Shown here: positions 1 through 64,000 of the stretch, one piece after another | Numbering within the stretch: position 1 is the first letter of the stretch | Layout of the letters: the number at the start of each line of letters is the position of its first letter | Assembly (NCBI RefSeq): GCF_011777505.1 | Contig: NZ_JAATJT010000002.1 | Location: forward strand, 496,001-560,000 | DNA length: 64,000 nucleotides | Source of the DNA: Gaetbulibacter sp. S0825 | Lineage (GTDB): Bacteria; Bacteroidota; Bacteroidia; Flavobacteriales; Flavobacteriaceae | Direction: 5' to 3' | Translations under genes and position numbers: made by a program | Notes under the pieces: model-generated | Database searches by the model: none | Told to the model about the DNA's origin: nothing | The model's input: only the letters and a program-made list of their open reading frames with translations

Positions 1-1
1 A

Positions 2-601
2 ATTGGTGCACATTTCGATTCATGGCATTCTGGAACAGGAGCTACAGACAATGGCGCAAACAGTGTTGTACTAGTTGAAGCTTTACGTATTTTAAAAGCC
101 ATTGGTTACAAACCAAAACGTACCCTTAGAATGGGACTTTGGGGAGGCGAGGAGCAAGCCTTTTTGGGTTCTGCGGCTTATGCAAGACAACATTTTGGAG
201 GCTTGCTAGAAAAACCTAATAATGCGTCAAAGAAAATCTCAGCGTATTTGAATTTAGACAATGGTGCAGGAGCTATTAGAGGTTTATACTTGCAAAAAAA
301 TGAAATGGCTCGTCCTGTGTTTGAAGACGTGTTTGCACCAATAGATAATTTAAGTGAAGGTGCTTTAACAATTGAGAACACCTTGTCCACAGACCATGAA
401 ACGTTTGACCATTACAATATTCCAGCGTTTCAATTTATACAAGATGAACTAGCTTATGGTAATGTGACACATCATACACAATTAGATGTGTTGGAGTATG
501 TACCAGAAGAAGATATTATGAAAAATGCAGTTATTTTAGCTTGGACTATTTATAAGTTATCTGAAAATGAAGCCATGGTGCCTAGGAAGGTGAGGGATTA
601 A
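2..601 (+). CDS. M28 family zinc metallopeptidase, C-terminal part (5' end outside window)
   Basis: The open frame runs in from base 2 without a start, so only the last 199 residues are present. It opens with a metal-ligand region (GAHFDSW, then TGATDNGAN), followed by WGGEEQAFLGS, which holds the paired acidic residues of M28 aminopeptidases. A late HHT (T H H T Q L D) supplies the final histidine ligand. These are the di-zinc aminopeptidase/carboxypeptidase Q-type motifs, so the enzyme probably trims peptides in the periplasm or outside the cell. The usual N-terminal signal peptide and PA insert cannot be checked because they are cut off. The 242-base gap after it holds a large palindrome (673-733) and the promoter of the next gene. 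Family assignment is firm; substrate is unknown. Confidence 0.9.
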   Translation: MGAHFDSWHSGTGATDNGANSVVLVEALRILKAIGYKPKRTLRMGLWGGEEQAFLGSAAYARQHFGGLLEKPNNASKKISAYLNLDNGAGAIRGLYLQKNEMARPVFEDVFAPIDNLSEGALTIENTLSTDHETFDHYNIPAFQFIQDELAYGNVTHHTQLDVLEYVPEEDIMKNAVILAWTIYKLSENEAMVPRKVRD

Positions 602-672
602 GTTATATATGTTAATAAAATAATTAAGTACAAACATATAAGGTATTGACTTTATATAATTAAAAATATAAC

Positions 673-733
673 TTCGTTTAACGTAGTGTATAAGTTATTA
701 AAACGAACTCATACACATTAATAGTTAAACGAA
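673..733. repeat. Long imperfect palindrome, attC-like termini
   Basis: The outer arms TTCGTTTAAC (673-682) and GTTAAACGAA (724-733) are perfect inverse complements. Inside lies a second stem, GTGTATAAGTT (686-696) against AACTCATACAC (706-716), with one A/C mismatch and a 9-base loop. The termini fit the integron attC pattern (RYYYAAC ... GTTRRRY) and the element lies just after a stop codon in the same orientation. No integrase or second copy is visible, and any GTTTAAC inverted repeat fits that pattern. A transcript-end hairpin or orphan palindrome is equally possible. Confidence 0.6.
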
Positions 734-783
734 ACTCCAAAATCCAACCGTTCATATCCTGTTAATAAATTTGAAATTTCCTA

Positions 784-814
784 TTGTATAACAATATTTC
801 TTAACTTATCTTTG
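784..814 (+). promoter_or_regulatory. Bacteroidetes housekeeping promoter for the 844 gene
   Basis: TTG (784-786), a 20-base spacer and TATCTTTG (807-814) match the flavobacterial -33/-7 pattern TTG-N17-23-TAnnTTTG. Transcription would start near 821, leaving a leader of about 23 bases before the ATG at 844. Confidence 0.75.
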
Positions 815-843
815 TACACAGTTTAAAACAATAGACCACAATT

Positions 844-1026
844 ATGTTTGAATTTGACCAATATTTAGGATTTTTAGCTTTTTTAACCATTTTAACCATA
901 GGTTTCTGGTTAATGATTTTTTTAATAACCTTTGTAGTGCCTTACTGGATTGGAGGTTCGTTAATAGAGCGACTTAGAGAAATTAAAGCTGAAAAGAAAG
1001 CAAAACGCGACGCATTAACACAATAA
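844..1026 (+). CDS. Small single- or double-pass membrane protein of unknown function
   Basis: This 60-residue protein has a hydrophobic stretch covering about residues 9-40 (LAFLTILTIGFWLMIFLITF onward), long enough for one or two membrane passes. A strongly basic, charged tail (LREIKAEKKAKRDAL) presumably faces the cytoplasm. It has its own well-formed promoter and a strong terminator, so it is a genuine monocistronic gene and not a chance frame. I do not recognise a named family and give no function. Confidence 0.7.
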   Translation: MFEFDQYLGFLAFLTILTIGFWLMIFLITFVVPYWIGGSLIERLREIKAEKKAKRDALTQ

Positions 1027-1044
1027 ATTTGTGTTTTATCATAT

Positions 1045-1075
1045 AAAAAAAGGAAGCCAATTGGCTTCCTTTTTT
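1045..1075. terminator. Bidirectional intrinsic terminator
   Basis: A-run (1045-1051), GGAAGCCAA, then immediately TTGGCTTCC and a T-run (to 1075). The stem is perfectly symmetrical, so it can end both the 844 gene and the converging receptor gene that stops at 1099. Confidence 0.85.
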
Positions 1076-1098
1076 AGTTTATATATTATTCTATCATA

Positions 1099-3534
1099 TT
1101 AGAACATCATTTCCTCGTCACCACCCATATCTTCTCGACTTTGTCGTTGACGCTGCTTTTTCTGGTTGAATCTATAAGTGAATGATAGGTTAAAACTACG
1201 TTGTCTCCATCTAAATTCTCCATAGCTCTCATAAGTATCAGTAAACGTTTCTGATTGACGCATACTTGTGTTAAACAAATCACTTACTCTTGCAGAAATA
1301 GACCCATTACCTTTAAATACATCTTTGCTAAAGGCCATATTGGTTGAAATGACTCCTTTGCTTTTAGACTGTGCTCCTTCACTTGGGCCTCTATACGATA
1401 CTGTAGTTTGCCAATCAATCTTGGCTGGTAATGTATATTTATTACTTAAACGTGCTCTATAACTAACGTTTTCATTATCAAAGTTTATCCCATTAAATTC
1501 ACCTCTGTCAATAGATTTAAAGAAGTTAAAATCACCATTAATACGCCATGCTCTACTTGGACTATAGGTTAAGTTAAATTCATAACCATAACGATCATTA
1601 GTCGACAAGTTTATAGGTGATCGTTGTATTACTGGAACTTCTTGTCCATTTACTGTGGCAGTTTCTCCACTATCAAAGCTAATAAAGTTCCAAGAATTTG
1701 TTGAATGCGTATGATAAATAGATGTACTTAACACAAATTTGCCAAAGCGGTTTAAATATCCTAAGTCATAAGTTCCAGAGTAAGTTGGGTCTAAATCTGG
1801 GTTACCAGAAAAAATACTTGTAACACTAGATCTAGAAGGGAAAGGGTTAATCATTCGTGAGCGTGGACGACGTAAACGTCTGCTATATCCTAGAGTGATA
1901 TTTTCGGTTTCGCTTATTTCATAATTTAAATTAACTGTAGGAAATAAACCTGTATAATTCTTCTTAATATAATCACCACTTGTTGGTTGATCTATGGTAA
2001 TTCTTGTGTTTTCCATACGCAAACCTAATAAGAAAGAGAACTTATTAAATTTTGTACCATACTGAGTATAAAGTGCATTAATATCTTCTTTAAAATTTAA
2101 AACATTTGAAAGGTTTGTGTCGATTTCAAAATTGTTGGTCATGTCATTTAATATCTCAACGGTGTAGTCTGTAATATTGTCTTTAAAACTACCACGATAT
2201 CCTAACTCAAATTGTGTGTTTTCTCCAATAGGAAGCACATAGTCAGATTGTAATAGTATGCGTTCTTCTTCTTGAAGTGTAGTTACAATTTCAGAGTTAA
2301 GGTTATCTACAATAACATTTGATTCTTGGTCTTCATTGGTGTCTTCAAATTGAAATTCTAAAGTGAATTTAGCATCATTTTCAAAGTCTTTAGTGAAGTT
2401 TGAGCTAAATTGAACAGTTTTGTTATCCTGAAACTGTGGATCTAGACGTGAACTTTCACCAGTTAAATTGCGATTACTGTCGTATTGAAAAATCTCATTA
2501 AGTGTTGTACTCTCATTATTACTATCTCTATATACAATTGAATTAGTTAATGAAGCTGAGTCATTTATATACCATTCTACTCCAAAATTAGTATTAATAC
2601 CTTTTCTAATACGCTCAGTGTCTCTAAACTCATCTACAAAGCTATTTGTACTATAATATTCCGTTAAAGACAAAGAGTTTCCAGGAGAATTACTATATCT
2701 ATATCCAGACGTATTAAAAATATTAATATTTCCAGTTCGGTAATTTATATTTCCGTTGATTCCATAAGAATCAGGATGGCCACCATTTAGTGTTATTGCT
2801 CCATTTAATCCTTGTAATTTACTACGACGTAAGATGATATTTAGAATCCCTGCAGTTCCTTCAGATTCGTATCGAGCAGAAGGTGATGTAATAACCTCCA
2901 CTTTTTCAATAGATTCAGCTGGCAATTGACGTAAAGCATCAGTTGAGTTTAATCCTACAAGACCTGATGGTTTTCCGTTGATTAAAATTTGAACATTATC
3001 GTTACCTCTTAGAGCCACATTTCCTTCAACATCTACCGAAACCGATGGAACGTTATCTAATACATCACTAACAGTTCCTCCGCTTACTGTGAGGTCTTTA
3101 CCAACATTGTAGATTTTTTTATCTAATCTAATTTCTACGGTTGTTTTTTCGGCAATAACTTCTACTTCGCCTAGTGACTGTGCATCGATTTCCATTTCGA
3201 AAGTCCCTAGATTAGTATCATCTAATAAACGACGATCGCCTAAGGTTATCTTTTTAAATGAAATGTATTCTATAGATACATCATATATTCCGGCTGGGAC
3301 AGGAATATTAAAGTTTCCTTTAACATCTGTAATGCCGCCTGTAACAATTTTATTTTGTTGCTTGCTAAAAAATGCAACTGTGGCATATTCCAAAGGCTCT
3401 TTTGTTTCTTTGTCGATAATTTTACCAGTTATTTTTACATCTTTTAACACATTTGAAGGACTTGGTCCTTGCTGTGCAACTAAATTATTTACGAATAGTC
3501 CTATAAAAAGGATGGTTAGGGTTAGTTTGTTCAT
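1099..3534 (-). CDS. TonB-dependent receptor-like outer-membrane beta-barrel protein
   Basis: This is an 811-residue outer-membrane protein with the layout typical of Bacteroidetes receptors. A signal peptide (MNKLTLTILFIGLFVNNLVA) is followed by a carboxypeptidase-regulatory-like beta-sandwich (KITGKIIDKETKEPLEYATV, about residues 35-115). Then comes a plug domain with VSDVLDNVPSVSVD, ALRGNDNVQILING and the IEKVEVITSPSARYESEGTAGI motif region. A long C-terminal barrel of the OMP_b-brl_3 type follows. The tail is Gln/Arg-rich and ends in acidic residues and MMF. The start at 3534 is chosen because the -7 element at 3568-3575 lies upstream of it; a longer frame from 3570 would begin before transcription does. 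The ligand cannot be deduced. It stands alone, with no SusD partner. Confidence 0.88.
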   Translation of the reverse strand: MNKLTLTILFIGLFVNNLVAQQGPSPSNVLKDVKITGKIIDKETKEPLEYATVAFFSKQQNKIVTGGITDVKGNFNIPVPAGIYDVSIEYISFKKITLGDRRLLDDTNLGTFEMEIDAQSLGEVEVIAEKTTVEIRLDKKIYNVGKDLTVSGGTVSDVLDNVPSVSVDVEGNVALRGNDNVQILINGKPSGLVGLNSTDALRQLPAESIEKVEVITSPSARYESEGTAGILNIILRRSKLQGLNGAITLNGGHPDSYGINGNINYRTGNINIFNTSGYRYSNSPGNSLSLTEYYSTNSFVDEFRDTERIRKGINTNFGVEWYINDSASLTNSIVYRDSNNESTTLNEIFQYDSNRNLTGESSRLDPQFQDNKTVQFSSNFTKDFENDAKFTLEFQFEDTNEDQESNVIVDNLNSEIVTTLQEEERILLQSDYVLPIGENTQFELGYRGSFKDNITDYTVEILNDMTNNFEIDTNLSNVLNFKEDINALYTQYGTKFNKFSFLLGLRMENTRITIDQPTSGDYIKKNYTGLFPTVNLNYEISETENITLGYSRRLRRPRSRMINPFPSRSSVTSIFSGNPDLDPTYSGTYDLGYLNRFGKFVLSTSIYHTHSTNSWNFISFDSGETATVNGQEVPVIQRSPINLSTNDRYGYEFNLTYSPSRAWRINGDFNFFKSIDRGEFNGINFDNENVSYRARLSNKYTLPAKIDWQTTVSYRGPSEGAQSKSKGVISTNMAFSKDVFKGNGSISARVSDLFNTSMRQSETFTDTYESYGEFRWRQRSFNLSFTYRFNQKKQRQRQSREDMGGDEEMMF

Positions 3535-3567
3535 GTTGTTCTTGTGTGATTTTTGCAATTTAGACCG

Positions 3568-3575
3568 CAAAAATA
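3568..3575 (-). promoter_or_regulatory. -7 element for the 1099-3534 receptor
   Basis: The minus strand reads TATTTTTG, a perfect TAnnTTTG. The expected leader to the ATG at 3534 is about 27 bases. No TTG is visible at the -33 position, where an 8-bp inverted repeat lies instead (3583-3604). Confidence 0.75.
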
Positions 3576-3582
3576 GAAGAGG

Positions 3583-3604
3583 GTTTAACCTAGTTTGGTT
3601 AAAC
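3583..3604. promoter_or_regulatory. Operator-like inverted repeat over the receptor promoter
   Basis: GTTTAACC (3583-3590), six bases, GGTTAAAC (3597-3604): a perfect 8+8 inverted repeat. It begins 7 bases upstream of the -7 element and covers the expected -33 region of the receptor gene, the usual place for a dimeric repressor or activator site. The binding protein is unknown. Confidence 0.5.
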
Positions 3605-3661
3605 TTATGTTAAAAGAAATCAACACTTTGTTAATTAATCACAAACAAAAATTAAACAAAA

Positions 3662-4003
3662 TTAAAGAATATCTAGAATACTTTCTGGAGGACGACCAAT
3701 AACGGCCTTGTTGCCATTAATAACAATAGGCCTTTCAATGAGTTTTGGGTTACTAGCCATTGCATCAATAATTTCATTATCAGTTAGGTTTTTACCTTTG
3801 TAGTGTTTTTTCCAAATGGCTTCGTTTTTTCTAACCAAATCTATTGGCGAAATGCCTAAAAGCTTGATAATGCTTTTTAATTCTTCGCTTGTTGGGATGT
3901 CTTCCAAGTATTTAACCACTTGAAATTCTTTCCCTGAATCTTCTAAAATTTGTAGTCCGCAACGAGATTTACTGCATCTGTTGTTATGGTATATTTGTAT
4001 CAT
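3662..4003 (-). CDS. arsC: Arsenate reductase (ArsC, glutaredoxin-coupled type) family protein
   Basis: This 113-residue protein has the ArsC/Spx thioredoxin-like fold. It starts MIQIYHNNRCSKSR, with the catalytic cysteine at residue 10 in the usual place after the first beta strand, and ends with ERPIVING and GRPPE, which carry the conserved arginines that hold the oxyanion. The family reduces arsenate to arsenite using glutathione/glutaredoxin. In flavobacteria without an arsenic operon it may be a general thiol oxidoreductase. The start codon follows the prfB stop by one base, so the two are co-transcribed and possibly translationally coupled. No arsenite exporter or ArsR lies nearby, so a role in arsenic resistance is not supported by context. 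Confidence 0.85.
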   Translation of the reverse strand: MIQIYHNNRCSKSRCGLQILEDSGKEFQVVKYLEDIPTSEELKSIIKLLGISPIDLVRKNEAIWKKHYKGKNLTDNEIIDAMASNPKLIERPIVINGNKAVIGRPPESILDIL

Positions 4004-4004
4004 A

Positions 4005-5112
4005 TTATAGGTTTTTGTCTTCGGTTTTTTGCCCCATCATCATTAAATACGATTCTAAGAACGGTTCAATGTCTCCATCCATTACAGCATCTACGTTTCC
4101 AGTTTCATGATTAGAACGTACGTCTTTTACCAATTTATAAGGATGCATCACATAATTGCGTATTTGGCTTCCCCATTCAATTTTCATTTTTCCAGCCTCT
4201 ATGTCGTCACGTTGAGCCATTTGCTTTTGTAGTTCAATTTCATACAATTGTGACTTTAGCATTTGAAGGGCTCTTGCACGATTATCATGCTGTGATCTTG
4301 TTTCGGAACATTGTATTTGTATTCCTGAAGGCTTGTGCAGTAGTTGAACTTTAGTTTCAACTTTATTAACGTTTTGTCCTCCAGCACCACTAGAACGAGC
4401 AGTAGTAATCTCTATATCTGCTGGATTGATATCAATTTCTATGGTATCATCTACTAAAGGATATACATACACCGAAGCAAAACTGGTATGGCGTTTTGCG
4501 TTGCTATCAAACGGAGAAATTCGTACCAGTCGATGGACGCCATTTTCGCCTTTTAGCCAACCAAAAGCATAATCGCCTTCAATTTCTAGAGTGACTGTTT
4601 TTATTCCAGCAACATCACCTTCTTGAAAGTTTAGTTCTTTAACTTTAAAACCGCTCTTTTCAGCATACATCAAATACATACGCATAAGCATACTCGCCCA
4701 ATCACAAGATTCAGTACCACCAGCACCAGCGGTTATTTGTAAAACAGCACTAAGTGAGTCGCCTGGTTCTGACAGCATGTTTTTAAACTCTAATTTTTCA
4801 ATAAGGTTTAGTGCTTTGTCATATCTGTTTTGGACATCTTCAGCTGAAGCTTCCTCTTCTTTAAAAAATTCGTAAATCACTTCGAGGTCTTCAATTAATG
4901 TCTTAGAAGTTTTATAATCTTCAACCCAACTTTTTTTCTCACGAATCGATTTCATAACGATTTCGGCATGCTTTGAGTCGTTCCAGAAATTAGGATCAAA
5001 CGTTTGTTCTTCTTCGTTTTGAATTTCTATAAGTTTGGCATCAATGTCAAAGATAGTGCCTTAGTTTGTCAAGGCGTGTATTAAGATTTTTTATTTGATC
5101 GGATGTAATCAT
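4005..5112 (-). CDS. prfB: Peptide chain release factor 2, with programmed +1 frameshift
   Basis: RF2 recognises UGA and UAA stops and releases the finished protein. The gene is in two frames. Translation starts at ATG 5112, reads 21 codons to CTT (5052-5050) and meets TGA (5049-5047). A +1 shift at CTTTGAC continues as [14 protein letters not shown] and joins the main frame, giving 368 residues. The codons before the site read AGG-CAC-TAT-CTT-TGA-C, keeping the AGG and TAT codons of the E. coli site in register. The main part has the anticodon-like SPF tripeptide ([12 protein letters not shown]) and the catalytic GGQ loop ([16 protein letters not shown]). The shift makes RF2 synthesis self-limiting. 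An annotation starting at the internal ATG 4955 would lose about 52 residues. Confidence 0.95.
5046..5052 (-). promoter_or_regulatory. prfB recoding site CTTTGAC
   Basis: The minus strand reads CTT-TGA-C. Slow decoding of TGA when RF2 is scarce lets the ribosome slip one base forward. An AGG codon at 5061-5059 sits where the stimulating Shine-Dalgarno-like AGG of E. coli prfB lies, but here it is not followed by GGG. Confidence 0.92.
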
Positions 5113-5126
5113 GATTCAATTTTCAA

Positions 5127-5134
5127 CAAAAATA
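5127..5134 (-). promoter_or_regulatory. -7 element for prfB-arsC
   Basis: The minus strand reads TATTTTTG, a perfect TAnnTTTG, 14 bases upstream of the prfB ATG at 5112. This supports the upstream start and a very short leader. Confidence 0.65.
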
Positions 5135-5287
5135 GGATTATTAAATCGTGTTAAAAATTAATATTGAAAAATTTATTTGCAGCATAGAAATTCATTTTTT
5201 GATGCTTTTTTCTCATAATTAATTTATGTAGATTTATAATCTATTTTTTAAAACATACTTTTTTACGCAACCAACAACTTCAAAATA

Positions 5288-7693
5288 ATGAAAAAACTCA
5301 TTTTATTCACAGTAATTGCCTTAACTACGACATTTACTTATGCTCAAGAAAAATCCGATAAAGCATTAAAAAATTATAAAGGATATTTTAATTTCTCTTA
5401 TGACGAATCTCAAGACAAAATTTTATTGGACGTTAAAGATTTAGATAAAGAGTTTTTGTATGTAAGTTCGTTATCTAGTGGTATTGGATCTAACGATATA
5501 GGTTTAGATAGAGGTCAATTAGGAGGTGAGCGTGTTGTGAAATTTATTAAAACAGGTAATAAATTATTGCTTGTACAACCAAATCAAGATTATAGAGCTC
5601 TTACCGATAACGCACTAGAACGTGCAAGTATTGAACAAGCTTTTGCAAAATCAGTACTTTTTGGGTTTCCAATTAAAGAAGAAAACAAAGGCGTATATAC
5701 TATCGATTTGACACCTTTTTTAATGCAAGATACCCATGGGGTTTCTAATAGATTAAGAGGTTCTCGTGAAGGCTCTTATAGCCTTGATAAAAGTAAAAGT
5801 GCTATGTGGTTGCCGCGAACAAAGGCATTTCCAAAAAACATAGAATTTGATGTATTACTGACTTTTAAAGGACAGCCAACAGGGCGTAACTTAAGAAGTG
5901 TGACACCTACAGCCTCGTTAGTAACTGTTAATCAGCATCACTCATTTGTAGAATTGCCAGATAATAATTACCAACCGCGAGAGTTTGACCCAAGAAGTGG
6001 AGCTATTTCAATGTCTTATATGGATTATTCAACTCCAGTCCAAGAACAAATTAGAAAGCGTTTTGTTGTTCGCCATCGATTACAAAAAAAGAATCCTGGA
6101 GCTGCAAAAAGTGAAGTTGTTGAACCAATTATTTATTATTTAGACAATGGAACACCTGAGCCTATTCGCTCAGCTTTATTGGATGGTGCTAAATGGTGGA
6201 ATCAAGCCTATGAAGCAGCAGGTTTTATTAATGCATTTCAAGTAAAAATGTTACCAGATGATGCAGATCCTATGGATTGTAGATATAACGTGATTCAATG
6301 GGTACACCGTTCAACTAGAGGTTGGAGTTATGGAGGTAGCGTAACAGATCCAAGAACGGGTGAAATTATTAAAGGACACGTTAGTTTAGGCAGCTTAAGA
6401 GTACGTCAGGATTTCTTGATTGCACAAGCTTTAATGAATAAGCCTTTTGCAGAACGTGATGACAACTACAAACCAATGTTGGATATGGCTTTGGCAAGAA
6501 TTAGACAATTAAGCGCTCATGAAGTTGGACATACTATTGGATTTGCACATAACTTTGCAGCAAGTACTAACGGTAGAGCATCAGTAATGGATTACCCTCA
6601 TCCAACAATCACTTTAAAAAATGGTGAAGTAGATCTAAGCAATGCGTATGCCGTTGGTATTGGAGATTGGGATAAAGTCACAGTTGCATACAGTTATGCT
6701 GAATTCGACAAAGGAGTAAACGAGAGAGAAGAGCTTAATAAAATTTTAGACAAAGCAAAAAACGATGGACTTCGTTTTATAACTGATAGTGATGCAAGAG
6801 CACAAGGTGGCGCACATGCCTTAGCACATCTTTGGGACAATGGAAAAACTGCAACAGAAGAATTAATAAATGTGTTAATGGTAAGAGAAAAAGCAATTAC
6901 TAATTTTTCAGTAGATAATATTCGTACTAACGAACCATATTCTATGTTAGAAGATGTATTTGTGCCTTTGTATTTCTTTCATCGATACCAAACTGAAGCA
7001 GCATCAAAAGTGATTGGAGGCTTAGATTATAACTATGCTATAAAAGGAGATGGGCAGTTTACATCGAAGACAATTGATCCAATAACTCAAAAACAGGCTT
7101 TAAATGCAATTTTAACAACAATTAATGCTTCAACCTTAGCTATTCCGAAGAACAAATTAGAATTGTTTCCACCAAGAGCCATGGGCTATGGAAGAAGTAG
7201 AGAGTCTTTTAAAGGAAAAACAGGTGTAGCCTTTGATCCTTTAAGTGCTGCATCTACGGCTAGTGATATGACACTTCGTTTTTTATTGCATCCGCAACGT
7301 GCTAATAGAATGATTCAACAGAAAAGTTTAGATAGTAAACAATTAGGTCTTGAGGAAATGTTAAATACGCTTATTAAAAACACGTTTGATAAAACACATA
7401 AAGATGCTTATTTAGCTGAAGTTCAGCAGATGATTAATTTAAACGTATTAAAGTATTTAATGAATCTTGCTGCAAGTGACCAATCATTTTTTCAAGTAAA
7501 AGCCATAGCAAATAAAGCGATTAGAGATATAGCGATGAAATCTATAAGTTTTAACGATGCTTATAAAATGCAATATACCATGATTATGACACAGTTTACT
7601 GAAAATCCAAAAGAATTTAAATTACCTCCAGCTCCAGGAATTCCTGATGGTTCTCCAATAGGTAGTGATATGTGTAATTACAACCCAAATTAA
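5288..7693 (+). CDS. Secreted zinc-dependent metalloprotease of the DUF5117/DUF5118 type
   Basis: This 801-residue exported protein has a signal peptide (MKKLILFTVIALTTTFTYAQ). An N-terminal beta-rich DUF5118/DUF5117 region is followed by a metzincin-like catalytic core. The zinc site HEVGHTIGFAHNF (about residue 411) fits HExxHxxGxxH, and a downstream SVMDYPHP is a Met-turn. The C-terminal helical region is family-typical. It should act in the periplasm or outside the cell on protein substrates. The length is normal for the family and the frame is intact. The gene is preceded by about 150 bases of AT-rich DNA without a clear promoter and followed by an intergenic repeat (7699-7771). It carries no T9SS sorting domain. 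Confidence 0.9.
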   Translation: MKKLILFTVIALTTTFTYAQEKSDKALKNYKGYFNFSYDESQDKILLDVKDLDKEFLYVSSLSSGIGSNDIGLDRGQLGGERVVKFIKTGNKLLLVQPNQDYRALTDNALERASIEQAFAKSVLFGFPIKEENKGVYTIDLTPFLMQDTHGVSNRLRGSREGSYSLDKSKSAMWLPRTKAFPKNIEFDVLLTFKGQPTGRNLRSVTPTASLVTVNQHHSFVELPDNNYQPREFDPRSGAISMSYMDYSTPVQEQIRKRFVVRHRLQKKNPGAAKSEVVEPIIYYLDNGTPEPIRSALLDGAKWWNQAYEAAGFINAFQVKMLPDDADPMDCRYNVIQWVHRSTRGWSYGGSVTDPRTGEIIKGHVSLGSLRVRQDFLIAQALMNKPFAERDDNYKPMLDMALARIRQLSAHEVGHTIGFAHNFAASTNGRASVMDYPHPTITLKNGEVDLSNAYAVGIGDWDKVTVAYSYAEFDKGVNEREELNKILDKAKNDGLRFITDSDARAQGGAHALAHLWDNGKTATEELINVLMVREKAITNFSVDNIRTNEPYSMLEDVFVPLYFFHRYQTEAASKVIGGLDYNYAIKGDGQFTSKTIDPITQKQALNAILTTINASTLAIPKNKLELFPPRAMGYGRSRESFKGKTGVAFDPLSAASTASDMTLRFLLHPQRANRMIQQKSLDSKQLGLEEMLNTLIKNTFDKTHKDAYLAEVQQMINLNVLKYLMNLAASDQSFFQVKAIANKAIRDIAMKSISFNDAYKMQYTMIMTQFTENPKEFKLPPAPGIPDGSPIGSDMCNYNPN

Positions 7694-7698
7694 GATAT

Positions 7699-7775
7699 GT
7701 GTCAGGTTGAGCGCAGTCGAAACCTTTTCAAAATAAGTTTTTAACTAAAAAGATTTCCACTTTCGTGGGAAATGA
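7699..7775. repeat. Flavobacterial-type intergenic repeat (two modules)
   Basis: The first module, GTCAGGTTGAGCGCAGTCGA (7701-7720), resembles a dispersed intergenic sequence I recall from many Flavobacteriia genomes. The second module, 7751-7775, is a small hairpin (CCAC 7757-7760, TTTC, GTGG 7765-7768) with flanking TTT/AAA, also of a common repeat type. The second module runs into the first possible ATG (7772) of the next gene. No other copy was seen in this window, so the dispersed nature rests on memory. Confidence 0.5.
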
Positions 7776-7777
7776 AT

Positions 7778-8797
7778 ATGATTATAGATTTAAGAAGCGA
7801 TACTGTCACCAAACCAACTAAAGGCATGTTAGATGCTATGTTATCGGCGCAAGTTGGTGACGATGTCTATAAAGAAGACCCAACTGTTAATGCATTAGAA
7901 GAACGTATTGCAAAAATGTTTGGGAAGAAAACCGCATTATTTTTTCCAACCGGAAGTATGGCTAACCAAGCGGCGATTAAGTTGCATACCAATCCTGGGG
8001 AACAAGTAATATGCGATAAGTATGCGCATGTATATAATTACGAAGGTGGAGGTGCATCTTTTAATAGTGGTGTGTCTTGTAAACTTATTGATGGACACAG
8101 AGGTATGTTTACTGCGAGTCAAGTTGTAGAATCTATCAATCCACCAGATTTTTACCATAGCCCTTTAACAAGTTTAGTGGCTGTTGAAAATACAACTAAC
8201 AAAGGTGGTGGAGCCTGTTGGGATTTTGATGAAATCAAAAACATAAGAACGGTTTGTGATAACCATAACTTAGGATACCATCTAGATGGCGCTCGATTAT
8301 GGAATGCTTTAGTCACCAAAAAAGAAACTGCAAAGCAATACGGAGAAGTGTTCGATACTATTTCGGTGTGTTTAAGCAAAGGTTTGGGTTGTCCAATTGG
8401 CTCAGTATTAGTTGGTGATGATGACCTCATGAAAGGCGCTATTAGAATTAGAAAGATATTTGGTGGAGGTATGCGTCAAGTAGGATATTTAGCAGCAGCT
8501 GGATTATATGCTTTGGATAATAATATTGAAAGATTAGCTGAAGACCATAAAAAAGCTAAAGAGATAGGTGAGGTATTAAGTACTCTTTCTGCTGTAAAGA
8601 TTGTTGAACCTATTGAAACTAATATTATCATTTTTGAATTGCATCCTAGTATTAGCGAAACTGACTTTGTTCAAAAATTAACTGATAATAATATTCATAT
8701 TATAGGAATGGGAGGCGGAAAGCTACGAATGGTAACCCATTTAGATTATACTGATGCGATGCATGAGAAGTTGTTAAAGACTCTCAAAGATTTATAA
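7778..8797 (+). CDS. ltaE: Low-specificity threonine aldolase family PLP enzyme
   Basis: This fold-type I PLP enzyme cleaves L-threonine or L-allo-threonine to glycine and acetaldehyde. It begins IIDLRSDTVTKPT, the family hallmark. It contains FPTGSMANQ for cofactor phosphate binding, HLDGARLWNA with the PLP-pyridine aspartate, and SVCLSKGLGCPIGS with the Schiff-base lysine. It has 339 residues from the ATG at 7778. An alternative ATG at 7772 adds Met-Asn but lies in the intergenic repeat, so 7778 is preferred. The next gene starts 13 bases downstream and is probably co-transcribed. Confidence 0.9.
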   Translation: MIIDLRSDTVTKPTKGMLDAMLSAQVGDDVYKEDPTVNALEERIAKMFGKKTALFFPTGSMANQAAIKLHTNPGEQVICDKYAHVYNYEGGGASFNSGVSCKLIDGHRGMFTASQVVESINPPDFYHSPLTSLVAVENTTNKGGGACWDFDEIKNIRTVCDNHNLGYHLDGARLWNALVTKKETAKQYGEVFDTISVCLSKGLGCPIGSVLVGDDDLMKGAIRIRKIFGGGMRQVGYLAAAGLYALDNNIERLAEDHKKAKEIGEVLSTLSAVKIVEPIETNIIIFELHPSISETDFVQKLTDNNIHIIGMGGGKLRMVTHLDYTDAMHEKLLKTLKDL

Positions 8798-8810
8798 AAC
8801 AACCCTTCTA

Positions 8811-9092
8811 ATGAAACTTTCAACAAAATATCCCGGAGAATATTTTAATCATTGGATTGCTATGTTTGCAACGAATAATTCAGAATTAAACGAGGCTATT
8901 ATTAAAGATCATATTGAAATGTATAAAAGCTTCGAAGGAGAAGAAGAGTTTACTGAACTAAAACTAGAGATTAAAGATATTATTGATAATGGTGATTTAC
9001 ACAAATTTGTTAAAGTTGCCAAAAACTATGGGTTAAAAAAAGTTAGGAACAAAGATTTAATGGTTATGGTAGAGTTAATAACTTCCCAATGA
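8811..9092 (+). CDS. Conserved-looking small protein of unknown function
   Basis: This 93-residue soluble protein has no signal peptide, membrane segment or cysteine. It is mainly helical and acidic in the middle (MYKSFEGEEEFTELKLEIKD), with a basic patch near the end (KNYGLKKVRNKD). It lies 13 bases after the threonine aldolase gene on the same strand, suggesting one transcript. I do not recognise a family and the context gives no clear role. Confidence 0.65.
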   Translation: MKLSTKYPGEYFNHWIAMFATNNSELNEAIIKDHIEMYKSFEGEEEFTELKLEIKDIIDNGDLHKFVKVAKNYGLKKVRNKDLMVMVELITSQ

Positions 9093-9147
9093 GAATATTT
9101 AGCATCTTTTAAATTTCGTATCTTCAAATAAACTGTAACACTAGTTT

Positions 9148-9555
9148 ATGCGAAATATCTTCTATCTATTTTGTGTCATTGGCTTACTTGTGAGTTGTAA
9201 CTATAGAGACTCAAAAAAATACGTTTGGCACTCTCGTGAAGTGACAGCAACTGCCTATAACTCCTTAGCATATCAAACAAGCGAGCAACCAAATATTACT
9301 GCTTTTGGAGATTCTTTAAAACCAGGAATGAAATGTATAGCTGTGTCTAGAGATTTATTGGCTTTAGGCTTAAAGCACAATACGCTAATTACTATTGAGG
9401 GATTAGAAGGTATTTACCTCGTTAAAGACAAAATGAATAGACGTTGGCAAAACCGTATTGATATTTATATGGGAAATGATGTAAAAGCTGCTAGAGAATG
9501 GGGACGTAAAAAACTAACAATAAAGTATCGCCTAGAAGTAAAAGATTCTATTTAA
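9148..9555 (+). CDS. 3D-domain lipoprotein (double-psi beta-barrel, RlpA/MltA-like fold)
   Basis: This is a 135-residue protein with a lipoprotein signal ([10 protein letters not shown], lipidated Cys at residue 17). The 3D domain follows: VTATAYNS, then [22 protein letters not shown], the aspartate-bearing RIDIYMG and [13 protein letters not shown]. The named Asp residues of 3D domains (in the KDKMN and RIDIYM regions) are present. The domain occurs in cell-wall lytic transglycosylases and spore or Rpf-like proteins, so a peptidoglycan-related role in the periplasm is likely but unproven. Its stop codon overlaps the end of the converging ybaB gene by 8 bases, in the shared sequence TTTAAA. 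Confidence 0.82.
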
Positions 9556-9874
9556 ACATATTATCCATTCCAGGAATATTTGGCATACCTTCTTTGGCAA
9601 CTGCAGCTACTTCTGCTTCATGTACATTACCAGCTTTTTCAATCGCTTTGTTTATCGTTAAAATCAAGTAATCTTCCAATTGTTCCTTATCTTCAAGAAG
9701 TTGTTCGTCAATTTCAATAGATTTAATGACTCTATTTCCAGTAAGGGTTACTTTTAATAAACCATCAGAACTAGACTCGTCTATATAAACCGTTTTTAAT
9801 CGTTCTTTAGTAGCTTCAACTTTAGCTTGGGTTTCTTTAAGTTTTCCCATCATTCCCATTAAATCTCCAAACAT
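9548..9874 (-). CDS. ybaB: YbaB/EbfC family nucleoid-associated protein
   Basis: This 108-residue DNA-binding protein has the YbaB layout. A helical start ([26 protein letters not shown]) is followed by a beta sheet with [15 protein letters not shown], then a second helix ([19 protein letters not shown]). The end is Met/Pro-rich ([11 protein letters not shown]), as usual for the family. It binds DNA as a dimer and shapes the nucleoid. The usual dnaX/recR neighbours are absent. A perfect -7 element lies at 9900-9907. Confidence 0.9.
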
Positions 9875-9899
9875 AATTTTTAGTTTTTGGTTTCTAGTA

Positions 9900-9907
9900 C
9901 AAAACTA
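9900..9907 (-). promoter_or_regulatory. -7 element for ybaB
   Basis: The minus strand reads TAGTTTTG (TAnnTTTG), 26 bases upstream of the ybaB ATG at 9874. It is divergent from the element at 9919-9926, 11 bases away. Confidence 0.65.
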
Positions 9908-9918
9908 TTTAATTTTTC

Positions 9919-9926
9919 TATTTTTG
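9919..9926 (+). promoter_or_regulatory. -7 element for the S9 peptidase gene
   Basis: TATTTTTG matches TAnnTTTG. It covers the TTG at 9924 that would give the longest reading frame, which therefore cannot be the start. Transcription should begin near 9933. Confidence 0.65.
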
Positions 9927-9956
9927 AACGCTAAAGAATGCTTAAAATTCATCTTC

Positions 9957-12017
9957 TTGAAAAAAAATAATGTTCCTCCAATCGCTAAACAAATCCCTAA
10001 GGAATTGGTAGCCCATAATGATGTTAGAATCGATAATTACTTTTGGTTAAACGATAGAGATAACCCAGATGTTATTGATTATTTAGAGCAAGAGAATGCG
10101 TATTGTGATAGTATGATGAAACATACTGAACAATTTCAGAAGAACTTGTTTGAAGAAATGAAATCACGCATTAAGGAAGATGACGAATCTGTACCATACA
10201 AATACAATGGCTATTGGTATATCGTGAAATTTGAAACTGGTAAAAATTATCCTATTTACATCAGGCGAAAAGACACACTAGATTCTCAAGACGAATTGTT
10301 GTTTAATTGTAACGAAATGGCTGAAGGTCATTCGTATTTTAAGCTCACGGGGATTAGTATTAGTCCAGATAATTCAAAAGTCTCATTTGGTTTAGATACT
10401 GTTGGAAGACGTCAATACACAATTCATATAAAGGATTTAGAAACTAACGAGCTTTTTTCTGACAAAATAACCAATGCAACAGGTTCGTCAACTTGGGCAA
10501 ATGATTGTAAAACCTTGTTTTATACCTCTAAAAATGAGCAAACTCTTCGTTCAGAAAAAGTGTTTAAGCATCATTTAGGGACAGATTCTAAAAACGACAA
10601 GCTCGTATATCATGAAAAAGATGATACTTTTAACGTGTCTGTGTATAAGTCAAAATCACGACAATACCTCATTATTGGAAGTCATAGTACACTAACCAAT
10701 GAATATCAAGTGTTAAATGCTGACACACCTAATGCAAATTTTAAACTATTTCAGGAACGTATAAGAGGGTTAGAGTATAGTATTTCACATTTCGAAGAGC
10801 ATTTCTACATACTAACTAATTTGGATAATGCGACTAATTTCAAACTAATGAAAACTAATGTCGTCAATACTGCCATTAAAAATTGGAAAGAAGTCATTCC
10901 ACATCGAAAAGAGGTGATGCTTGAAGGAATCGACATTTTTAAGGAATTTTTAGTGATGAGCGAGCGTGAAAATGGCTTAAATAATATTAGAATTAAACGT
11001 TGGGACAATACAGATGATTATTATTTGCCTTTTGATAACGAAACTTATACTGCTTACACAAGTACTAATGTAGATTTCGATACAAGCATTTTGCGTTATG
11101 GCTATAATGCACTTACAACACCAGTTTCTATCATAGATTTTGATATGGTTAACAAAACCAAAAACATTAAAAAAGAACAAGAAGTTTTAGGTGGAAAGTT
11201 TAAAAAAGAAAACTATGTATCTGAGCGTATTTGGGCAACAGCAGGCGATGGTACAAAAATTCCAATGTCTCTAGTGCATCATAAGAGCACAACAAAGAGC
11301 AAAGCCACACCATTGTTAATGTACGCTTATGGATCCTATGGACACACAATAGACCCATACTTTTCAACGATAAGATTATCGCTCTTAGATAGAGGTTTTA
11401 TATACGTGATTGCGCATATTAGAGGAAGTGAATATTTAGGAAGGCCTTGGTATGAAAACGGAAAACTGCTGTTGAAGAAAAATACTTTTACCGATTTTAT
11501 TGATTGCACAAAGCATTTAATTGCAAAAAATTATTCATCACCTAGCCATTTATATGCTATGGGAGGAAGCGCAGGAGGATTGCTTATGGGAAGTATCATG
11601 AATATGGCACCAAACCTTTATAATGGTATTGTAGCACAAGTACCTTTTGTAGATGTTATAACAACAATGTTAGATGATTCCATTCCATTAACTACTGGAG
11701 AGTATGACGAATGGGGAAATCCAAATGACTTAGCATATTACAGCTATATGAAATCATATTCGCCTTATGATAATGTAAGTAAACAAAACTATCCTAATAC
11801 ATTGATAACAACAGGTTTGCACGACAGTCAAGTACAATATTGGGAACCAGCAAAATGGGCGGCCAAATTACGAACTCATAAAACAAATGATGCACTTTTA
11901 TTGCTAAAAACGAATATGGATGCAGGGCATGGTGGCGCATCTGGACGTTTTGAATCTTTAAAAGAAGATGCGCTAGAGTTTGCATTTTTATTAGACTTAG
12001 AAGGGATTTCTGCCTAA
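9957..12017 (+). CDS. ptrB: S9A prolyl oligopeptidase family, oligopeptidase B-like
   Basis: This cytoplasmic serine peptidase cuts short peptides, after basic residues in oligopeptidase B. An N-terminal beta-propeller is followed by an alpha/beta hydrolase domain. The catalytic serine is in MGGSAGGLLMGS, the aspartate in TGLHDSQVQYWEPAKW and the histidine in MDAGHGGASGR. A start at TTG 9957 gives KKNNVPPIAKQIPKE and 686 residues, the usual length. No in-frame ATG exists near the family start. An out-of-frame ATG at 9938 opens a 10-codon frame ending at the 8-A run just before AATAATG. Loss of one A there would fuse that ATG to the gene. I take TTG as the start. Confidence 0.88.
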   Translation: MKKNNVPPIAKQIPKELVAHNDVRIDNYFWLNDRDNPDVIDYLEQENAYCDSMMKHTEQFQKNLFEEMKSRIKEDDESVPYKYNGYWYIVKFETGKNYPIYIRRKDTLDSQDELLFNCNEMAEGHSYFKLTGISISPDNSKVSFGLDTVGRRQYTIHIKDLETNELFSDKITNATGSSTWANDCKTLFYTSKNEQTLRSEKVFKHHLGTDSKNDKLVYHEKDDTFNVSVYKSKSRQYLIIGSHSTLTNEYQVLNADTPNANFKLFQERIRGLEYSISHFEEHFYILTNLDNATNFKLMKTNVVNTAIKNWKEVIPHRKEVMLEGIDIFKEFLVMSERENGLNNIRIKRWDNTDDYYLPFDNETYTAYTSTNVDFDTSILRYGYNALTTPVSIIDFDMVNKTKNIKKEQEVLGGKFKKENYVSERIWATAGDGTKIPMSLVHHKSTTKSKATPLLMYAYGSYGHTIDPYFSTIRLSLLDRGFIYVIAHIRGSEYLGRPWYENGKLLLKKNTFTDFIDCTKHLIAKNYSSPSHLYAMGGSAGGLLMGSIMNMAPNLYNGIVAQVPFVDVITTMLDDSIPLTTGEYDEWGNPNDLAYYSYMKSYSPYDNVSKQNYPNTLITTGLHDSQVQYWEPAKWAAKLRTHKTNDALLLLKTNMDAGHGGASGRFESLKEDALEFAFLLDLEGISA

Positions 12018-12031
12018 TTAAAAAAAAATTG

Positions 12032-12039
12032 TACTTTTG
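12032..12039 (+). promoter_or_regulatory. -7 element for the cysteine-synthase-like gene
   Basis: TACTTTTG matches TAnnTTTG. The leader (about 12046-12079) contains an inverted repeat AAGTTG (12042-12047) / CAACTT (12062-12067). Confidence 0.65.
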
Positions 12040-12079
12040 CCAAGTTGAAGAGTTGTTATTGCAACTTTAAATTACATTT

Positions 12080-13120
12080 ATGAAACAAAGCAAAAATGTA
12101 TTTGATAACGTGTTAGACCTCATTGGAAAAACACCTCTAATCAAACTTAATAAAATGACCTCAGATTTTAAAGGTGAATACTTGGCAAAAGTAGAAGCTT
12201 TTAATCCTGGTCATTCTTCCAAAGATAGAATAGCACTCTACATAATTGAAGAAGCCGAAAAAAAAGGTATTCTAAAACCAGGTGATACTATTATAGAAAC
12301 TACCTCTGGAAATACTGGTTTCAGTATTGCCATGGTAAGTATCATTAAGGGGTATGATTGCATTTTAGCAGTAAGTTCTAAGTCATCTGCAGACAAAATA
12401 GATATGCTTCGCACCATGGGAGCGAAAGTGTATGTGTGTCCTGCGCACGTGAGTGCAGACGATCCACGTTCATATTATCAAGTAGCAAAACGTTTACACG
12501 AAGAAACAAAAGGATCGGTGTATATCAATCAGTATTTCAATGAACTTAATTTGCAAGCGCATTACGAGACGACTGGACCTGAAATTTGGGAGCAAACAGA
12601 AGGTAAAATAACACACTTGATTGCTTGTAGTGGAACTGGAGGTACAATTTCAGGAACGGCTAAGTATTTAAAAGAGCAAAATTCAAGTATTAAAATAATA
12701 GGTGTTGATGCTTATGGATCGGTGCTTAAAAAATACCATGAAACCCGTGAGTTAGATACAGATGAAATTTATCCATATAGAATTGAAGGCTTAGGAAAAA
12801 ATTTAATTCCTACTGCTACAGATTTTGATATGATTGATAAATTTGTAAAAGTAACTGACGAAGAAAGCGCACACACAGCTCGTGAGATTGCAAGAACTGA
12901 AGGCTTATTTGTTGGCTATACAAGTGGCGCAGCAATGCAAGCGATAAAGCAGCTTAGCGAAGAAGGTGAATTCAAGAAAAATGATAAAATCGTTGTTATT
13001 TTCCCTGACCATGGATCACGATATATGAGCAAAATATACAGTGATAAATGGATGGAAGACCAAGGCTTTTTTGATAGTGAAAATGAAGCGTCAATTAAAA
13101 AGACACAATATATTAATTAA
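12080..13120 (+). CDS. Cysteine synthase/CBS-family PLP enzyme; candidate cysteate synthase
   Basis: This is a fold-type II PLP enzyme of 346 residues. The Schiff-base lysine is in NPGHSSKDR, the substrate loop is TTSGNTG, and the phosphate-binding loop is [10 protein letters not shown]. No CBS regulatory domains follow. Family members replace the beta substituent of serine, O-acetylserine or O-phosphoserine with a sulfur nucleophile. The neighbour at 13278 is an alpha-oxoamine synthase, and this pairing is the one reported for sulfonolipid makers, where a CBS-like enzyme makes cysteate. Cysteate synthase is therefore a good inference. Ordinary cysteine synthase or cystathionine beta-synthase cannot be excluded by eye. 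It has its own promoter (12032-12039) and terminator (13143-13180). Confidence 0.85.
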
Positions 13121-13142
13121 CCAAAATAACTAACCATACCCA

Positions 13143-13180
13143 CCTGTAATGCTTTTCATACAAGTATTACAGGTTTTTTT
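13143..13180 (+). terminator. Intrinsic terminator after the cysteine-synthase-like gene
   Basis: CCTGTAATGCTT (13143-13154) pairs with AAGTATTACAGG (13162-13173), including one G-U, around a 7-base loop. Seven Ts follow. It separates this gene from the following oxoamine synthase, so the two are separate transcription units. Confidence 0.9.
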
Positions 13181-13242
13181 GTGGACTAAGTATTATAAAC
13201 ATATAGTGTATAAATTAATTATGTAGTAAAGATTAATTTGCA

Positions 13243-13250
13243 TAATTTTG
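13243..13250 (+). promoter_or_regulatory. -7 element for the alpha-oxoamine synthase gene
   Basis: TAATTTTG matches TAnnTTTG, 27 bases upstream of the ATG at 13278. No convincing -33 TTG is seen. Confidence 0.65.
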
Positions 13251-13277
13251 CTGCATCTAACTAAGACTAATAGCTGA

Positions 13278-14537
13278 ATGAAGGATTTATTTGAAAAAAT
13301 ATATAAAGACAAGGGACCATTAGGAAAATGGGCTTCACAAGCAGAAGGTTATTTTGTATTTCCTAAGCTTGAGGGTGAGATTAGTAACAGAATGAAATTT
13401 CAAGGTAAAGAAGTTATCACTTGGAGTATCAATGACTATCTAGGATTAGCAAATCACCCTGAAGTGCGTAAAGTTGATGCCGAAGCTGGAGCTGCTTACG
13501 GTTCTGCGTATCCAATGGGAGCTAGAATGATGTCTGGTCATACCTCACTTCACGAACAATTACAAAATGAATTGGCTGCTTTTGTCAATAAAGAAGCTGC
13601 GTATTTGCTCAACTTTGGTTATCAAGGAATGGTGTCGACTATTGATGCACTTGTATCCAAAGATGATATTATTGTTTATGATGTTGATGCACATGCTTGT
13701 ATTATTGATGGTGTACGTCTTCATATGGGAAAACGCTTTACTTATAAGCACAATGATGTAGAAAGTCTAGAGAAAAACCTAGAACGTGCAACTAAAATGG
13801 CAGAACAAACTGGAGGAGGAATTTTAGTAATTTCTGAAGGTGTGTTTGGAATGCGTGGAGAACAAGGGCGTTTAAAAGAAATTGCTGCGCTTAAAAAGAA
13901 ATTTAATTTCAGATTATTTGTTGATGATGCACATGGTTTTGGAACTCTAGGAAAAACTGGTGCTGGAGCAGGAGAAGAGCAAGGTGTACAAGACGATATA
14001 GATGTTTATTTTGCAACTTTTGCTAAATCAATGGCAAGTACAGGAGCATTTATTGCTGCAGATAAAGAAATAATCGATTATTTAAAATATAACTTGCGTT
14101 CGCAAATGTTTGCAAAATCATTGCAAATGCAGTTGGTTGTTGGAGCATTGAAGCGTTTGGATATGCTTAGAACAATGCCAGAGCTTAAAAACAATCTTTG
14201 GACAATTGTAAATGCATTACAATCTGGACTTACAGAGCGTGGTTTTGACATTGGTACAACTCAAAGTTGTGTGACACCTGTATATTTAAAAGGTAGTATT
14301 CCAGAAGCGATGGCGTTAGTTAGGGATTTAAGAGAAAATTATGGAATCTTCTGTTCTATAGTGGTTTATCCTGTAGTACCTAAAGGAATTATTTTACTAA
14401 GAATGATACCTACAGCAACACATACTTTAGAAGATGTTGAGATAACTTTAAATGCTTTTTCAGCAATTAGAGAGCGTTTAGAAAACGGAACATATAAGCG
14501 TCTATCAGCTGCAGTTAGTGCTGCTATGGGTGAATAA
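13278..14537 (+). CDS. Alpha-oxoamine synthase (serine palmitoyltransferase-like); candidate cysteate acyltransferase
   Basis: This 419-residue fold-type I PLP enzyme condenses an amino acid with a fatty acyl thioester, releasing CO2. Features include NDYLGLANHPEV, GARMMSGHTSLHEQLQNELA, the cofactor-stacking region DVDAHACIIDGV, VDDAHGFGTLG with the PLP aspartate and histidine, and the lysine in ATFAKSMASTGAFI. Its length and N-terminal extension fit serine palmitoyltransferase-like enzymes better than KBL or BioF. With the cysteate-synthase-like neighbour it is a candidate for making 3-keto-capnine from cysteate, the committed step to sulfonolipids. Serine palmitoylation for ceramide remains the alternative. 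Confidence 0.88.
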   Translation: MKDLFEKIYKDKGPLGKWASQAEGYFVFPKLEGEISNRMKFQGKEVITWSINDYLGLANHPEVRKVDAEAGAAYGSAYPMGARMMSGHTSLHEQLQNELAAFVNKEAAYLLNFGYQGMVSTIDALVSKDDIIVYDVDAHACIIDGVRLHMGKRFTYKHNDVESLEKNLERATKMAEQTGGGILVISEGVFGMRGEQGRLKEIAALKKKFNFRLFVDDAHGFGTLGKTGAGAGEEQGVQDDIDVYFATFAKSMASTGAFIAADKEIIDYLKYNLRSQMFAKSLQMQLVVGALKRLDMLRTMPELKNNLWTIVNALQSGLTERGFDIGTTQSCVTPVYLKGSIPEAMALVRDLRENYGIFCSIVVYPVVPKGIILLRMIPTATHTLEDVEITLNAFSAIRERLENGTYKRLSAAVSAAMGE

Positions 14538-14556
14538 AATTTTAAGAATTAATAAT

Positions 14557-14587
14557 AAAAAGAGCCACTCATTGAGTGGCTCTTTTT
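14557..14587. terminator. Bidirectional intrinsic terminator
   Basis: AAAAGAGCCACTC, loop ATT (14571-14573), GAGTGGCTCTTTTT. It sits between two converging genes (stops at 14537 and 14586) and has U-tracts in both directions. Confidence 0.9.
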
Positions 14588-15707
14588 ATTTTATGTCTTT
14601 TACGTATGTGCATCGTTTTTTAAATACCTGCGGATTAAAATTCTTCCAAAGTTTTTGAATAGCAGTATTGTCATCAAGTTCAGGGCCTCTTATACACATT
14701 GTAATTCCCTTCTCGCTAAAAGTTTTATGAAACTCCTCAAAAATAACAGCAGTCACCCCTTTGTTTTGGTATTCCGGTAGTACACCAATAAGATAAAACG
14801 TAACAGTTTTACTATGCTTTTTTGCACGTAATAAATGTTTAAAACCAAAAGGCCATAGCTTTCCATTCATTTTTTGCAAAGCTTCAGCGTAAGATGGAGT
14901 CACTATTCCAAAACCAATAAGGTTGTCGTCTTTGTCTAAAACAAATTTTACATATTCAGGATTTAAGAAACCAATAAATTTCTTTTTAAAGTATTCTCGT
15001 TGGGCATCATTAATGTCAACAAAAGAGGATAATACCGAGTGCGACTTGGTAAACACCTCAAACATCTGATTTGTGTAAGGTAATATGTCCTTATTGCTAG
15101 TAAAATTTAAGGCTTTTAATTGATAGCGTTTTTTTACAAGCTCCTGAATTCTAGAAAAATATTCTGGTTTAATATCACTAAAAGCCATTTTATTTTCAGA
15201 ATATCCTTTTCCAAAAGTCATCCCGTATGCTTCTAGGTGCTTAACATAATATGGGTGGTTCTCCCAAGTAATCATGCTGCCTATATGGTCAAAACCTTCA
15301 TATACTACACCAACTTTGTCTAGGTTAGAAAATCCAATTGGACCTTCCACAAACTCTAATTTGTTAGTTTTACCAATCTCTGCTACTTTATCAAGTAGTG
15401 CGTTAGTAACATCTTGATCGTCAATGACATCAAACCAACCAAAGCGCATTTTTTTTATCTCTTGCTCTTTTACTTCAATCCAATTAATTAAAGCAGCAAC
15501 ACGGCCAACAATTTTTCCATCTTTGTACGCTAGAAAAAAGCGTCCGTCAGCATCTTGAAAAACTGGATTAATATTTTTATCGAATGTTCTTAGTTCTTCA
15601 CTAATAATAGGAGGTACCCAAGATTTTGAGTTTTTGTAGAGCGAAAATGGAAATTTTATAAATTTCTTTAAATCCTTTTTCGAAAGTGCTTCTTTAATTT
15701 CAATCAT
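14586..15707 (-). CDS. GNAT-fold protein of the YghO type; candidate N-acyltransferase
   Basis: This 373-residue soluble protein looks like a double GNAT fold. The C-terminal half has FYLIGVLPEYQNKGVTAVIF, a good acyl-CoA-binding motif A (Q-x-x-G/A-type). The first half has RFFLAYKDGKIVGRVAALIN, typical of GNAT strands 3-4. Such proteins are sometimes mislabelled GTP cyclohydrolase. It converges on the oxoamine synthase gene across a shared terminator. Bacterial ceramide synthase of Caulobacter is also a GNAT-type acyltransferase encoded near serine palmitoyltransferase, so N-acylation of capnine is a reasonable but unproven proposal. It is co-transcribed with the upstream barrel gene (10-base gap). 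Confidence 0.75.
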   Translation of the reverse strand: MIEIKEALSKKDLKKFIKFPFSLYKNSKSWVPPIISEELRTFDKNINPVFQDADGRFFLAYKDGKIVGRVAALINWIEVKEQEIKKMRFGWFDVIDDQDVTNALLDKVAEIGKTNKLEFVEGPIGFSNLDKVGVVYEGFDHIGSMITWENHPYYVKHLEAYGMTFGKGYSENKMAFSDIKPEYFSRIQELVKKRYQLKALNFTSNKDILPYTNQMFEVFTKSHSVLSSFVDINDAQREYFKKKFIGFLNPEYVKFVLDKDDNLIGFGIVTPSYAEALQKMNGKLWPFGFKHLLRAKKHSKTVTFYLIGVLPEYQNKGVTAVIFEEFHKTFSEKGITMCIRGPELDDNTAIQKLWKNFNPQVFKKRCTYVKDIK

Positions 15708-15717
15708 ATATCAATTT

Positions 15718-16602
15718 CTATTGCTCCTTATCGCTATGAAAATCTAAGCGATATGAGGCTCCAAAATTTACACTAAACACCGAAGGTGTGTCTTTGGTAT
15801 TAAATGTTACTGCAGTATCTAACTGAAAATCTTTCCCAAATAAATATGCGCCTCCAAATCTAAACAAATTATCGGCATAAAAATCACTTTGAATACCCTG
15901 AGTCTCCGCAAATATCACCCATTTTGGACTAAATGAATGTGTTAAAGTTAAAATGTATTGAAAATCAGACTGTTCTGTACCAATACGCTCTTTAATAAAA
16001 TTCATTACAAATACCCAACCACCAGCAAAATTGTTTTGCGTAGCAACCATCACTCTAGGACTAATACCTTCAATTCCTGGGGCAGTATAAGGATTGTCTT
16101 TTGTATCATAATGCATTCCTGCTCCAACAGCAATTGCTGGAATCAACGATTTCCACTTAAATCCTCTATTTGCATGGTAGCTATAAAGGTTTGGTTTATC
16201 TTCTCCAGCATTTCTGTTTGGGTCAAAAAACATGTATTTAGCTCCAACAACTAAGCTTTTAAAATTAGCTCTATCTTGCTCAGAGCTTAGAGATGTAAAA
16301 TATGTTTGAGTATCGTTTTGGTATGTTCCTTCAATGTTCAATTCGAGCTCTTCAAAAAGTAAGCCATAGCGTACTTCGAAATCTGCTCCAAAGCCTGAGA
16401 TTTCATAACGAGTAGCAGGAGTTCGTTCTTCTTTTATTAAATATGGTCCAATTTCAAATTGTGCTACATTTGTTCCAACTGAGAAAGCACTCCGTGAGAC
16501 TCCAGGACGATTGGAGTTAATTACTTCGGTGTATTGTCCAAAAGAATTTATAGAAAAACTAAAGCAAACTAGTAAGAATAAATAGGTTTTTGTAGATGTC
16601 AT
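15718..16602 (-). CDS. Exported outer-membrane barrel-like 'transporter' family protein (Phenol_MetA_deg type)
   Basis: This 294-residue protein has a signal peptide (MTSTKTYLFLLVCFSFSINSFGQ) and a body of alternating beta strands. It opens NSNRPGVSRSAFSVGTNVAQ, typical of the transporter/meta-pathway phenol degradation-like barrel family of Bacteroidetes. It ends in a strand with SVNFGASYRLDF, a plausible terminal barrel strand. A small outer-membrane channel is likely; cargo is unknown. The start at 16602 is chosen because the -7 element at 16621-16628 lies between it and the longer-frame start at 16623. It is the first gene of an operon with the GNAT protein. Confidence 0.72.
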   Translation of the reverse strand: MTSTKTYLFLLVCFSFSINSFGQYTEVINSNRPGVSRSAFSVGTNVAQFEIGPYLIKEERTPATRYEISGFGADFEVRYGLLFEELELNIEGTYQNDTQTYFTSLSSEQDRANFKSLVVGAKYMFFDPNRNAGEDKPNLYSYHANRGFKWKSLIPAIAVGAGMHYDTKDNPYTAPGIEGISPRVMVATQNNFAGGWVFVMNFIKERIGTEQSDFQYILTLTHSFSPKWVIFAETQGIQSDFYADNLFRFGGAYLFGKDFQLDTAVTFNTKDTPSVFSVNFGASYRLDFHSDKEQ

Positions 16603-16620
16603 AATCGATTTGTTATTTAC

Positions 16621-16628
16621 CAAATATA
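16621..16628 (-). promoter_or_regulatory. -7 element for the barrel-GNAT operon
   Basis: The minus strand reads TATATTTG (TAnnTTTG), with an 18-base gap to the ATG at 16602. It rules out the longer start at 16623. Confidence 0.7.
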
Positions 16629-16682
16629 TAGATTTTATTATTTTTTTATGAACTTAAAACGGAATTTAAATTAGAAGAATTG

Positions 16683-16690
16683 TATTTTTG
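16683..16690 (+). promoter_or_regulatory. -7 element for the DUF4834-YfhO-glycan operon
   Basis: TATTTTTG matches TAnnTTTG, 15 bases before the ATG at 16706. Confidence 0.7.
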
Positions 16691-16705
16691 AATAAAATTT
16701 GATTC

Positions 16706-16987
16706 ATGTTGCAGTACGCTTCACTTACTGGGTTTTTAAGAACCATTTTAATAATTCTGCTGGTTTGGTACGGAATAAAAATATTATCTAGAATATTTGC
16801 TCCTGTATTAATGCGCTATGTTGCTAAAAAAGCTGAACAGAAATTTGGAGGACAATTCAATCAATATCAACAACCTGAGCCTAAAAAAAAGAAAGAGGGC
16901 GAAATATCTATAGATAAAATGCCAAATGAGAAAACATCTTCAAATAAAAAGGTTGGCGAATACGTAGATTACGAAGAAATTGATTAA
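16706..16987 (+). CDS. DUF4834 family small membrane protein
   Basis: This 93-residue protein has one N-terminal membrane segment (about residues 9-32, LRTILIILLVWYGIKILSRI). A polar tail rich in Lys, Gln and Pro follows and ends in VGEYVDYEEID. The acidic, tyrosine-containing end is typical of DUF4834. It is probably anchored in the inner membrane with a cytoplasmic tail. It lies 31 bases before the YfhO gene with no terminator between, so it belongs to that operon. The function of the family is unknown. Confidence 0.8.
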   Translation: MLQYASLTGFLRTILIILLVWYGIKILSRIFAPVLMRYVAKKAEQKFGGQFNQYQQPEPKKKKEGEISIDKMPNEKTSSNKKVGEYVDYEEID

Positions 16988-17018
16988 TTTTCTACAAATA
17001 TTTTTACTGAATTAATCC

Positions 17019-19478
17019 ATGAATTTTTCTTTTAAAAAAATCATACCGCATTTACTAGTTCTTTTAGCGTTTGTGGTAGCTTCCTTAATATATTTTAGCC
17101 CCGTTTTACAAGGTAAACAGATATTCCAAAGTGATATCATGCTGTATAACGGAATGGCTAAACAGCAAAACGATTTTCGTACAAGCACAGGAGAAGAAAC
17201 CTATTGGACCAATAGTGCCTTTGGAGGAATGCCTACGTATTTGCTAGGAGCAAAATATCCTCATAACTATATTAAAAAACTGGATTTAACTTTACGGTTT
17301 TTACCAAGACCTGCAGATTATTTATTTCTATATTTCTTAGGATTCTATATTCTTCTTTTGGTATTGAAAGTCGATTTTAAACTCGCCGCTCTGGGTGCCC
17401 TGGCCTTTGGGTTTTCAACGTATTTAATCATTTTGTTGGGTGTTGGTCATAACAGTAAAGCACATGCTATTGCTTATATGCCTTTAGTGTTATCAGGAAT
17501 ATTGCTCACATTTCAGCGAAAATATATCCTCGGATTTTTGTTAACTGTTATTGCCATGGCATTGGAGATTGTGGCAAATCACTTTCAAATGACGTATTAC
17601 CTTCTGCTATTGGTGATAGTGCTTGGTATAGTGTATTTAATAGATGCTTATAAAAAGCAAGAATTGCCACATTTTTTTAAATCTGTCGGTATTTTAGTTG
17701 TTGCTGTAATTTTATCTATTGGACTAAATGCGACTAGTATTTTGGCAACTCAAGAATATGTTGGTGAAAGTTATCGTGGAAAAAGCGAGCTGACTATTAA
17801 TCCAGATGGTTCTCCAAAAGAAGTCACCAATGGTTTGGATAAGGAATATATTACTGAGTATAGTTATGGCATATTAGAAACTTTTAACTTATATATTCCT
17901 CGATTTATGGGAGGAGGAACTTATGAGGACGTCGGTAGGGACTCTAATGTTTATGATGCTTTCATTAGTTTGGGAGCAACACCTGTACAGGCTTTAAATG
18001 AAGTTAAGCAAGCTCCAACCTATTGGGGGGACCAACCTATTGTTGAGGCACCTGCGTATGTTGGAGCAGTGATTGTCTTCTTATTTGTTCTTGGTCTCTT
18101 TCTTGTAAAAGGACGCTTAAAATGGTGGCTTGTTGGTGGTGTTATTTTGTCTTGGCTATTATCATTAGGAAAGAATTTTGGCATACTAACAGATTTGTTT
18201 ATTGATTATGTGCCATTATATAATAAGTTTAGAGCCGTAAGTTCTATTCAAGTTATTTTGGAATTGTGTATTCCAGTATTTGGGGTTTTTGCACTCGTGA
18301 GATTATTTAATGACTTTGGAAAAAAAGAAGTAAAGCTAAAAGCATTAAAATACACTACGGCAATTACAGCAGGCATCGCGCTTATATTCTTGTTATTTAA
18401 AGGAAGTTTATTTGATTTCGTAGGAATGCGAGATGGGCAATTTCTTCAAGCTTATGGACAAACATTCATTGACGCATTAAAGGAAGATAGAAAAGCTATT
18501 TTTAATGCTGACACTATTAGGTCATTAATCTTAGTATTACTTTCTGCTGGAATCATTTGGCTATTTTTAAAAGAAAAGCTATCTGAAAAATTAGTGGTTA
18601 TTGCTTTTGCTGTTTTAATTGTATTCGATTTGGTAGGTGTTGACAGACGTTACGTAAACAATGATGATTTTGTTTCAGCGATTCAAATACAAAAACCGTA
18701 TCAAGCGAATGCTGCTGACCAAGAAATTTTAAAAGATAACTCGCATTATAGAGTATATGATTTAACCACCGGAAACACGAAGCCATCCTATTTTCATAAC
18801 TCGCTAAATGGCTATACAGCAGCGCGTATGAAGCGATTTAATGAGCTTTTCGATTTCTATATAAGAAGAAATCATTTAGAAGTGCTTAATATGCTGAATG
18901 CTAAATACATTATCGCACCAGCTGAAGATGGTCAGCCACAGGTATTTACAAACACTGATGCAAATGGGAATGCGTGGTTTGTTTCAGAGCTTGAACAATT
19001 CTCTGATGCGAATGCAGAAATTTTGGCTTTAGACAGTTTAGACACTAAAACCAAAGCAATTTATTCCTTAAGCAAACCAAATGGTTTTTTTAAGAACATG
19101 CCCCAAAAGCCTTTAGTGGAATTTCAATTGGATACTCTAGCAGGTATTAATTTAATCGATTACAAACCCAACTATTTAAAATACGAATCCAACAATACAA
19201 ATGATGGATTTGCTGTGTTTTCTGAGAACTATTACCAACAAGGTTGGCAAGCCTACATTGATGGGGAAGAAGCATCACATATTCGTGTAAATTATGTGTT
19301 GAGAGGCATGGAGATTCCTTCTGGTAACCACACTATTGAATTTAAATTCGAACCACAAGTAGTAAAAACAGGAAGCTCTATTGCTTTAGGGACTAGCATA
19401 ATAGTCGTGCTATTATTGCTAGGAGGATTATTTTATCAGTTTAAAAAGGAAAATGTAAACTCTACCACAAGTGCGTAA
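17019..19478 (+). CDS. YfhO family polytopic membrane protein (GT-C-like)
   Basis: This is an 819-residue inner-membrane protein. About a dozen hydrophobic segments fill the first 560 residues and the last 30, with a periplasmic domain in between (about 560-780). A conserved early loop (QSDIMLYNGMAKQQNDFR) carries the aspartate expected in GT-C enzymes. GVGHNSKAHAIAYMPL and a YPHNYIKK stretch follow. YfhO proteins in Firmicutes glycosylate teichoic acids from lipid-linked sugars; in flavobacteria they sit in surface-glycan loci, as here. The stop overlaps the next gene's GTG start by 8 bases, implying translational coupling. Confidence 0.85.
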   Translation: MNFSFKKIIPHLLVLLAFVVASLIYFSPVLQGKQIFQSDIMLYNGMAKQQNDFRTSTGEETYWTNSAFGGMPTYLLGAKYPHNYIKKLDLTLRFLPRPADYLFLYFLGFYILLLVLKVDFKLAALGALAFGFSTYLIILLGVGHNSKAHAIAYMPLVLSGILLTFQRKYILGFLLTVIAMALEIVANHFQMTYYLLLLVIVLGIVYLIDAYKKQELPHFFKSVGILVVAVILSIGLNATSILATQEYVGESYRGKSELTINPDGSPKEVTNGLDKEYITEYSYGILETFNLYIPRFMGGGTYEDVGRDSNVYDAFISLGATPVQALNEVKQAPTYWGDQPIVEAPAYVGAVIVFLFVLGLFLVKGRLKWWLVGGVILSWLLSLGKNFGILTDLFIDYVPLYNKFRAVSSIQVILELCIPVFGVFALVRLFNDFGKKEVKLKALKYTTAITAGIALIFLLFKGSLFDFVGMRDGQFLQAYGQTFIDALKEDRKAIFNADTIRSLILVLLSAGIIWLFLKEKLSEKLVVIAFAVLIVFDLVGVDRRYVNNDDFVSAIQIQKPYQANAADQEILKDNSHYRVYDLTTGNTKPSYFHNSLNGYTAARMKRFNELFDFYIRRNHLEVLNMLNAKYIIAPAEDGQPQVFTNTDANGNAWFVSELEQFSDANAEILALDSLDTKTKAIYSLSKPNGFFKNMPQKPLVEFQLDTLAGINLIDYKPNYLKYESNNTNDGFAVFSENYYQQGWQAYIDGEEASHIRVNYVLRGMEIPSGNHTIEFKFEPQVVKTGSSIALGTSIIVVLLLLGGLFYQFKKENVNSTTSA

Positions 19479-20751
19479 AAAAGTACTTATTATAACCTAT
19501 TATTGGCCACCAGCTGGAGGTCCAGGTGTGCAACGTTGGTTGAAGTTTATTAAGTACTTACCTGAATTCGATATTGAACCAATCGTTTATATTCCCAAAA
19601 ACCCAAATTACCCTATTATTGATGAAAGTTTGGTAGATGAGATTCCTAATGACTTAACAATTATTAGGCAACCAATAGTTGAACCTTATAAGTTGGCAAG
19701 TAAAATTTCAAAGGGGCAATCAGACACCATTAGCAAAGGGATTATTCCAGATACAAAAAAGCAAAGTGTAGTGGAAAGGCTTATGTTATTTGTAAGAGGT
19801 AACTTTTTTATTCCAGATGCTCGTAAAAAATGGGTAAAGCCTTCAGTTAACTATTTGTCAACATATATCAGGGATTATAATATTGACACCATAATTACCA
19901 CTGGACCTCCACATAGTTTGCACCTAATAGGTGAACAACTTAAAAGCAGATTGGATATAAAATGGATTGCAGATTTTAGAGACCCGTGGACAACTATTGG
20001 TTATCATAAAAAATTAAAACTTTTGCCAATGGCAAAAAAAAAGCATAAGTTTTTAGAGTCAAAAGTGTTAAACGCTGCAGATACCATTGTAGTGACGAGT
20101 AATAACACGAAGCAGAACTTCTTATCATTAACCGAAAAACCTATTGAGGTCATTACAAACGGTTATGATTATGAATCTGTTGGTAATGTTGAATTAGATG
20201 TTAAGTTTTCGTTAGCACATATCGGTTCTTTATTATCCGATAGAAACCCTGAAGTGCTTTGGAAGGTTTTGGAAGAACTTATGACTAATAATAAAATATT
20301 TGCATCCATGTTGCAGCTTAATTTTGTGGGTGCTGTAAGTAAGGATGTATTAAGAAGTTTAGAAGAGCATAAACTTTCGCAGTATGTAAATTTAATTGGC
20401 TACGTTCCACATGCAGAAGCGGTAAAACATCAAAGAAAATCACAAATTTTGCTGCTTATAGAAATTGATTCAGAAGAAACCAAATGCATCATTCCTGGGA
20501 AATTATTTGAATACATGGTATCTAATAGACCTATATTGGCTATTGGACCAGAAGGGTCTGATGTTCATGATATATTAAGAACGACTAATACAGGGAACTA
20601 CTTCTTATATAGCGACCATGATGCGATAAAAGAAGCCATATTAGACATGTTTCAAGCGTTTAGTTCTAGTGAGTTGAAAAGTAATGGTATTGGTCTTCAA
20701 CAATACAGTAGAAAGTCCTTGACTAAAAAATTAGCTGAACTCATAAATTAA
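19471..20751 (+). CDS. Glycosyltransferase, GT-B fold (family 4-like)
   Basis: This 426-residue cytoplasmic enzyme starts at GTG 19471 inside the end of the YfhO gene. The N-terminal domain opens VLIITYYWPPAGGPGVQR, a glycine-rich acceptor-side loop seen in GT4-like enzymes. WIADFRDPWT follows. The C-terminal domain has IPGKLFEYMVSNRPILAIGP, the nucleotide-sugar-binding E-x7-E-like region. It probably adds a sugar to a lipid-linked precursor that the flippase encoded next (20762) could export. Donor and acceptor are unknown. Confidence 0.85.
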   Translation: MRKKVLIITYYWPPAGGPGVQRWLKFIKYLPEFDIEPIVYIPKNPNYPIIDESLVDEIPNDLTIIRQPIVEPYKLASKISKGQSDTISKGIIPDTKKQSVVERLMLFVRGNFFIPDARKKWVKPSVNYLSTYIRDYNIDTIITTGPPHSLHLIGEQLKSRLDIKWIADFRDPWTTIGYHKKLKLLPMAKKKHKFLESKVLNAADTIVVTSNNTKQNFLSLTEKPIEVITNGYDYESVGNVELDVKFSLAHIGSLLSDRNPEVLWKVLEELMTNNKIFASMLQLNFVGAVSKDVLRSLEEHKLSQYVNLIGYVPHAEAVKHQRKSQILLLIEIDSEETKCIIPGKLFEYMVSNRPILAIGPEGSDVHDILRTTNTGNYFLYSDHDAIKEAILDMFQAFSSSELKSNGIGLQQYSRKSLTKKLAELIN

Positions 20752-20761
20752 ATCTTGGTTA

Positions 20762-22216
20762 ATGGGAATAGTTCAAAATCAATCGTTTAAAAACACTATC
20801 ACTACCTATATTGGCTTTGGTATTGGAGCGATTAATACGTTATTCCTTTATACTGAGTTCATGTCTGAACAATATTACGGACTCATCACCTACATATTAT
20901 CAACAGCTTATGTAATGATGCCTTTGTTAGCATTTGGCACACATAATACATTGGTTAAATTCTATTCAGCTTATAAATCTAGGAATAATGTCAATAGTTT
21001 TTTGACCTGGATGTTATTCTTGCCTTTATTAATGATAGTTCCTTTAGGATTAGTGGGTTATATATCATTTGAAATAATTGGCAATTTTCTATCAGAAACC
21101 AATCCTATTATTAAAGATTATGTGTGGCTTATTTATGTTGCAGCAATAGCGTTTTCATACTTTGAAGTTTTCTATTCTTGGACTAAAGTACACATGAACA
21201 GTGTGTTTGGAAACTTTATGAAAGAAGTTTTTCATAGAGCAGGAGTGATGATACTATTGTTCTGCTTATATTTTCAGGTTATTGCTATTGAAACCTTTGT
21301 GTATGCTGTGGTTGGTGTGTACATCTTGCGAATGCTAATAATGAAATTATATGCTTTTTATGTAAGGAGACCAATTTTTAGATTTGGAAAACTACCTAAC
21401 CTAAAAGCGGTTTTAAAGTATTCAGCTCTAATTATTATTGCAGGTTCGGTGGCTAATATCATATTGGAAATTGATAAATTTATGATTGGTCAGTATATCG
21501 AGATTGAAAAAGTAGCCTATTATGGCGTCGCTATTTATATTGCGACTGTTATTGGTGTTCCAGCACGTTCGATGCACCAAATCACCAATCCGTTGACTGC
21601 TAAATTGCTTAACGAAGGAGAGAAAGATAAACTTAAAGTGCTGTATAAGAAAAGTTCACTTAATTTGTTTATAATCAGCGGACTTATATTTTTGCTTATT
21701 ATTTTAAATATTAACCAACTCTACTTGCTTATTGATGATAAATATACGGGAGGGTTGATAGTTGTACTTTTAATAAGTGTTGCAAAATTATCCGACAATA
21801 TTATTGGTAATAACAATGCTATTTTATTTAATAGCGATTATTACAGAGTTGTTTTAGCATTAGGAGTTTTACTAGCTATTATGACTGTGGTTTTTAATGC
21901 GATCTTAATTCCAGAATACGGTATTAATGGTGCAGCATTTGCCACATTTATGTCCGTTATAATCTATAATTTTGCAAAAGTAGCTTTTGTCTATTATAAA
22001 TTTAAAATATCTCCTTTTTGTGTAAACACGTTTAAAACGTTGGTACTAATTGTAATATTAGCTGTAGTCTTTTATTTTTGGGAATTTCCATTTCATCCAA
22101 TTATTAATATTGGACTAAAATCTATACTCATTGGATTGTGTTATGGATTGATAGTTTACAGAATGAATTTTTCTGATGATATTTATATAATTCTTAACAA
22201 GTTTCTTAAGAAGTAA
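20762..22216 (+). CDS. Polysaccharide/lipid-linked oligosaccharide flippase (MOP superfamily, Wzx-like)
   Basis: This is a 484-residue protein with about a dozen to fourteen membrane segments and little else. It has NGAAFATFMSVIIYNFAKV near the C-terminal third, a family signature-like stretch. An early QYYGLITYILSTAYVMMPL resembles the first helices of MOP exporters. It should move undecaprenyl-linked sugars across the inner membrane. It starts 10 bases after the glycosyltransferase stop, the last gene of the DUF4834-YfhO-glycosyltransferase operon. No polymerase or ligase gene is present in the window. Confidence 0.87.
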   Translation: MGIVQNQSFKNTITTYIGFGIGAINTLFLYTEFMSEQYYGLITYILSTAYVMMPLLAFGTHNTLVKFYSAYKSRNNVNSFLTWMLFLPLLMIVPLGLVGYISFEIIGNFLSETNPIIKDYVWLIYVAAIAFSYFEVFYSWTKVHMNSVFGNFMKEVFHRAGVMILLFCLYFQVIAIETFVYAVVGVYILRMLIMKLYAFYVRRPIFRFGKLPNLKAVLKYSALIIIAGSVANIILEIDKFMIGQYIEIEKVAYYGVAIYIATVIGVPARSMHQITNPLTAKLLNEGEKDKLKVLYKKSSLNLFIISGLIFLLIILNINQLYLLIDDKYTGGLIVVLLISVAKLSDNIIGNNNAILFNSDYYRVVLALGVLLAIMTVVFNAILIPEYGINGAAFATFMSVIIYNFAKVAFVYYKFKISPFCVNTFKTLVLIVILAVVFYFWEFPFHPIINIGLKSILIGLCYGLIVYRMNFSDDIYIILNKFLKK

Positions 22217-22230
22217 CCACCAATAAAAAG

Positions 22231-22270
22231 AAAATCCCGCAAGGTGCTTTGAAGCATTCATCTTGCAGGA
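22231..22270 (-). terminator. Probable terminator for the 22301 gene
   Basis: TCC-C-GCAAG (22235-22243) faces CTTGC-A-GGA (22262-22270), with an inner TGCTT/AAGCA stem. On the minus strand it is followed by TTTTCTTTTTA. The stem has one mismatch and a 5-base bulge. Confidence 0.6.
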
Positions 22271-22300
22271 CTATCCAACTAACTAACCAAAATTATAATA

Positions 22301-23569
22301 TTATTGACGTCTTTTATTACTTCTAGAGCTTGAACTTCTGCTAGAACTAGATTTAGACTTTTGCCTTGCTTGTGGTGTTCTCTTTTTACTAGCTTGAGAA
22401 CTCTTGCTGCGTGAAGCACGTTGCTTAACACTTTGCGTTTTACGTTGTGTACTCGCTCTTTGAGTGGTTCTTGGCTTCGATGTGTTTTTAGACGTTGAAC
22501 GTACTCTAGGTTTTGTACTTGTATTTCTTTTCGCTTGTTGAGATCGTGACTGAGTTGTTGCTCTTTTTTGAGACCTACTAGCGTTATCATTTCTGTTTAC
22601 TGTTCTGTTAGAACGTGTTGCTTTTGCATCATTTGATGTTCTAGACCTAGTAGTTCTAGTGTCACTAGAAGTTCTAGCTCTATTTGTTGTAGCATCATTA
22701 CTTCTTCTAGTAGAAGACCTTGTAGCATCATTACTTCTTCTAGTAGAAGACCTTGTAGCACTGTTATTTCTAGTAGTTCTTACTTTTTGATCTACACTTG
22801 CTAAACGTCTGCTACTTCTTGTAGTAGTAGCATCACCACGTCTTGACGATCGCGTTTGCGCATATCTATCACTTTGTCTTGAAGAAGAACGTTGAGCTAC
22901 AGAGCTTGTGCGTCTGCTTGAGCTATATGACACTCTTGGTCTATAATTATCTCTATAAGGTCTGTAATAAGTATGTCTTATAGGTTCGTAATATCTTCTA
23001 TAAGGTCTATTAAATACAATTCTAAAGTCAATTAAAGGTCTGCTATAATAGGTGTGCCAAGGTCTATATACATAACCTCTGTTGTAAACATTAATAAATC
23101 CTGTACAGTGCGAAAACCTATTGTATGCATTGTAGTGTACATATAATCCACCAACTCGGTTTACGTAACCATAGTTGTTATATCTAATACGTACATCACC
23201 AGCGCGAACAATACGACCATAATAATCGTAATAGATTGGAATGTTTTCAATTTGCACAACGGCACCATAATCATCATATTGTACATAGGCATCGTAACTG
23301 TGCCCTGTGTTAAAACTAATACTTACACCATTAAAATCGCTATAAGCACTAAAGCGTGGACCATAATCTAGTACGTTAAAGTCGAACTGACCATCTGGAA
23401 ACACCGAAAACTCTACACCTTGTTCCACAAAGATGAAAGAATTACCATAACCTCTCACATAAGTGTTTTGTGCATGAGCATTAATATCTAAACTGTTGTC
23501 GGTTGATGTTGCGCTAACAGAGACTCCTGTAAGGAGCACACCTGCAAAAAATAATAGTAACTTTTTCAT
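22301..23569 (-). CDS. Exported beta-repeat protein with Arg/Ser/Thr-rich basic tail
   Basis: This 422-residue protein has a signal peptide (MKKLLLFFAGVLLTGVSVSA). Residues 47-64 read FVEQGVEFSVFPDGQFDF, and four short repeats follow at about 94-160, each roughly [I/V]xYxxYGxVxRxGxV (for example IYYDYYGRIVRAGDV and IRYNNYGYVNRVGGL). A Tyr/Arg-rich linker leads into a very basic low-complexity tail (about 215-422) of RSS, TRR, SQ and KR runs. The paralogue at 27538-28248 shares the signal region, the FVE-GVEF-FP-G block and the repeats, but not the tail. A sigma-54-like promoter lies at 23650-23665. An exported polycation could bind polysaccharide, DNA or LPS; this is inference. Function unknown. 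Confidence 0.78.
   Translation of the reverse strand: MKKLLLFFAGVLLTGVSVSATSTDNSLDINAHAQNTYVRGYGNSFIFVEQGVEFSVFPDGQFDFNVLDYGPRFSAYSDFNGVSISFNTGHSYDAYVQYDDYGAVVQIENIPIYYDYYGRIVRAGDVRIRYNNYGYVNRVGGLYVHYNAYNRFSHCTGFINVYNRGYVYRPWHTYYSRPLIDFRIVFNRPYRRYYEPIRHTYYRPYRDNYRPRVSYSSSRRTSSVAQRSSSRQSDRYAQTRSSRRGDATTTRSSRRLASVDQKVRTTRNNSATRSSTRRSNDATRSSTRRSNDATTNRARTSSDTRTTRSRTSNDAKATRSNRTVNRNDNASRSQKRATTQSRSQQAKRNTSTKPRVRSTSKNTSKPRTTQRASTQRKTQSVKQRASRSKSSQASKKRTPQARQKSKSSSSRSSSSRSNKRRQ
22688..22753. repeat. 33-bp tandem repeat, two perfect units, in the basic tail coding region
   Basis: Units at 22688-22720 and 22721-22753 are identical, and a partial third copy follows. The 33 bases are 11 codons and encode RSSTRRSNDAT twice. 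It is in frame, so copy-number change would lengthen or shorten the tail without breaking the gene. Confidence 0.9.
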
Positions 23570-23649
23570 CTTAATTTGATTTTTGCGTTAAGCAATACAA
23601 CAAACATGTACTACAAAACAATTCGTTTTTCTCTTGATACTTAATAGTT

Positions 23650-23665
23650 ACCAAGCATCGTGCCA
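23650..23665 (-). promoter_or_regulatory. Sigma-54 (RpoN)-type promoter for the 22301-23569 gene
   Basis: The minus strand reads TGGCACGATGCTTGGT, against consensus TGGCACG-N4-TTGCW. The -24 block is perfect and the -12 block has one mismatch (GG for GC), with correct spacing. The leader to the ATG at 23569 would be about 70 bases. The 12 bases TTTTGGCACGAT are identical upstream of the paralogue. Confidence 0.72.
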
Positions 23666-23823
23666 AAAGATGTTTTTAAATAAAACTACTTGAATATTAA
23701 GCTAATAAGTATGAATAGAATATTTAGATGTTGATAAGTTTATAAGAAGTGTATGAAAATCATTACTCTATCTTGTGAGAGTTTACGACCTTAGACCTAT
23801 AAATTAATTAAACACTATTTGAT

Positions 23824-24696
23824 ATGAAAAAAAATTACATTTTACATTGTATTGTTACTTGCTTAATTTTTATAAGCACACAAGTGATTGTTGCTCAATC
23901 TACCGAAGCTTTTGAAGGCGAAGCTGGTAAATCAACAACGTTTACTGATGGTGGACAAACATTTAATATAGTTTCTGCAGAAGGGTATGATGTCTTTCTT
24001 CATGGTACAGTAAATGGTATTGGACCAGGAACAGATAATTGTACTGGATGCGGTTGGAGTGGTTCTGCTCCAGACCAACAATTTGTTGATAATACAGGTA
24101 ATGGTAATTATGATGGAGATAACAATGGAAGTAGTTTCTCAATTGTTCCAGTTGGAATTGAAATGACTGTACAATCACTGTATCTTTTTTGTTCAACAAG
24201 ATCTTTAGCTGCAACTACTGGTACATTAACTATTACTGGTAATAAAGGAGGAGTAGAAGTTTTTTCTTTCTCAAAATCTTCTGGATTTGCAAGCCCAGTT
24301 ACATTTACACCAAATAATGGGTTTACATTTATTGATTTTGCAACAGAAGGAGCATCAGATTTTTCTATTAAAGGAATTGATGAATTAGTTATTTCTAGTA
24401 CTGGAAATTTAGATTATATGGCATTGGATGCATTTTCTTGGACATTAAATGTTTTATCAAATGATCACAAAGAGCTAAACAATATTTCTGTTTTCCCTAA
24501 CCCATCATCAGATTTTATTAATATGGCAAATTTGGAGACTTCAGAAAAATATAATGTGTATTCTATAACTGGGAGATTAATTAAGCAAGGTGTTGTTAGC
24601 AAAACAAAACCAATTAATATTCAAAATTTTTCTAAAGGCATATATTTTCTACAAATTGAAAACTCAAATAAAAGTTATAAGTTTATTAAAAATTAG
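23824..24696 (+). CDS. Secreted protein with T9SS type A C-terminal sorting domain
   Basis: This 290-residue protein has a signal peptide ending near TQVIVAQ. The beta-rich body contains CTGCGWSG and glycine/asparagine-rich loops (about residues 25-210). The C-terminal domain of about 75 residues has ISVFPNPSSDFINM, YNVYSITGRLIKQG, INIQNFSKGIYFLQIE and a final basic strand. That is the type A sorting signal read by the type IX secretion system, so the protein is exported to or attached on the cell surface. The body is unrecognised; it may bind carbohydrate or act as an adhesin. About 250 bases separate it from the divergent basic-tail gene. No T9SS machinery gene lies in the window. Confidence 0.88.
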   Translation: MKKNYILHCIVTCLIFISTQVIVAQSTEAFEGEAGKSTTFTDGGQTFNIVSAEGYDVFLHGTVNGIGPGTDNCTGCGWSGSAPDQQFVDNTGNGNYDGDNNGSSFSIVPVGIEMTVQSLYLFCSTRSLAATTGTLTITGNKGGVEVFSFSKSSGFASPVTFTPNNGFTFIDFATEGASDFSIKGIDELVISSTGNLDYMALDAFSWTLNVLSNDHKELNNISVFPNPSSDFINMANLETSEKYNVYSITGRLIKQGVVSKTKPINIQNFSKGIYFLQIENSNKSYKFIKN

Positions 24697-24746
24697 TATT
24701 TGTTTATGGCAAAAGGCTACATACTTATTAACTTAAACTAGCATCC

Positions 24747-25787
24747 ATGAAAAATTTAGCACTTTTTATTACATTATCACTCATTGTTTTTAGCTGTAAT
24801 AATTCAAAAGAAAAAGACGTCAAGAATTCTGAAAAAAGTAGTTACTTAGACTATTCCAAGCGTGATGACAAGCTTAGCGGTGGCGTAAAAATGATTCCAA
24901 TACAAACTGCTTCTGGTGAATTTAAGGTTTGGACCAAAAGAGTAGGGAATAACCCAACAATGAAAGTGTTATTGCTTCATGGAGGTCCTGGTGCTACCCA
25001 CGAATACTTTGAAGCTTTTGATTCGTATTTCCCAAATGCTGGAATTGAATACTATTATTACGACCAGTTGGAATCGGCGTACAGCGACCAACCAAACGAC
25101 AGTACATTATGGAGTGTTAATAGATATGTAGATGAAGTAGAACAAGTTCGCAAAGCTCTAGGTTTAAATAAAGATAATTTTTACTTATTAGGAAATTCTT
25201 GGGGAGGCATTTTATGTATGGAATATGCCTTAAAATATCAAGATAATTTAAAAGGATTGATTATTACCAATATGATGGCGTCTGTTCCTGAATATAATAA
25301 ATATGCCAATGAAGTTTTAGGGCCACAGTTGCCGCCAGAAGTTTTAAAAGAAGTTAAAGAATTAGAAGCCAAAGGAGAGTTTGATAACCCTAGATACAGT
25401 GAACTCTTATTTCAGCATTATTATACTGAGCATATTTTAAGAATGCCTCTTGATGAATGGCCAGACCCAGTAAATAGAGCGTTTGCTAAGATGAATCATG
25501 GCTTGTATATCACTATGCAAGGGCCAAGTGAATTTGGCATTGTTGGTGACGCAAAGTTAAAAGATTGGGATATTACTGCAGAATTACCAAAGATTACAGT
25601 ACCAACGTTAAGTATTGGTGGCGCTTACGACACCATGGATCCTAAACACATGGAATGGATTGCAACACAAGTACAAAACGGTCAATATTTGCATTGTCCA
25701 AATGGTAGTCATATGTCTATGTACGATGATGCAGAAACGTATTTTAAAGGCTTGATTAAGTTTATTAAGGAAGTGGATAAAAAATAA
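24747..25787 (+). CDS. Proline iminopeptidase-type S33 peptidase, lipoprotein
   Basis: This 346-residue alpha/beta hydrolase has a lipoprotein signal (LSLIVFSC, Cys at residue 17), unlike cytoplasmic proline iminopeptidases. The oxyanion-hole motif HGGPGATHEYF, the nucleophile LLGNSWGGILCMEYAL, the acid in GGAYDTMDPKH and the histidine in PNGSHMSMYD are all present. It should remove N-terminal proline from peptides at the envelope. It is followed after 10 bases by a beta-lactamase-fold hydrolase, and the two are probably co-transcribed. A tripeptidyl- or other aminopeptidase specificity is possible. Confidence 0.88.
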   Translation: MKNLALFITLSLIVFSCNNSKEKDVKNSEKSSYLDYSKRDDKLSGGVKMIPIQTASGEFKVWTKRVGNNPTMKVLLLHGGPGATHEYFEAFDSYFPNAGIEYYYYDQLESAYSDQPNDSTLWSVNRYVDEVEQVRKALGLNKDNFYLLGNSWGGILCMEYALKYQDNLKGLIITNMMASVPEYNKYANEVLGPQLPPEVLKEVKELEAKGEFDNPRYSELLFQHYYTEHILRMPLDEWPDPVNRAFAKMNHGLYITMQGPSEFGIVGDAKLKDWDITAELPKITVPTLSIGGAYDTMDPKHMEWIATQVQNGQYLHCPNGSHMSMYDDAETYFKGLIKFIKEVDKK

Positions 25788-25797
25788 AAAGCGAATT

Positions 25798-27462
25798 ATG
25801 AAAAACTATTTTTTAATAATATGTTGTCTCTTATCATTCACAGCACCTGGACAAGTAAAAGATAACGAGGCTATTGATAAAGTTTTTGCAGACTGGAATA
25901 AAATAGACGCTCCAGGAGCTGCTCTAGGAATTGTAAAAAACGGAAAACTTATCTATGCTAAGGGATATGGTATGGCAGATTTAGAGCATGATTTGCCAAT
26001 CACGCCTTCTTCTGTTTTTTATACAGGATCTGTTTCAAAACAATTTGTAACCTTTGCTATTCTATTACTTGAAGAAGAAGGTAAATTGAATTTAGATGAT
26101 GAAATTCAAGTCTTTTTACCAGACTTTCCAAAATATGAAGCTCCGTTAACGATTAGACATTTTATACACCATACCAGTGGTGTTAGAGATTATTTAACAT
26201 TGATGGCTTTAAAAGGAAGAAGTTATCTAGATAACATGGAAGTGGATGAGGTATACGAATTAATAAAGAGCCAAAAAGTTCTAAATTTTTCTCCTGGAGA
26301 TCAATACTTATACAGTAACTCCTGCTATTTTATGTTAGCAATGATTGTTGAAAAAGCAGCAGGTAAATCCATAAGAGATTTTGCTGAAGAAAAGATGTTT
26401 GGGCCGCTAGGGATGAAAAACACACTTTTTTATGATGATAATAGAGATCTTATAAAGAATAAAGTGTTTAGTTATGAAAAGAAAACAGAAGGAGAGGGTT
26501 TTAATAACCTAATAATGAGGTTTGATCTAGTTGGTTCTGGAGGTGTTTATTCCAGTATAGAAGATCTTTTGTTGTGGGATCAAAATTTTTATAATAATAT
26601 TCTAGGTAAAGGAGGTCAAGACATTATTACTAAAATGCATCAAGAAGGACTGCTTAATAATGGAAAGAGTAGTGGGTATGCTTTTGCGCTAAATAATGGA
26701 ACTTATAAAGGATTAAAAACTGTTAGTCACGGTGGTTCTTTAGCTGGGTATCGTGCGCAATTAATGCGTTTTCCAGATCAAAGTTTTTCTGTAATTATTT
26801 TGGCTAATAGAAATGATGCAAATCCAACTGTTATGAGTTACCAAGTTGCTGACATTCTTTTAAAAGATAACTTCAAAGAAAAGCCTGAAAAAGTTGTTAA
26901 GAAACCCGTTACGCCAACTTCAAATAGTAAAACAGAATTTGCCTTAAAGCAAATGACTGGTCTTTATGAAATACAACAAGGAGTTGATGCAGAAATTACT
27001 ATTAAAGACGGAAAGTTAAATGTTTTGCAAAAATGGAACAATTCGTCCTACCCTATAGTAAATACAAACGGAAATATATTCGAGATACCTAATAATGATA
27101 CAATACAATTTATTTTTTCAAATTTAAAGAATGATCAAACTCAAGTGCTTACAGTTGTTCAAAATGGTAATAAAACTACTTCTAAGCGGAAAGAAGAAGC
27201 TACTTTATTAAAAATCAATTTAAAAATATACTTGGGTAATTATTATAATGCAGAAATTAATGCTATTTACCAATTAGTATTGCATGATGGTGTTTTAAAA
27301 GTAAAAATACCAAATGAACAACCCGAAGAAATTGTACGAATTGATAATGATAAATTTTTATTTGATGGTGTTGTGTTTAGATTTATTAGAACAGATGGTA
27401 AGATAACTGGCCTTTTTGTTGATGCTGGCAGGGTTAAGAATTTAGAATTTATTAAGCAATAG
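25798..27462 (+). CDS. Beta-lactamase-fold serine hydrolase (class C / PBP4*-like)
   Basis: This 554-residue exported enzyme has a signal peptide (MKNYFLIICCLLSFTAPGQ). The catalytic SVSK (SxxK) lies in FYTGSVSKQFV, the Tyr motif is YSN in YLYSNSCYF, and the third motif is HGG in VSHGGSLAGYR. These define the serine beta-lactamase-like family whose members are mostly D-amino-acid peptidases or esterases, rarely true beta-lactamases. A C-terminal domain (about 385-554) of lipocalin-like strands resembles the DUF3471-type appendix. It lies 10 bases downstream of the S33 peptidase gene. Antibiotic resistance is not implied. Confidence 0.88.
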   Translation: MKNYFLIICCLLSFTAPGQVKDNEAIDKVFADWNKIDAPGAALGIVKNGKLIYAKGYGMADLEHDLPITPSSVFYTGSVSKQFVTFAILLLEEEGKLNLDDEIQVFLPDFPKYEAPLTIRHFIHHTSGVRDYLTLMALKGRSYLDNMEVDEVYELIKSQKVLNFSPGDQYLYSNSCYFMLAMIVEKAAGKSIRDFAEEKMFGPLGMKNTLFYDDNRDLIKNKVFSYEKKTEGEGFNNLIMRFDLVGSGGVYSSIEDLLLWDQNFYNNILGKGGQDIITKMHQEGLLNNGKSSGYAFALNNGTYKGLKTVSHGGSLAGYRAQLMRFPDQSFSVIILANRNDANPTVMSYQVADILLKDNFKEKPEKVVKKPVTPTSNSKTEFALKQMTGLYEIQQGVDAEITIKDGKLNVLQKWNNSSYPIVNTNGNIFEIPNNDTIQFIFSNLKNDQTQVLTVVQNGNKTTSKRKEEATLLKINLKIYLGNYYNAEINAIYQLVLHDGVLKVKIPNEQPEEIVRIDNDKFLFDGVVFRFIRTDGKITGLFVDAGRVKNLEFIKQ

Positions 27463-27537
27463 AAAACCCCAAAAGTCATTGGGAAATAACTAATGAGGTT
27501 TCTAAATAACCAATTTTAGTAGGTTACGAACAATAGG

Positions 27538-28248
27538 TTAATACTTGCGTCTTTTTTTAACGCCTTTCTTTTTCTTTTTTAAGGTTTTATCATTCTTTCT
27601 GTAATAGTAGTAATCGTCATCGCGACCATCCCATCTATCATCATATCTATCATCATCATACCAATCGTTGTCTTTATGGAAATGATCGGTTGTGCAACCT
27701 GTCATTCCACAAAAGCCACAACCTTGGTTGCTTCTATTAACTTTTCCTCGTACGTCAATCATATCACCCCAACGGTTGTATTGTATATGCAAACCACCAA
27801 CTTGTTTAAGTTGACCAAAACGATATTGCATATATACTGAACCTATACGTTTTACACGTCCTTGATAATCATAGTTAATAAACACATTACCAATTCTACG
27901 TACACGTCCTAATCGGTCATGGGTAATAATAACACCACGTGGACGGTTGTAGTTAATTCTTACTCCTGGTGCTCCAAAAGTGGCATTAATGCTACCACGC
28001 TTAGTTCTCGATTTTCGGTAATATGAATCACCAAAATGTCCATAATTGACATCGGTATTAAAATCGAATTCACCATTTGGAAAGATTAAGAATTCCACAC
28101 CACGCTCCACAAACAAAATAGGTTGCGTAAAACGATAGCGTTTCGTAATTCTTAAATCTTTACTGTCTAATTCAGAAACTTGTTCTGATGCTGTTGCAAA
28201 TGTTACTCCAAGTAACATAGTTGCTAATACTAAAGTAATTTTTCTCAT
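27538..28248 (-). CDS. Exported beta-repeat protein with acidic/His and Lys-rich tail (paralogue of 22301-23569)
   Basis: This 236-residue protein has a signal peptide (MRKITLVLATMLLGVTFATA). Residues 47-64 read FVERGVEFLIFPNGEFDF. Four repeats follow at about 106-170: VIITHDRLGRVRRIGNVF, INYDYQGRVKRIGSVY, MQYRFGQLKQVGGLH and IQYNRWGDMIDVRGKV. Then comes a cysteine cluster CGFCGMTGC (177-185), an Asp/Tyr/His-rich acidic segment (about 187-216) and a Lys-rich end KKKKKGVKKRRKY. The N-terminal two-thirds matches its paralogue; the tail is unrelated. A TGGCACG -24 element lies at 28326-28332. The cysteines and His/Asp suggest metal or redox chemistry, which is inference. Function unknown. Confidence 0.78.
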   Translation of the reverse strand: MRKITLVLATMLLGVTFATASEQVSELDSKDLRITKRYRFTQPILFVERGVEFLIFPNGEFDFNTDVNYGHFGDSYYRKSRTKRGSINATFGAPGVRINYNRPRGVIITHDRLGRVRRIGNVFINYDYQGRVKRIGSVYMQYRFGQLKQVGGLHIQYNRWGDMIDVRGKVNRSNQGCGFCGMTGCTTDHFHKDNDWYDDDRYDDRWDGRDDDYYYYRKNDKTLKKKKKGVKKRRKY

Positions 28249-28316
28249 AGTAAAAGTATTTAAGATTAATGCCTACTCATTTAGCTTTTCGGCTTACGCT
28301 ATTTGTTAAGGTAGTT

Positions 28317-28332
28317 TTCATTTATCGTGCCA
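28317..28332 (-). promoter_or_regulatory. Sigma-54 (RpoN)-like promoter for the 27538-28248 gene
   Basis: The minus strand reads TGGCACGATAAATGAA: a perfect -24 TGGCACG and a weaker -12 (ATGAA for TTGCW) at correct spacing. The leader to the ATG at 28248 is about 60 bases. It shares TTTTGGCACGAT exactly with the site at 23650-23665. Confidence 0.6.
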
Positions 28333-28468
28333 AAATTGTAAGTATCTGAAATACAACAGTTAACATGATTTTGTAACAAGTTGTTGGTATTACTCGTCAT
28401 TATAATGAAGAAGTAATCTTCTTTTTATTAAATTTATATCGCACTATAAAATCGTTAACCAACCATCG

Positions 28469-29596
28469 ATGGCAAAAAATTCCGAAATAACCAATTCTTC
28501 AGAAAATGACGAGAACGTAGATTTTGCATTAGAGCAAAACATAACGACGTGTCAAAACTGTGAAAAGGAGCATAATATCGAGTTTGATTTTTGCCCTCAT
28601 TGCGGACAACAAACCAATGATGAGCTAACGGTTGGCGTATTGTTTTATAATACCATTGCCAATTATTTCTCGTTCGATGCACGATTTTTTAGAAGCTTTA
28701 TTCCTTTAGTATTTAAGCCAGGGATTTTAGCAAAACGTTTTGTAAGTGGTAAACGTTTAATGTATTTGCATCCAGCACAAATGTATTTGTTTATTTCTGT
28801 TGTGTTTTTCTTCATGTTTTCGTTTACAATTCGAGAGTATAATGCCAATTTTGATAAAGTTTTGAGGAAAGGTTTTGAAGTTGAGCAATCTAAGGACTCT
28901 ATTAACCTAAGACCTTTAGATTCTGCTGCTATTGCTAAGATTGCTAAGCCATTGCAGAACGAAAACTTAATGTCAGGACTTTCTGAAGAGGAAAAAGAAG
29001 CTATGGATTCTATATTGACAGCTGCTTCTAATCCAGCTAATGTTAAGAATAACTTCAATTTTGGGTATGATACAAAAAAATTAGACTCCTTAATAGCTAT
29101 TAATGCACCTGAAAAGGAGCAATTGCAGGCTGTAGGTATGAAAGAAGATGCAGGATTTTTTAAAAAGCAGTTTTTTAGGCAGTTAATTAAGTTTCATAAA
29201 AATAGAGGAGGAGGTATTGTGCAAGCAATTTTTGATAGTGTGCCTATTTCGTTATTTATTCTCTTACCAATATTTGCACTGTTGCTTAAAATATTTTATT
29301 GGCGCCGAGGACGATTTGCACATCATTTAGTATTTAGTTTCTATTATTTCTCCTTTTTGTTTACTGTGATGTGTATTATAATTGGCATAAATTATATTGT
29401 GGAAATCCCAGATTGGATAGATTTTCTGGTGCTTCTCTCAACATTTTTCTACTTAGTTTTTGCAGTACGAAATTATTATGAACAAGGCTTTTTTATTAGT
29501 TTGATAAAATCATCAATGCTCACATTTATGTATATGATGGTTGTAGTTCCTATGGCAATTGCAATTATGCTTGTATTGTCATTTTTACTTTATTAA
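28469..29596 (+). CDS. DUF3667 domain-containing zinc-ribbon membrane protein
   Basis: This 375-residue protein has an N-terminal zinc ribbon (CQNC, then CPHCGQQ at about residues 28-48), the DUF3667 signature. It continues into about four to five membrane segments in two groups (about 95-115 and 255-375) separated by a helical charged region. HLVFSFYYFSFLF and a preceding RRGRFAHH are typical of the family. It lies in the inner membrane with the ribbon in the cytoplasm. Function is unknown. Its stop overlaps the end of the converging 29593-30282 gene by 4 bases. Confidence 0.85.
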   Translation: MAKNSEITNSSENDENVDFALEQNITTCQNCEKEHNIEFDFCPHCGQQTNDELTVGVLFYNTIANYFSFDARFFRSFIPLVFKPGILAKRFVSGKRLMYLHPAQMYLFISVVFFFMFSFTIREYNANFDKVLRKGFEVEQSKDSINLRPLDSAAIAKIAKPLQNENLMSGLSEEEKEAMDSILTAASNPANVKNNFNFGYDTKKLDSLIAINAPEKEQLQAVGMKEDAGFFKKQFFRQLIKFHKNRGGGIVQAIFDSVPISLFILLPIFALLLKIFYWRRGRFAHHLVFSFYYFSFLFTVMCIIIGINYIVEIPDWIDFLVLLSTFFYLVFAVRNYYEQGFFISLIKSSMLTFMYMMVVVPMAIAIMLVLSFLLY

Positions 29597-30282
29597 TTAC
29601 TGAATTTAGTCAATTCACTATAACCCATGAGTTTGCCTTTTTTATTATAGGATTCAGAGCGAACCATACCAACATTTTCTGAATACCATTCTTTAGAAGA
29701 CGCAGTTACTTTTATCATCATTTTTGTATAAATGGTTTGTGATAATACAAGGCAATCAAATGTTCCAGCAGGTGTCGTTAGTTCTTCTCTTTTTTGTACT
29801 TTTCTATCGGTAATTTCAATATTCATGTTTACAGCCATAATTCCTGTATCTACACTTATACCAAGAGTTGCATCATCTAAGGTTGTTCCAGCTGGAGCAT
29901 CCATATCTGGAATTTCAAATTTCGATGCATCTACTTGAACGTCCATGTCTTCATATGCTTGTAATTGATTGCCATCCATTTTAAAAGCCATACCAAAATC
30001 GAATTTACCATCCTTACAAACGGCTTCAAACTCATTAGTGTATGCTTCTTTTCCTTTTTTGTCAACTGAAACGGCTCTAATCTTAAAGGTTACATCATTG
30101 CCAGTGACTACTTTATCTAACAATTCATAATTTGTTACACCTTGAACTTTCCCCTTGGCATTGTAATTTGTTATCTCCCAAGTAGCGCCTTTATTTGTTG
30201 GTACATAAGGTCTGCAATCGGGTTGAGCGTAAGTGGTTCCTACAATTGCCAAAAGCAAAAGGATGGTTTTAATAACTTTCAT
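29593..30282 (-). CDS. Exported beta-rich protein, DUF3108/TapB-like
   Basis: This 229-residue protein has a signal peptide (MKVIKTILLLLAIVGTTYAQ). A predicted beta-barrel-like body includes YVPTNKGATWEITNYNAKGK near the start and the late motif TPAGTFDCLVLSQTIYTK, then YSENVGMVRSESYNKKGKL. The pattern 'P-A-G-T-F ... W-Y-S-x-x-V-G-x-V-R' is characteristic of DUF3108/TapB-type periplasmic proteins. The 49306-49899 lipoprotein carries a similar VEAGTF motif and may be a distant relative. A near-consensus -7 (TATCTTTA on the minus strand) lies at 30328-30335. Function is unknown. Confidence 0.75.
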   Translation of the reverse strand: MKVIKTILLLLAIVGTTYAQPDCRPYVPTNKGATWEITNYNAKGKVQGVTNYELLDKVVTGNDVTFKIRAVSVDKKGKEAYTNEFEAVCKDGKFDFGMAFKMDGNQLQAYEDMDVQVDASKFEIPDMDAPAGTTLDDATLGISVDTGIMAVNMNIEITDRKVQKREELTTPAGTFDCLVLSQTIYTKMMIKVTASSKEWYSENVGMVRSESYNKKGKLMGYSELTKFSN

Positions 30283-30358
30283 TTTAAGTGATTTATTGGT
30301 TTATAAATACTAGGGAGAATTGTTGCTTAAAGATAGCAATAATTATAGAATTAAAACT

Positions 30359-33151
30359 CTAAAGCTTGTCTTTTAAGTATTTACCAGTAAACGATGCTTT
30401 GCTTTTTGCTACTTCTTCTGGAGTTCCCGAAGCTAATAGTTGCCCACCATTCTCGCCTCCTTCTGGACCTAAATCGATAATATAATCTGCACATTTAATG
30501 AGTTCTACATTATGTTCTACTACAATAATGGAATGCCCTTTTTCAATAAGAGCATTAAACGACTTTAGCAGTTTTTTAATATCATGAAAATGCAATCCAG
30601 TAGTAGGTTCATCAAAAATGAATAAAGCAGTTTCTTTAGTATTTCCTTTACCAAGGAAAGTTGCTAGTTTAATACGTTGCGCCTCACCACCAGACAATGT
30701 CGATGAACTTTGACCAAGTGTCACATAGCCTAAACCAACATCTTGTAAGGGTTGTAGCTTATTCTTTATTTTAGTTTGAGCGGTTTCCTCAAAAAATGAA
30801 ATGGCATCATCAATGGTCATGTTTAAAATATCATCAATGGTTTTGCCTTCGAAAGCGACTTCTAGTACTTCCTTTTTAAAGCGTTTGCCTTTACAAGTTT
30901 CACACTCCAAATGCACATCTGCCATAAATTGCATTTCAATGGTTACTTCACCCTCGCCTTTACAGGTTTCACAGCGACCACCATCGACATTAAAACTAAA
31001 ATGTTTTGCTTGATAGCCTCTAATAGTACTTAATTTTTGTTTTGAGTACAAAGCTCTTATGTCATCGTAAGCTTTGATATAAGTTACAGGGTTTGAGCGC
31101 GATGAACGACCAATTGGATTTTGGTCTACAAATTCAATATGTTTTACATTGCTGAAATTACCAGAAATAGAAGTAAACTCTCCAGGTTTATCACCATAAC
31201 TCCCAATTTCTTTGATAAGCGCAGGATGCAGTATTTTTTTAACTAAAGTACTTTTTCCACTTCCTGAAACACCCGTAATTACTGTTAGCATTCCTAAAGG
31301 AAAGGTTACATCAATATTTTTTAGATTATGTTCTCTGGCACCTTTTATATCTACAAAATATTTTGAAGTTCTTCGTTCTTTTGGGGTTTCAATTTCAAAT
31401 GTGCCATTTAAGTATTTGGCTGTTAAAGAATCGGAATTCAATATATCATTGTAACTTCCAGTAGCAACAACTTCGCCACCAAAGGTTCCGGCTTCTGGTC
31501 CAATATCAATAATTTCATCAGCTGCAGCCATAATATCTTCATCATGCTCTACAACAATCACAGTATTTCCAAGGTCACGTAAAGACTTTAATACGGTTAT
31601 TAAACGTTCTGTATCACGTGGATGCAAGCCAATACTTGGTTCGTCTAAAATGTACATAGAACCCACTAAACTACTACCAAGCGATGTCGCTAAGTTGATA
31701 CGCTGGCTTTCACCACCAGACAAGGTGTTGGATTTTCTGTTAAGCGTTAAATAATTTAATCCAACATTAGTTAAGAAAGATAATCTATTGGATATTTCTT
31801 TTAATAAGCGTTTAGCAATTTGAGTGTCGTAATCGTTTAGCTCTAATTGCTGAAAAAATGTGACTAACTTATTTAAAGGCATTTCTACCAAATCGGTAAT
31901 GGTTGCATTACTAATTTTCACATAGTTAGCTTCTGGACGTAATCGCTTACCATTACATACGTTACATTTTGTTTTGCCTCTATATCGAGATAACATGACA
32001 CGGTTCTGGATTTTATAGGCTTTAGATTCTAGTTCTTCAAAGAAACTGTTAAGTCCTTCAAAATACTCGTTCCCTGTCCAAATAAGTTGTTTTTGCTCAA
32101 GGGTCAATTCAAAATACGGCTTATGGATTGGAAAATCGAACTTATGAGAATTATTTACTAATTGGTCTCGGTACCAACTCATACTTTCACCTCTCCAAGC
32201 AAAAATGGCGTTTTCGTAAATAGACAACCCTGTATTTGGAACAACTAAATGTCCGTCAATACCAATAACATCACCATATCCCTCACATTTTGGGCAAGCG
32301 CCATAAGGATTATTAAAACTAAATAAATGAATATTTGGCTCTAAAAAACTAATACCATCCAATTCAAACTTATTACTAAAGTGCTGCTGCGTATTATCTT
32401 TTAAAGACTCAATATAACATTGCCCTTTTCCTTCAAAGAATGCTGTTTGAATAGCATCAGCTAAACGATTAAAGAAATCTTCATCGTGTTTTGTAATAAC
32501 ACGGTCTATAACCAAAAACACAACGTCTTTGCTATTTGGTTTTTGAATATACTCATCAATTCTAATGACAGTATCGTTAACTTTAACTCTCGCATATCCT
32601 TGTTGGTATAAAACTTTAAGCTTATCGCTCATAGTTCTTCCTTCTTCTAAATGAATAGGAGCGAGGAGTAATAATTTTTCACCTTCATCAAATGATTTTA
32701 TATGATTGATAACATCAGAAACGGTATCTTTTTTGACTTCATCTCCAGATTTTGGTGAGTAGGTTTTACCAATTCTGGCAAACAACAATTTTAAATAATC
32801 GTAAATCTCGGTAGTAGTACCTACAGTTGATCGCGGATTTGTTGAATTGACTTTTTGCTCAATGGCAATAGCAGGAGCAATACCTTTTATGAAATCTACC
32901 TTGGGTTTATTAAGTCTTCCTAAAAATTGACGTGCGTAGCTCGACAAGCTTTCAACATAACGCCGTTGTCCTTCAGCATACAACGTGTCGAATGCTAAAC
33001 TAGATTTTCCAGATCCCGAAAGTCCAGTAATAACAACTAGTTTATTTCTTGGGATAACAACATCAATGTTTTTTAGGTTATGCAGTTTTGCACCTTTAAT
33101 AATGATGTTTTTCTTAGGATCTACGTTTATAATGCTAGTATTTATCGACAT
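30359..33151 (-). CDS. uvrA: UvrA, excinuclease ABC subunit A
   Basis: UvrA finds bulky DNA damage and loads UvrB for nucleotide excision repair. This copy has 930 residues with both ABC modules: Walker [15 protein letters not shown] and [15 protein letters not shown], with signatures [13 protein letters not shown] and [13 protein letters not shown]. Three zinc-binding regions are present: [17 protein letters not shown], and the C-terminal [16 protein letters not shown] with its partner CETCKGKRF. The start at 33151 is chosen because the -7 element at 33170-33177 lies inside the longer frame that would start at 33181. It is divergent from the ECF sigma factor gene. Confidence 0.97.
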
Positions 33152-33169
33152 TTTTAAGGAATAATTTTG

Positions 33170-33177
33170 CAAAGATA
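33170..33177 (-). promoter_or_regulatory. -7 element for uvrA
   Basis: The minus strand reads TATCTTTG (TAnnTTTG), 18 bases upstream of the ATG at 33151. No SOS-box-like palindrome was seen next to it. Confidence 0.7.
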
Positions 33178-33242
33178 CCACTTCTATCTTAGCTTTTAAA
33201 ATGGATGTTTCATCGAATATTTAAGAAAAAAAAGAGTTTTTT

Positions 33243-33274
33243 TTGTTTTTTAGGAACGATTGTTGTTATATTTG
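33243..33274 (+). promoter_or_regulatory. Housekeeping promoter for the ECF sigma factor gene
   Basis: TTG (33243-33245), 21-base spacer, TATATTTG (33267-33274). The leader to the ATG at 33378 is about 97 bases, long for this window. Confidence 0.75.
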
Positions 33275-33377
33275 GAACATATTAATCAGCAAATTAAACT
33301 ATTAGCTTATAGCATAACATTACTTTTTAAATTCTAAACCCCTAACAAAGAAGATTGCTTCTTTGCGAATTAAAGTA

Positions 33378-33968
33378 ATGACTATGAAAAAAGAACTTAT
33401 CACAGATGCTGAGTTAGTAAGTAACTACATTAAAGGCGACGAGAGCGCTTTATCAGTTTTAATTACCAGACACAAACAAAAAATTTACAGTTTTATCTAT
33501 TCTAAGGTTTACGATCGTGACGTTACCGAAGATGTCTTTCAAGACACCTTTATTAAGGTTATTAGAACGCTAAAGCTTGGAAAATACAATGAAGAAGGAA
33601 AATTTCTTCCTTGGGTAATGCGTATTGCTCATAATTTGGTGATTGATCATTTTAGAAAAAATAGCAGAATGCCAAAATTTGATAACAATCAAGAATTTAA
33701 TATTTTTTCGGTAATAAGTGATTCGTCTTTAAATGCAGAAAAAACAATTATAAAAGAACAAGTACAAGAAGACGTTAGACGTTTAATTGAAGAACTTCCT
33801 GAAGACCAAAAACAAGTATTGGTTATGCGTATGTATAATGATATGAGTTTTAAGGAAATATCTGAAAACACAGGAGTTAGCATTAATACTGCATTAGGTA
33901 GAATGCGTTACGCACTTATTAATTTAAGAAAGGTTATAGATAAACATAATATAGTTTTGACAAATTAA
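33378..33968 (+). CDS. ECF-type RNA polymerase sigma factor (sigma-70 family)
   Basis: This is a 196-residue group 4 sigma factor. Region 2 includes VYDRDVTEDVFQDTFIKVIR and FLPWVMRIAHNLVIDHFRKN. Region 4 includes ELPEDQKQVLVMRMYNDMSF and the helix-turn-helix SFKEISENTGVSINTALGRM. No signal-sensing extension or anti-sigma gene is adjacent, so its activity is not controlled by a neighbouring FecR-like partner. The start may be ATG 33378 or 33384; the frame upstream lacks family similarity. A 47-codon gene follows 57 bases later on the same strand. The regulon cannot be told from the window. Confidence 0.92.
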   Translation: MTMKKELITDAELVSNYIKGDESALSVLITRHKQKIYSFIYSKVYDRDVTEDVFQDTFIKVIRTLKLGKYNEEGKFLPWVMRIAHNLVIDHFRKNSRMPKFDNNQEFNIFSVISDSSLNAEKTIIKEQVQEDVRRLIEELPEDQKQVLVMRMYNDMSFKEISENTGVSINTALGRMRYALINLRKVIDKHNIVLTN

Positions 33969-34025
33969 TGCAATAAATAAAGTTATGCCACGTTACTCTA
34001 TTATATTAACAACTAATTTAGTCAG

Positions 34026-34169
34026 ATGGCAAAACTTTACATTGAAGATTCAAAACATTTTGAAACGTTAAAACCGAAGGAAGAGACGGTTAATTTTCTT
34101 CTGAATTATTCTCAGGCTTTAAGTGTTATCAGTCATAATAAATTAAAGTTTGAAGCGCTTTTAAACTAA
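34026..34169 (+). CDS. 47-residue conserved-looking small protein downstream of the ECF sigma factor
   Basis: The frame ATG 34026 to TAA 34169 encodes 47 residues: MAKLYIEDSKHFETLKPKEE, then a helical stretch TVNFLLNYSQALSVISHNKL, ending KFEALLN. It is soluble, mixed charged, with a plausible amphipathic C-terminal half. It lies between the sigma factor stop and a strong terminator in the same orientation, so it would share the sigma factor transcript. I recall similar short proteins in flavobacteria, but with no assigned function. A regulatory link to the sigma factor is only suggested by position. Confidence 0.7.
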   Translation: MAKLYIEDSKHFETLKPKEETVNFLLNYSQALSVISHNKLKFEALLN

Positions 34170-34180
34170 ACTTTGGCGAA

Positions 34181-34212
34181 AAAAAGCCCTAATTTAATTA
34201 TTAGGGCTTTTT
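34181..34212. terminator. Bidirectional intrinsic terminator
   Basis: AAAAAGCCCTAA (34181-34192), 8-base middle, TTAGGGCTTTTT (34201-34212). It ends the sigma factor unit from the left and nth from the right; the nth stop codon (34201-34203) is inside the stem. Confidence 0.9.
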
Positions 34213-34860
34213 TGCGTCATAATATTTCTGGATTACTGTTTTTCTTCCAATAGTTTTAGTGATAATATCTTTTTCAAGATCCCATCCTCTTGCAGGCGAA
34301 TATTCACGACCATACCATATTATTTGTAAATGCAAATCGTTCCATAATTTTTTTGGAAACAATCTTTTAGCATCCTTTTCTGTTTGTACTACATTTTTTC
34401 CATTCGTTAAACTCCAGCGATACATCAATCTGTGAATATGTGTATCTACAGGAAATGCAGGCACACCAAATGCTTGAGACATCACTACACTAGCCGTCTT
34501 ATGACCAACAGCAGGCAATTCCTCTAAAGCTTCAAAACTTTGAGGTACTTTGCCATCATGCTTGTCAATAAGTATATGGGATAGCCCATGTATTCCTTTA
34601 CTTTTCATAGGCGATAGTCCTACAGGCTTTATGATATCTCGTATTTCGTCTACAGTTAGCTTTATCATATCGTATGGATTATCGGCTTTTGCAAATAATA
34701 AAGGTGTTATTTGATTTACTCTCACATCTGTACTCTGAGCAGACATTAGTACAGCAATTAATAATGTATAAGGGTCTTTGTGATCTAACGGAATAGGTAT
34801 TTCTGGGTAGAGCTTATTTAAGGTTTTTATAACAAAATCTACTTTTTCTTGCTTGGTCAT
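34201..34860 (-). CDS. nth: Endonuclease III (DNA glycosylase/AP lyase) lacking the iron-sulfur cysteines
   Basis: This 219-residue glycosylase removes oxidised pyrimidines and nicks the abasic site. The helix-hairpin-helix ELPAVGHKTASVVMSQAFGV carries the catalytic lysine, and FPVDTHIHRLMYRW holds the catalytic aspartate. The C-terminal region, where E. coli Nth has four cysteines for a 4Fe-4S cluster, reads IIWYGREYSPARGWDLEKD and then TIGRKTVIQ with no cysteine at all. The protein should therefore fold without the cluster. The start at 34860 follows the -7 element at 34882-34889; a longer frame to 34884 would start inside it. It is divergent from bcp, 35 bases away. Confidence 0.93.
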   Translation of the reverse strand: MTKQEKVDFVIKTLNKLYPEIPIPLDHKDPYTLLIAVLMSAQSTDVRVNQITPLLFAKADNPYDMIKLTVDEIRDIIKPVGLSPMKSKGIHGLSHILIDKHDGKVPQSFEALEELPAVGHKTASVVMSQAFGVPAFPVDTHIHRLMYRWSLTNGKNVVQTEKDAKRLFPKKLWNDLHLQIIWYGREYSPARGWDLEKDIITKTIGRKTVIQKYYDAKKP

Positions 34861-34865
34861 TGACT

Positions 34866-34873
34866 TATCTTTG
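34866..34873 (+). promoter_or_regulatory. -7 element for bcp
   Basis: TATCTTTG (TAnnTTTG). Expected transcription start is near 34880, leader about 16 bases to ATG 34896. It lies 8 bases from the opposing nth element, so the two promoters overlap. Confidence 0.7.
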
Positions 34874-34881
34874 TAAAAAAT

Positions 34882-34889
34882 CAAATATA
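34882..34889 (-). promoter_or_regulatory. -7 element for nth
   Basis: The minus strand reads TATATTTG (TAnnTTTG). Expected start near 34875, leader about 15 bases to ATG 34860. It faces the bcp element. Confidence 0.7.
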
Positions 34890-34895
34890 CTAAAT

Positions 34896-35348
34896 ATGAC
34901 GAGTTTAAAAATAGGGGATAAGGCTCCAGATTTTCAAGCCAAAGACCAAGATGGTAATATTATTTCTTTAAGCGATTATAAAGAAAAAAAATTGGTGTTA
35001 TTCTTTTATCCAAAGGCAAGCACACCTGGATGTACAGTGGAAGCTTGTAATTTAAGAGATAATTACGAACGTTTTCAGTCTTTAGGCTACGAAATACTAG
35101 GAGTAAGCGCTGATAGCGAAAAAAGACAATCAAATTTTAGAAACAAATATGATTTCCCTTATCCATTATTAGCTGACGAAGACAAAACTGTTATCAATTC
35201 ATTTGGAGTTTGGGGACCTAAAAAATTTATGGGTAGAGAGTTTGATGGTATACATCGAACAACATTTGTGATTGACGAATATGGTGTTATTGAAGATGTA
35301 ATTACTAAGGTAAAAACCAAAGAACACACGAGTCAAATACTTAAGTAG
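34896..35348 (+). CDS. bcp: Thioredoxin-dependent thiol peroxidase (Bcp/PrxQ peroxiredoxin)
   Basis: This 150-residue peroxiredoxin reduces hydrogen peroxide and alkyl hydroperoxides using thioredoxin. It opens LKIGDKAPDFQAKDQDGNII. The active site is YPKASTPGCTVEACNLRDNY, with the peroxidatic Cys and a second Cys five residues on, as in atypical 2-Cys PrxQ. HRTTFVIDEYGVIEDV is the conserved C-terminal strand pair. The start is ATG 34896; the in-frame TTG at 34860 lies upstream of the promoter. It shares a 35-base intergenic region with the DNA-repair gene nth, which fits joint use against oxidative damage. A terminator follows at 35353-35382. Confidence 0.95.
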   Translation: MTSLKIGDKAPDFQAKDQDGNIISLSDYKEKKLVLFFYPKASTPGCTVEACNLRDNYERFQSLGYEILGVSADSEKRQSNFRNKYDFPYPLLADEDKTVINSFGVWGPKKFMGREFDGIHRTTFVIDEYGVIEDVITKVKTKEHTSQILK

Positions 35349-35352
35349 AAAT

Positions 35353-35382
35353 AAAAAAAGCGACCAGAAAGTCGCTTTTTTT
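35353..35382. terminator. Bidirectional intrinsic terminator
   Basis: AAAAAAAGCGAC, loop CAGAAA (35365-35370), GTCGCTTTTTTT. It ends bcp and the converging gene whose stop lies at 35382. Confidence 0.9.
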
Positions 35383-36851
35383 TATTTTTTTATTTTTTTC
35401 TTACTAATGACAATTGGTTTCCTTGTAAAACCAAACATTCTATAATCTTTTATTAAGTCACCAATTCCTTCAGGTAATTTATCGCTCCAACCTCGCTTTC
35501 CGGTTGCAATTTTCTCTAATATTTCACGTGAGAAAATATTTAAAGTCTCCAGGTCGTAATCTTCTATATCTGTAACTTTCCCATTGTATTTAAAGAACTT
35601 GTATAATTCTTTCATTCGAGGGTGTACTTTTAAATTTTTGCTTGTTATTAATTCACCAGACTTTTTGTCAACCATTGGATATAGGTAAACTTTTAAATCT
35701 TTAAAGAACAGCTTACCAAAGGCTTCTAAAATACCTCCACTTAAATGTCTGTAATATTTTTCATCAAAAATATCTACCAAATTGTTCACTCCCATTGCTA
35801 ATCCAAGACGAGCTTTTGTGTATTGAGAGAAGTATTCTACTAGTTTATAATATTCTTGAAAATTGGAAATTAATACTGTTTGCCCCAACGAACAAAGCAA
35901 ATCTGCTCTATCCATAAAATCCTGTTCATCAATTTCACCTTCAGCTCGAAGATTGGAAAGCGTAATTTCAAAAAGGGTTTGTGTATTTTTTTCGTCAACT
36001 CTATTTTCTTTTAAGAACATTTCATAAGACTTTTGAAACATATCCATGTTTACCTTGGTAACAGGCCTAAAACTACCTCTAAGTGCTAAAATATTCTTTT
36101 TATAAAGGACTCTTGCTGGCAATACATTATGACCATCTGGATCAAACATTACAGCATCAGTCATAGCGTTTTTAACTAGTTGCAAACTCATCAAACGATT
36201 GTCGACATTCTCGAAAATTGGTCCAGAAAAATTTATGGTATCAATTTCCAATTGGTCTTTATCTAAATGATCGTATAAATAGCGCAATAATTTTTTAGGC
36301 TCGTTATATTTATAAAAAGCGCCATAAATTAGGTTAGTACCAAGTTTTCCAAGAGTTTCTTGTTGCAATCGTGCATCATTTTCTTTAAAGCGAAAATGCA
36401 AGATAATTTCATTGTAATCTTGATTAGGGTCAATTTGATATTTAATACCAACCCAACCATGTCCTTTAAATTTTTTTGCAAAGTCAATAGTAGTAACGGT
36501 ATTGGCATACGCAAAAAACATTTTATTTGGGTGCTTATCTCTTGTTATACGTTCTTCAATAAGTTGTATTTCGTGAGAAAGCATTTTGCGTAATCTCGAT
36601 TCGGTTACATAACGTTTATCATTTTCAATTCCATAAATTGCGTCACTAAAATCTTTATCGTAAGCCGACATTGATTTTGCAATGGTTCTCGAAGCTCCAC
36701 CAGCTCTAAAAAATTGTCTAACGGTTTCTTGCCCGGCTCCAATTTCTGCAAAGGTTCCGTAAATATGTTCGTTTAAATTTATTCGTAGTGCTTTTTGCTT
36801 CAGTGAAGGGATATTTTCAATATCCATATCTCCTTTTAGAGTAATTTCCAT
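35382..36851 (-). CDS. Conserved protein of unknown function (~490 aa)
   Basis: This 489-residue soluble protein has no signal or membrane segment. It starts MEITLKGDMDIENIPSLKQK, includes IYGTFAEIGAGQETVRQFF, KMFFAYANTVTTIDFAKKF and GHGWVGIKYQIDP, and ends in a Lys/Ile-rich tail. Relatives in Bacteroidetes are sometimes labelled nicotinate-nucleotide adenylyltransferase, but I see no nucleotidyl-transferase HxGH or SxTxR motif, so I do not support that name. The start at 36851 is chosen because the -7 element at 36882-36889 lies inside the longer frame to 36905. The high density of charged, well-ordered sequence suggests an enzyme, reaction unknown. Confidence 0.72.
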   Translation of the reverse strand: MEITLKGDMDIENIPSLKQKALRINLNEHIYGTFAEIGAGQETVRQFFRAGGASRTIAKSMSAYDKDFSDAIYGIENDKRYVTESRLRKMLSHEIQLIEERITRDKHPNKMFFAYANTVTTIDFAKKFKGHGWVGIKYQIDPNQDYNEIILHFRFKENDARLQQETLGKLGTNLIYGAFYKYNEPKKLLRYLYDHLDKDQLEIDTINFSGPIFENVDNRLMSLQLVKNAMTDAVMFDPDGHNVLPARVLYKKNILALRGSFRPVTKVNMDMFQKSYEMFLKENRVDEKNTQTLFEITLSNLRAEGEIDEQDFMDRADLLCSLGQTVLISNFQEYYKLVEYFSQYTKARLGLAMGVNNLVDIFDEKYYRHLSGGILEAFGKLFFKDLKVYLYPMVDKKSGELITSKNLKVHPRMKELYKFFKYNGKVTDIEDYDLETLNIFSREILEKIATGKRGWSDKLPEGIGDLIKDYRMFGFTRKPIVISKKKIKK

Positions 36852-36881
36852 CGCAATTGTAACGTTTTTTATTGTGTTCAC

Positions 36882-36889
36882 AAAGGTAT
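36882..36889 (-). promoter_or_regulatory. -7 element for the 35382-36851 gene
   Basis: The minus strand reads TACCTTTG (TAnnTTTG), 31 bases from the ATG at 36851. It is divergent from the element at 36922-36929. Confidence 0.68.
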
Positions 36890-36921
36890 TAAAATAGAGG
36901 CGCAAAGAAAAAAAATAACAT

Positions 36922-36929
36922 TACTTTTG
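36922..36929 (+). promoter_or_regulatory. -7 element for the MBL hydrolase gene
   Basis: TACTTTTG (TAnnTTTG). Expected start near 36936 leaves about 11 bases before the TTG start codon at 36947. Confidence 0.68.
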
Positions 36930-36946
36930 TTATAAAATTTCCACTT

Positions 36947-37708
36947 TTGAAGATTACATTTTTAGGAACTGGTACATCTCAAGGAATTCCTGTAATAGGA
37001 AGCAATCATCCAGTTTGCCTAAGTAAGAATATAAAGGATAAGCGTTTGCGTGTATCTGTTTTAATTGAATGGGACAATTATTCCTATGTTATTGATTGTG
37101 GACCAGATTTTAGGCAGCAAATGCTTCGTGCAAATGTGTCTAAAATTGATGGTATTTTATTTACTCATGAACATGCCGACCATACCGCTGGGTTAGACGA
37201 TATTAGACCGTTTTTTTTTAGACAGGGAGATATTCCCGTTTTTGCACATCAAAGGGTTATGAGGTCTTTAGAAAGGCGTTTTGACTATATTTTTGAAACT
37301 GAAAACAAATATCCTGGAGCTCCAAGTGTTAAGAAAATTGTTGTTGAGAACAAACCTTTTCAAGTAGGTAATTTAGAAATTATACCAATTAATGGATTTC
37401 ATAATAAATTACAAGTTTTTGGGTTTAGATTTAAAGACTTTGCTTATCTCACAGATATGAAAACTGTTGAAGAGCATGAGATAGAGAAGTTAAAAGGAGT
37501 TGAAGTACTTGTTGTAAATGCTTTAAGGGAAGAGAAGCATGAATCGCATTTTAATTTAAAAGAAGCGCTCAATTTCATCAAAAAAGTAAACCCAAATAAA
37601 GCATATTTAACGCATATTAGCTCCTTGCTTGGGTTTCATGACGACGTTGAAAAATCGTTACCTAAAAATGTTTTTCTGGCTTACGATAATTTAGTAGTGA
37701 CTGTTTAA
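36947..37708 (+). CDS. MBL-fold metal hydrolase, PhnP/RNase Z-like phosphodiesterase
   Basis: This 253-residue metallo-beta-lactamase-fold enzyme begins at a TTG codon; MKITFLGTGTSQGIPVIG is the normal family start. Metal ligands are in FTHEHADHTAGLDD (HxHxDH) and a C-terminal AYLTHISSLLG histidine, with a further NGFHNKLQVFG. The GTGTSQGIP start and VIDCGPDFRQQM are PhnP-like, where the enzyme opens cyclic phosphates. Its true substrate in this organism is not known. It shares a short operon with the 37720 gene (11-base gap). Confidence 0.88.
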   Translation: MKITFLGTGTSQGIPVIGSNHPVCLSKNIKDKRLRVSVLIEWDNYSYVIDCGPDFRQQMLRANVSKIDGILFTHEHADHTAGLDDIRPFFFRQGDIPVFAHQRVMRSLERRFDYIFETENKYPGAPSVKKIVVENKPFQVGNLEIIPINGFHNKLQVFGFRFKDFAYLTDMKTVEEHEIEKLKGVEVLVVNALREEKHESHFNLKEALNFIKKVNPNKAYLTHISSLLGFHDDVEKSLPKNVFLAYDNLVVTV

Positions 37709-37719
37709 TTAATTATTTT

Positions 37720-38226
37720 ATGAAAAGTAAAATTTACCTATACCTATTTGTGTTCACCTTGTTATTGGTGCTTTTTATGTATGTTAATTCTAAAAGTATT
37801 TTAGAGAAATATGAAAAAGATATTACTACCGCTAAAGAGCGTATAGAAATATATAAGGATTCATTAACTGTTTTACAAGATGAAAATTATGACCTAATGT
37901 ACTTTAATTTGGAACATAATGAAGATGCCATTACTTATTTTGAAAAAGAAGGTATCGATGTAACGACCTTAATTCCGTTTTTAAAGGATGAGTTATATAA
38001 ATTAAACGAAGCAAAAGGTGAACATCCATTGGTCCCTTATGTCGCTATGACTAATGGAAAGATGATGATTAACAATATTAAATTCTTGAATCATAAATGG
38101 ATAATTGCCGATTTCTCTGATGGAAAATATTGGGGTGAATTGTTTTTAACTTATGAAATTACTAAAGATAAACAACTAACTTATAGATTGGTTGAGCACT
38201 TTTTATACCCTCCACAAAGCTATTAG
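37720..38226 (+). CDS. Membrane-anchored coiled-coil protein of unknown function
   Basis: This 168-residue protein has a signal-anchor (about residues 4-22, IYLYLFVFTLLLVLFMYVNS) and a charged coiled-coil-like helix (KYEKDITTAKERIEIYKDSL, about 29-50). A globular end follows with HKWIIADFSDGKYWGELFL. The late strand-turn-strand with YWGELFLTYEI looks like a small beta domain exposed to the periplasm. I do not recognise a family. It is second in the operon after the MBL hydrolase and overlaps the converging esterase gene by 4 bases. Confidence 0.7.
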   Translation: MKSKIYLYLFVFTLLLVLFMYVNSKSILEKYEKDITTAKERIEIYKDSLTVLQDENYDLMYFNLEHNEDAITYFEKEGIDVTTLIPFLKDELYKLNEAKGEHPLVPYVAMTNGKMMINNIKFLNHKWIIADFSDGKYWGELFLTYEITKDKQLTYRLVEHFLYPPQSY

Positions 38227-38879
38227 GTACGCTTCACTAGCCAAGTCTTAAAGTCATAAAAGTTTTGAGGCGCTACGCCGTGTCCAACAGGGAATTCCGA
38301 ATATTGGTGCTTAACATTTAGAGATTCTAAAATTTTTGGTGATTGTCTTGCCCACTCTACAGGAATCACTTGGTCTACACTACCATGTGAACAATAAAAA
38401 TCTAGATGTGATAATTTAGTTTTATCAAATGTTTCAGGAATAATATCTGGATTAATGTAGCCACTTAATGCAACTATATTCTTAATTTTTTCTGGGTAGG
38501 TGAGTGCCACAGCGTAACTTAAAATAGTGCCTTGACTAAATCCTAACAAAGTGACATTATCTTTATTTACAGGATAAGCATCACAAGCTTCATCTATAAA
38601 CTTAGCAATTAAATCTCTAGATTTTATCGCTTGTTCATTGTCGCTCCATTTTCCTTTTTCAGCATCAAAATTTATAGCATACCAAGCATTTCCAAAGGGC
38701 TGCATTGCATAAGGTGCTTTAACAGAAATGATAAAGAGTTCCTCTGATAATTCTGAAGCAAATGAAAACAAATCGTTTTCATCGCTGCCATAACCATGAA
38801 GCATTATGATTAAAGGAGCATTATCTGCTAAAGACGAAGGTCTTATTATGTGCTCTAGGGAAAGATTAGTGTTTGTCAT
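38223..38879 (-). CDS. Phospholipase/carboxylesterase family alpha/beta hydrolase
   Basis: This 218-residue cytoplasmic hydrolase has an oxyanion region IIMLHGYGSDENDLFSFA. The nucleophile is in LLGFSQGTILSYAVAL, the aspartate in SHGSVDQVIPVEWA and the histidine in FPVGHGVAPQNF. This is the YpfH/acyl-protein thioesterase-type family, acting on carboxylic or thioesters of lipids and small molecules. The start overlaps nothing: the preceding gene's TAA immediately precedes the ATG. It is the last gene of the four-gene unit that begins with the BatA-like protein. Confidence 0.88.
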   Translation of the reverse strand: MTNTNLSLEHIIRPSSLADNAPLIIMLHGYGSDENDLFSFASELSEELFIISVKAPYAMQPFGNAWYAINFDAEKGKWSDNEQAIKSRDLIAKFIDEACDAYPVNKDNVTLLGFSQGTILSYAVALTYPEKIKNIVALSGYINPDIIPETFDKTKLSHLDFYCSHGSVDQVIPVEWARQSPKILESLNVKHQYSEFPVGHGVAPQNFYDFKTWLVKRT

Positions 38880-39212
38880 TTAGTTACCGAAACTTGCAAA
38901 AATACGTTGATAAAATTCTCCTAAAATTGGAGTAGGTTGGTTGCGACCTGTAACTGCTGTCATAAATCCAAAGATGAATAATACACCAAAGAAAATCCAA
39001 AAGCCAATAGTTATAAGCCAATTATCAAAAAGACCAACAAAATATCCTAAGGCAAAAAATGTTAGCCATAAGCCTAGAGCTTGCCTAAGATGAAAAGCTG
39101 CAAATCTATTTTTCTTTTCATTATTCATAAAAAATGCAATAATGACTCCAAACAATGTCAAGTAACTAATTATTGCAATTGTTCGACCTTCTTCTATTGT
39201 TTGATTATCCAT
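38880..39212 (-). CDS. DUF4870-like (Tic20-type) small membrane protein
   Basis: This 110-residue protein has three hydrophobic segments (about 10-30, 46-66 and 70-92). It includes AAFHLRQALGLWLTFFAL; the FHxRQ motif is the core of the DUF4870/Tic20-like family. The N-terminal part IAIISYLTLFGVIIAFFMNN also fits. It is probably an inner-membrane protein; function unknown. It begins 10 bases after the dihydroorotase-like gene and ends immediately before the esterase gene, so it is in the same operon. Confidence 0.8.
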   Translation of the reverse strand: MDNQTIEEGRTIAIISYLTLFGVIIAFFMNNEKKNRFAAFHLRQALGLWLTFFALGYFVGLFDNWLITIGFWIFFGVLFIFGFMTAVTGRNQPTPILGEFYQRIFASFGN

Positions 39213-39222
39213 AATTTTAAAA

Positions 39223-40473
39223 TTATAAGATTATTTTTTTATTGGCTATAATGCCATATGCTTTTCCTTTAAGAGTATATCCTTTGAAAATAGCGTTTTT
39301 TGATTTCGAGATAATATCCTCTTTTGAAAATTCATAAGAGATATCTGGGTTGAAAAGAGACATAGTCGCTTTGTTTCCAATGCTAATGGTGCTATCTTCT
39401 ATTCCAAATCGTTCTTTTCCTTTAGTTAATAGCTTTACAACTGTTTTAGTTGGAAGTATTGTGTTTAATGCTCCAAATGCACTTTCTAATCCAATAGTGC
39501 CGTCTAATGCGAAATCAAATTCTAATTTTTTATGCTCAATATCTAAAGGGTTGTGGTCACTCGTTACCATATCGATGGTGCCATCTTTTAAACCACTAAG
39601 TAATGCGTCAATATCTTGTTTGGTGCGAAGAGGAGGAGAGACTTTAAAATCACTATCAAAACCTGTTAAAGCATCATCACTAAACACTAAATTATGTATA
39701 GCTACACTACAAGTAACATCGAGTTTTTTCTTTTTCGCTTCTCTTATCAATGCTACTGATTTTGTAGTAGAAATCGTAGGGATGTGTAATTTTCCTTCTG
39801 TATATTCTAAAATAAATAAGTCTCTGGCAACTTGAAGCTCTTCCGCAAGCGCTGGAATACCTTTAAGTCCAATAGTAGTACTTGTAATATGCTCGTTCAT
39901 CACGCCTTGTCCAGCAATATTATTTTCTTGTGGAAAAGAACAAACCAACCCATTAAAACTACCAGCATATTGCAACGCTATCTTCATTAAGTTTGGATTG
40001 CTAATAGGTTTTTTGTAATCACTAAAAGCGACAGCTCCAGCATTGGTCATATCGAATAATTCGGCTAAGTCTTTACCTTGACTATTTTTTGTTAAGGCAC
40101 CAATTGGATGTAAGGATACAGCATTGTTTTGGGCTATAGATTTCACGAAGGAAATATCTGAATTAGTATCTAATACAGGGTTAGTGTTAGCATTTAATGC
40201 TACATTTGTAAAGCCTGATTTTGCTGCGGTTTTAAGACCATTTGCTATTGTTTCTCTTTCTTCAAACCCAGGTTCACCAAAGCATACACTACTATCGAAC
40301 CAACCTTGAGAAATGTGTAAGTTTTCAAGTTGGATTTCTTTGTAATTATTGGGGTTTTTTATGCGTTTAGAAATGTTGGTAATGATTCCTTTTTCAATTA
40401 AAATATCTTGTGTTTGATTGTGAAAATCGCTTTTGGAATCTAGTATTGTAGCAGACTTTATAAGTACGTTCAT
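39223..40473 (-). CDS. Dihydroorotase-like amidohydrolase lacking the HxH metal motif
   Basis: This 416-residue protein follows the dihydroorotase fold end to end: an opening MNVLIKSATILDSKSDFH, the barrel entry strand, FSDYKKPI (lysine region), a TSDHNPLDIEHK loop and the C-terminal GIIANKKIIL strand. The first metal motif, normally DxHxHxRxPG, reads FDSSVCFGEPGF: both histidines are replaced by Ser and Cys, and the downstream HxxH region is IPTISTTKSV. Full hydrolase activity is therefore unlikely. Similar non-catalytic dihydroorotases act as structural partners of aspartate carbamoyltransferase in some bacteria. It overlaps the BatA-like gene by ATGA. Confidence 0.85.
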   Translation of the reverse strand: MNVLIKSATILDSKSDFHNQTQDILIEKGIITNISKRIKNPNNYKEIQLENLHISQGWFDSSVCFGEPGFEERETIANGLKTAAKSGFTNVALNANTNPVLDTNSDISFVKSIAQNNAVSLHPIGALTKNSQGKDLAELFDMTNAGAVAFSDYKKPISNPNLMKIALQYAGSFNGLVCSFPQENNIAGQGVMNEHITSTTIGLKGIPALAEELQVARDLFILEYTEGKLHIPTISTTKSVALIREAKKKKLDVTCSVAIHNLVFSDDALTGFDSDFKVSPPLRTKQDIDALLSGLKDGTIDMVTSDHNPLDIEHKKLEFDFALDGTIGLESAFGALNTILPTKTVVKLLTKGKERFGIEDSTISIGNKATMSLFNPDISYEFSKEDIISKSKNAIFKGYTLKGKAYGIIANKKIIL

Positions 40474-42365
40474 TTAAAATATTTTAATATGAGCATCTCT
40501 ATTACTAATAAGACTAGTGCAAAAATAGTAAACCATTTCCATAGCTCATTAATATTTGATTTATTTTTTATGGAAGTGAATACATCCTCAATAGAGTTTG
40601 AAACCGTAGCGTTTTGAAAATTGGACAAATTCATATACTGTGAGTTGCTCTCATTTCTATTGTAATTATAGCTTACCTTTTTGAAAGTTTCTCCATTATT
40701 ATTAATGCTATAAATTCCAGCAGCTGATGGCATATCTCTAGTAATAACACTAATTTTATTGCTATATGAACGCTGTTGAGGGATGATTTCTTCGTTTATA
40801 GATTTCAATTTTAATATATCGTCTTGCTGAAGGGTTATGTTAATATCATAAGTGTTTTCTTCTCCAATAGTATAATAAAGATTGGGTAGTTTTAAACTTT
40901 GTTTTCCAATATTATAAATCACTGGCACTACAAGAGGAGAGTTAATGAAATTTGAATTTGATGTATTTAGCGCAGATGCAAAAGCGAAAATATTTCCTTG
41001 TTGATTTAAAAAGGGTTTTCCATCTTCAAATTTAAGAATATTTGAGCCTGATCCTAGTTCATAAAAACTATTAGCTTTTGGGTATTGAAAGTTGCTTATT
41101 TCTTTATCAAATACTTGATCTAATATTGGATGTGAATAATTAATAGTTGTTATTCTTTTTTCAATGTTATTTATTTCTGAATTATAATTAAATAATTGAT
41201 TGTAAGAATTTAATGAAGCATTAATTGAAGGAATAATTAATATATTACCTCCATTGGCTATAAAGCTATTTAATGAATTGATTAGCGATACAGGAATATT
41301 ATCTATCTCGTTTAGCACCACTAAGTTTTGGTCTCCAATCTCGTTGTAATTTAGCTTGTCTAAATCTGTCTCCTTGTAGTTAAATTCATTGTTGGTAAAT
41401 ATGCGTTCTAGATAATTATTTTCAGTTGGATTTATGGTTAGCACATTTATTTTATCTCTGTTATTGACATTGAAGTACAAGGTATTGTCAAAGTTTAAGC
41501 CAGAATCTTCTACAGTCACTTTCCCATTAATAACAGTATTTGTTGGTAACGTAAATTGGGCTTGTTTTGAATCATCAATAGCAGATTTTGCCAATAGCAA
41601 GTCGTCATTATATAAGGCGACAGATGTGTTTTCTAAACTTTCATTACCCGAAATAGTAGCAGTAAGCTCAAAATTTGATGGTGTTTCCTTAGAAATGTAA
41701 ACGCTATCAATGCTAATATTTCTATTTGTTACAGCTTCCAGTTGCACTAAGTTTAGAGTGTATGTTGCATTTAAATCATCACTTAATGTAGTGTTATTTA
41801 TTTGAAAATCAGATAGTAACACTAGGTTTTTAGCAGAAGCATCATCTTGACTAAATAATTTTTCTCCCTTAAGGATTACTGCGTCGTAATCTAACTGATT
41901 TGGTGAATAATTGAGTTGTAATAGTTCGTTAGAAAGCGTTTTTCGAGTAGCGTTTCTAAATGTGTTATCGTTTGTGAATAGTGTTATTTCATCAGAATCG
42001 TCTAGTGTGTTTAAAATATCTTGAACACTGCGTTTAAGCAATTCTCCTTTACTTCCTTTAGCTTGCATGCTAAAAGAGTTGTCTAAATAAACAACCGTTT
42101 CTGTTTTTATGTTTAAACCTTCAGATTCAGAAAAATAGGGTTGTGCAAAGGCAAAAATAATTGCTGTAAAAAGTAATAGCCGTGTTATAAGTGTTAGCCA
42201 CTTTTTAAGCTGTGAACTTTTACGCGTTTGTATAATCACGTTTTTTAAAAACTGAACATTGGTGAAAGGTACTTTTTCAAAACGACGTAATTGAAAAAGA
42301 TGAATAATTATAGGAATTAGCAGTAAAAATAAAAAGTATAGAATTTCTGGGTGCTTAAACTGCAT
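40470..42365 (-). CDS. BatA/aerotolerance-type N-terminal domain protein with von Willebrand-like region
   Basis: This 631-residue inner-membrane protein starts with the BatA motif MQFKHPEILYFLFLLLIPII and HLFQLRRFEKVPFTNVQFLK. It has a second helix (LLLFTAIIFAFAQPYF), a vWA-like domain (TVVYLDNSFSMQAKGSKGEL, DNSxS MIDAS-like), a long beta-rich periplasmic region and a last helix at the C-terminus (IFALVLLVIEMLIL). Such proteins occur across Bacteroidetes; a role in envelope or stress biology is usual but unproven. It heads the operon with the dihydroorotase-like, DUF4870-like and esterase genes. A near-consensus -7 TATCTTTA (minus strand) lies at 42388-42395. Confidence 0.85.
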   Translation of the reverse strand: MQFKHPEILYFLFLLLIPIIIHLFQLRRFEKVPFTNVQFLKNVIIQTRKSSQLKKWLTLITRLLLFTAIIFAFAQPYFSESEGLNIKTETVVYLDNSFSMQAKGSKGELLKRSVQDILNTLDDSDEITLFTNDNTFRNATRKTLSNELLQLNYSPNQLDYDAVILKGEKLFSQDDASAKNLVLLSDFQINNTTLSDDLNATYTLNLVQLEAVTNRNISIDSVYISKETPSNFELTATISGNESLENTSVALYNDDLLLAKSAIDDSKQAQFTLPTNTVINGKVTVEDSGLNFDNTLYFNVNNRDKINVLTINPTENNYLERIFTNNEFNYKETDLDKLNYNEIGDQNLVVLNEIDNIPVSLINSLNSFIANGGNILIIPSINASLNSYNQLFNYNSEINNIEKRITTINYSHPILDQVFDKEISNFQYPKANSFYELGSGSNILKFEDGKPFLNQQGNIFAFASALNTSNSNFINSPLVVPVIYNIGKQSLKLPNLYYTIGEENTYDINITLQQDDILKLKSINEEIIPQQRSYSNKISVITRDMPSAAGIYSINNNGETFKKVSYNYNRNESNSQYMNLSNFQNATVSNSIEDVFTSIKNKSNINELWKWFTIFALVLLVIEMLILKYFK

Positions 42366-42441
42366 TCGTAAGTATTATTTATAAGGGTAAAGATAGAAAA
42401 TGAATTGAGATTTGCTGTTGCCTATTTGAGAATTTTAACGT

Positions 42442-43449
42442 TTAGCAGAAGAAAAAGTAATCTATCATCGTCTTCATATTCTGTTTGTGCAAATAGTCTC
42501 TAATTTCCTTTTGGGCTTCGTTATTAGCCACAGTTATAATACTCTGAGGGTTTTTTAAGTTCTCCAAATACTTGAACTCTTTAAGTTGTTGATTATAAAT
42601 ATGCTTGTTTATTTTTTTTGGATTATCGCAAATCCAATGAAAGGGAATGTTTTTAGCTGCTAATGATTTTGCTACTGTCTTTCCTTTAAGCCCTGCTCCC
42701 CAAATTGTTAGGGGTCTTGAACTATCATAATTCAATTCTAAAAAGTAATGCAATTTTAAATCGATAAAATGATTTTGTGCATAATGCTCATGCGTTCTAG
42801 ATGTTCTAATTGGATAATCTCGCCAATGATGAAGCATTTCTTCAGTTGGAATGCATTTTAGCTCGTATTTATAAAACCTAAACGCTAAATCGTAATCTTC
42901 AGGATATCGATTTGGTATAAAAGCTTCACAATTTATAAAATCTTCTCTATAAGTCATCCAACAAGGTGAAGGGATGACGCATTCCTTATATATCTCCGAG
43001 TAATTGCTACCTAATCTTGTGAGTTTATTTAGCCATTGTTCATAATTTGCATAACCTTCACTAATCCCTTCTTTTGAAAAATAGCTAACCAAACCCAATG
43101 CAACATGTCCTTTTCCAGACTCTAGCAGTGAATTCATCATCACTTCAAGTTTGTTTGGTGTCATGATATCATCACTATCCATTCTTGTAATAAAATCACC
43201 TGAACTGTGTTGAAACGCTAAACGCAAAGCCTCAATAATCCCGGAGCCAATATTTTTATGGAGTTTAATCCTAGAGTCTTTTTTTGAATATGCTGAAACG
43301 ATACTATAACTATCATCAGTCGAAGTATCATCAACAATCAACAATTCCCAATTAGAGTAGGTCTGATTAATAATTGAGTCTAAACATTCTTCTAGATATT
43401 TGGAGGTGTTTTTAAAAGGCGTTAGAATACTAATAAGAGGTTGTTGCAT
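42442..43449 (-). CDS. Family 2 glycosyltransferase (GT-A fold)
   Basis: This 335-residue cytoplasmic enzyme begins ISILTPFKNTSKYLEECLD and has the nucleotide-sugar aspartates in ELLIVDDTSTDDS and the DXD-type metal motif FITRMDSDDIMTPNK. A C-terminal NAD-like Rossmann stretch (PLTIWGAGLKGKTVAKSL, about residues 245-300) is unusual for plain GT2 enzymes and suggests a second domain. Donor and acceptor are unknown. It is solitary and divergent from the M61 peptidase gene. A near-consensus -7 (TATCTTCG, minus strand) lies at 43454-43461. Confidence 0.87.
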   Translation of the reverse strand: MQQPLISILTPFKNTSKYLEECLDSIINQTYSNWELLIVDDTSTDDSYSIVSAYSKKDSRIKLHKNIGSGIIEALRLAFQHSSGDFITRMDSDDIMTPNKLEVMMNSLLESGKGHVALGLVSYFSKEGISEGYANYEQWLNKLTRLGSNYSEIYKECVIPSPCWMTYREDFINCEAFIPNRYPEDYDLAFRFYKYELKCIPTEEMLHHWRDYPIRTSRTHEHYAQNHFIDLKLHYFLELNYDSSRPLTIWGAGLKGKTVAKSLAAKNIPFHWICDNPKKINKHIYNQQLKEFKYLENLKNPQSIITVANNEAQKEIRDYLHKQNMKTMIDYFFFC

Positions 43450-43521
43450 GAGGCGAAGATATTAAACTCTTCTATTAACACAAATTAACAATGATTTACT
43501 ATAAAATATAAAATGGAATAT

Positions 43522-43529
43522 TATTTTTG
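43522..43529 (+). promoter_or_regulatory. -7 element for the M61 peptidase gene
   Basis: TATTTTTG (TAnnTTTG). It covers the TTG at 43527 that would begin the longest frame, so the start is the ATG at 43551. Confidence 0.7.
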
Positions 43530-43550
43530 TTGCACTTAAAAAAATTATAC

Positions 43551-45437
43551 ATGAAAAAAATCACACTAATGTTAGGTGTTTGCGGATTGTTGCTAGGATG
43601 TGGCTCTGCAAAAAGAACAAACGATTTAGCAATTAGCAATCCAATCGTAACAAAAATAGATTTAACAAAAGTTGTTGCAGACAAAGCTCCTGTAACTATA
43701 AACCCGGGAAGATTCACGACTGAAACTGTAACTTACAGGTTGCCAAAAGTAGTCCAAGGTACTTATTCAGTAAGTGATTTTGGGAAGTATTTAGATAATT
43801 TTAAGGCAGTTGACTATGATGGAAATGAACTAGCTTTTAGTAAAAGTGATACAAATACTTGGGTTATTAATGACGCTACAAAGTTGGATTATATCACTTA
43901 TAATGTAAATGATACTTTTGATGTTGAAACCTCAGGAGGAATAGGTGGTGATACACCGTTCTCACCAGCTGGAACTAATATTGAGCCAGATAATTATGTG
44001 TTAAACTTACACGGATTTATTGGTTACTTTGATTCTTTAAAGAACAATCAATACACATTAGATGTTACTGCTCCAGCCGATTTTGTACGTACATCAGCAT
44101 TACAACAAGCTGGAAGCACAACAAGTACTGATGGTAGTTCAATAACTTCTAGTTATTTGGCACCAAGGTATTTTGATATTACCGATAACCCAATGATGTA
44201 CGGGAAACTGGATATTGAAGAGTTTATGGTTGGTGATATTAAAATTGTTTTAAGCGTGTATTCTCCAAATAAAGTGCATTCTGCTGCATCAATGAAAGAA
44301 ACGATGTATAAGATGATGCAAGGGCAAAAAGCATACTTAGGAGATGTAAATGCAACTCCTCGTTATGATATTTATGTATATCTATCTGAAGGAAAACCAG
44401 AATCTCCTAAAGGGTTTGGTGCTTTAGAGCATCACACATCGACTGTTGTGGTTATGCCTGAATCTATGCAAGAAGCAGCTTTAGCTACACAAATGGTGGA
44501 TATTGTTTCACATGAATTTTTTCATATTGTAACGCCTTTAAGTGTGCATTCTGAAGATGTTCATTATTTCGACTATAACAATCCTACATTTTCTAAACAT
44601 CTATGGATGTATGAAGGGGTAACAGAATATTTTGCAAGCTTATTTCAAGTAGACCAAGATTTGGTATCTGAAGATGAGTTTTACAGCAAAATAATGGGTA
44701 AAATACAAACATCTAGAGCGTTGAACGATTCAATGAGTTTTACCGAAATGAGTGAAAATGTTTTAGAAGAGCCTTATGCTAGTCAGTATTACAATGTATA
44801 TCAAAAAGGTGCTTTAATCGGTATGTGTATTGATATTTTAATGCGTGAGGGAAGTAACGGTAACCGAGGGATTTTATCATTAATGAAAGAGTTATCTCTT
44901 AAATATGGTAAAAACAAACCTTTTGAAGACGATAAAATTCTAGATGAAATTGTTGCAATGACGTATCCTTCTTTGGGAGAATTTTTTGATGCTCACGTTG
45001 TTGGCACAACACCTATTGATTACGATAAATTCTTTGAAAAAGTTGGTTTACACGTTGCTGAGTCTAAAATTAAAGCAAACTACTTATTAATTAATGGAGC
45101 ACCAATAGTATCTGGTGATGGTCAAAAAGGAACCATCTTTTTCACTGCTTTAGCAGAACAAAATAGCTTTTGGGCAGAACAAGGAGTGAAAGCGAATGAT
45201 GTGATTAAAATGGTAAATGGGCAAGAAGTAACACTTCAAAATGCAAACGCCATTTTCCAAGAAGTATATGGATGGCAACCAGGAAAAGAGATTGAAATTA
45301 AGTTGGATAGAAATGGAGAGGAGATTATTATTAAAACAGCATTAACTCAAGGTTATACAGTTGGAAATAAACTACAAGCAAAACCAGATGCTACAAAAGC
45401 ACAAGTGGAGTTGAGAAATGCTTGGTTAAAAGGATAA
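43551..45437 (+). CDS. M61 glycyl aminopeptidase-like lipoprotein with PDZ domain
   Basis: This is a 628-residue exported peptidase. Its signal (MKKITLMLGVCGLLLGCGSA) has a lipobox with Cys at residue 17. An N-terminal beta domain is followed by the catalytic domain with zinc site VSHEFFHIVTPLS (HExxH) and third ligand in WMYEGVTEYFASLF. A PDZ domain near the C-terminus (about 525-615) reads GAPIVSGDGQKGTIF and VKANDVIKMVNGQEV. M61 enzymes release N-terminal Gly/Ala, and the PDZ likely recognises the substrate. The start is set by the -7 element at 43522-43529. A strong terminator follows at 45458-45492. Confidence 0.9.
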   Translation: MKKITLMLGVCGLLLGCGSAKRTNDLAISNPIVTKIDLTKVVADKAPVTINPGRFTTETVTYRLPKVVQGTYSVSDFGKYLDNFKAVDYDGNELAFSKSDTNTWVINDATKLDYITYNVNDTFDVETSGGIGGDTPFSPAGTNIEPDNYVLNLHGFIGYFDSLKNNQYTLDVTAPADFVRTSALQQAGSTTSTDGSSITSSYLAPRYFDITDNPMMYGKLDIEEFMVGDIKIVLSVYSPNKVHSAASMKETMYKMMQGQKAYLGDVNATPRYDIYVYLSEGKPESPKGFGALEHHTSTVVVMPESMQEAALATQMVDIVSHEFFHIVTPLSVHSEDVHYFDYNNPTFSKHLWMYEGVTEYFASLFQVDQDLVSEDEFYSKIMGKIQTSRALNDSMSFTEMSENVLEEPYASQYYNVYQKGALIGMCIDILMREGSNGNRGILSLMKELSLKYGKNKPFEDDKILDEIVAMTYPSLGEFFDAHVVGTTPIDYDKFFEKVGLHVAESKIKANYLLINGAPIVSGDGQKGTIFFTALAEQNSFWAEQGVKANDVIKMVNGQEVTLQNANAIFQEVYGWQPGKEIEIKLDRNGEEIIIKTALTQGYTVGNKLQAKPDATKAQVELRNAWLKG

Positions 45438-45457
45438 TACTTAAGTTTATATAAAAT

Positions 45458-45492
45458 AAAAAGAGGTTGATATAATATCAACCTCTTTTTTT
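45458..45492. terminator. Bidirectional intrinsic terminator
   Basis: AAAAAGAGGTTGATA, loop TAA (45473-45475), TATCAACCTCTTTTTTT. It separates the converging M61 and 45513 genes. Confidence 0.9.
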
Positions 45493-45512
45493 GTGTACAT
45501 TTTATAAGTTCC

Positions 45513-46733
45513 TTATTCTATTAAATCTGTATTTACAATAGCTGTTTCAATAGACAGCTTATTTCCTTCGTTAACCTTAGTCCAAGTAATATATGCTAGA
45601 TTATCTTTTACAACCATCCTAGGGAAGCCACTCGAGCGACTTTCCGATGATTCTGCTAAAGTTATGATATTACTTAGTTTTCCATTTTTGGCAACACGTT
45701 GCAACTGAATACTTGTTCTGCCTTCAACAGTATCCATCCAACTTACAAGCGCAGAGTTATCTTCAAGCATTTCAACATCTACACGACCTAAAGGAGTGAC
45801 ATCTCCAATCTCTATGGGCTCATTAAATGTTTCTCCATTGTTATTGGAGAATACTACTTTTACTGACGGTAAATTATTAGCAACAGTAAACCAAGCAATA
45901 GCAACACTGTTTGCTTTAGTTGAGATTGCAGGCCCATTTACTGGGCAACCCTTAATTTCCCAATTATCATTATAAATGGCTTTAGGTTCAGTCCATAATC
46001 CATCAACTAACTTCACATAATAAACATCTCTAATTTCTGTATCAGAACGGTCTCTATAAATAACTATTGGACCTTCTTCTGTCATTGCAACATCTGTTTG
46101 ACAACAATCACATACGCGATCGTCTAGTAAGTATTCATTTTTCACATTACCTTGACTATCAAAAATAGCTCCACGAAGTGTCATTTGTTTTGCAATAGTG
46201 GAGTCTTGTTCTGCGTAAGCCATTTGTCGACCATCTAACCAAATCGATAAAAACGAATTATCATCCAAAGCAACTTTGCTAACAAAACCATGTTCGGTAT
46301 TTGTACTATCTGTATGAGGTGTTATAGCAGCCCTCCAACTATTGCCATCATCGTTAGATATGGTGAGTTTAACATCATAAGCATACGTATCACTAGCACT
46401 TTTTTCCAAATAATGTGCTGCTAAATTATTTCCAAAGGAAACTACAGAAGGGAAGTCAGCCCAATTTAAAAACCAGTTATCACCAGTTGCTATAGTCTGT
46501 GATTCAGACCATGTATTGTCATTATTTAATTTTGACAGTAAGAGCTCACTGGAATCATTCTCTCCAGTTTCTATCCAACTTATGTAAATAGAGCCATCAT
46601 CAGCTTTATGCAAACTAGATTCTGAACCATTTAGGCCAATAGGAGCAGGAATGTAAGTGACTACGTTTACTGGCTCTTTATTACAAGAAAAAAGGATTAG
46701 TGTAAAGGCACTTAATAAAATTTGATATTTCAT
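45513..46733 (-). CDS. Exported beta-propeller (sialidase/BNR-like) lipoprotein
   Basis: This 406-residue lipoprotein has a signal ending LILFSC (Cys at residue 17). It is built of repeated beta strands with Asp-box-like turns (SNDDGNSW, SNNNGETF), the fold of exo-sialidase-like propellers. No sialidase Arg triad is evident, so the enzymatic name is not supported. An unusual DDRVCDCCQTD cysteine cluster and a second KGCPVNGP lie in the middle. It starts 2 bases after the S10 carboxypeptidase gene, so the two are translated from one message. Confidence 0.72.
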   Translation of the reverse strand: MKYQILLSAFTLILFSCNKEPVNVVTYIPAPIGLNGSESSLHKADDGSIYISWIETGENDSSELLLSKLNNDNTWSESQTIATGDNWFLNWADFPSVVSFGNNLAAHYLEKSASDTYAYDVKLTISNDDGNSWRAAITPHTDSTNTEHGFVSKVALDDNSFLSIWLDGRQMAYAEQDSTIAKQMTLRGAIFDSQGNVKNEYLLDDRVCDCCQTDVAMTEEGPIVIYRDRSDTEIRDVYYVKLVDGLWTEPKAIYNDNWEIKGCPVNGPAISTKANSVAIAWFTVANNLPSVKVVFSNNNGETFNEPIEIGDVTPLGRVDVEMLEDNSALVSWMDTVEGRTSIQLQRVAKNGKLSNIITLAESSESRSSGFPRMVVKDNLAYITWTKVNEGNKLSIETAIVNTDLIE

Positions 46734-46735
46734 AA

Positions 46736-48226
46736 TTAATATTTTGCAGCTTTTCCGTTGGCTGAAGATTTTTTAATAAACTCTCTTATATCTTCATTAG
46801 CCTTAATTAAGTCTTCCTTTCTAAGATACATCATGTGACCACTTCTATACCCTTTAAAACTCATACGGTTTTTTAATTTTCCACTTGGGTCAATTTGCGA
46901 TAAGGTATATTTTGCTGTAAAATAGGTGGTCGCTCCATCATAATAACCAGATTGGTTTAATACATGTAAATACGGATTAGTTGCCATTGCCTTACGTAAA
47001 TCATCTCTAGTAGTGTTGTTATCATTATTCCAAGGGTGTACAGGACCAAACATATTGTATTTAATATCTGTATCGAAGTTCAACTCATTTTTTATGTAAT
47101 GGTTAATTGCTGGCGTAAACGAATGTAACCAAGACGTTAATTCGGCACTATAATCTGGACTCATTCCAGCTTGCATTCTGTCAATACCTAAATAACGTGA
47201 ATCTAAACGACCAATGGTTTGTCCAGTTTTATCGCGTAATAATTCTTTCCAGAAAAAATTATTTGGCACTACTAAATTGTGTTGCAAAATCACTTTTTTA
47301 CTTAAACCAGTGTATTGCGACATTTTCTCAGCGACACTGTTTCGTTCAGCATCACTAATAAAGCCACCTTTGGCGATTGCAGGCATTAATGTGTTAATAG
47401 CGTAGCTTTCAACTTCTGGTAGCATATCTGTTAAATCTTTACTTTGTAAAGCAGGGGGTAACATTTTATGATACCATGCAGCTGCAGCTTTATAGGGTAA
47501 ATCAAGCGCCGAATACTCTGGCTGATTATCTACATTATAGGCATTATAATCGGCTGGTGATACTAATATCACACCATTTAAATACATCCATTGGCTACCT
47601 TGCAACTGGTTTGCTAATCCCATAACACGAGTGCCTCCATAACTTTCGCCAATAATATATTTTGGCGATTCCCAACGGTTTTTTCGAGACACAAACGTAT
47701 TTACCCATTCTGCTAAGTATTTGATATCCTCATTAATTCCAAAAAATTGTTTTCTATCAGGCATTTTGCCTTCTTTATCTGGAACCATTCTCGAATAACC
47801 TGTATTAACAGGATTTACAAACACGATGTCTGCTACATCTATAATAGAGTTGGGATTACTTTTAAATCCGTAGGGTTGCACAGGATAGCCTTCGTCATCA
47901 ATATTTAGAATTCTTGGACCTGTATAAGCCACATGCATCCAAACCGAAGCTGAACCAGGACCTCCATTAAAAGAAATGATTAATGGTCTAGACGCTCTGT
48001 TTTTAATATTATTTCTGGTGTAATATGTGTAAAACAATGTTGCAACTGGGTCACCCTTTGCGTCCCAAACAGGTTGTGTGCCTGTTTCGGCTGTGTATGA
48101 CATACTCACACCTTTTATAGTTGTGTTATGTGTTGTTTTAACTAAGGTATCTACTGGAATTGTTCTACTTTGAGCAAACGATGTTGTTATTCCTATTATG
48201 CATAGAAGTGTGATTATTTTTTTCAT
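46736..48226 (-). CDS. S10 serine carboxypeptidase
   Basis: This 496-residue exported peptidase has a signal peptide (MKKIITLLCIIGITTSFAQ). The oxyanion-hole loop is FNGGPGSASVWMHVAY, the catalytic serine lies in IIGESYGGTRVMGLA, the aspartate is probably in SGYYDGATTYF, and the histidine is in YRSGHMMYLRKE. It removes C-terminal residues from peptides in the periplasm or outside the cell. The lipoprotein gene downstream begins 2 bases after the stop. A near-consensus -7 lies about 45 bases upstream of the start. Confidence 0.92.
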   Translation of the reverse strand: MKKIITLLCIIGITTSFAQSRTIPVDTLVKTTHNTTIKGVSMSYTAETGTQPVWDAKGDPVATLFYTYYTRNNIKNRASRPLIISFNGGPGSASVWMHVAYTGPRILNIDDEGYPVQPYGFKSNPNSIIDVADIVFVNPVNTGYSRMVPDKEGKMPDRKQFFGINEDIKYLAEWVNTFVSRKNRWESPKYIIGESYGGTRVMGLANQLQGSQWMYLNGVILVSPADYNAYNVDNQPEYSALDLPYKAAAAWYHKMLPPALQSKDLTDMLPEVESYAINTLMPAIAKGGFISDAERNSVAEKMSQYTGLSKKVILQHNLVVPNNFFWKELLRDKTGQTIGRLDSRYLGIDRMQAGMSPDYSAELTSWLHSFTPAINHYIKNELNFDTDIKYNMFGPVHPWNNDNNTTRDDLRKAMATNPYLHVLNQSGYYDGATTYFTAKYTLSQIDPSGKLKNRMSFKGYRSGHMMYLRKEDLIKANEDIREFIKKSSANGKAAKY

Positions 48227-48318
48227 TGATTAGAAAATTTTGTTGGTTGATTTTGAATAATACTAAGGTACTATTTTAGAAGAAATAGTAAAGAATAATT
48301 ATTAATTGTTATTAACTA

Positions 48319-49101
48319 TTAAAAACCCTCAAAAACACCAAGACCAAAAAGCGCAAAATCATATTTAACGGGGTCGTTTTTGTCTAATGTTCTCAATGAA
48401 GCGTCTAACTCATTTAAAGCTTTAGCATCATTTTGCTTTCTATTGAGTAATTCCAGTTTTCTGGCTACGTTTCCAGAATGGACATCCAAAGGGCAAGATA
48501 GCTGGCTAGGAGAGAGGGTCTTCCAAATACCAAAGTCAACGCCTGCGTTATCCTGTCTAACCATCCATCGTAAAAACATGTTAATACGCTTTGCTGCTGA
48601 ATTTTTTAAAGGGTCGCTAATATGCTTTTGAGTTCTAGGTAAATGCTCAATCTCAAAAAAATGTTTTTTAAAATGATGGATAGATGCTTGTAAGGAATCT
48701 TGTTTAGCATGCTTTACAAACACAGCTTCCAAGCCATGATGCTTTTTGTAAATATGCTGTAAACTTTTAATAAATTGTATAAAATCGTTTCCGTTGAATG
48801 TGCGATGTACAAATGGTTTTAGAGCTTCTAAATCTTTGTCTTGATGATTGATTATAAAATCGTGAGGAACATTATCTATCAACAGCATCATTCGCTTAGC
48901 ATTATTGATGATACTTTTTCTATTTCCCCAAGCAATGGTAGCTGTTAGAAAACCAGCGATTTCAATATCTTCTTTTTTATTGAATTGATGCGAAATTTGA
49001 ATAGGGTCGCTCTCAATAAACTTTGTGTTATTGTATTGAGCGACTTTTGTGTCTAGAAAATCTTTGAGGTCTTTAGTGTTTAAAAAGTGTATAACTTTAA
49101 T
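48319..49101 (-). CDS. TIGR02757 family protein, apparently with a non-standard ATT start
   Basis: The frame open from 49119 to 48319 encodes a TIGR02757 protein: DLKDFLDTKVAQYNN, FIESDPIQISHQFNKKED, IEIAGFLTATIAWGNRKS, FVHRTFNGNDFIQFI, and near the end DFALFGLGVF. The first ATG is at 48891, about 70 residues inside the family domain, and no ATG, GTG or TTG exists upstream before the in-frame TAG (49120-49122). ATT at 49101 would give 260 residues, the expected length; ATA at 49092 is another option. Possible explanations are a real ATT start, as in infC, or a sequence error. Function of the family is unknown. Confidence 0.78.
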   Translation of the reverse strand: MKVIHFLNTKDLKDFLDTKVAQYNNTKFIESDPIQISHQFNKKEDIEIAGFLTATIAWGNRKSIINNAKRMMLLIDNVPHDFIINHQDKDLEALKPFVHRTFNGNDFIQFIKSLQHIYKKHHGLEAVFVKHAKQDSLQASIHHFKKHFFEIEHLPRTQKHISDPLKNSAAKRINMFLRWMVRQDNAGVDFGIWKTLSPSQLSCPLDVHSGNVARKLELLNRKQNDAKALNELDASLRTLDKNDPVKYDFALFGLGVFEGF

Positions 49102-49305
49102 GGTTTTGCTGTTGAAATGCTAAAGTAAAAAATAAAATTTGCTTACTTGTACTGAACTTGCTTCAGTATCGTCTGATATAAATCATTAAAAAAAATCATA
49201 TCAAAAAAGTTAGCATTTATTAGAAAATGGAGAGTTTATATTTAAAACTCTAGTAACTGTAACAAGTTTCAATATAACTCGTCTTATTGTTTTAAATTAA
49301 AAAAT

Positions 49306-49899
49306 ATGAAAAATAAAATTCTAGTATTACTTGCAGTAGTAATAGTTAGCGCATGTAACGACACAACCAAATACAGCACCACCAACCAACCAACTCTCGC
49401 TGATTATGAGGTTGGTGAGAAATGGGTTTGGAAATATAAAGGTATAACTACGGAAGGAGAAGTACGCTCGGATGGAATAGATACAAGAGAAATAGTCAAT
49501 ATCGATGGGATTTTAGGTATGACAATCGGTAAGGACACCATTCCAGTTACTGAAATTGTAAAAAAGGATGAAAGCAAAACACCTAAATACGCTTGGCCTC
49601 TAAAAGTGGGAAAAAAGTGGAAATACGAAAACAACTGGACTAGTCAAGATGGGACAACTGGAAGTCAAAATCAAGAAGCTGAAATATTATCATACCGAGA
49701 AGAAACAGTTGAAGCTGGAACATTTATGGCTTATACAATTGAATATACAGGTAAAACTACCAATTCTAGAGGTTATAGCGCAGATGAAAAGGAAATTTGG
49801 TTGTACGCACCAGCAATAAAAAACTTTATTAAACTCACTCAGAATCAAGGAGACTTTTTATACGTAGAGGAATTAATTGAATATTCAAAACCAGAATAA
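49306..49899 (+). CDS. Lipoprotein with DUF3108/TapB-like body
   Basis: This 197-residue lipoprotein has a lipobox VVIVSAC, Cys at residue 17. It begins its body with LADYEVGEKWVWKYKG, has YAWPLKVGKKWKYENNWTSQ, then VEAGTFMAYTIEYTGKT, and ends VEELIEYSKPE. The paired W-x-Y blocks and the AGTF motif resemble the 29593-30282 protein, suggesting a shared fold. It is periplasmic or surface-attached. About 200 bases without a clear promoter lie upstream. Function unknown. Confidence 0.7.
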   Translation: MKNKILVLLAVVIVSACNDTTKYSTTNQPTLADYEVGEKWVWKYKGITTEGEVRSDGIDTREIVNIDGILGMTIGKDTIPVTEIVKKDESKTPKYAWPLKVGKKWKYENNWTSQDGTTGSQNQEAEILSYREETVEAGTFMAYTIEYTGKTTNSRGYSADEKEIWLYAPAIKNFIKLTQNQGDFLYVEELIEYSKPE

Positions 49900-49979
49900 A
49901 TCGAAATATTTTAAAAAAAACTAAATGAAAAACAAATGTTAACAACGTGATAATTAATTGCTTGTTCTGTATCCATTCG

Positions 49980-49998
49980 GAAAATCCTTTGGATTTTC
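49980..49998. repeat. Perfect 8-bp inverted repeat in a convergent intergenic gap
   Basis: GAAAATCC (49980-49987), TTT, GGATTTTC (49991-49998). It has no T-run on either side, so it is not a standard intrinsic terminator. Confidence 0.55.
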
Positions 49999-50064
49999 TA
50001 TAAGGTTTATATTTTCTAAATTAGGCGTATAAACACAATAAGCGTAACTCAAAACTTACCCTGA

Positions 50065-51336
50065 TTACTTCAACTTCTTCAAAGACTTAGCAACTAATAC
50101 ACATACACAGCTATCACCAGAAATATTCACTACCGTTCGTGCCATGTCCAAAGGTCTATCAACTGACATTATCATCGCTAAGGCAACTGCTAATTTCTCA
50201 GAAGGAAATCCAACAGATTCTAAAACTATCACTAACATAATAATACCAGCACTTGGTGTTGCTGCTGCACCAATAGATGCAAGCGTTGCTGTAAGTACAA
50301 TAGTTAATTGGTCGGTTAAAGTTAAATCATGTCCCAAAACTTGGCATACAAAAACGGCTGCAATGGCTTGCATTAAACTTGTGGCATCCATATTTATGGT
50401 AGCTCCAACTGGACATACGAAACTACTTATTTCTTGTTCAACACCTAGATTTTCTTCAACACATTTCATGGTTACTGGTAGTGTTGCCATACTAGAACTT
50501 GTAGTCAATGCTGTAAGTTGCGCTGGTAATATGCCCTTTAAAAAATATTTAGGCGATTTTTTGGCGTATAGCATAATTAGTAGTACATACACACCAACCA
50601 ATAACAACATACCAAATAGGAGTAAAGCAGCATATCTTAATAAAGCAATAAATAACTCGGCATTGGTAGTTTCTGCGATAAGCGTCGCGATTAAAGCAGC
50701 AACTGCGTAAGGAGCAGTAAGCATGATAACATCCACCATTTTAAGCATGATTCTATTTATTGAATCAATCAACTTTTTTACTGGTTTTGTATGTTTACTA
50801 GGTATTAAGAGCATGCATACGCTAAAAAAGATGGTCACAAAAATGACTTGCAACATACTTGCATTATTAGTAAATGCACTAAACATATTTTGAGGCACTA
50901 GCTCTACAAAAAAGCTTAACGGTCCTTTATCCCCAACATCAGCAGAAGCTATTTTATCGCTCATGCTTGCTGTAAAACCTTCAGACAGATTGATTAAAGC
51001 ATCAGGATTTACATTAGAGCCTGGTGAAAAGGTGTTTACTAAAAACAATCCTAAGACAACGGCCAAAACTGTTGTAAATAAATAAAATCCAATAGTTCTA
51101 CCTCCAATTTTTGATAAATCGGATAAATCTTTAAAATCGGTAATGCCTTTAGAGAGTGACACAATCACTAACGGAACAGCAATGAGCTTTAAAAGGCTTA
51201 TAAATATTTGCCCTATGGGTTTAATCCAATCGGTTACAAAACCCTGTCCCCAAGAAAATTGAATAGCGACTAGACCAATAATAACACCTAATAGCATTCC
51301 TAATAGAATTTTCCAATGCAATGCCATTTTTTTCAT
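50065..51336 (-). CDS. Dicarboxylate/amino acid:cation symporter (DAACS, GltP/DctA-like)
   Basis: This 423-residue inner-membrane transporter of the glutamate-aspartate family has eight or so membrane segments and two re-entrant hairpins. The serine-rich motif ALTTSSSMATLPVTM and the transport motif TINMDATSLMQAIAAVF (family NMDGT reads NMDAT here) are present, as is GAAATPSAGIIMLVIVL. It imports C4-dicarboxylates, aspartate or glutamate with Na+ or H+. It starts 13 bases after the lolD-like gene and is probably co-transcribed, though the functional link is unclear. Confidence 0.93.
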   Translation of the reverse strand: MKKMALHWKILLGMLLGVIIGLVAIQFSWGQGFVTDWIKPIGQIFISLLKLIAVPLVIVSLSKGITDFKDLSDLSKIGGRTIGFYLFTTVLAVVLGLFLVNTFSPGSNVNPDALINLSEGFTASMSDKIASADVGDKGPLSFFVELVPQNMFSAFTNNASMLQVIFVTIFFSVCMLLIPSKHTKPVKKLIDSINRIMLKMVDVIMLTAPYAVAALIATLIAETTNAELFIALLRYAALLLFGMLLLVGVYVLLIMLYAKKSPKYFLKGILPAQLTALTTSSSMATLPVTMKCVEENLGVEQEISSFVCPVGATINMDATSLMQAIAAVFVCQVLGHDLTLTDQLTIVLTATLASIGAAATPSAGIIMLVIVLESVGFPSEKLAVALAMIMSVDRPLDMARTVVNISGDSCVCVLVAKSLKKLK

Positions 51337-51349
51337 ATAATATATATTA

Positions 51350-52018
51350 CTAAGTATTATTTACCATTTTGCCATCGACCATTACAAGTTTTCTATCTGC
51401 CATATTTGCCAATTCTTGATTATGGGTTACAATAACAAAGGTTTGTCCAAATTGGTCACGAAGTTTAAAAAATAGATTATGAAGGGTTTCAGCAGATTCG
51501 CTATCTAGATTACCAGAAGGCTCATCTGCAAAAATGATTTTAGGATTATTTATTAATGCTCTAGCGACAGCCACACGTTGTTGTTCGCCACCTGATAATT
51601 CATTAGGTTTATGATTTATTCTATGCGACAATCCTAAAAACTCTAGAAGTTCTTTTGCTCTTTTTTCCGCTTCAGTTTTTGGAGCTCCTTTAATAAATGC
51701 AGGGATGCACACATTTTCTAGAGCAGTAAATTCTGGCAGTAATTGGTGAAATTGAAAAATAAAGCCTAAATGTTCATTTCTAAATTTCGCCAACTCTTTT
51801 TCTTTAAGATCAGTGATAGATGTATTATCTATAATTAATTCATGAGTTTCTATTTTGGAAGCTTCGTCTAGTGTGCCTAATATTTGCAATAAGGTGGTTT
51901 TTCCTGCACCTGAAGCACCAACTATAGATACTATTTCACCTTGTTCGATAGTTAAATCTACACCTTTTAATACATGTAAATCATCGTAATACTTATGAAT
52001 ATTTTTTACTTTAATCAT
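51350..52018 (-). CDS. lolD: LolD-like ABC transporter ATPase
   Basis: This 222-residue ATPase of the LolD/MacB type has Walker [15 protein letters not shown]-loop [12 protein letters not shown], signature [15 protein letters not shown], Walker [13 protein letters not shown] and switch IVTHNQELA. LolD drives release of lipoproteins from the inner membrane. The matching LolC/E permease is not in the window, so an assignment to lipoprotein sorting rests on family similarity; a MacB-type efflux system is an alternative. A near-consensus -7 (TATTTTTA, minus strand) lies at 52035-52042. The symporter gene follows. Confidence 0.88.
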
Positions 52019-52093
52019 ACTTTTTGTAATAAAGTAAAAATACAGAATTGAAGTGTAACCTTTTTATAAAATTTGAACAATATTGATTTTTGT

Positions 52094-54634
52094 TTATGGC
52101 ACACCAACTGTTGAATCTTTTTTCTTGAAAATACCTTTTAACGAATTATAATCCAAGAAATACACCATTTTTAAAGAGAATGTATGCTGAATGTCCTGAT
52201 CAAACAAATCTTTTAAGCTATCTCTAAAAGAATCTCTGGATGCAGAAGAAGAATTAAATAATTGATTTCTATATAAAGCAATTAATTGACTTCCTGGAGC
52301 AAATTGCCATTCGTAACTTAGGTCTAAGTTCCAAATATTAAAATTTCTATGAGGATCAAGATCTAAATTAGTAATTGTATGACCTGTATTAGTTGTAAGT
52401 TCACCATCCTCAAGTAAAGTGTAAAGGTTTTCGTCGTAAGTTGCTGTAGACCAATAATTTCTAAAAGATAGGGTTAGCGAGTTTAATGAGTTGAAATTAA
52501 GCGTTCCAGAGATTGTATTTTCAACAGTTTTTACATCTCTTTGGCCAAAGATAATTTCACCATCATTTATATTATCTACATAACCTCGATCATTAATTTT
52601 TCTTTGATAATCTATTTGATATTTTATTGTTAGTTTATCACTAAATCTATATTCTGGTCCAACTCTAATACCGTATTCACGGATGTCTAGTCCATCTTGA
52701 AATAGCTTACCATAGCTAAAATTGGCATTAGTGGAAAGTGCTTTATTACTATTGGTGTAAAGGTATGTTCGTCCTTGTATCCAATTTGAAAATGAGAAAA
52801 AGCGGTCATTCTCTTGATCTCTAGGCTCGAAGTAATCACGTTGTTCACCTAGCATCATCGTAATGTTTCCACCCATCCACATGAGGTTTTTTGTTCTGGT
52901 ACTTACGTTTATACTTGTTCTATTTCCAGTAAAATCGTTATTACTATGTCTCCAGTTAAATTGACTTTCAGCCCTGACATTAAAACTGTTAAAAATGCCA
53001 AAAGGCTCAAAAATTTCATAGCGAAATTTACCCTGTAAGTTTTTAAAGTTATTTCTCACTCCAAATCCTAAATCGTTGACATCGTATTTATTGTCTCTTA
53101 TGCTTCCTTCAATTCCGTATTGGTAAGTACCACTAACTTTTCCTATTTCAAAGCCTGCATCAAAACCAGTAGAATTATCTTCAATATCAGTAATTCTACT
53201 CATTTTTCCTTGACCACTGACCCTGTACGTATTGGTCTTATCTGTTAAACTTAGAAGCAAAGCAGATGCATTTGCATCTCTAAAATCACCAGTTCTTGTT
53301 ACATTTGTATTAACAAAACTCACTGAAGAATTTTGATTAAAACGCTGATCTAAAACAATGATATTATAATTTGTAAAAGGTTCGGTTGTTTGATCTCGGT
53401 ATGTTATTGTTGAGTCAATTTTTTCATCGTTTATATCAAGGTCATATTTTGTGTTTTTAATTCTTGCTGTTGTTTTTTCGGTAATTGCATTAAATACTCC
53501 AATTCCTAACCCATGTTTATTTCTACCAGAAATCTTAATGGCATTTAACATTTTTACACTTTTTGGATTGTCAATAACCTCTTCAACTTCGTCAATTTCA
53601 TCAATTAAATCGTCATAGATATCATAACGTCCAACAGGAGCATTACCTATTCTTCTTGAATAGAACAAATCTCCTTTACTAAACAAATTCACACCTTCTT
53701 TGAAAAACTGACGCTGTTCGTCAAAACGTTGCTCAAAAGGACCTAAATTTAATTCTACTTTATCGAAAGCAGCTTGACTAAAATCTGGAATCAAGGTTAA
53801 ATCCAATGTAAAACTTTCAGTAATTCCATATTTTACATCCATACCAAAACCAGTATTACTCACAGTTTCTCCACTTTGGTTAATTGCGGTATACGAAGCA
53901 AAAGGATAAAAGCTCAATCGAGTAGGAGGAGAAATGTTTTTTAAACCATGAAGTTCACCATCATAAATTCCTTGTTGCCCAACCGTTCTATCTATTGGAC
54001 TCCAGCTATAATCAAGTCCACCTTTTCTATATTTTCTATAAAACTGAATTCCCCAAACAGGGTCTTCTTGATTTGAAAAACGAAGAGCTGCGTAAGGAAT
54101 TTTCATTTCAACAATCCAGCCATCATCCACGTGTTTCACAGCACTATCCCAAACAGCATTCCAACCTCTATCTCCTCTTGGTCCTGGGCCACCACCTCTT
54201 CGCCCACTTGAACCTCCTACAATATCTGCTTGAGTTCCTGAACTCATTACATAAAATTTTATATCGTTTTGTGCATCGTTATTTGGATTAAATGTTACTC
54301 CAAAATAATCGGCTTGACCAAAATCGTCTCTAGGAGAAAAGACTTTAAAAATATCTTCAGGGTTATCATGTAAGTAAGCTGCAATAAAAATAGCTTGGTC
54401 ATTATAGGTAACTCTTACTTCGGTTTTTTTGTTTTCTGCTGCTTTAACTCCCATTTCTGGGTCATATTGTACAAAATCGGTAGCTACTTCAACAGTACTC
54501 CAAATAGCATCGTCCAATACACCATCAATTTTTGGAGCTTTGGTCGTTTTTGTAATATTTAGTGTTTTTTTCTGTTGCGCAGTAGTCAGTGTAACCCAAC
54601 AACAGATGGATAAAAAGAAGAAGGCTCTTTTCAT
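52094..54634 (-). CDS. DUF5916 outer-membrane protein (CBM9-like domain plus barrel), paralogue 1
   Basis: This 846-residue exported protein has a signal peptide. It carries a CBM9-like domain (APKIDGVLDDAIWSTV, FGQADYFGVTFNPNNDAQND, WNAVWDSAVKHVDDGWIVEM). The C-terminal two-thirds is a DUF5916 barrel, including FSQAAFDKVELNLGPFEQRF, RQFFKEGVNLFSKGDLFYSR and the end WQFAPGSQLIALYRNQLF. Between TQADIV and WNAVWD lies a Gly/Arg-rich insert (GGSSGRRGGGPGPRGDRG) that its neighbour lacks. Found in many Bacteroidetes, DUF5916 proteins are presumed surface or outer-membrane proteins binding carbohydrate. Function unproven. Confidence 0.85.
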   Translation of the reverse strand: MKRAFFFLSICCWVTLTTAQQKKTLNITKTTKAPKIDGVLDDAIWSTVEVATDFVQYDPEMGVKAAENKKTEVRVTYNDQAIFIAAYLHDNPEDIFKVFSPRDDFGQADYFGVTFNPNNDAQNDIKFYVMSSGTQADIVGGSSGRRGGGPGPRGDRGWNAVWDSAVKHVDDGWIVEMKIPYAALRFSNQEDPVWGIQFYRKYRKGGLDYSWSPIDRTVGQQGIYDGELHGLKNISPPTRLSFYPFASYTAINQSGETVSNTGFGMDVKYGITESFTLDLTLIPDFSQAAFDKVELNLGPFEQRFDEQRQFFKEGVNLFSKGDLFYSRRIGNAPVGRYDIYDDLIDEIDEVEEVIDNPKSVKMLNAIKISGRNKHGLGIGVFNAITEKTTARIKNTKYDLDINDEKIDSTITYRDQTTEPFTNYNIIVLDQRFNQNSSVSFVNTNVTRTGDFRDANASALLLSLTDKTNTYRVSGQGKMSRITDIEDNSTGFDAGFEIGKVSGTYQYGIEGSIRDNKYDVNDLGFGVRNNFKNLQGKFRYEIFEPFGIFNSFNVRAESQFNWRHSNNDFTGNRTSINVSTRTKNLMWMGGNITMMLGEQRDYFEPRDQENDRFFSFSNWIQGRTYLYTNSNKALSTNANFSYGKLFQDGLDIREYGIRVGPEYRFSDKLTIKYQIDYQRKINDRGYVDNINDGEIIFGQRDVKTVENTISGTLNFNSLNSLTLSFRNYWSTATYDENLYTLLEDGELTTNTGHTITNLDLDPHRNFNIWNLDLSYEWQFAPGSQLIALYRNQLFNSSSASRDSFRDSLKDLFDQDIQHTFSLKMVYFLDYNSLKGIFKKKDSTVGVP

Positions 54635-54749
54635 TTTTTAATGATGATTAGTATAGTTTAGTCTTTATTTGCAAGCTTGATTCTTAAAAAACTGCAAAAT
54701 TTTCTCAAAACTACACTTAGTAACGTAAGTATTGTCCTAACTAAATGTT

Positions 54750-54785
54750 AAAAAAAAGACCCATTATATTAAAATAACAGGTCTT
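54750..54785 (-). terminator. Intrinsic terminator for the 54810 gene
   Basis: On the minus strand AAGACC ... GGTCTT (54785-54780 and 54762-54757) closes a stem with extra AT pairs and is followed by seven Ts. It separates the two DUF5916 genes. Confidence 0.75.
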
Positions 54786-54809
54786 GTTGCGAAAATTATA
54801 GATTTCTTC

Positions 54810-57278
54810 TTAGGTGTTTTTCTTTTTAAATACGTTTTTAACATTGTTATAATCTATATAATACACCATGCGTAGTGAGAATATATGTTCTATTGGCTGA
54901 TTGAAAAGTGTATCTATACTATTAAAAAAGTTTTCTTTTGACATATTATCAAAATTGAATAACGAATTCCTATATAAAGCAGTTAGCTGACTTCCAGGAG
55001 CGAATTGCCATGAATATCTAAAATCTAAATTCCATGTATTAAAGTTTACATTAGGATTGAAATTTGGATTGTCAGATAAAAAGGTGCCAATATTGTCTAA
55101 ATTATATCCAGTATTATTAATTGTGCTTCCATCATTTTCTAAGCTAAATAGATCATAATCATAATCTACAGATGACCAGTAGTTTCTAAATGTTAATGAT
55201 AATCCATGAAATGAATTAAAGTTATACGTGCCAGAAATACTATTTTCAATTGTTTTTTGTAGACGCTCACCAAAAATAATATCGTCATTGTCTGCTGTTG
55301 CTACATAGCCACGACCACCATTACCTCGATTATACTGGTATGAGTAGGAAAGACTAAATTTATCTGAAATTCTTATAGTTGGATCTACTGCCCAAAAGTG
55401 TACAAACACATCGCGATTTTTATCAAAAAGTGTTGCAAATCCTTGACGTGTCATAAACGAGAACTTTTTAGCTCTGTTTGTACCAATCCAAGCATTCATG
55501 TTAAAACCATTATTGAAAGTGAAATATCGACCATCGGTTCTTGGTTCCCAATAATCGAATTGTTTACCAATTTCCCAATTAATATTTCCACCAAAATTGA
55601 ATAATTTCTTGGTTTGTGCATTAAAGTTAATACCTATGTTTTTACTTGTATAAGTGCTTGGCCTAAATAAACGCTCATAGTTAAACCACATATTTATTCG
55701 GTAATTATTAAGCTTTTCGGTAGGTTTAAATGTTTGGTAGGAAGCATAGGTAGAAAAATTACTAAAGTTATTTCGGAATTGGATTCCCATATCATTGATG
55801 TCGAATTTTTTATCAGCCATTTCGTAATCAACACCAAATCTATAATTACCACTAATTTTATTAAACCCTAAACCACCACTCACACCAGTAGTTGTTTCAT
55901 CTATTCCTTTATAATTTACATTGCTAACTTTTATCGCTCCTTCATAATTATACGTGTTTTTCTTATTATTAATATCAAACAATCCAGCCGTAACATTTGC
56001 GTCTCTAAAACCTCCATCACGCATTACATTAGTATTTACTAAACTAACAGATGAATTACCATTAAACTGTTTATCAACTACTAAAATATTATAGTTAGCA
56101 AGAGGCTCAACTATTTCTTTTCTAGTGTTTTGAGTGGTATTGTCTTTAATTGTCGCTTCGGTTTTCTCGGTAATAGCATTAAAAAATGCGACTCCTAAAC
56201 CTTCCTTTGTTCTTCCTGAGAGTTTTAATGCATTTATTACTTTTACATTGTTTGGATATTTAGTAACTCTTTCGTTAGCACCAAGTGTTGGGTATGCGCT
56301 AGGTCTATTGCCAATACGTCTAGAGTAGAATAGATTACCTTTACTGAAGAGGTCTACACCCTCAGTAAAAAACTGTCGTTGTTCTGAAAACTCTTGCTCA
56401 AAAGGGCCTAAGTTTAATTGTACATTATCAAAACCAGCTTGACTAAAATCTGGAACTAAGGTCGCATCTAGGGTGAAATTTTCAGTAATTCCATATTTTA
56501 TATCCATACCGAAACTGAAATCACTATCGTTTTCTCCATCGAAACTTCTAGTTATAGCTGAAGCAAATGGATATAAGCTCAATCTAGTTGGTGGGCTAAT
56601 ATTTTCGATACCACGTATCTCACCATGCATTAACCCGATTTTTTTTCCTGATGAAAGATCTATAGGATTCCAGGTATACTGGCGATTATCCCTCATATAA
56701 CGTCTATGGTAGTTTATTCCCCAAGTTTGCACGCCCTTATTTGAGAATCGTAATGCCGAATACGGTATTTTAATTTCTGCAACCCAACCGTTGTCAACGA
56801 TTTTGACTGCACTATCCCAAACAGCATTCCAGCCCCAATCTTCATTGCCATCTGATGTAACAATAGCATCTGCTTGGGTTCCTGTTGTAAATACTAAAAA
56901 CTCAGTATCGTTTTGTCCATCATTATTTGGGTTTATAGATATTAAAAAGAAATCGGCTTGACCAAAATTATCACGTGTTGTAAATTGCTTCATAATTTTA
57001 GAAGGGTCGTCCTGCATAAAAGCTGCAAAATACACTGCATTGTCATCATAGGTAACTTTGACAATGGTTCTTTCATCCACAGTTTCTTTGACTCCAATAT
57101 CTGGTCTAAACTGTATAAAATCTTTGGCTTCTTCGGCTTCTGCCCAAGCAACATCGTTTAAAACACCATCTATTTTTGGTGCTATCTTAGCTCTTTTAAG
57201 GTTTACGAATTTTTTTTCTTGTGAAGAGATGGTGGTAATACACAAAAGTGCAATAAACACAGAGAGAATGTTTTTCAT
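54810..57278 (-). CDS. DUF5916 outer-membrane protein, paralogue 2
   Basis: This 822-residue exported protein has a signal peptide (MKNILSVFIALLCITTISSQ) and the same architecture as its downstream neighbour: CBM9-like APKIDGVLNDVAWAEAEEAK, GQADFFLISINPNNDGQND, WNAVWDSAVKIVDNGWVAEI, then the DUF5916 barrel with FSQAGFDNVQLNLGPFEQEF and a terminal ALYRNSLFNFDN. It lacks the Gly/Arg insert. The start is at 57278; a longer frame to 57320 adds residues without a signal. Each gene ends in its own terminator or gap, so they are a tandem duplication rather than one transcript. Confidence 0.85.
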   Translation of the reverse strand: MKNILSVFIALLCITTISSQEKKFVNLKRAKIAPKIDGVLNDVAWAEAEEAKDFIQFRPDIGVKETVDERTIVKVTYDDNAVYFAAFMQDDPSKIMKQFTTRDNFGQADFFLISINPNNDGQNDTEFLVFTTGTQADAIVTSDGNEDWGWNAVWDSAVKIVDNGWVAEIKIPYSALRFSNKGVQTWGINYHRRYMRDNRQYTWNPIDLSSGKKIGLMHGEIRGIENISPPTRLSLYPFASAITRSFDGENDSDFSFGMDIKYGITENFTLDATLVPDFSQAGFDNVQLNLGPFEQEFSEQRQFFTEGVDLFSKGNLFYSRRIGNRPSAYPTLGANERVTKYPNNVKVINALKLSGRTKEGLGVAFFNAITEKTEATIKDNTTQNTRKEIVEPLANYNILVVDKQFNGNSSVSLVNTNVMRDGGFRDANVTAGLFDINNKKNTYNYEGAIKVSNVNYKGIDETTTGVSGGLGFNKISGNYRFGVDYEMADKKFDINDMGIQFRNNFSNFSTYASYQTFKPTEKLNNYRINMWFNYERLFRPSTYTSKNIGINFNAQTKKLFNFGGNINWEIGKQFDYWEPRTDGRYFTFNNGFNMNAWIGTNRAKKFSFMTRQGFATLFDKNRDVFVHFWAVDPTIRISDKFSLSYSYQYNRGNGGRGYVATADNDDIIFGERLQKTIENSISGTYNFNSFHGLSLTFRNYWSSVDYDYDLFSLENDGSTINNTGYNLDNIGTFLSDNPNFNPNVNFNTWNLDFRYSWQFAPGSQLTALYRNSLFNFDNMSKENFFNSIDTLFNQPIEHIFSLRMVYYIDYNNVKNVFKKKNT

Positions 57279-57506
57279 TTTTTGATTGATTAGATGAATG
57301 TACTTTACAAAGACTAACAAAAATCTTGAATGTTACAATATTGTAAAATTAAAAGAGTATTTGTTGCTTTTTCATAAGTAAACGTTAAAAACAAAAATAT
57401 AGTGTTAATACTTGTTTTGGCTCTTATAATGACATTTATACTATAATAATAAACTTGGTATATTTCTTGTTATAGTTTTAATAAATACTTTAATTAATTT
57501 TTCACT

Positions 57507-57773
57507 ATGAATAAATATAAAAAGCTTGCTATAGGCTTGGTGTGTGATGCCTTAGGATATGTATCGTTTGTGTTTCCACCATTTGATATAGTTTGGGCAC
57601 CATTAGCAGGTTATTTAATGACCAAACTATATAAGGGTAGAACAGGCAAAATAGCAGGTGCTATTGTGTTTATTGAAGAGGCAATGCCTTTTCTAGATAT
57701 TGTGCCAACCTTTACATTAATGTGGTTGTATAGTTATGTTTTTAAAACTGAGGAGAAGGTAATAGAAGTGTAG
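57507..57773 (+). CDS. Small two-helix membrane protein of unknown function
   Basis: This 88-residue protein has two hydrophobic helices (about 6-34, ending FPPFDIVWAPLAGY, and about 50-78) separated by a basic loop KLYKGRTGK. A FIEEAMPFLDIVPTFTLMW stretch follows. The pattern 'ALGYVSFVFPPFDIVWAP' looks conserved and ordered rather than random, and I recall similar proteins in flavobacteria. It is monocistronic between a 227-base gap and a converging hydrolase gene. No function known. Confidence 0.72.
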   Translation: MNKYKKLAIGLVCDALGYVSFVFPPFDIVWAPLAGYLMTKLYKGRTGKIAGAIVFIEEAMPFLDIVPTFTLMWLYSYVFKTEEKVIEV

Positions 57774-57869
57774 TTTTTCAATCCCAAATTTGTGGTCTAT
57801 CGATTCCTATACTTTAATAAGACAACTAATATACTCTTTATATTGTTTTATTCTTTAGGCGCAAAAAGT

Positions 57870-58817
57870 TTAATCGGTAATTGTTTGATTTTGTGTTTGC
57901 TTTTCAAGAAACTTCAGTATTTTTTTAAAATAGTCTTCACCACCAACTTTCCACACATTAGAATGATTTGCTGTATCTATCTCTAAAAATTTTTTATCAG
58001 TACTCTTAATCTTAGCAAAATTTTCTTTGGCATATTTAATATTAATGCGTTTGTCTTTGTTACCATGTACTATTAAAATAGGTTGTTCTATGCTTTCACA
58101 GTATTTGATTGGTTTTGCATCATTTGAATCAAACTCTGCAATGCTACCAGTTCTGTTTACTAGATAATTAGAGAATGGAGCAAAGCTAAAACCTAAGTGA
58201 AAGTCAAAATAATCATTCACAATAGTTTTAAAATCTGAAAATGCACTTTCAATAACCCCAAACTTAATTCTTTTATCAAACCCCATTGCTTGCAAACCGA
58301 CAGCTCCACCAAGCGATTGTCCCCAAATACCAATATTATTTAATTGTTCATTATCAATTAAATAGTCGATTAATTTATTAACATCTTTTTTTTCATTTAC
58401 TCCAAAAGAACAAAACTTACCTTCGCTCTCTCCGTGAGCTCTTAAGTCTAGAGCAACCGAATTAAATCCTTCAGACGACAAGAAACGGCTCAATTCATTA
58501 AAATGACTCTTATTAGATCTTATTCCATGCAATAAAATAATCGTGCCTTTTGTTGAATCTAAACTGGAATAAGTTAAGTTGGCAGATAGCTTATAGCCAT
58601 CAAATGAAGTTATTGAAAAAGTTTTTCTTTTTATTTTAAATTGATTGTCGAGAGTCAATTCATGACTAACATTATGATTTCGTTTAATTAGACTAACTAC
58701 TGGGTTTCTAATCTCTGAAATAAGTCTAGGGATGAAAAAGTGAACAGAAATCATCCCTAGAACTATTAAAATTATAGTTATACGTTTTAAAATTTTAACT
58801 CTGCGTTTTCTTGTCAT
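57870..58817 (-). CDS. Membrane-anchored alpha/beta hydrolase
   Basis: This 315-residue protein has a signal-anchor (about residues 10-30, ITIILIVLGMISVHFFIPRL) and an alpha/beta hydrolase domain. Landmarks are TIILLHGIRSNKSHFNEL, the nucleophile IGIWGQSLGGAVGLQAMG, an aspartate in VHGNKDKRINIKYA and the histidine in DTANHSNVWKV. The serine hydrolase faces the periplasm; it could be an esterase or peptidase. A perfect TACGTTTG lies at 58822-58829, very close to the start, and a near-consensus TATTTTTA just upstream, so leader length is uncertain. Confidence 0.85.
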   Translation of the reverse strand: MTRKRRVKILKRITIILIVLGMISVHFFIPRLISEIRNPVVSLIKRNHNVSHELTLDNQFKIKRKTFSITSFDGYKLSANLTYSSLDSTKGTIILLHGIRSNKSHFNELSRFLSSEGFNSVALDLRAHGESEGKFCSFGVNEKKDVNKLIDYLIDNEQLNNIGIWGQSLGGAVGLQAMGFDKRIKFGVIESAFSDFKTIVNDYFDFHLGFSFAPFSNYLVNRTGSIAEFDSNDAKPIKYCESIEQPILIVHGNKDKRINIKYAKENFAKIKSTDKKFLEIDTANHSNVWKVGGEDYFKKILKFLEKQTQNQTITD

Positions 58818-58848
58818 TTATCAAACGTATAAAAATACCAACAATTAT

Positions 58849-61095
58849 TTATAATTTATAACTCATTGCAAAACTAATATTTCGTCCCATATTGTATATA
58901 CCATCAGGCTTTAAACGTGATAAGTGGTTAATATACTTTTTATTGGTTAAGTTATTACCAGTAATACTTAACCACATGATGTTGTTAAACACATTAAACT
59001 CACCTCCAATACCTGTACTTATTAGAGAATAGCTTGGTGTAACTGTTTCAAAATCGCTAATATTATTTTGTTTTAAATTGGTAAGTAGTTTTACAAATGC
59101 GTAGCCTTTTTTAAACCAGTTGTTATCAAATTCCACACGAACTGTATTAGTGATTTTATTAGCAGGAATAAGAGGTAAATAACTATCGTCTTCTAACTTT
59201 CCTGTAACTGTTTCAAAAGTATTTTCAATATGCAGCCAATCTAATGGATGCGGATGGAAATGCAAACCGACTTCACCACCAAATAATTTCGCATCGTTCT
59301 GTAAATACACAAATACTGGGTCGTCATCAATAACATCGCCATTTGGTGATAAGAAAATATAATCGTTCACTTTATTATAAAATCCATTTACAAATAGTTC
59401 CATATGAGGAGCATTATATTCTATGGCAACATCTACTTGAAAATTTTGCTCATTGTTTAAATTGCTATTTCCAATTTCATAGCGGTTAGTACCTTCATGA
59501 CTCCCTTCAGAGGTTAATTCGGCCAAGTTAGGCGCTCTAAAACCTGAAGCAAGATTCACTCTTGTAGTCACTTCATCATTAAAATCCTTTTTTAAACCAA
59601 AAGCACCATTAAAACTACTGTAGTTTTTGGAAAAACCATTTTCAACATCAATAATTCTATTGTCATAGCGCGCACCAAGTTGTAAATCCATAGTCTCAAA
59701 ATGAATGTGAGATGTTGCTAATAATCCGACATCGTTGGTAGTAGCGTCTGGAATTAATTCTTCTTCTCCATAATTAGTATTGGTTTGAGACATACCTTGT
59801 AAGCCTACTATTGTTTCAAACCTACCTAGTTTTGGCAGATTGTATTTAAAATCGTAGTTAAACGTTTTTAACTTCATATGTAACGCAGCTTCTAAATCTT
59901 CTTCATCTTCATGCTCTTCCTCATGTTCTTCTTCTTCTTCTTCTTCTTCATGATCATCGTCGTCGTGATGATGATGTTCTTCAAACTCCTTTCTACTATT
60001 ATAGATATAGCCAACATTAAGCTCGAAACTAGAATTTTCTAAAAATAGTTTCGATTTAGAGCTAAAAATGTGATTTTGGATATTTTGGTTTGGTAATAAC
60101 GGATTTGTGTTGGTATTTTGTACACCAATCTCTTCAGGAATCCCTAATTGAGAAGTGTTTAAATTATATCTAAACTCCGTGTTAAAATTAGATTCTTGGT
60201 AACCTAAAGCAGCTTTAAAATCTTGTTCTTTAAATCTAGAGTTGGTAACACGATAGTCTTCGGTTTTATAATCGGCGTGCTCAGTAATACTTCCTCTAAA
60301 AATAAGTTTAATATTATCTATCGAAGTTTTGTAACCTGCATTGGTATTATAACCTTGGGTGTTTGTAAAATAATTAAAGTTTAGATCACCGCTTTTTGTA
60401 TTTGCTGGAGCGAATTTCTCAGGATTGATATATAGAACACCTCCAAGCGCATCGCTACCGTAGAGTAGGGAAGCAGGTCCTTTTATAACTTCAATACTTT
60501 CTACACCAGCATCACTTAGCCCTAAGCCATGTTCTTCACCAAATTGTTGATTTTCCAATCGCACCCCTTGTGCGTATACTAACACTCTATTGCTGCTTAA
60601 ACCTCTAATAACAGGCTTACCAATACCAACTCCAGTAGATATAGTTTCTACACCAGATATGGTATTAATACCTTCGGAAAGCGTTACTGCACCAGTAGAT
60701 TTTAAATCACCGATGTTTTTTTGCTCTACTTTCATCACATTATCTCGTTGCAACTTGTGAAATGGTGTTGAAAGAATGATTTCTTCCATTTCTATTGCCG
60801 ATGGAAATAACGCAATTTTTAAGTAATCGTTTAATGGTAAAGTTATAATGGCATCATAAGTCTCAAAACCAATAATAGATATAATCATTTTATGACTTCC
60901 GTTTGGTAAATCATAAATGGTAAACTCTCCATTTTCGTTAGTGATGCCTCCTTTTTCGAGTGTTGGAAAATAGATGTTGGCGAAAGGTAATACTTCGTGA
61001 GTATCAATATTTGTAATGGTACCTTTTACTGTGTTTTGTGACTGTATAGGTAAATATGCTACTAGTAATAGTAGCCAAAATATGTTTGATTTCAT
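58849..61095 (-). CDS. TonB-dependent receptor, probable transition-metal (ZnuD-like) receptor
   Basis: This 748-residue outer-membrane receptor has a signal peptide, a carboxypeptidase-like beta-sandwich (VKGTITNIDTHEVLPFANIY, about 20-100) and a plug domain (GAVTLSEGINTISGVETIST, RLENQQFGEEHGLGLSDAGV, VIKGPASLLYGSDALGGVLY). The barrel ends NISFAMSYKL. An extracellular loop at about residues 370-402 is made of His, Asp and Glu only (EEHHHHDDDDHEEEEE and so on), the kind of metal-binding loop found in ZnuD-type zinc receptors. The upstream co-transcribed gene also has a His/Cys cluster. Zinc or another divalent metal is therefore the best inferred ligand. Confidence 0.88.
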   Translation of the reverse strand: MKSNIFWLLLLVAYLPIQSQNTVKGTITNIDTHEVLPFANIYFPTLEKGGITNENGEFTIYDLPNGSHKMIISIIGFETYDAIITLPLNDYLKIALFPSAIEMEEIILSTPFHKLQRDNVMKVEQKNIGDLKSTGAVTLSEGINTISGVETISTGVGIGKPVIRGLSSNRVLVYAQGVRLENQQFGEEHGLGLSDAGVESIEVIKGPASLLYGSDALGGVLYINPEKFAPANTKSGDLNFNYFTNTQGYNTNAGYKTSIDNIKLIFRGSITEHADYKTEDYRVTNSRFKEQDFKAALGYQESNFNTEFRYNLNTSQLGIPEEIGVQNTNTNPLLPNQNIQNHIFSSKSKLFLENSSFELNVGYIYNSRKEFEEHHHHDDDDHEEEEEEEEHEEEHEDEEDLEAALHMKLKTFNYDFKYNLPKLGRFETIVGLQGMSQTNTNYGEEELIPDATTNDVGLLATSHIHFETMDLQLGARYDNRIIDVENGFSKNYSSFNGAFGLKKDFNDEVTTRVNLASGFRAPNLAELTSEGSHEGTNRYEIGNSNLNNEQNFQVDVAIEYNAPHMELFVNGFYNKVNDYIFLSPNGDVIDDDPVFVYLQNDAKLFGGEVGLHFHPHPLDWLHIENTFETVTGKLEDDSYLPLIPANKITNTVRVEFDNNWFKKGYAFVKLLTNLKQNNISDFETVTPSYSLISTGIGGEFNVFNNIMWLSITGNNLTNKKYINHLSRLKPDGIYNMGRNISFAMSYKL

Positions 61096-61138
61096 TTTTG
61101 AATTTGTTTAGTGTTTATTAAAATAGCTAATAATAATA

Positions 61139-61468
61139 CTAAACAGTAGGAGGTCCTCTTAAACTAAAAGATAATCGTTGATAATCGCTTATAAATTGAT
61201 ATTGCGAAACAATTGGAGAAGTGTTGTTTTCAATATTTATGCTCTCCTCATAATCAAATGAAATAGCAACTTGAGGATTTGTTTTGAATTTATAGAATTC
61301 ACAATCAATATCGTACTCATGAAAATGCTCCTTTTGAGGTGTTACACAAATTTCATGTTCATGATTTTCGAAAGCATGAGCTAACTTTACAAAAGAAGGT
61401 ACTAAAAGCGTAATCACTAATGTGACAATCAGGCTTTTAAAAATGATGCTTTTTTTGTATTTACTCAT
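61139..61468 (-). CDS. Small exported His/Cys-bearing protein of the receptor operon
   Basis: This 109-residue protein has an N-terminal signal/anchor (about 8-34, ending VKLAHAF) and a short polar body. A cluster FENHEHEICVTPQKEHFHEY and CEFYKFKTN (about 34-63) has four or five His and two Cys, fit for metal binding. It ends SLRGPPTV. It overlaps the DUF6787 gene by 4 bases upstream and precedes the metal-type receptor by 43 bases, so all three form one operon. A periplasmic metal-capture role is inferred. Confidence 0.75.
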   Translation of the reverse strand: MSKYKKSIIFKSLIVTLVITLLVPSFVKLAHAFENHEHEICVTPQKEHFHEYDIDCEFYKFKTNPQVAISFDYEESINIENNTSPIVSQYQFISDYQRLSFSLRGPPTV

Positions 61469-61974
61469 TCTTCTTTTACTAATCTGCTTAATCCAATTCG
61501 CTTTGCCAATCTTTTTAAAAAATCTCTAAAAAATGCATATTGACCAAAAATCCAAGCTATTGTAATTAACAGGATTTGATAAAATATGAGTCCAATAATA
61601 ACATAAAGTATCCAATAGACAAATATATTTAAGTTTTCTTTAGTAATTCCTATAAATTTCATAATAGGTTTACTTACAAAAACTGATGATGTTCCAGTTA
61701 TGGCAAACACAATAAAAATGCGAATCATTTCCCATTTGTAGTCAACTATCCATTTGTTTTCCAGTCTATTGAAACAGAAAAGAAAGAACTTTAATAGGAT
61801 AAAATAGAAAATAGCCGATAATAAGACTAAATATGGAATATTTGGAGCTTCGTGCCTGTTAAAAAATATCCCAGATAATTTATAAGAACTATAAACTAAC
61901 AATACCACACCTAATATTGGAAAAAATAATTGCCAATTTTTCTTTATCTCCCAGCGTTCTTTAAATTTTTTCAT
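61465..61974 (-). CDS. DUF6787 family membrane protein
   Basis: This 169-residue protein has about four hydrophobic segments. It begins MKKFKERWEIKKNWQLFFPI and includes MIRIFIVFAITGTSSVFVSKPIMKFIG, the DUF6787 hallmark (IVFAITG and the KP turn), and ends in a charged KRLAKRIGLSRLVKEE. The start at 61974 is chosen because the perfect -7 element at 61996-62003 covers the alternative ATG at 61998. It is the first gene of the operon that continues with the His/Cys protein and the receptor. Function unknown. Confidence 0.82.
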   Translation of the reverse strand: MKKFKERWEIKKNWQLFFPILGVVLLVYSSYKLSGIFFNRHEAPNIPYLVLLSAIFYFILLKFFLFCFNRLENKWIVDYKWEMIRIFIVFAITGTSSVFVSKPIMKFIGITKENLNIFVYWILYVIIGLIFYQILLITIAWIFGQYAFFRDFLKRLAKRIGLSRLVKEE

Positions 61975-61995
61975 AGCACTAACTAAAATGTGCCG

Positions 61996-62003
61996 CAAAT
62001 ATA
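61996..62003 (-). promoter_or_regulatory. -7 element for the DUF6787-metal receptor operon
   Basis: The minus strand reads TATATTTG (TAnnTTTG), 21 bases upstream of the ATG at 61974. It excludes the longer start at 61998 and shows that the operon does not depend on the DUF6146 gene's promoter. Confidence 0.72.
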
Positions 62004-62013
62004 AAGCGTTCTA

Positions 62014-62442
62014 CTAAATTCTTGGAGTAAAACCTGTTAATTGTTGTTTGTGTGTTATTTGAAAGTAAATAAAATAATTATAAAGCTTGTAATTAACTTC
62101 ATATCCATAATCAATATTTGGTTCATAGTCTATTCTTGCTTCATATAGACTAGGGCTGTATCTATTTGGTTGTAAAACTCTACTGTTCCACTCTGAAACT
62201 AACATTTGATTTCTTGATTCCAAAAACTCTTGAGAGTAATAACCTTCTGGTTTCGCAGTGCTTAATAACCAAGTGCTAAAACCTGGCTCTATTATAATTA
62301 TTTCGTATTCTAATTTGTCGTTTGCTATTCTAACGGTATCTTGCTCAACCTCTGAAACTTGGTTGCTTACATTTGCTTTTTGGGAAGTTTTGCAACTTAT
62401 TACACCAAAGCAAATCAAAAAGATTAAAAATAGATTTTTCAT
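62014..62442 (-). CDS. DUF6146 family lipoprotein
   Basis: This 142-residue lipoprotein has a signal ending FGVISC (Cys at residue 17). The body has EYEIIIIEPGFSTWLLSTAK, YYSQEFLESRNQMLVSEWN and INYDYGYEV-like strands (PNIDYGYEVNYKLYNYFIYF), matching DUF6146. It is probably attached to the outer membrane, periplasmic side or outside. It lies between DUF937 and DUF6787 genes in the arrangement seen in many flavobacteria. A near-consensus -7 (TAACTTTA, minus strand) lies at 62460-62467. Function unknown. Confidence 0.82.
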   Translation of the reverse strand: MKNLFLIFLICFGVISCKTSQKANVSNQVSEVEQDTVRIANDKLEYEIIIIEPGFSTWLLSTAKPEGYYSQEFLESRNQMLVSEWNSRVLQPNRYSPSLYEARIDYEPNIDYGYEVNYKLYNYFIYFQITHKQQLTGFTPRI

Positions 62443-62502
62443 TTTCTTTGTTTTTCTCTTAAAGTTACAAAAATCGTTTCGTAATTTTTAATTTTTAACA
62501 CA

Positions 62503-62536
62503 AAAAAAGCTAAATATCAGATAGATACCTAGCTTT
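62503..62536 (-). terminator. Probable intrinsic terminator for the DUF937 gene
   Basis: On the minus strand AAAGCTA ... TAGCTTT (62536-62530 and 62512-62506), with an inner GTATC/GATA stem, is followed by a T-run. Confidence 0.7.
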
Positions 62537-62557
62537 TAAAATGTATTTAGTAGACTG

Positions 62558-63196
62558 CTATTTTTTTCCAAAAAGACCACCTAGCAATCCGCCAAGACCA
62601 CCTTTCTTTTTATTTCCTCCAAGAACCATTCCTGCAACATCATCAATAATACTTCCGTCACCATCTGCATCTAGCATAGACTCAAGAAAACTTTGCTCTT
62701 GTTGAGGTGAGTTGCCTTTTAGTAACCCTCCTAAAAGCCCTTCAATGCCACTAGGACTTTCAACTTGCTGTTGTCTTTTTTGTTTTCCAAGAACTCCCAT
62801 TAAAATTGGTGCAGCTACTTTTAAAATTTGTGCGACAGAACCAGCATCCATTCCTGATTTTTGGCTTAAGGCGTTTTCTACATTACGTTGTTTACTTCCT
62901 AAAACATGACCTAAAATTTTTCCACCATCGTCCATAACATCATTTGATATGCCACCTCCAAAAAGACCTCCTAAATTATCTAGAATACTTCCATCATGCT
63001 TGTTTTCTAGTGCTCCCAATAGTCCTTGAGCACCTTCAGGTGTTGCTGCATTTCTTTTCATAGCTTGCATTAATACAGGCAATGCCATAGTTAATACATC
63101 TCCTGTTTTGTTTTGATCTTGACCTGTTTGATTAGATACACCGCTAACAATGGTTTTTCCTAGATCACTGTTTAATAAGTCTAAAATTCCTGACAT
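62558..63196 (-). CDS. DUF937 domain-containing protein
   Basis: This 212-residue protein is glycine-, leucine- and glutamine-rich with the DUF937 pattern: LDLLNSDLGKTIVSGVSNQT at the start, LTMALPVLMQAMKRNAATPE, VMDDGGKILGHVLGSKQRNV and a late DADGDGSIIDD that looks like a calcium-binding loop. It ends in a Gly/Leu repeat GGLLGGLFGKK. No signal peptide. The YidB-like fold family has unknown function. It follows serA, separated by a serA terminator (63238-63269). Confidence 0.85.
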   Translation of the reverse strand: MSGILDLLNSDLGKTIVSGVSNQTGQDQNKTGDVLTMALPVLMQAMKRNAATPEGAQGLLGALENKHDGSILDNLGGLFGGGISNDVMDDGGKILGHVLGSKQRNVENALSQKSGMDAGSVAQILKVAAPILMGVLGKQKRQQQVESPSGIEGLLGGLLKGNSPQQEQSFLESMLDADGDGSIIDDVAGMVLGGNKKKGGLGGLLGGLFGKK

Positions 63197-63237
63197 AATT
63201 TAAATTTAATATGGTTAATGATAATGCGTTAAGGTAC

Positions 63238-63269
63238 AAAAAAAGTCCTAACACCTATTAGTTAGGACT
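63238..63269 (-). terminator. Intrinsic terminator for serA
   Basis: On the minus strand GTCCTAAC (63268-63261), loop, GTTAGGAC (63252-63245), then seven Ts. It ends serA before the DUF937 gene. Confidence 0.85.
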
Positions 63270-63300
63270 CATATATACTTAAATAGTCACATTTATTTTT

Positions 63301-64000
63301 TTACGCAAGAAGGCTAATAATTTGAGATGCTAATTCTTCACCAATTCTATCTTGTGCTTCGTTTGTTGCGGCTCCAATGTGAGGCGTTAATGATATTTTT
63401 GTATTCATTAAAACTTGAACAGCTGGAGTAGGTTCTTCTTCGAAGGTGTCTAAACCTGCAAAAGCAACCTTTCCAGACTCTAAAGCTGCAACTAGGGCAA
63501 CCTCGTCAATTACTCCTCCACGAGCTGCATTAACAATACCAACACCATCTTTCATCATTTCTAATTGTTTTTTGCCAATAACATACTCTTTTTGAGCTGG
63601 TACGTGTAAGGTAATAAAGTCTGATTGCTTAAGAATCTCCTTCATAGGTTCAGTCTTAATATTTACATTTATAAACTGACCGTTATAGAATTCAACCTTA
63701 ATGGTTGCATCACCAACAAACTTATCGCTTGCGATAACTTTCATACCAATTCCTAAGGCAATTTTTGCAACTTCACGACCAATACGACCAAAACCAATAA
63801 TCCCTAGAGTTTTACCTCTTAATTCTACACCTTTAGCATAGCTTTTCTTTAGGTTTTTAAACTTGGTATCGCCATCCAATGGCATATTTCGATTAGAATC
63901 GTATAGAAAACGTGCACCTCCAAATAGGTGAGCAAACACTAATTCTGCAACTGAATTTGAAGATGCAGCAGGAGTATTTATTACATGAACACCTTTTTTT
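63301..64000 (-). CDS. serA: D-3-phosphoglycerate dehydrogenase, C-terminal part (5' end outside window)
   Basis: 232 residues are present and the frame continues past base 64000. The first visible stretch, VHVINTPAASSNSVAELVFA, is the substrate-binding region of PGDH. GKTLGIIGFGRIGREVAKIA is the NAD-binding Rossmann loop. The catalytic arginine is in VNAARGGVIDEVA, the glutamate in FEEEPTPAVQVL and the histidine in LTPHIGAATNEA. No ACT regulatory domain follows, so it is the short form. PGDH makes 3-phosphohydroxypyruvate for serine synthesis. The N-terminal quarter is missing from the window. Confidence 0.95.
   Translation of the reverse strand, partial: KKGVHVINTPAASSNSVAELVFAHLFGGARFLYDSNRNMPLDGDTKFKNLKKSYAKGVELRGKTLGIIGFGRIGREVAKIALGIGMKVIASDKFVGDATIKVEFYNGQFINVNIKTEPMKEILKQSDFITLHVPAQKEYVIGKKQLEMMKDGVGIVNAARGGVIDEVALVAALESGKVAFAGLDTFEEEPTPAVQVLMNTKISLTPHIGAATNEAQDRIGEELASQIISLLA

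Follow-up and report, generated by a model that had tools for sequence, protein, structure and literature searches.

On the minus strand of a marine flavobacterial genome, two genes for exported proteins (A and B, Table 1) are each preceded by the same 12 bases, TTTTGGCACGAT, which raises the question whether both are read from sigma-54 (RpoN) promoters and belong to one regulon. We examined the 64,000 nt of Gaetbulibacter sp. S0825 DNA in which they lie (GCF_011777505.1, contig NZ_JAATJT010000002.1, positions 496,001-560,000; this whole stretch is called the window), together with related loci of the Flavobacteriaceae. Taken as a whole, we consider it quite likely that A and B are part of a flavobacterial sigma-54 envelope-stress regulon, with an additional control of B through its leader and with a common 3' stretch of the small-RNA type.

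Table 1. Features of the A/B locus, in window positions.
Feature	Position	Strand	Basis
Terminator hairpin of A (intrinsic), loop conserved in orthologues	22229..22276	-	z -2.7 for 22222-22300
3' module of A, TTTTGGTTAGTTAGT, 8 nt past stop codon	22278..22292	-	one of two perfect genome matches
Gene A, 422 aa exported protein: signal peptide, B-like repeat core, Arg/Ser-rich basic tail	22301..23569	-	
Sigma-54-type promoter of A, TTTTGGCACGATGCTTGGT	23650..23668	-	motif match and conservation
Three opposite-strand genes separating A and B: T9SS-sorted protein, alpha/beta-hydrolase lipoprotein, serine hydrolase	23824..27462	+	
Terminator hairpin of B; preceding TTGGTTATTTAG resembles the 3' module only weakly	27460..27504	-	z -4.2 for 27450-27537
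Gene B, 236 aa exported protein: signal peptide, YD-like repeat core, acidic stretch, Lys-rich end	27538..28248	-	
DUF805b RNA (RF02914), leader of B	28270..28302	-	41.0 bits vs gathering score 35.6
Sigma-54-type promoter of B, TTTTGGCACGATAAATGAA	28317..28335	-	motif match and conservation
TAACCAACCA, module complement 3 nt ahead of DUF3667 start codon, candidate target site	28456..28465	+	
DUF3667 gene, divergent neighbour of B, candidate target of RNA arm	28469..29596	+	

The proteins encoded by A and B

The N-terminal parts of A and B are paralogous, as had been predicted (31% identity over 178 aa, E=4e-19), the two proteins combining related cores with differing tails, and both were called exported by a crude signal-peptide test devised for this analysis. 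A relative of A or B occurred in 124 of 149 family genomes (one genome per genus), and A followed directly after B in 31 of 74 relatives. The three genes lying between them in the window showed no sign of regulon membership. The basic tail was present in 105 of 107 A proteins; the strongly basic tails of A and of a co-regulated lipoprotein family, termed C, probably bind an anionic component of the envelope.

Neither protein family had a match in Pfam (E up to 1) or one above cut-off in NCBIfam, the YD/RHS repeat models included in the case of B, and a sequence search of solved structures returned synaptotagmin entries only, with E-values of 0.26 or worse. The structure model of B was weak (mean pLDDT 55.5, best Foldseek E 0.05). 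Its core, residues ~97-190, could be aligned to RHS/teneurin strands with a best Z of 7.8 (rmsd 4.3, 110 aligned), a range (Z <8) which according to the structure-comparison tool may reflect merely a common arrangement. In this modelled core B may resemble YD/RHS repeat proteins and teneurins, although it is far shorter and lacks a Pfam match. A repeat core is common to A and B, and the version in B looks YD/RHS-like.

Sigma-54-type promoters and their conservation

The 12 bases were found as predicted at 23657-23668(-) and 28324-28335(-), where they would form the core of a -24/-12 promoter for both genes. With up to one mismatch allowed these were the only matches in the window (0.42 expected); since two or more matches also arose in 5 of 100 shuffles, the window alone is only suggestive. 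Matches to a degenerate sigma-54 pattern were at chance level (31 against 25 expected), so that the window by itself proves little. TGGCACG occurred four times, at both promoter sites and at 50138 and 55227, and the latter two are spanned by open stretches of 127-204 codons, in agreement with the original prediction that there was no other intergenic copy.

Classical sigma-54 promoters carry a TGGCAC -24 element with GG and a -12 GC ten bases from the GG. This -24 element is present at both genes and kept in orthologues, and the -12 parts read TTGGT for A and ATGAA for B, as had been proposed. Of the classical -12 GC only the G stood, being kept at the correct spacing; all 67 scored B sites have A, G or T in place of the C, which is also missing in 18 of the 19 A sites displayed, a display that covered 19 of 41 A sequences, with 22 skipped by a strict pattern, the window's own A among them. 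The classification of A and B loci was later redone with profile HMMs.

The real support for both putative promoters is their conservation in orthologues. Among Flavobacteriaceae loci fetched by protein alone, at least 10 of 11 consensus bases were present before 86/95 A and 75/89 B genes, compared with 0/81 DUF3667 genes and 3/195 other genes, and scores below 9 of 11 were seen for 5/95 A and 4/89 B genes. The expected retention of the sites in relatives was therefore found; the promoter is conserved across most orthologues, yet its four spacer bases vary. Chance, that is two alike 12-mers in an AT-rich window, could draw on the shuffles and on the chance-level degenerate matches, but is refuted as an origin of both sites by this conservation and retains a negligible probability. 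Reading of the promoters by a housekeeping or ECF sigma factor instead, with an accidental likeness to -24/-12 elements, would fit the -12 C that is not retained, but we regard it as very unlikely: TTGGCACG and TTG are conserved at fixed spacing, and the boxes given for Flavobacterium psychrophilum are TAnnTTTG for the housekeeping and CGT for the ECF type, motif SM4 being of the -24/-12 type (PMC9723704).

In the genome of Gaetbulibacter sp. S0825, 41 sites were found with up to one mismatch, 12 of them intergenic and 10 before a same-strand gene. All 10 of these genes look exported by the same crude signal-peptide test, which bears out the suggestion that further envelope genes share the site; the reversed-pattern control gave 22 sites, 2 intergenic, 1 before a gene and 1 exported. 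Across 100 family genomes, TTTGGCACGNNNNTTG was matched at 157 sites and its reversed pattern at 23, part of the matches being listed individually. Enrichment of the exact promoter pattern was lower outside the family. Sites some 290 nt ahead of acpP fall within an ORF on the opposite strand and were left out of the promoter count. The rpoN gene was found in 20 of 21 genomes, that of Gaetbulibacter sp. S0825 included, and the four strong sigma-54 activators encoded there are candidate activators for A and B; a search for a shared activator-binding site upstream of the two genes gave none, only A/T-rich or neighbour-gene words emerging. Promoter conservation and the genome scan together point to sigma-54-type promoters for A and B and to one shared regulon.

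The original prediction had further proposed an undescribed exported system. This part is not supported in that form, since a sigma-54 (SM4) regulon of envelope stress has already been mapped in F. psychrophilum (Guerin et al. 2021, PMC9723704), and the regulon described here is therefore known in kind. The SM4 regulon resembles ours in having -24/-12 promoters before Skp, ClpB and other chaperones, lipoproteins, exported proteins of unknown function and one putative RNA, Rfp36, and an lptE-linked activator is listed under a different motif, SM5; unlike here, the sections considered mention no shared 3' module and no coupling to DUF805b (PMC9723704). RpoN-RNA polymerase would wait at TTTTGGCACG-N4-TTG until an enhancer-binding activator releases it under envelope stress, a step that we infer from the sequence and the mapped F. 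psychrophilum regulon.

The leader of B and the 3' module of A

The leader of B matches the DUF805b RNA (clan CL00115) above cut-off. Its core lay 36-40 nt past the start of the -24 box in 53 of 56 named B loci that match the element pattern; this pattern matched 56 of 80 B leaders, and several of the remaining 24 have a variant hairpin. Eight B loci of the variant type were searched against Rfam and yielded nothing credible. The B transcript would start within a few bases of the DUF805b pseudoknot, and the element ends ~20 nt ahead of the start codon, a placement that makes a second control of B, at the level of translation, most likely.

Among more than 150 DUF805b sites listed we examined 90 (30 loci and 60 fetched further). 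The two helices of the pseudoknot, as drawn in this analysis, paired in most of them, with 4/4 pairs of S1 in 68/90 elements, 3/3 pairs of S2 in 83/90 and several pair types, a tally that leans to the pseudoknot, the elements having come from the Rfam model and the S1 offset having been set where pairing was best. With pseudoknots ignored, the B leader folded no better than shuffles (z +1.0). Elsewhere DUF805b precedes unrelated genes, many of them for small exported proteins or peptides, without a sigma-54 site. The idea of DUF805b as a general sigma-54 companion was rejected because 72 of the 90, with scores of 9 of 12 or less, have no such promoter; of the other 18, 16 belong to B genes and one to gene E, and one had no ORF found.

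At its other end, the A mRNA is predicted to finish with UUUUGGUURGUUAGUU and a terminator. With up to two mismatches this 3' module was detected behind 79/93 A genes, 0/201 other genes and 0/79 DUF3667 genes in protein-fetched loci, and behind 86/103 A, 18/21 C and 1/547 other genes in all loci. Only 14 of 105 B genes had it, so that an RNA arm would belong to A, C and the short transcripts described below. It also follows clpB of the same genome, a gene type published as sigma-54-driven. With one mismatch allowed, the genome held 8 matches against 5 for the reversed form, and a clear terminator was recognized by eye behind only 4 of the 8 (after A, a short transcript, C and the gene downstream of clpB). 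The DUF805b leader and the shared 3' module had both been missed by the original prediction. As far as the open PMC literature was searched, the occurrence of DUF805b at the expected transcript start of B is new, as is the 3' module with terminator on A, C and short transcripts.

Predicted short transcripts and a candidate target

Among 339 sigma-54-type sites, 25 had the module within 190 nt, compared with 1 for the reversed module and 0 for its reverse complement; the reversed promoter pattern, found just 3 times in the fetched loci, was unusable as a control for this count. Two of the 25 fall within long reading frames on the same strand and were dropped, which left our estimates unchanged. 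The remaining 23 short transcripts from 22 genomes, predicted from sequence only, have their own promoter and terminator, are conserved, and combine variable middles with the common 3' module; their longest ATG frame has 44 codons. The copy in the genome of Gaetbulibacter sp. S0825 folds with z -5.5, and an Rfam search of the short transcripts gave no credible match. Since the promoter pattern had served to retrieve the C loci and the majority of the short-transcript loci, the 5' counts of these loci are biased. The short transcripts are apparently non-coding and may be small RNAs sharing one pairing region.

The mRNAs of A and C and the ORF-poor short transcripts are predicted to end in the common UUUUGGUUGGUUAGU followed by a terminator, and each sigma-54 pulse would then also free small RNAs with a common pairing region, for which DUF3667 is the best, though rather doubtful, candidate target. 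It is nearly evenly poised whether the Flavobacteriaceae have a sigma-54 response with such an RNA arm, in which the 3' ends of A, C and probably clpB, together with the short RNAs, silence mRNAs bearing the complement at the start codon, DUF3667 first. Enterobacteria possess envelope-stress small RNAs and 3'UTR-derived RNAs such as MicA, RybB, MicL and CpxQ. The likeness lies in an alternative sigma factor or envelope response that yields both envelope proteins and RNAs, and in mRNA 3' ends as a source of RNA; the system here differs in using sigma-54, in placing an identical stretch on mRNAs and separate transcripts, in belonging to a phylum not generally known to carry Hfq, and in having RNAs that are so far predicted from sequence.

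The regulon could also be real with the 3' module being no more than a sequence preferred close to terminators, or one bound by a protein for RNA stability or 3'-end processing, and no regulatory RNA, a plausible reading to which we give somewhat less credence. Where inspected, the module precedes a terminator, and complements at start codons outside DUF3667 showed no clear enrichment (23/858, compared with 6.7 for shuffled leaders and 20.6 for shuffled targets), which leaves a genome-wide set of mRNA targets unsupported. Little is known of small-RNA chaperones in Bacteroidota, a further point for this reading. However, the module is nearly missing at the 3' ends of other genes (the 0/201 and 1/547 above), it is found on 23 short transcripts with variable middles, and its complement lies at a fixed distance before DUF3667 starts.

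That the DUF3667 gene divergent from B is a target of the putative small RNAs is possible. Its leaders paired with the module at a mean of -11.6 kcal/mol and those of other genes at -7.0, a difference of -4.5; with 30 shuffled modules it was -0.3 (sd 0.8). The DUF3667 genes are orthologues and hence not independent. The complement could instead serve DUF3667 as its translation-initiation signal, or be bound as DNA by the activator of B, a reading that is doubtful on balance but a strong contender. It would suit the divergent arrangement with B (67 of 74 loci) and the 39 of 86 DUF3667 genes without a good site, but other genes mostly lack such a site. The complement lies 5.1 +/- 2.5 nt before the ATG; its distance to the start codon is constant (sd 2.5 nt), unlike that to the B promoter (sd 34 nt, 41 loci), which counts against the DNA-site version only.

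What began as a guess about two genes has become a testable regulon. Its 3' module may help to list members from sequence, and it flagged clpB, which is reported as sigma-54-driven in a relative (PMC9723704). If the RNA arm is true, promoter class and pairing region would be co-inherited as a two-ended transcript signature, and the DUF805b element would gain a defined transcriptional setting for tests of its function. The Flavobacteriaceae would then possess a family-wide small-RNA response, in a phylum in which such RNAs are poorly understood.

Sigma-54-type promoters of genes A and B

Both copies of the 12-base core proposed as a sigma-54 (RpoN) promoter upstream of the exported-protein genes A and B were confirmed, and the window held no further match with one mismatch allowed. 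The form TTTTGGCACG-N4-TTG recurs in B orthologues at a steady distance to the start codon, and TTTTTGGCACGCTGTTTG is typical of A orthologues. Among protein-fetched loci, with gene classes assigned by profile HMMs, at least 10 of the 11 consensus bases were found for 86 of 95 A genes and 75 of 89 B genes, versus 0 of 81 DUF3667 neighbours and 3 of 195 other genes. These promoters are conserved and specific. Four B genes showed fewer than 9 of 11 consensus bases; three of them (loci L343, L356 and L386) lie downstream of an apparent inserted gene, E, and the genome of L356 (G032) carries an exact promoter upstream of E. This gene for a 148-aa exported protein, or its visible end, was seen between promoter and B in L022 together with L356 (G032), in L088 (genome G062), and in L343 and L386. 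In G032 and G062 two copies of the RNA element DUF805b lie about 0.5 kb apart in the E-B region, apparently one per gene.

RpoN was found in 20 of 21 genomes including that of the window, which encodes four strong enhancer-binding activators. Activator 2 showed no helix-turn-helix match and may act without a binding site. A and B would depend on RpoN and such an activator in this genome.

Positions and characteristics of features
Feature	Position	Characteristics
Gene A	22301-23569(-)	exported protein
12-mer of A	23657-23668(-)	
Gene B	27538-28248(-)	exported protein
DUF805b of B	28270-28302(-)	RF02914
12-mer of B	28324-28335(-)	
3' module complement	28456-28465	TAACCAACCA
DUF3667 gene	28469-29596(+)	divergent neighbour of B
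Short-transcript candidate of own genome	L416:1360-1515(-), contig C5	sigma-54-type promoter, stem-loop, 3' module, terminator
Activator 1		PAS protein
Activator 2	L036:1258-2421(-)	receiver and AAA+; adjoins MscS channel gene
Activator 3		receiver-less; upstream of lptE, downstream of miaB-like gene
Activator 4		receiver-type; adjoins gene resembling histidine kinase
Winogradskyella-type B leaders	L327, L330, L332, L344, L347-L349, L352, L353, L369, L375	
Genes behind sites in fetched loci (examples)		A; B; lipoprotein family C (LWYVDIN motif); lipoprotein family D (CGGVKKTQ motif); E, 148 aa

The proteins and the leader of B

The suggested N-terminal paralogy of A and B held (31% over 178 aa). 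Neither protein matched a Pfam family or anything above cut-off in NCBIfam, and an A or B relative is present in 124 of 149 Flavobacteriaceae genomes, the nearest B in a scan of named genomes being that of Pontimicrobium aquaticum (98% identical). In AlphaFold modelling of B (26 B sequences; overall pLDDT 55.5) a repeat core was the sole confident part and may resemble RHS/teneurin beta-repeats, with a score below the tool's own clear-match mark. The last 30 residues carry a net charge of +5 or more in 105 of 107 A and 29 of 29 C proteins, 36 of 106 B proteins and 19 of 278 other exported proteins; the strongly basic tails of A and C may have a role at an anionic envelope surface. A further own-genome lipoprotein with a sigma-54-type site upstream (L202) has a Ser/Arg-rich tail resembling that of A.

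The Rfam element DUF805b was detected in the leader of B with 41 bits against a cut-off of 35.6. The element pattern matched 56 named B loci, and in 53 of them the core of DUF805b lies 36-40 nt past the start of the -24 box; the element would then begin at about +2 to +5 of a sigma-54 transcript. Counting sites of every kind, 78 of 90 have the following start codon 14-31 nt beyond the end of the element. The ordinary pseudoknot-free fold of the B leader was no better than shuffles; in most of the 90 elements the two helices of an H-type pseudoknot are both paired, with several pair types. A Winogradskyella-type clade has a longer hairpin with compensatory changes in place of one pseudoknot helix and keeps the other; eight loci with such or similar B leaders gave no credible Rfam match. 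Since DUF805b mostly stands before unrelated genes lacking a sigma-54 site (72 of 90 sites score at most 9 of 12), it is a distinct module, which became linked to this promoter in the B family. The B leader is conserved and specific, and would exert translational control of B. By eye, the genes behind DUF805b (L055-L144) also include many for small exported proteins and several for short double-glycine-leader-like peptides; the element may have a common role in secreted peptides.

A 3' module shared by mRNAs and putative short transcripts

Downstream of gene A lies a stretch like TTTTTGGTTGGTTAGTTAG followed by a terminator with a conserved loop. With two mismatches allowed and HMM-based gene classes, this 3' module was found at 86 of 103 A, 18 of 21 C, 14 of 105 B, 0 of 83 DUF3667 and 1 of 547 other genes, and within protein-fetched loci at 79 of 93 A versus 0 of 201 other genes; it is conserved and specific. 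Perfect matches to TTTTGGTTRGTTAGT in the own genome are just two, after A and in the short transcript on contig C5, and one mismatch gave 8 matches versus 5 reversed, one of them at the end of lipoprotein C. The own-genome clpB also ends with a module copy, its promoter lying outside the fetched locus; clpB of Flavobacterium psychrophilum is sigma-54-driven (PMC9723704). On contig C4 (L040 and L457), clpB and the next gene each end with the module, with nearly identical terminators.

Several conserved sigma-54-type sites have no long ORF downstream, where a common TTTTTGGTTGGTTAGTTAG and an intrinsic terminator follow variable or unrelated middles. The module lies within 190 nt of 25 of 339 sigma-54-type sites (controls: reversed module 1, reverse complement 0). 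Two of these, L224 and L240, were dropped because their sites lie within long same-strand frames upstream of the module and are probably coding. The 23 candidates left, from 22 genomes, have no ATG frame over 44 codons; the own-genome candidate is joined by 22 like it in 21 further genomes. It folds with a z-score of -5.5, most of the module lying in the linker preceding the terminator, and the loci scanned in Rfam gave no credible match to the short transcripts. The module may act as a small RNA.

Module complement at start codons in general was not clearly enriched (23 of 858, versus 6.7 with shuffled leaders and 20.6 with shuffled targets). At DUF3667 genes divergent from B, at least 8 perfect complementary bases occurred in 30 of 75, versus 1.0 and 1.9, respectively, and leader-module duplex energy was -11.6 versus -7.0 kcal/mol for other genes, beyond 30 shuffled modules. 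The complement lies 5 +/- 2.5 nt upstream of the start codon, its position not fixed relative to the B promoter, and a good site is absent from 39 of 86 DUF3667 genes. As these genes are orthologues, the enrichment represents one conserved case, not many. DUF3667 is a candidate target of the module.

A probable regulon of exported proteins

Across 100 family genomes TTTGGCACGNNNNTTG had 157 matches versus 23 for the reversed pattern. Among the 99 sites in the fetched loci, 60 stand ahead of a same-strand gene; a crude signal-peptide test was positive for 59 of those genes. The expectation that a genome scan would find the promoter ahead of other envelope genes was borne out: with at most one mismatch, the own genome has 41 sites, 12 intergenic and 10 before a gene, and all 10 gene products were called exported by a similarly crude test, versus 22 sites, 2 intergenic, 1 before a gene and 1 exported for the reversed pattern. 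Named by eye, the ten include an OmpH/Skp-like protein, an M23-type peptidase and lipoproteins. The sigma-54 regulon of F. psychrophilum was mapped by 5'-end RNA-seq, and its members concern envelope stress, Skp, chaperones, gliding and exported proteins of unknown function, with one RNA, Rfp36 (PMC9723704). The own-genome set agrees with that regulon (PMC9723704), so it is known in kind. Envelope stress would be its signal.
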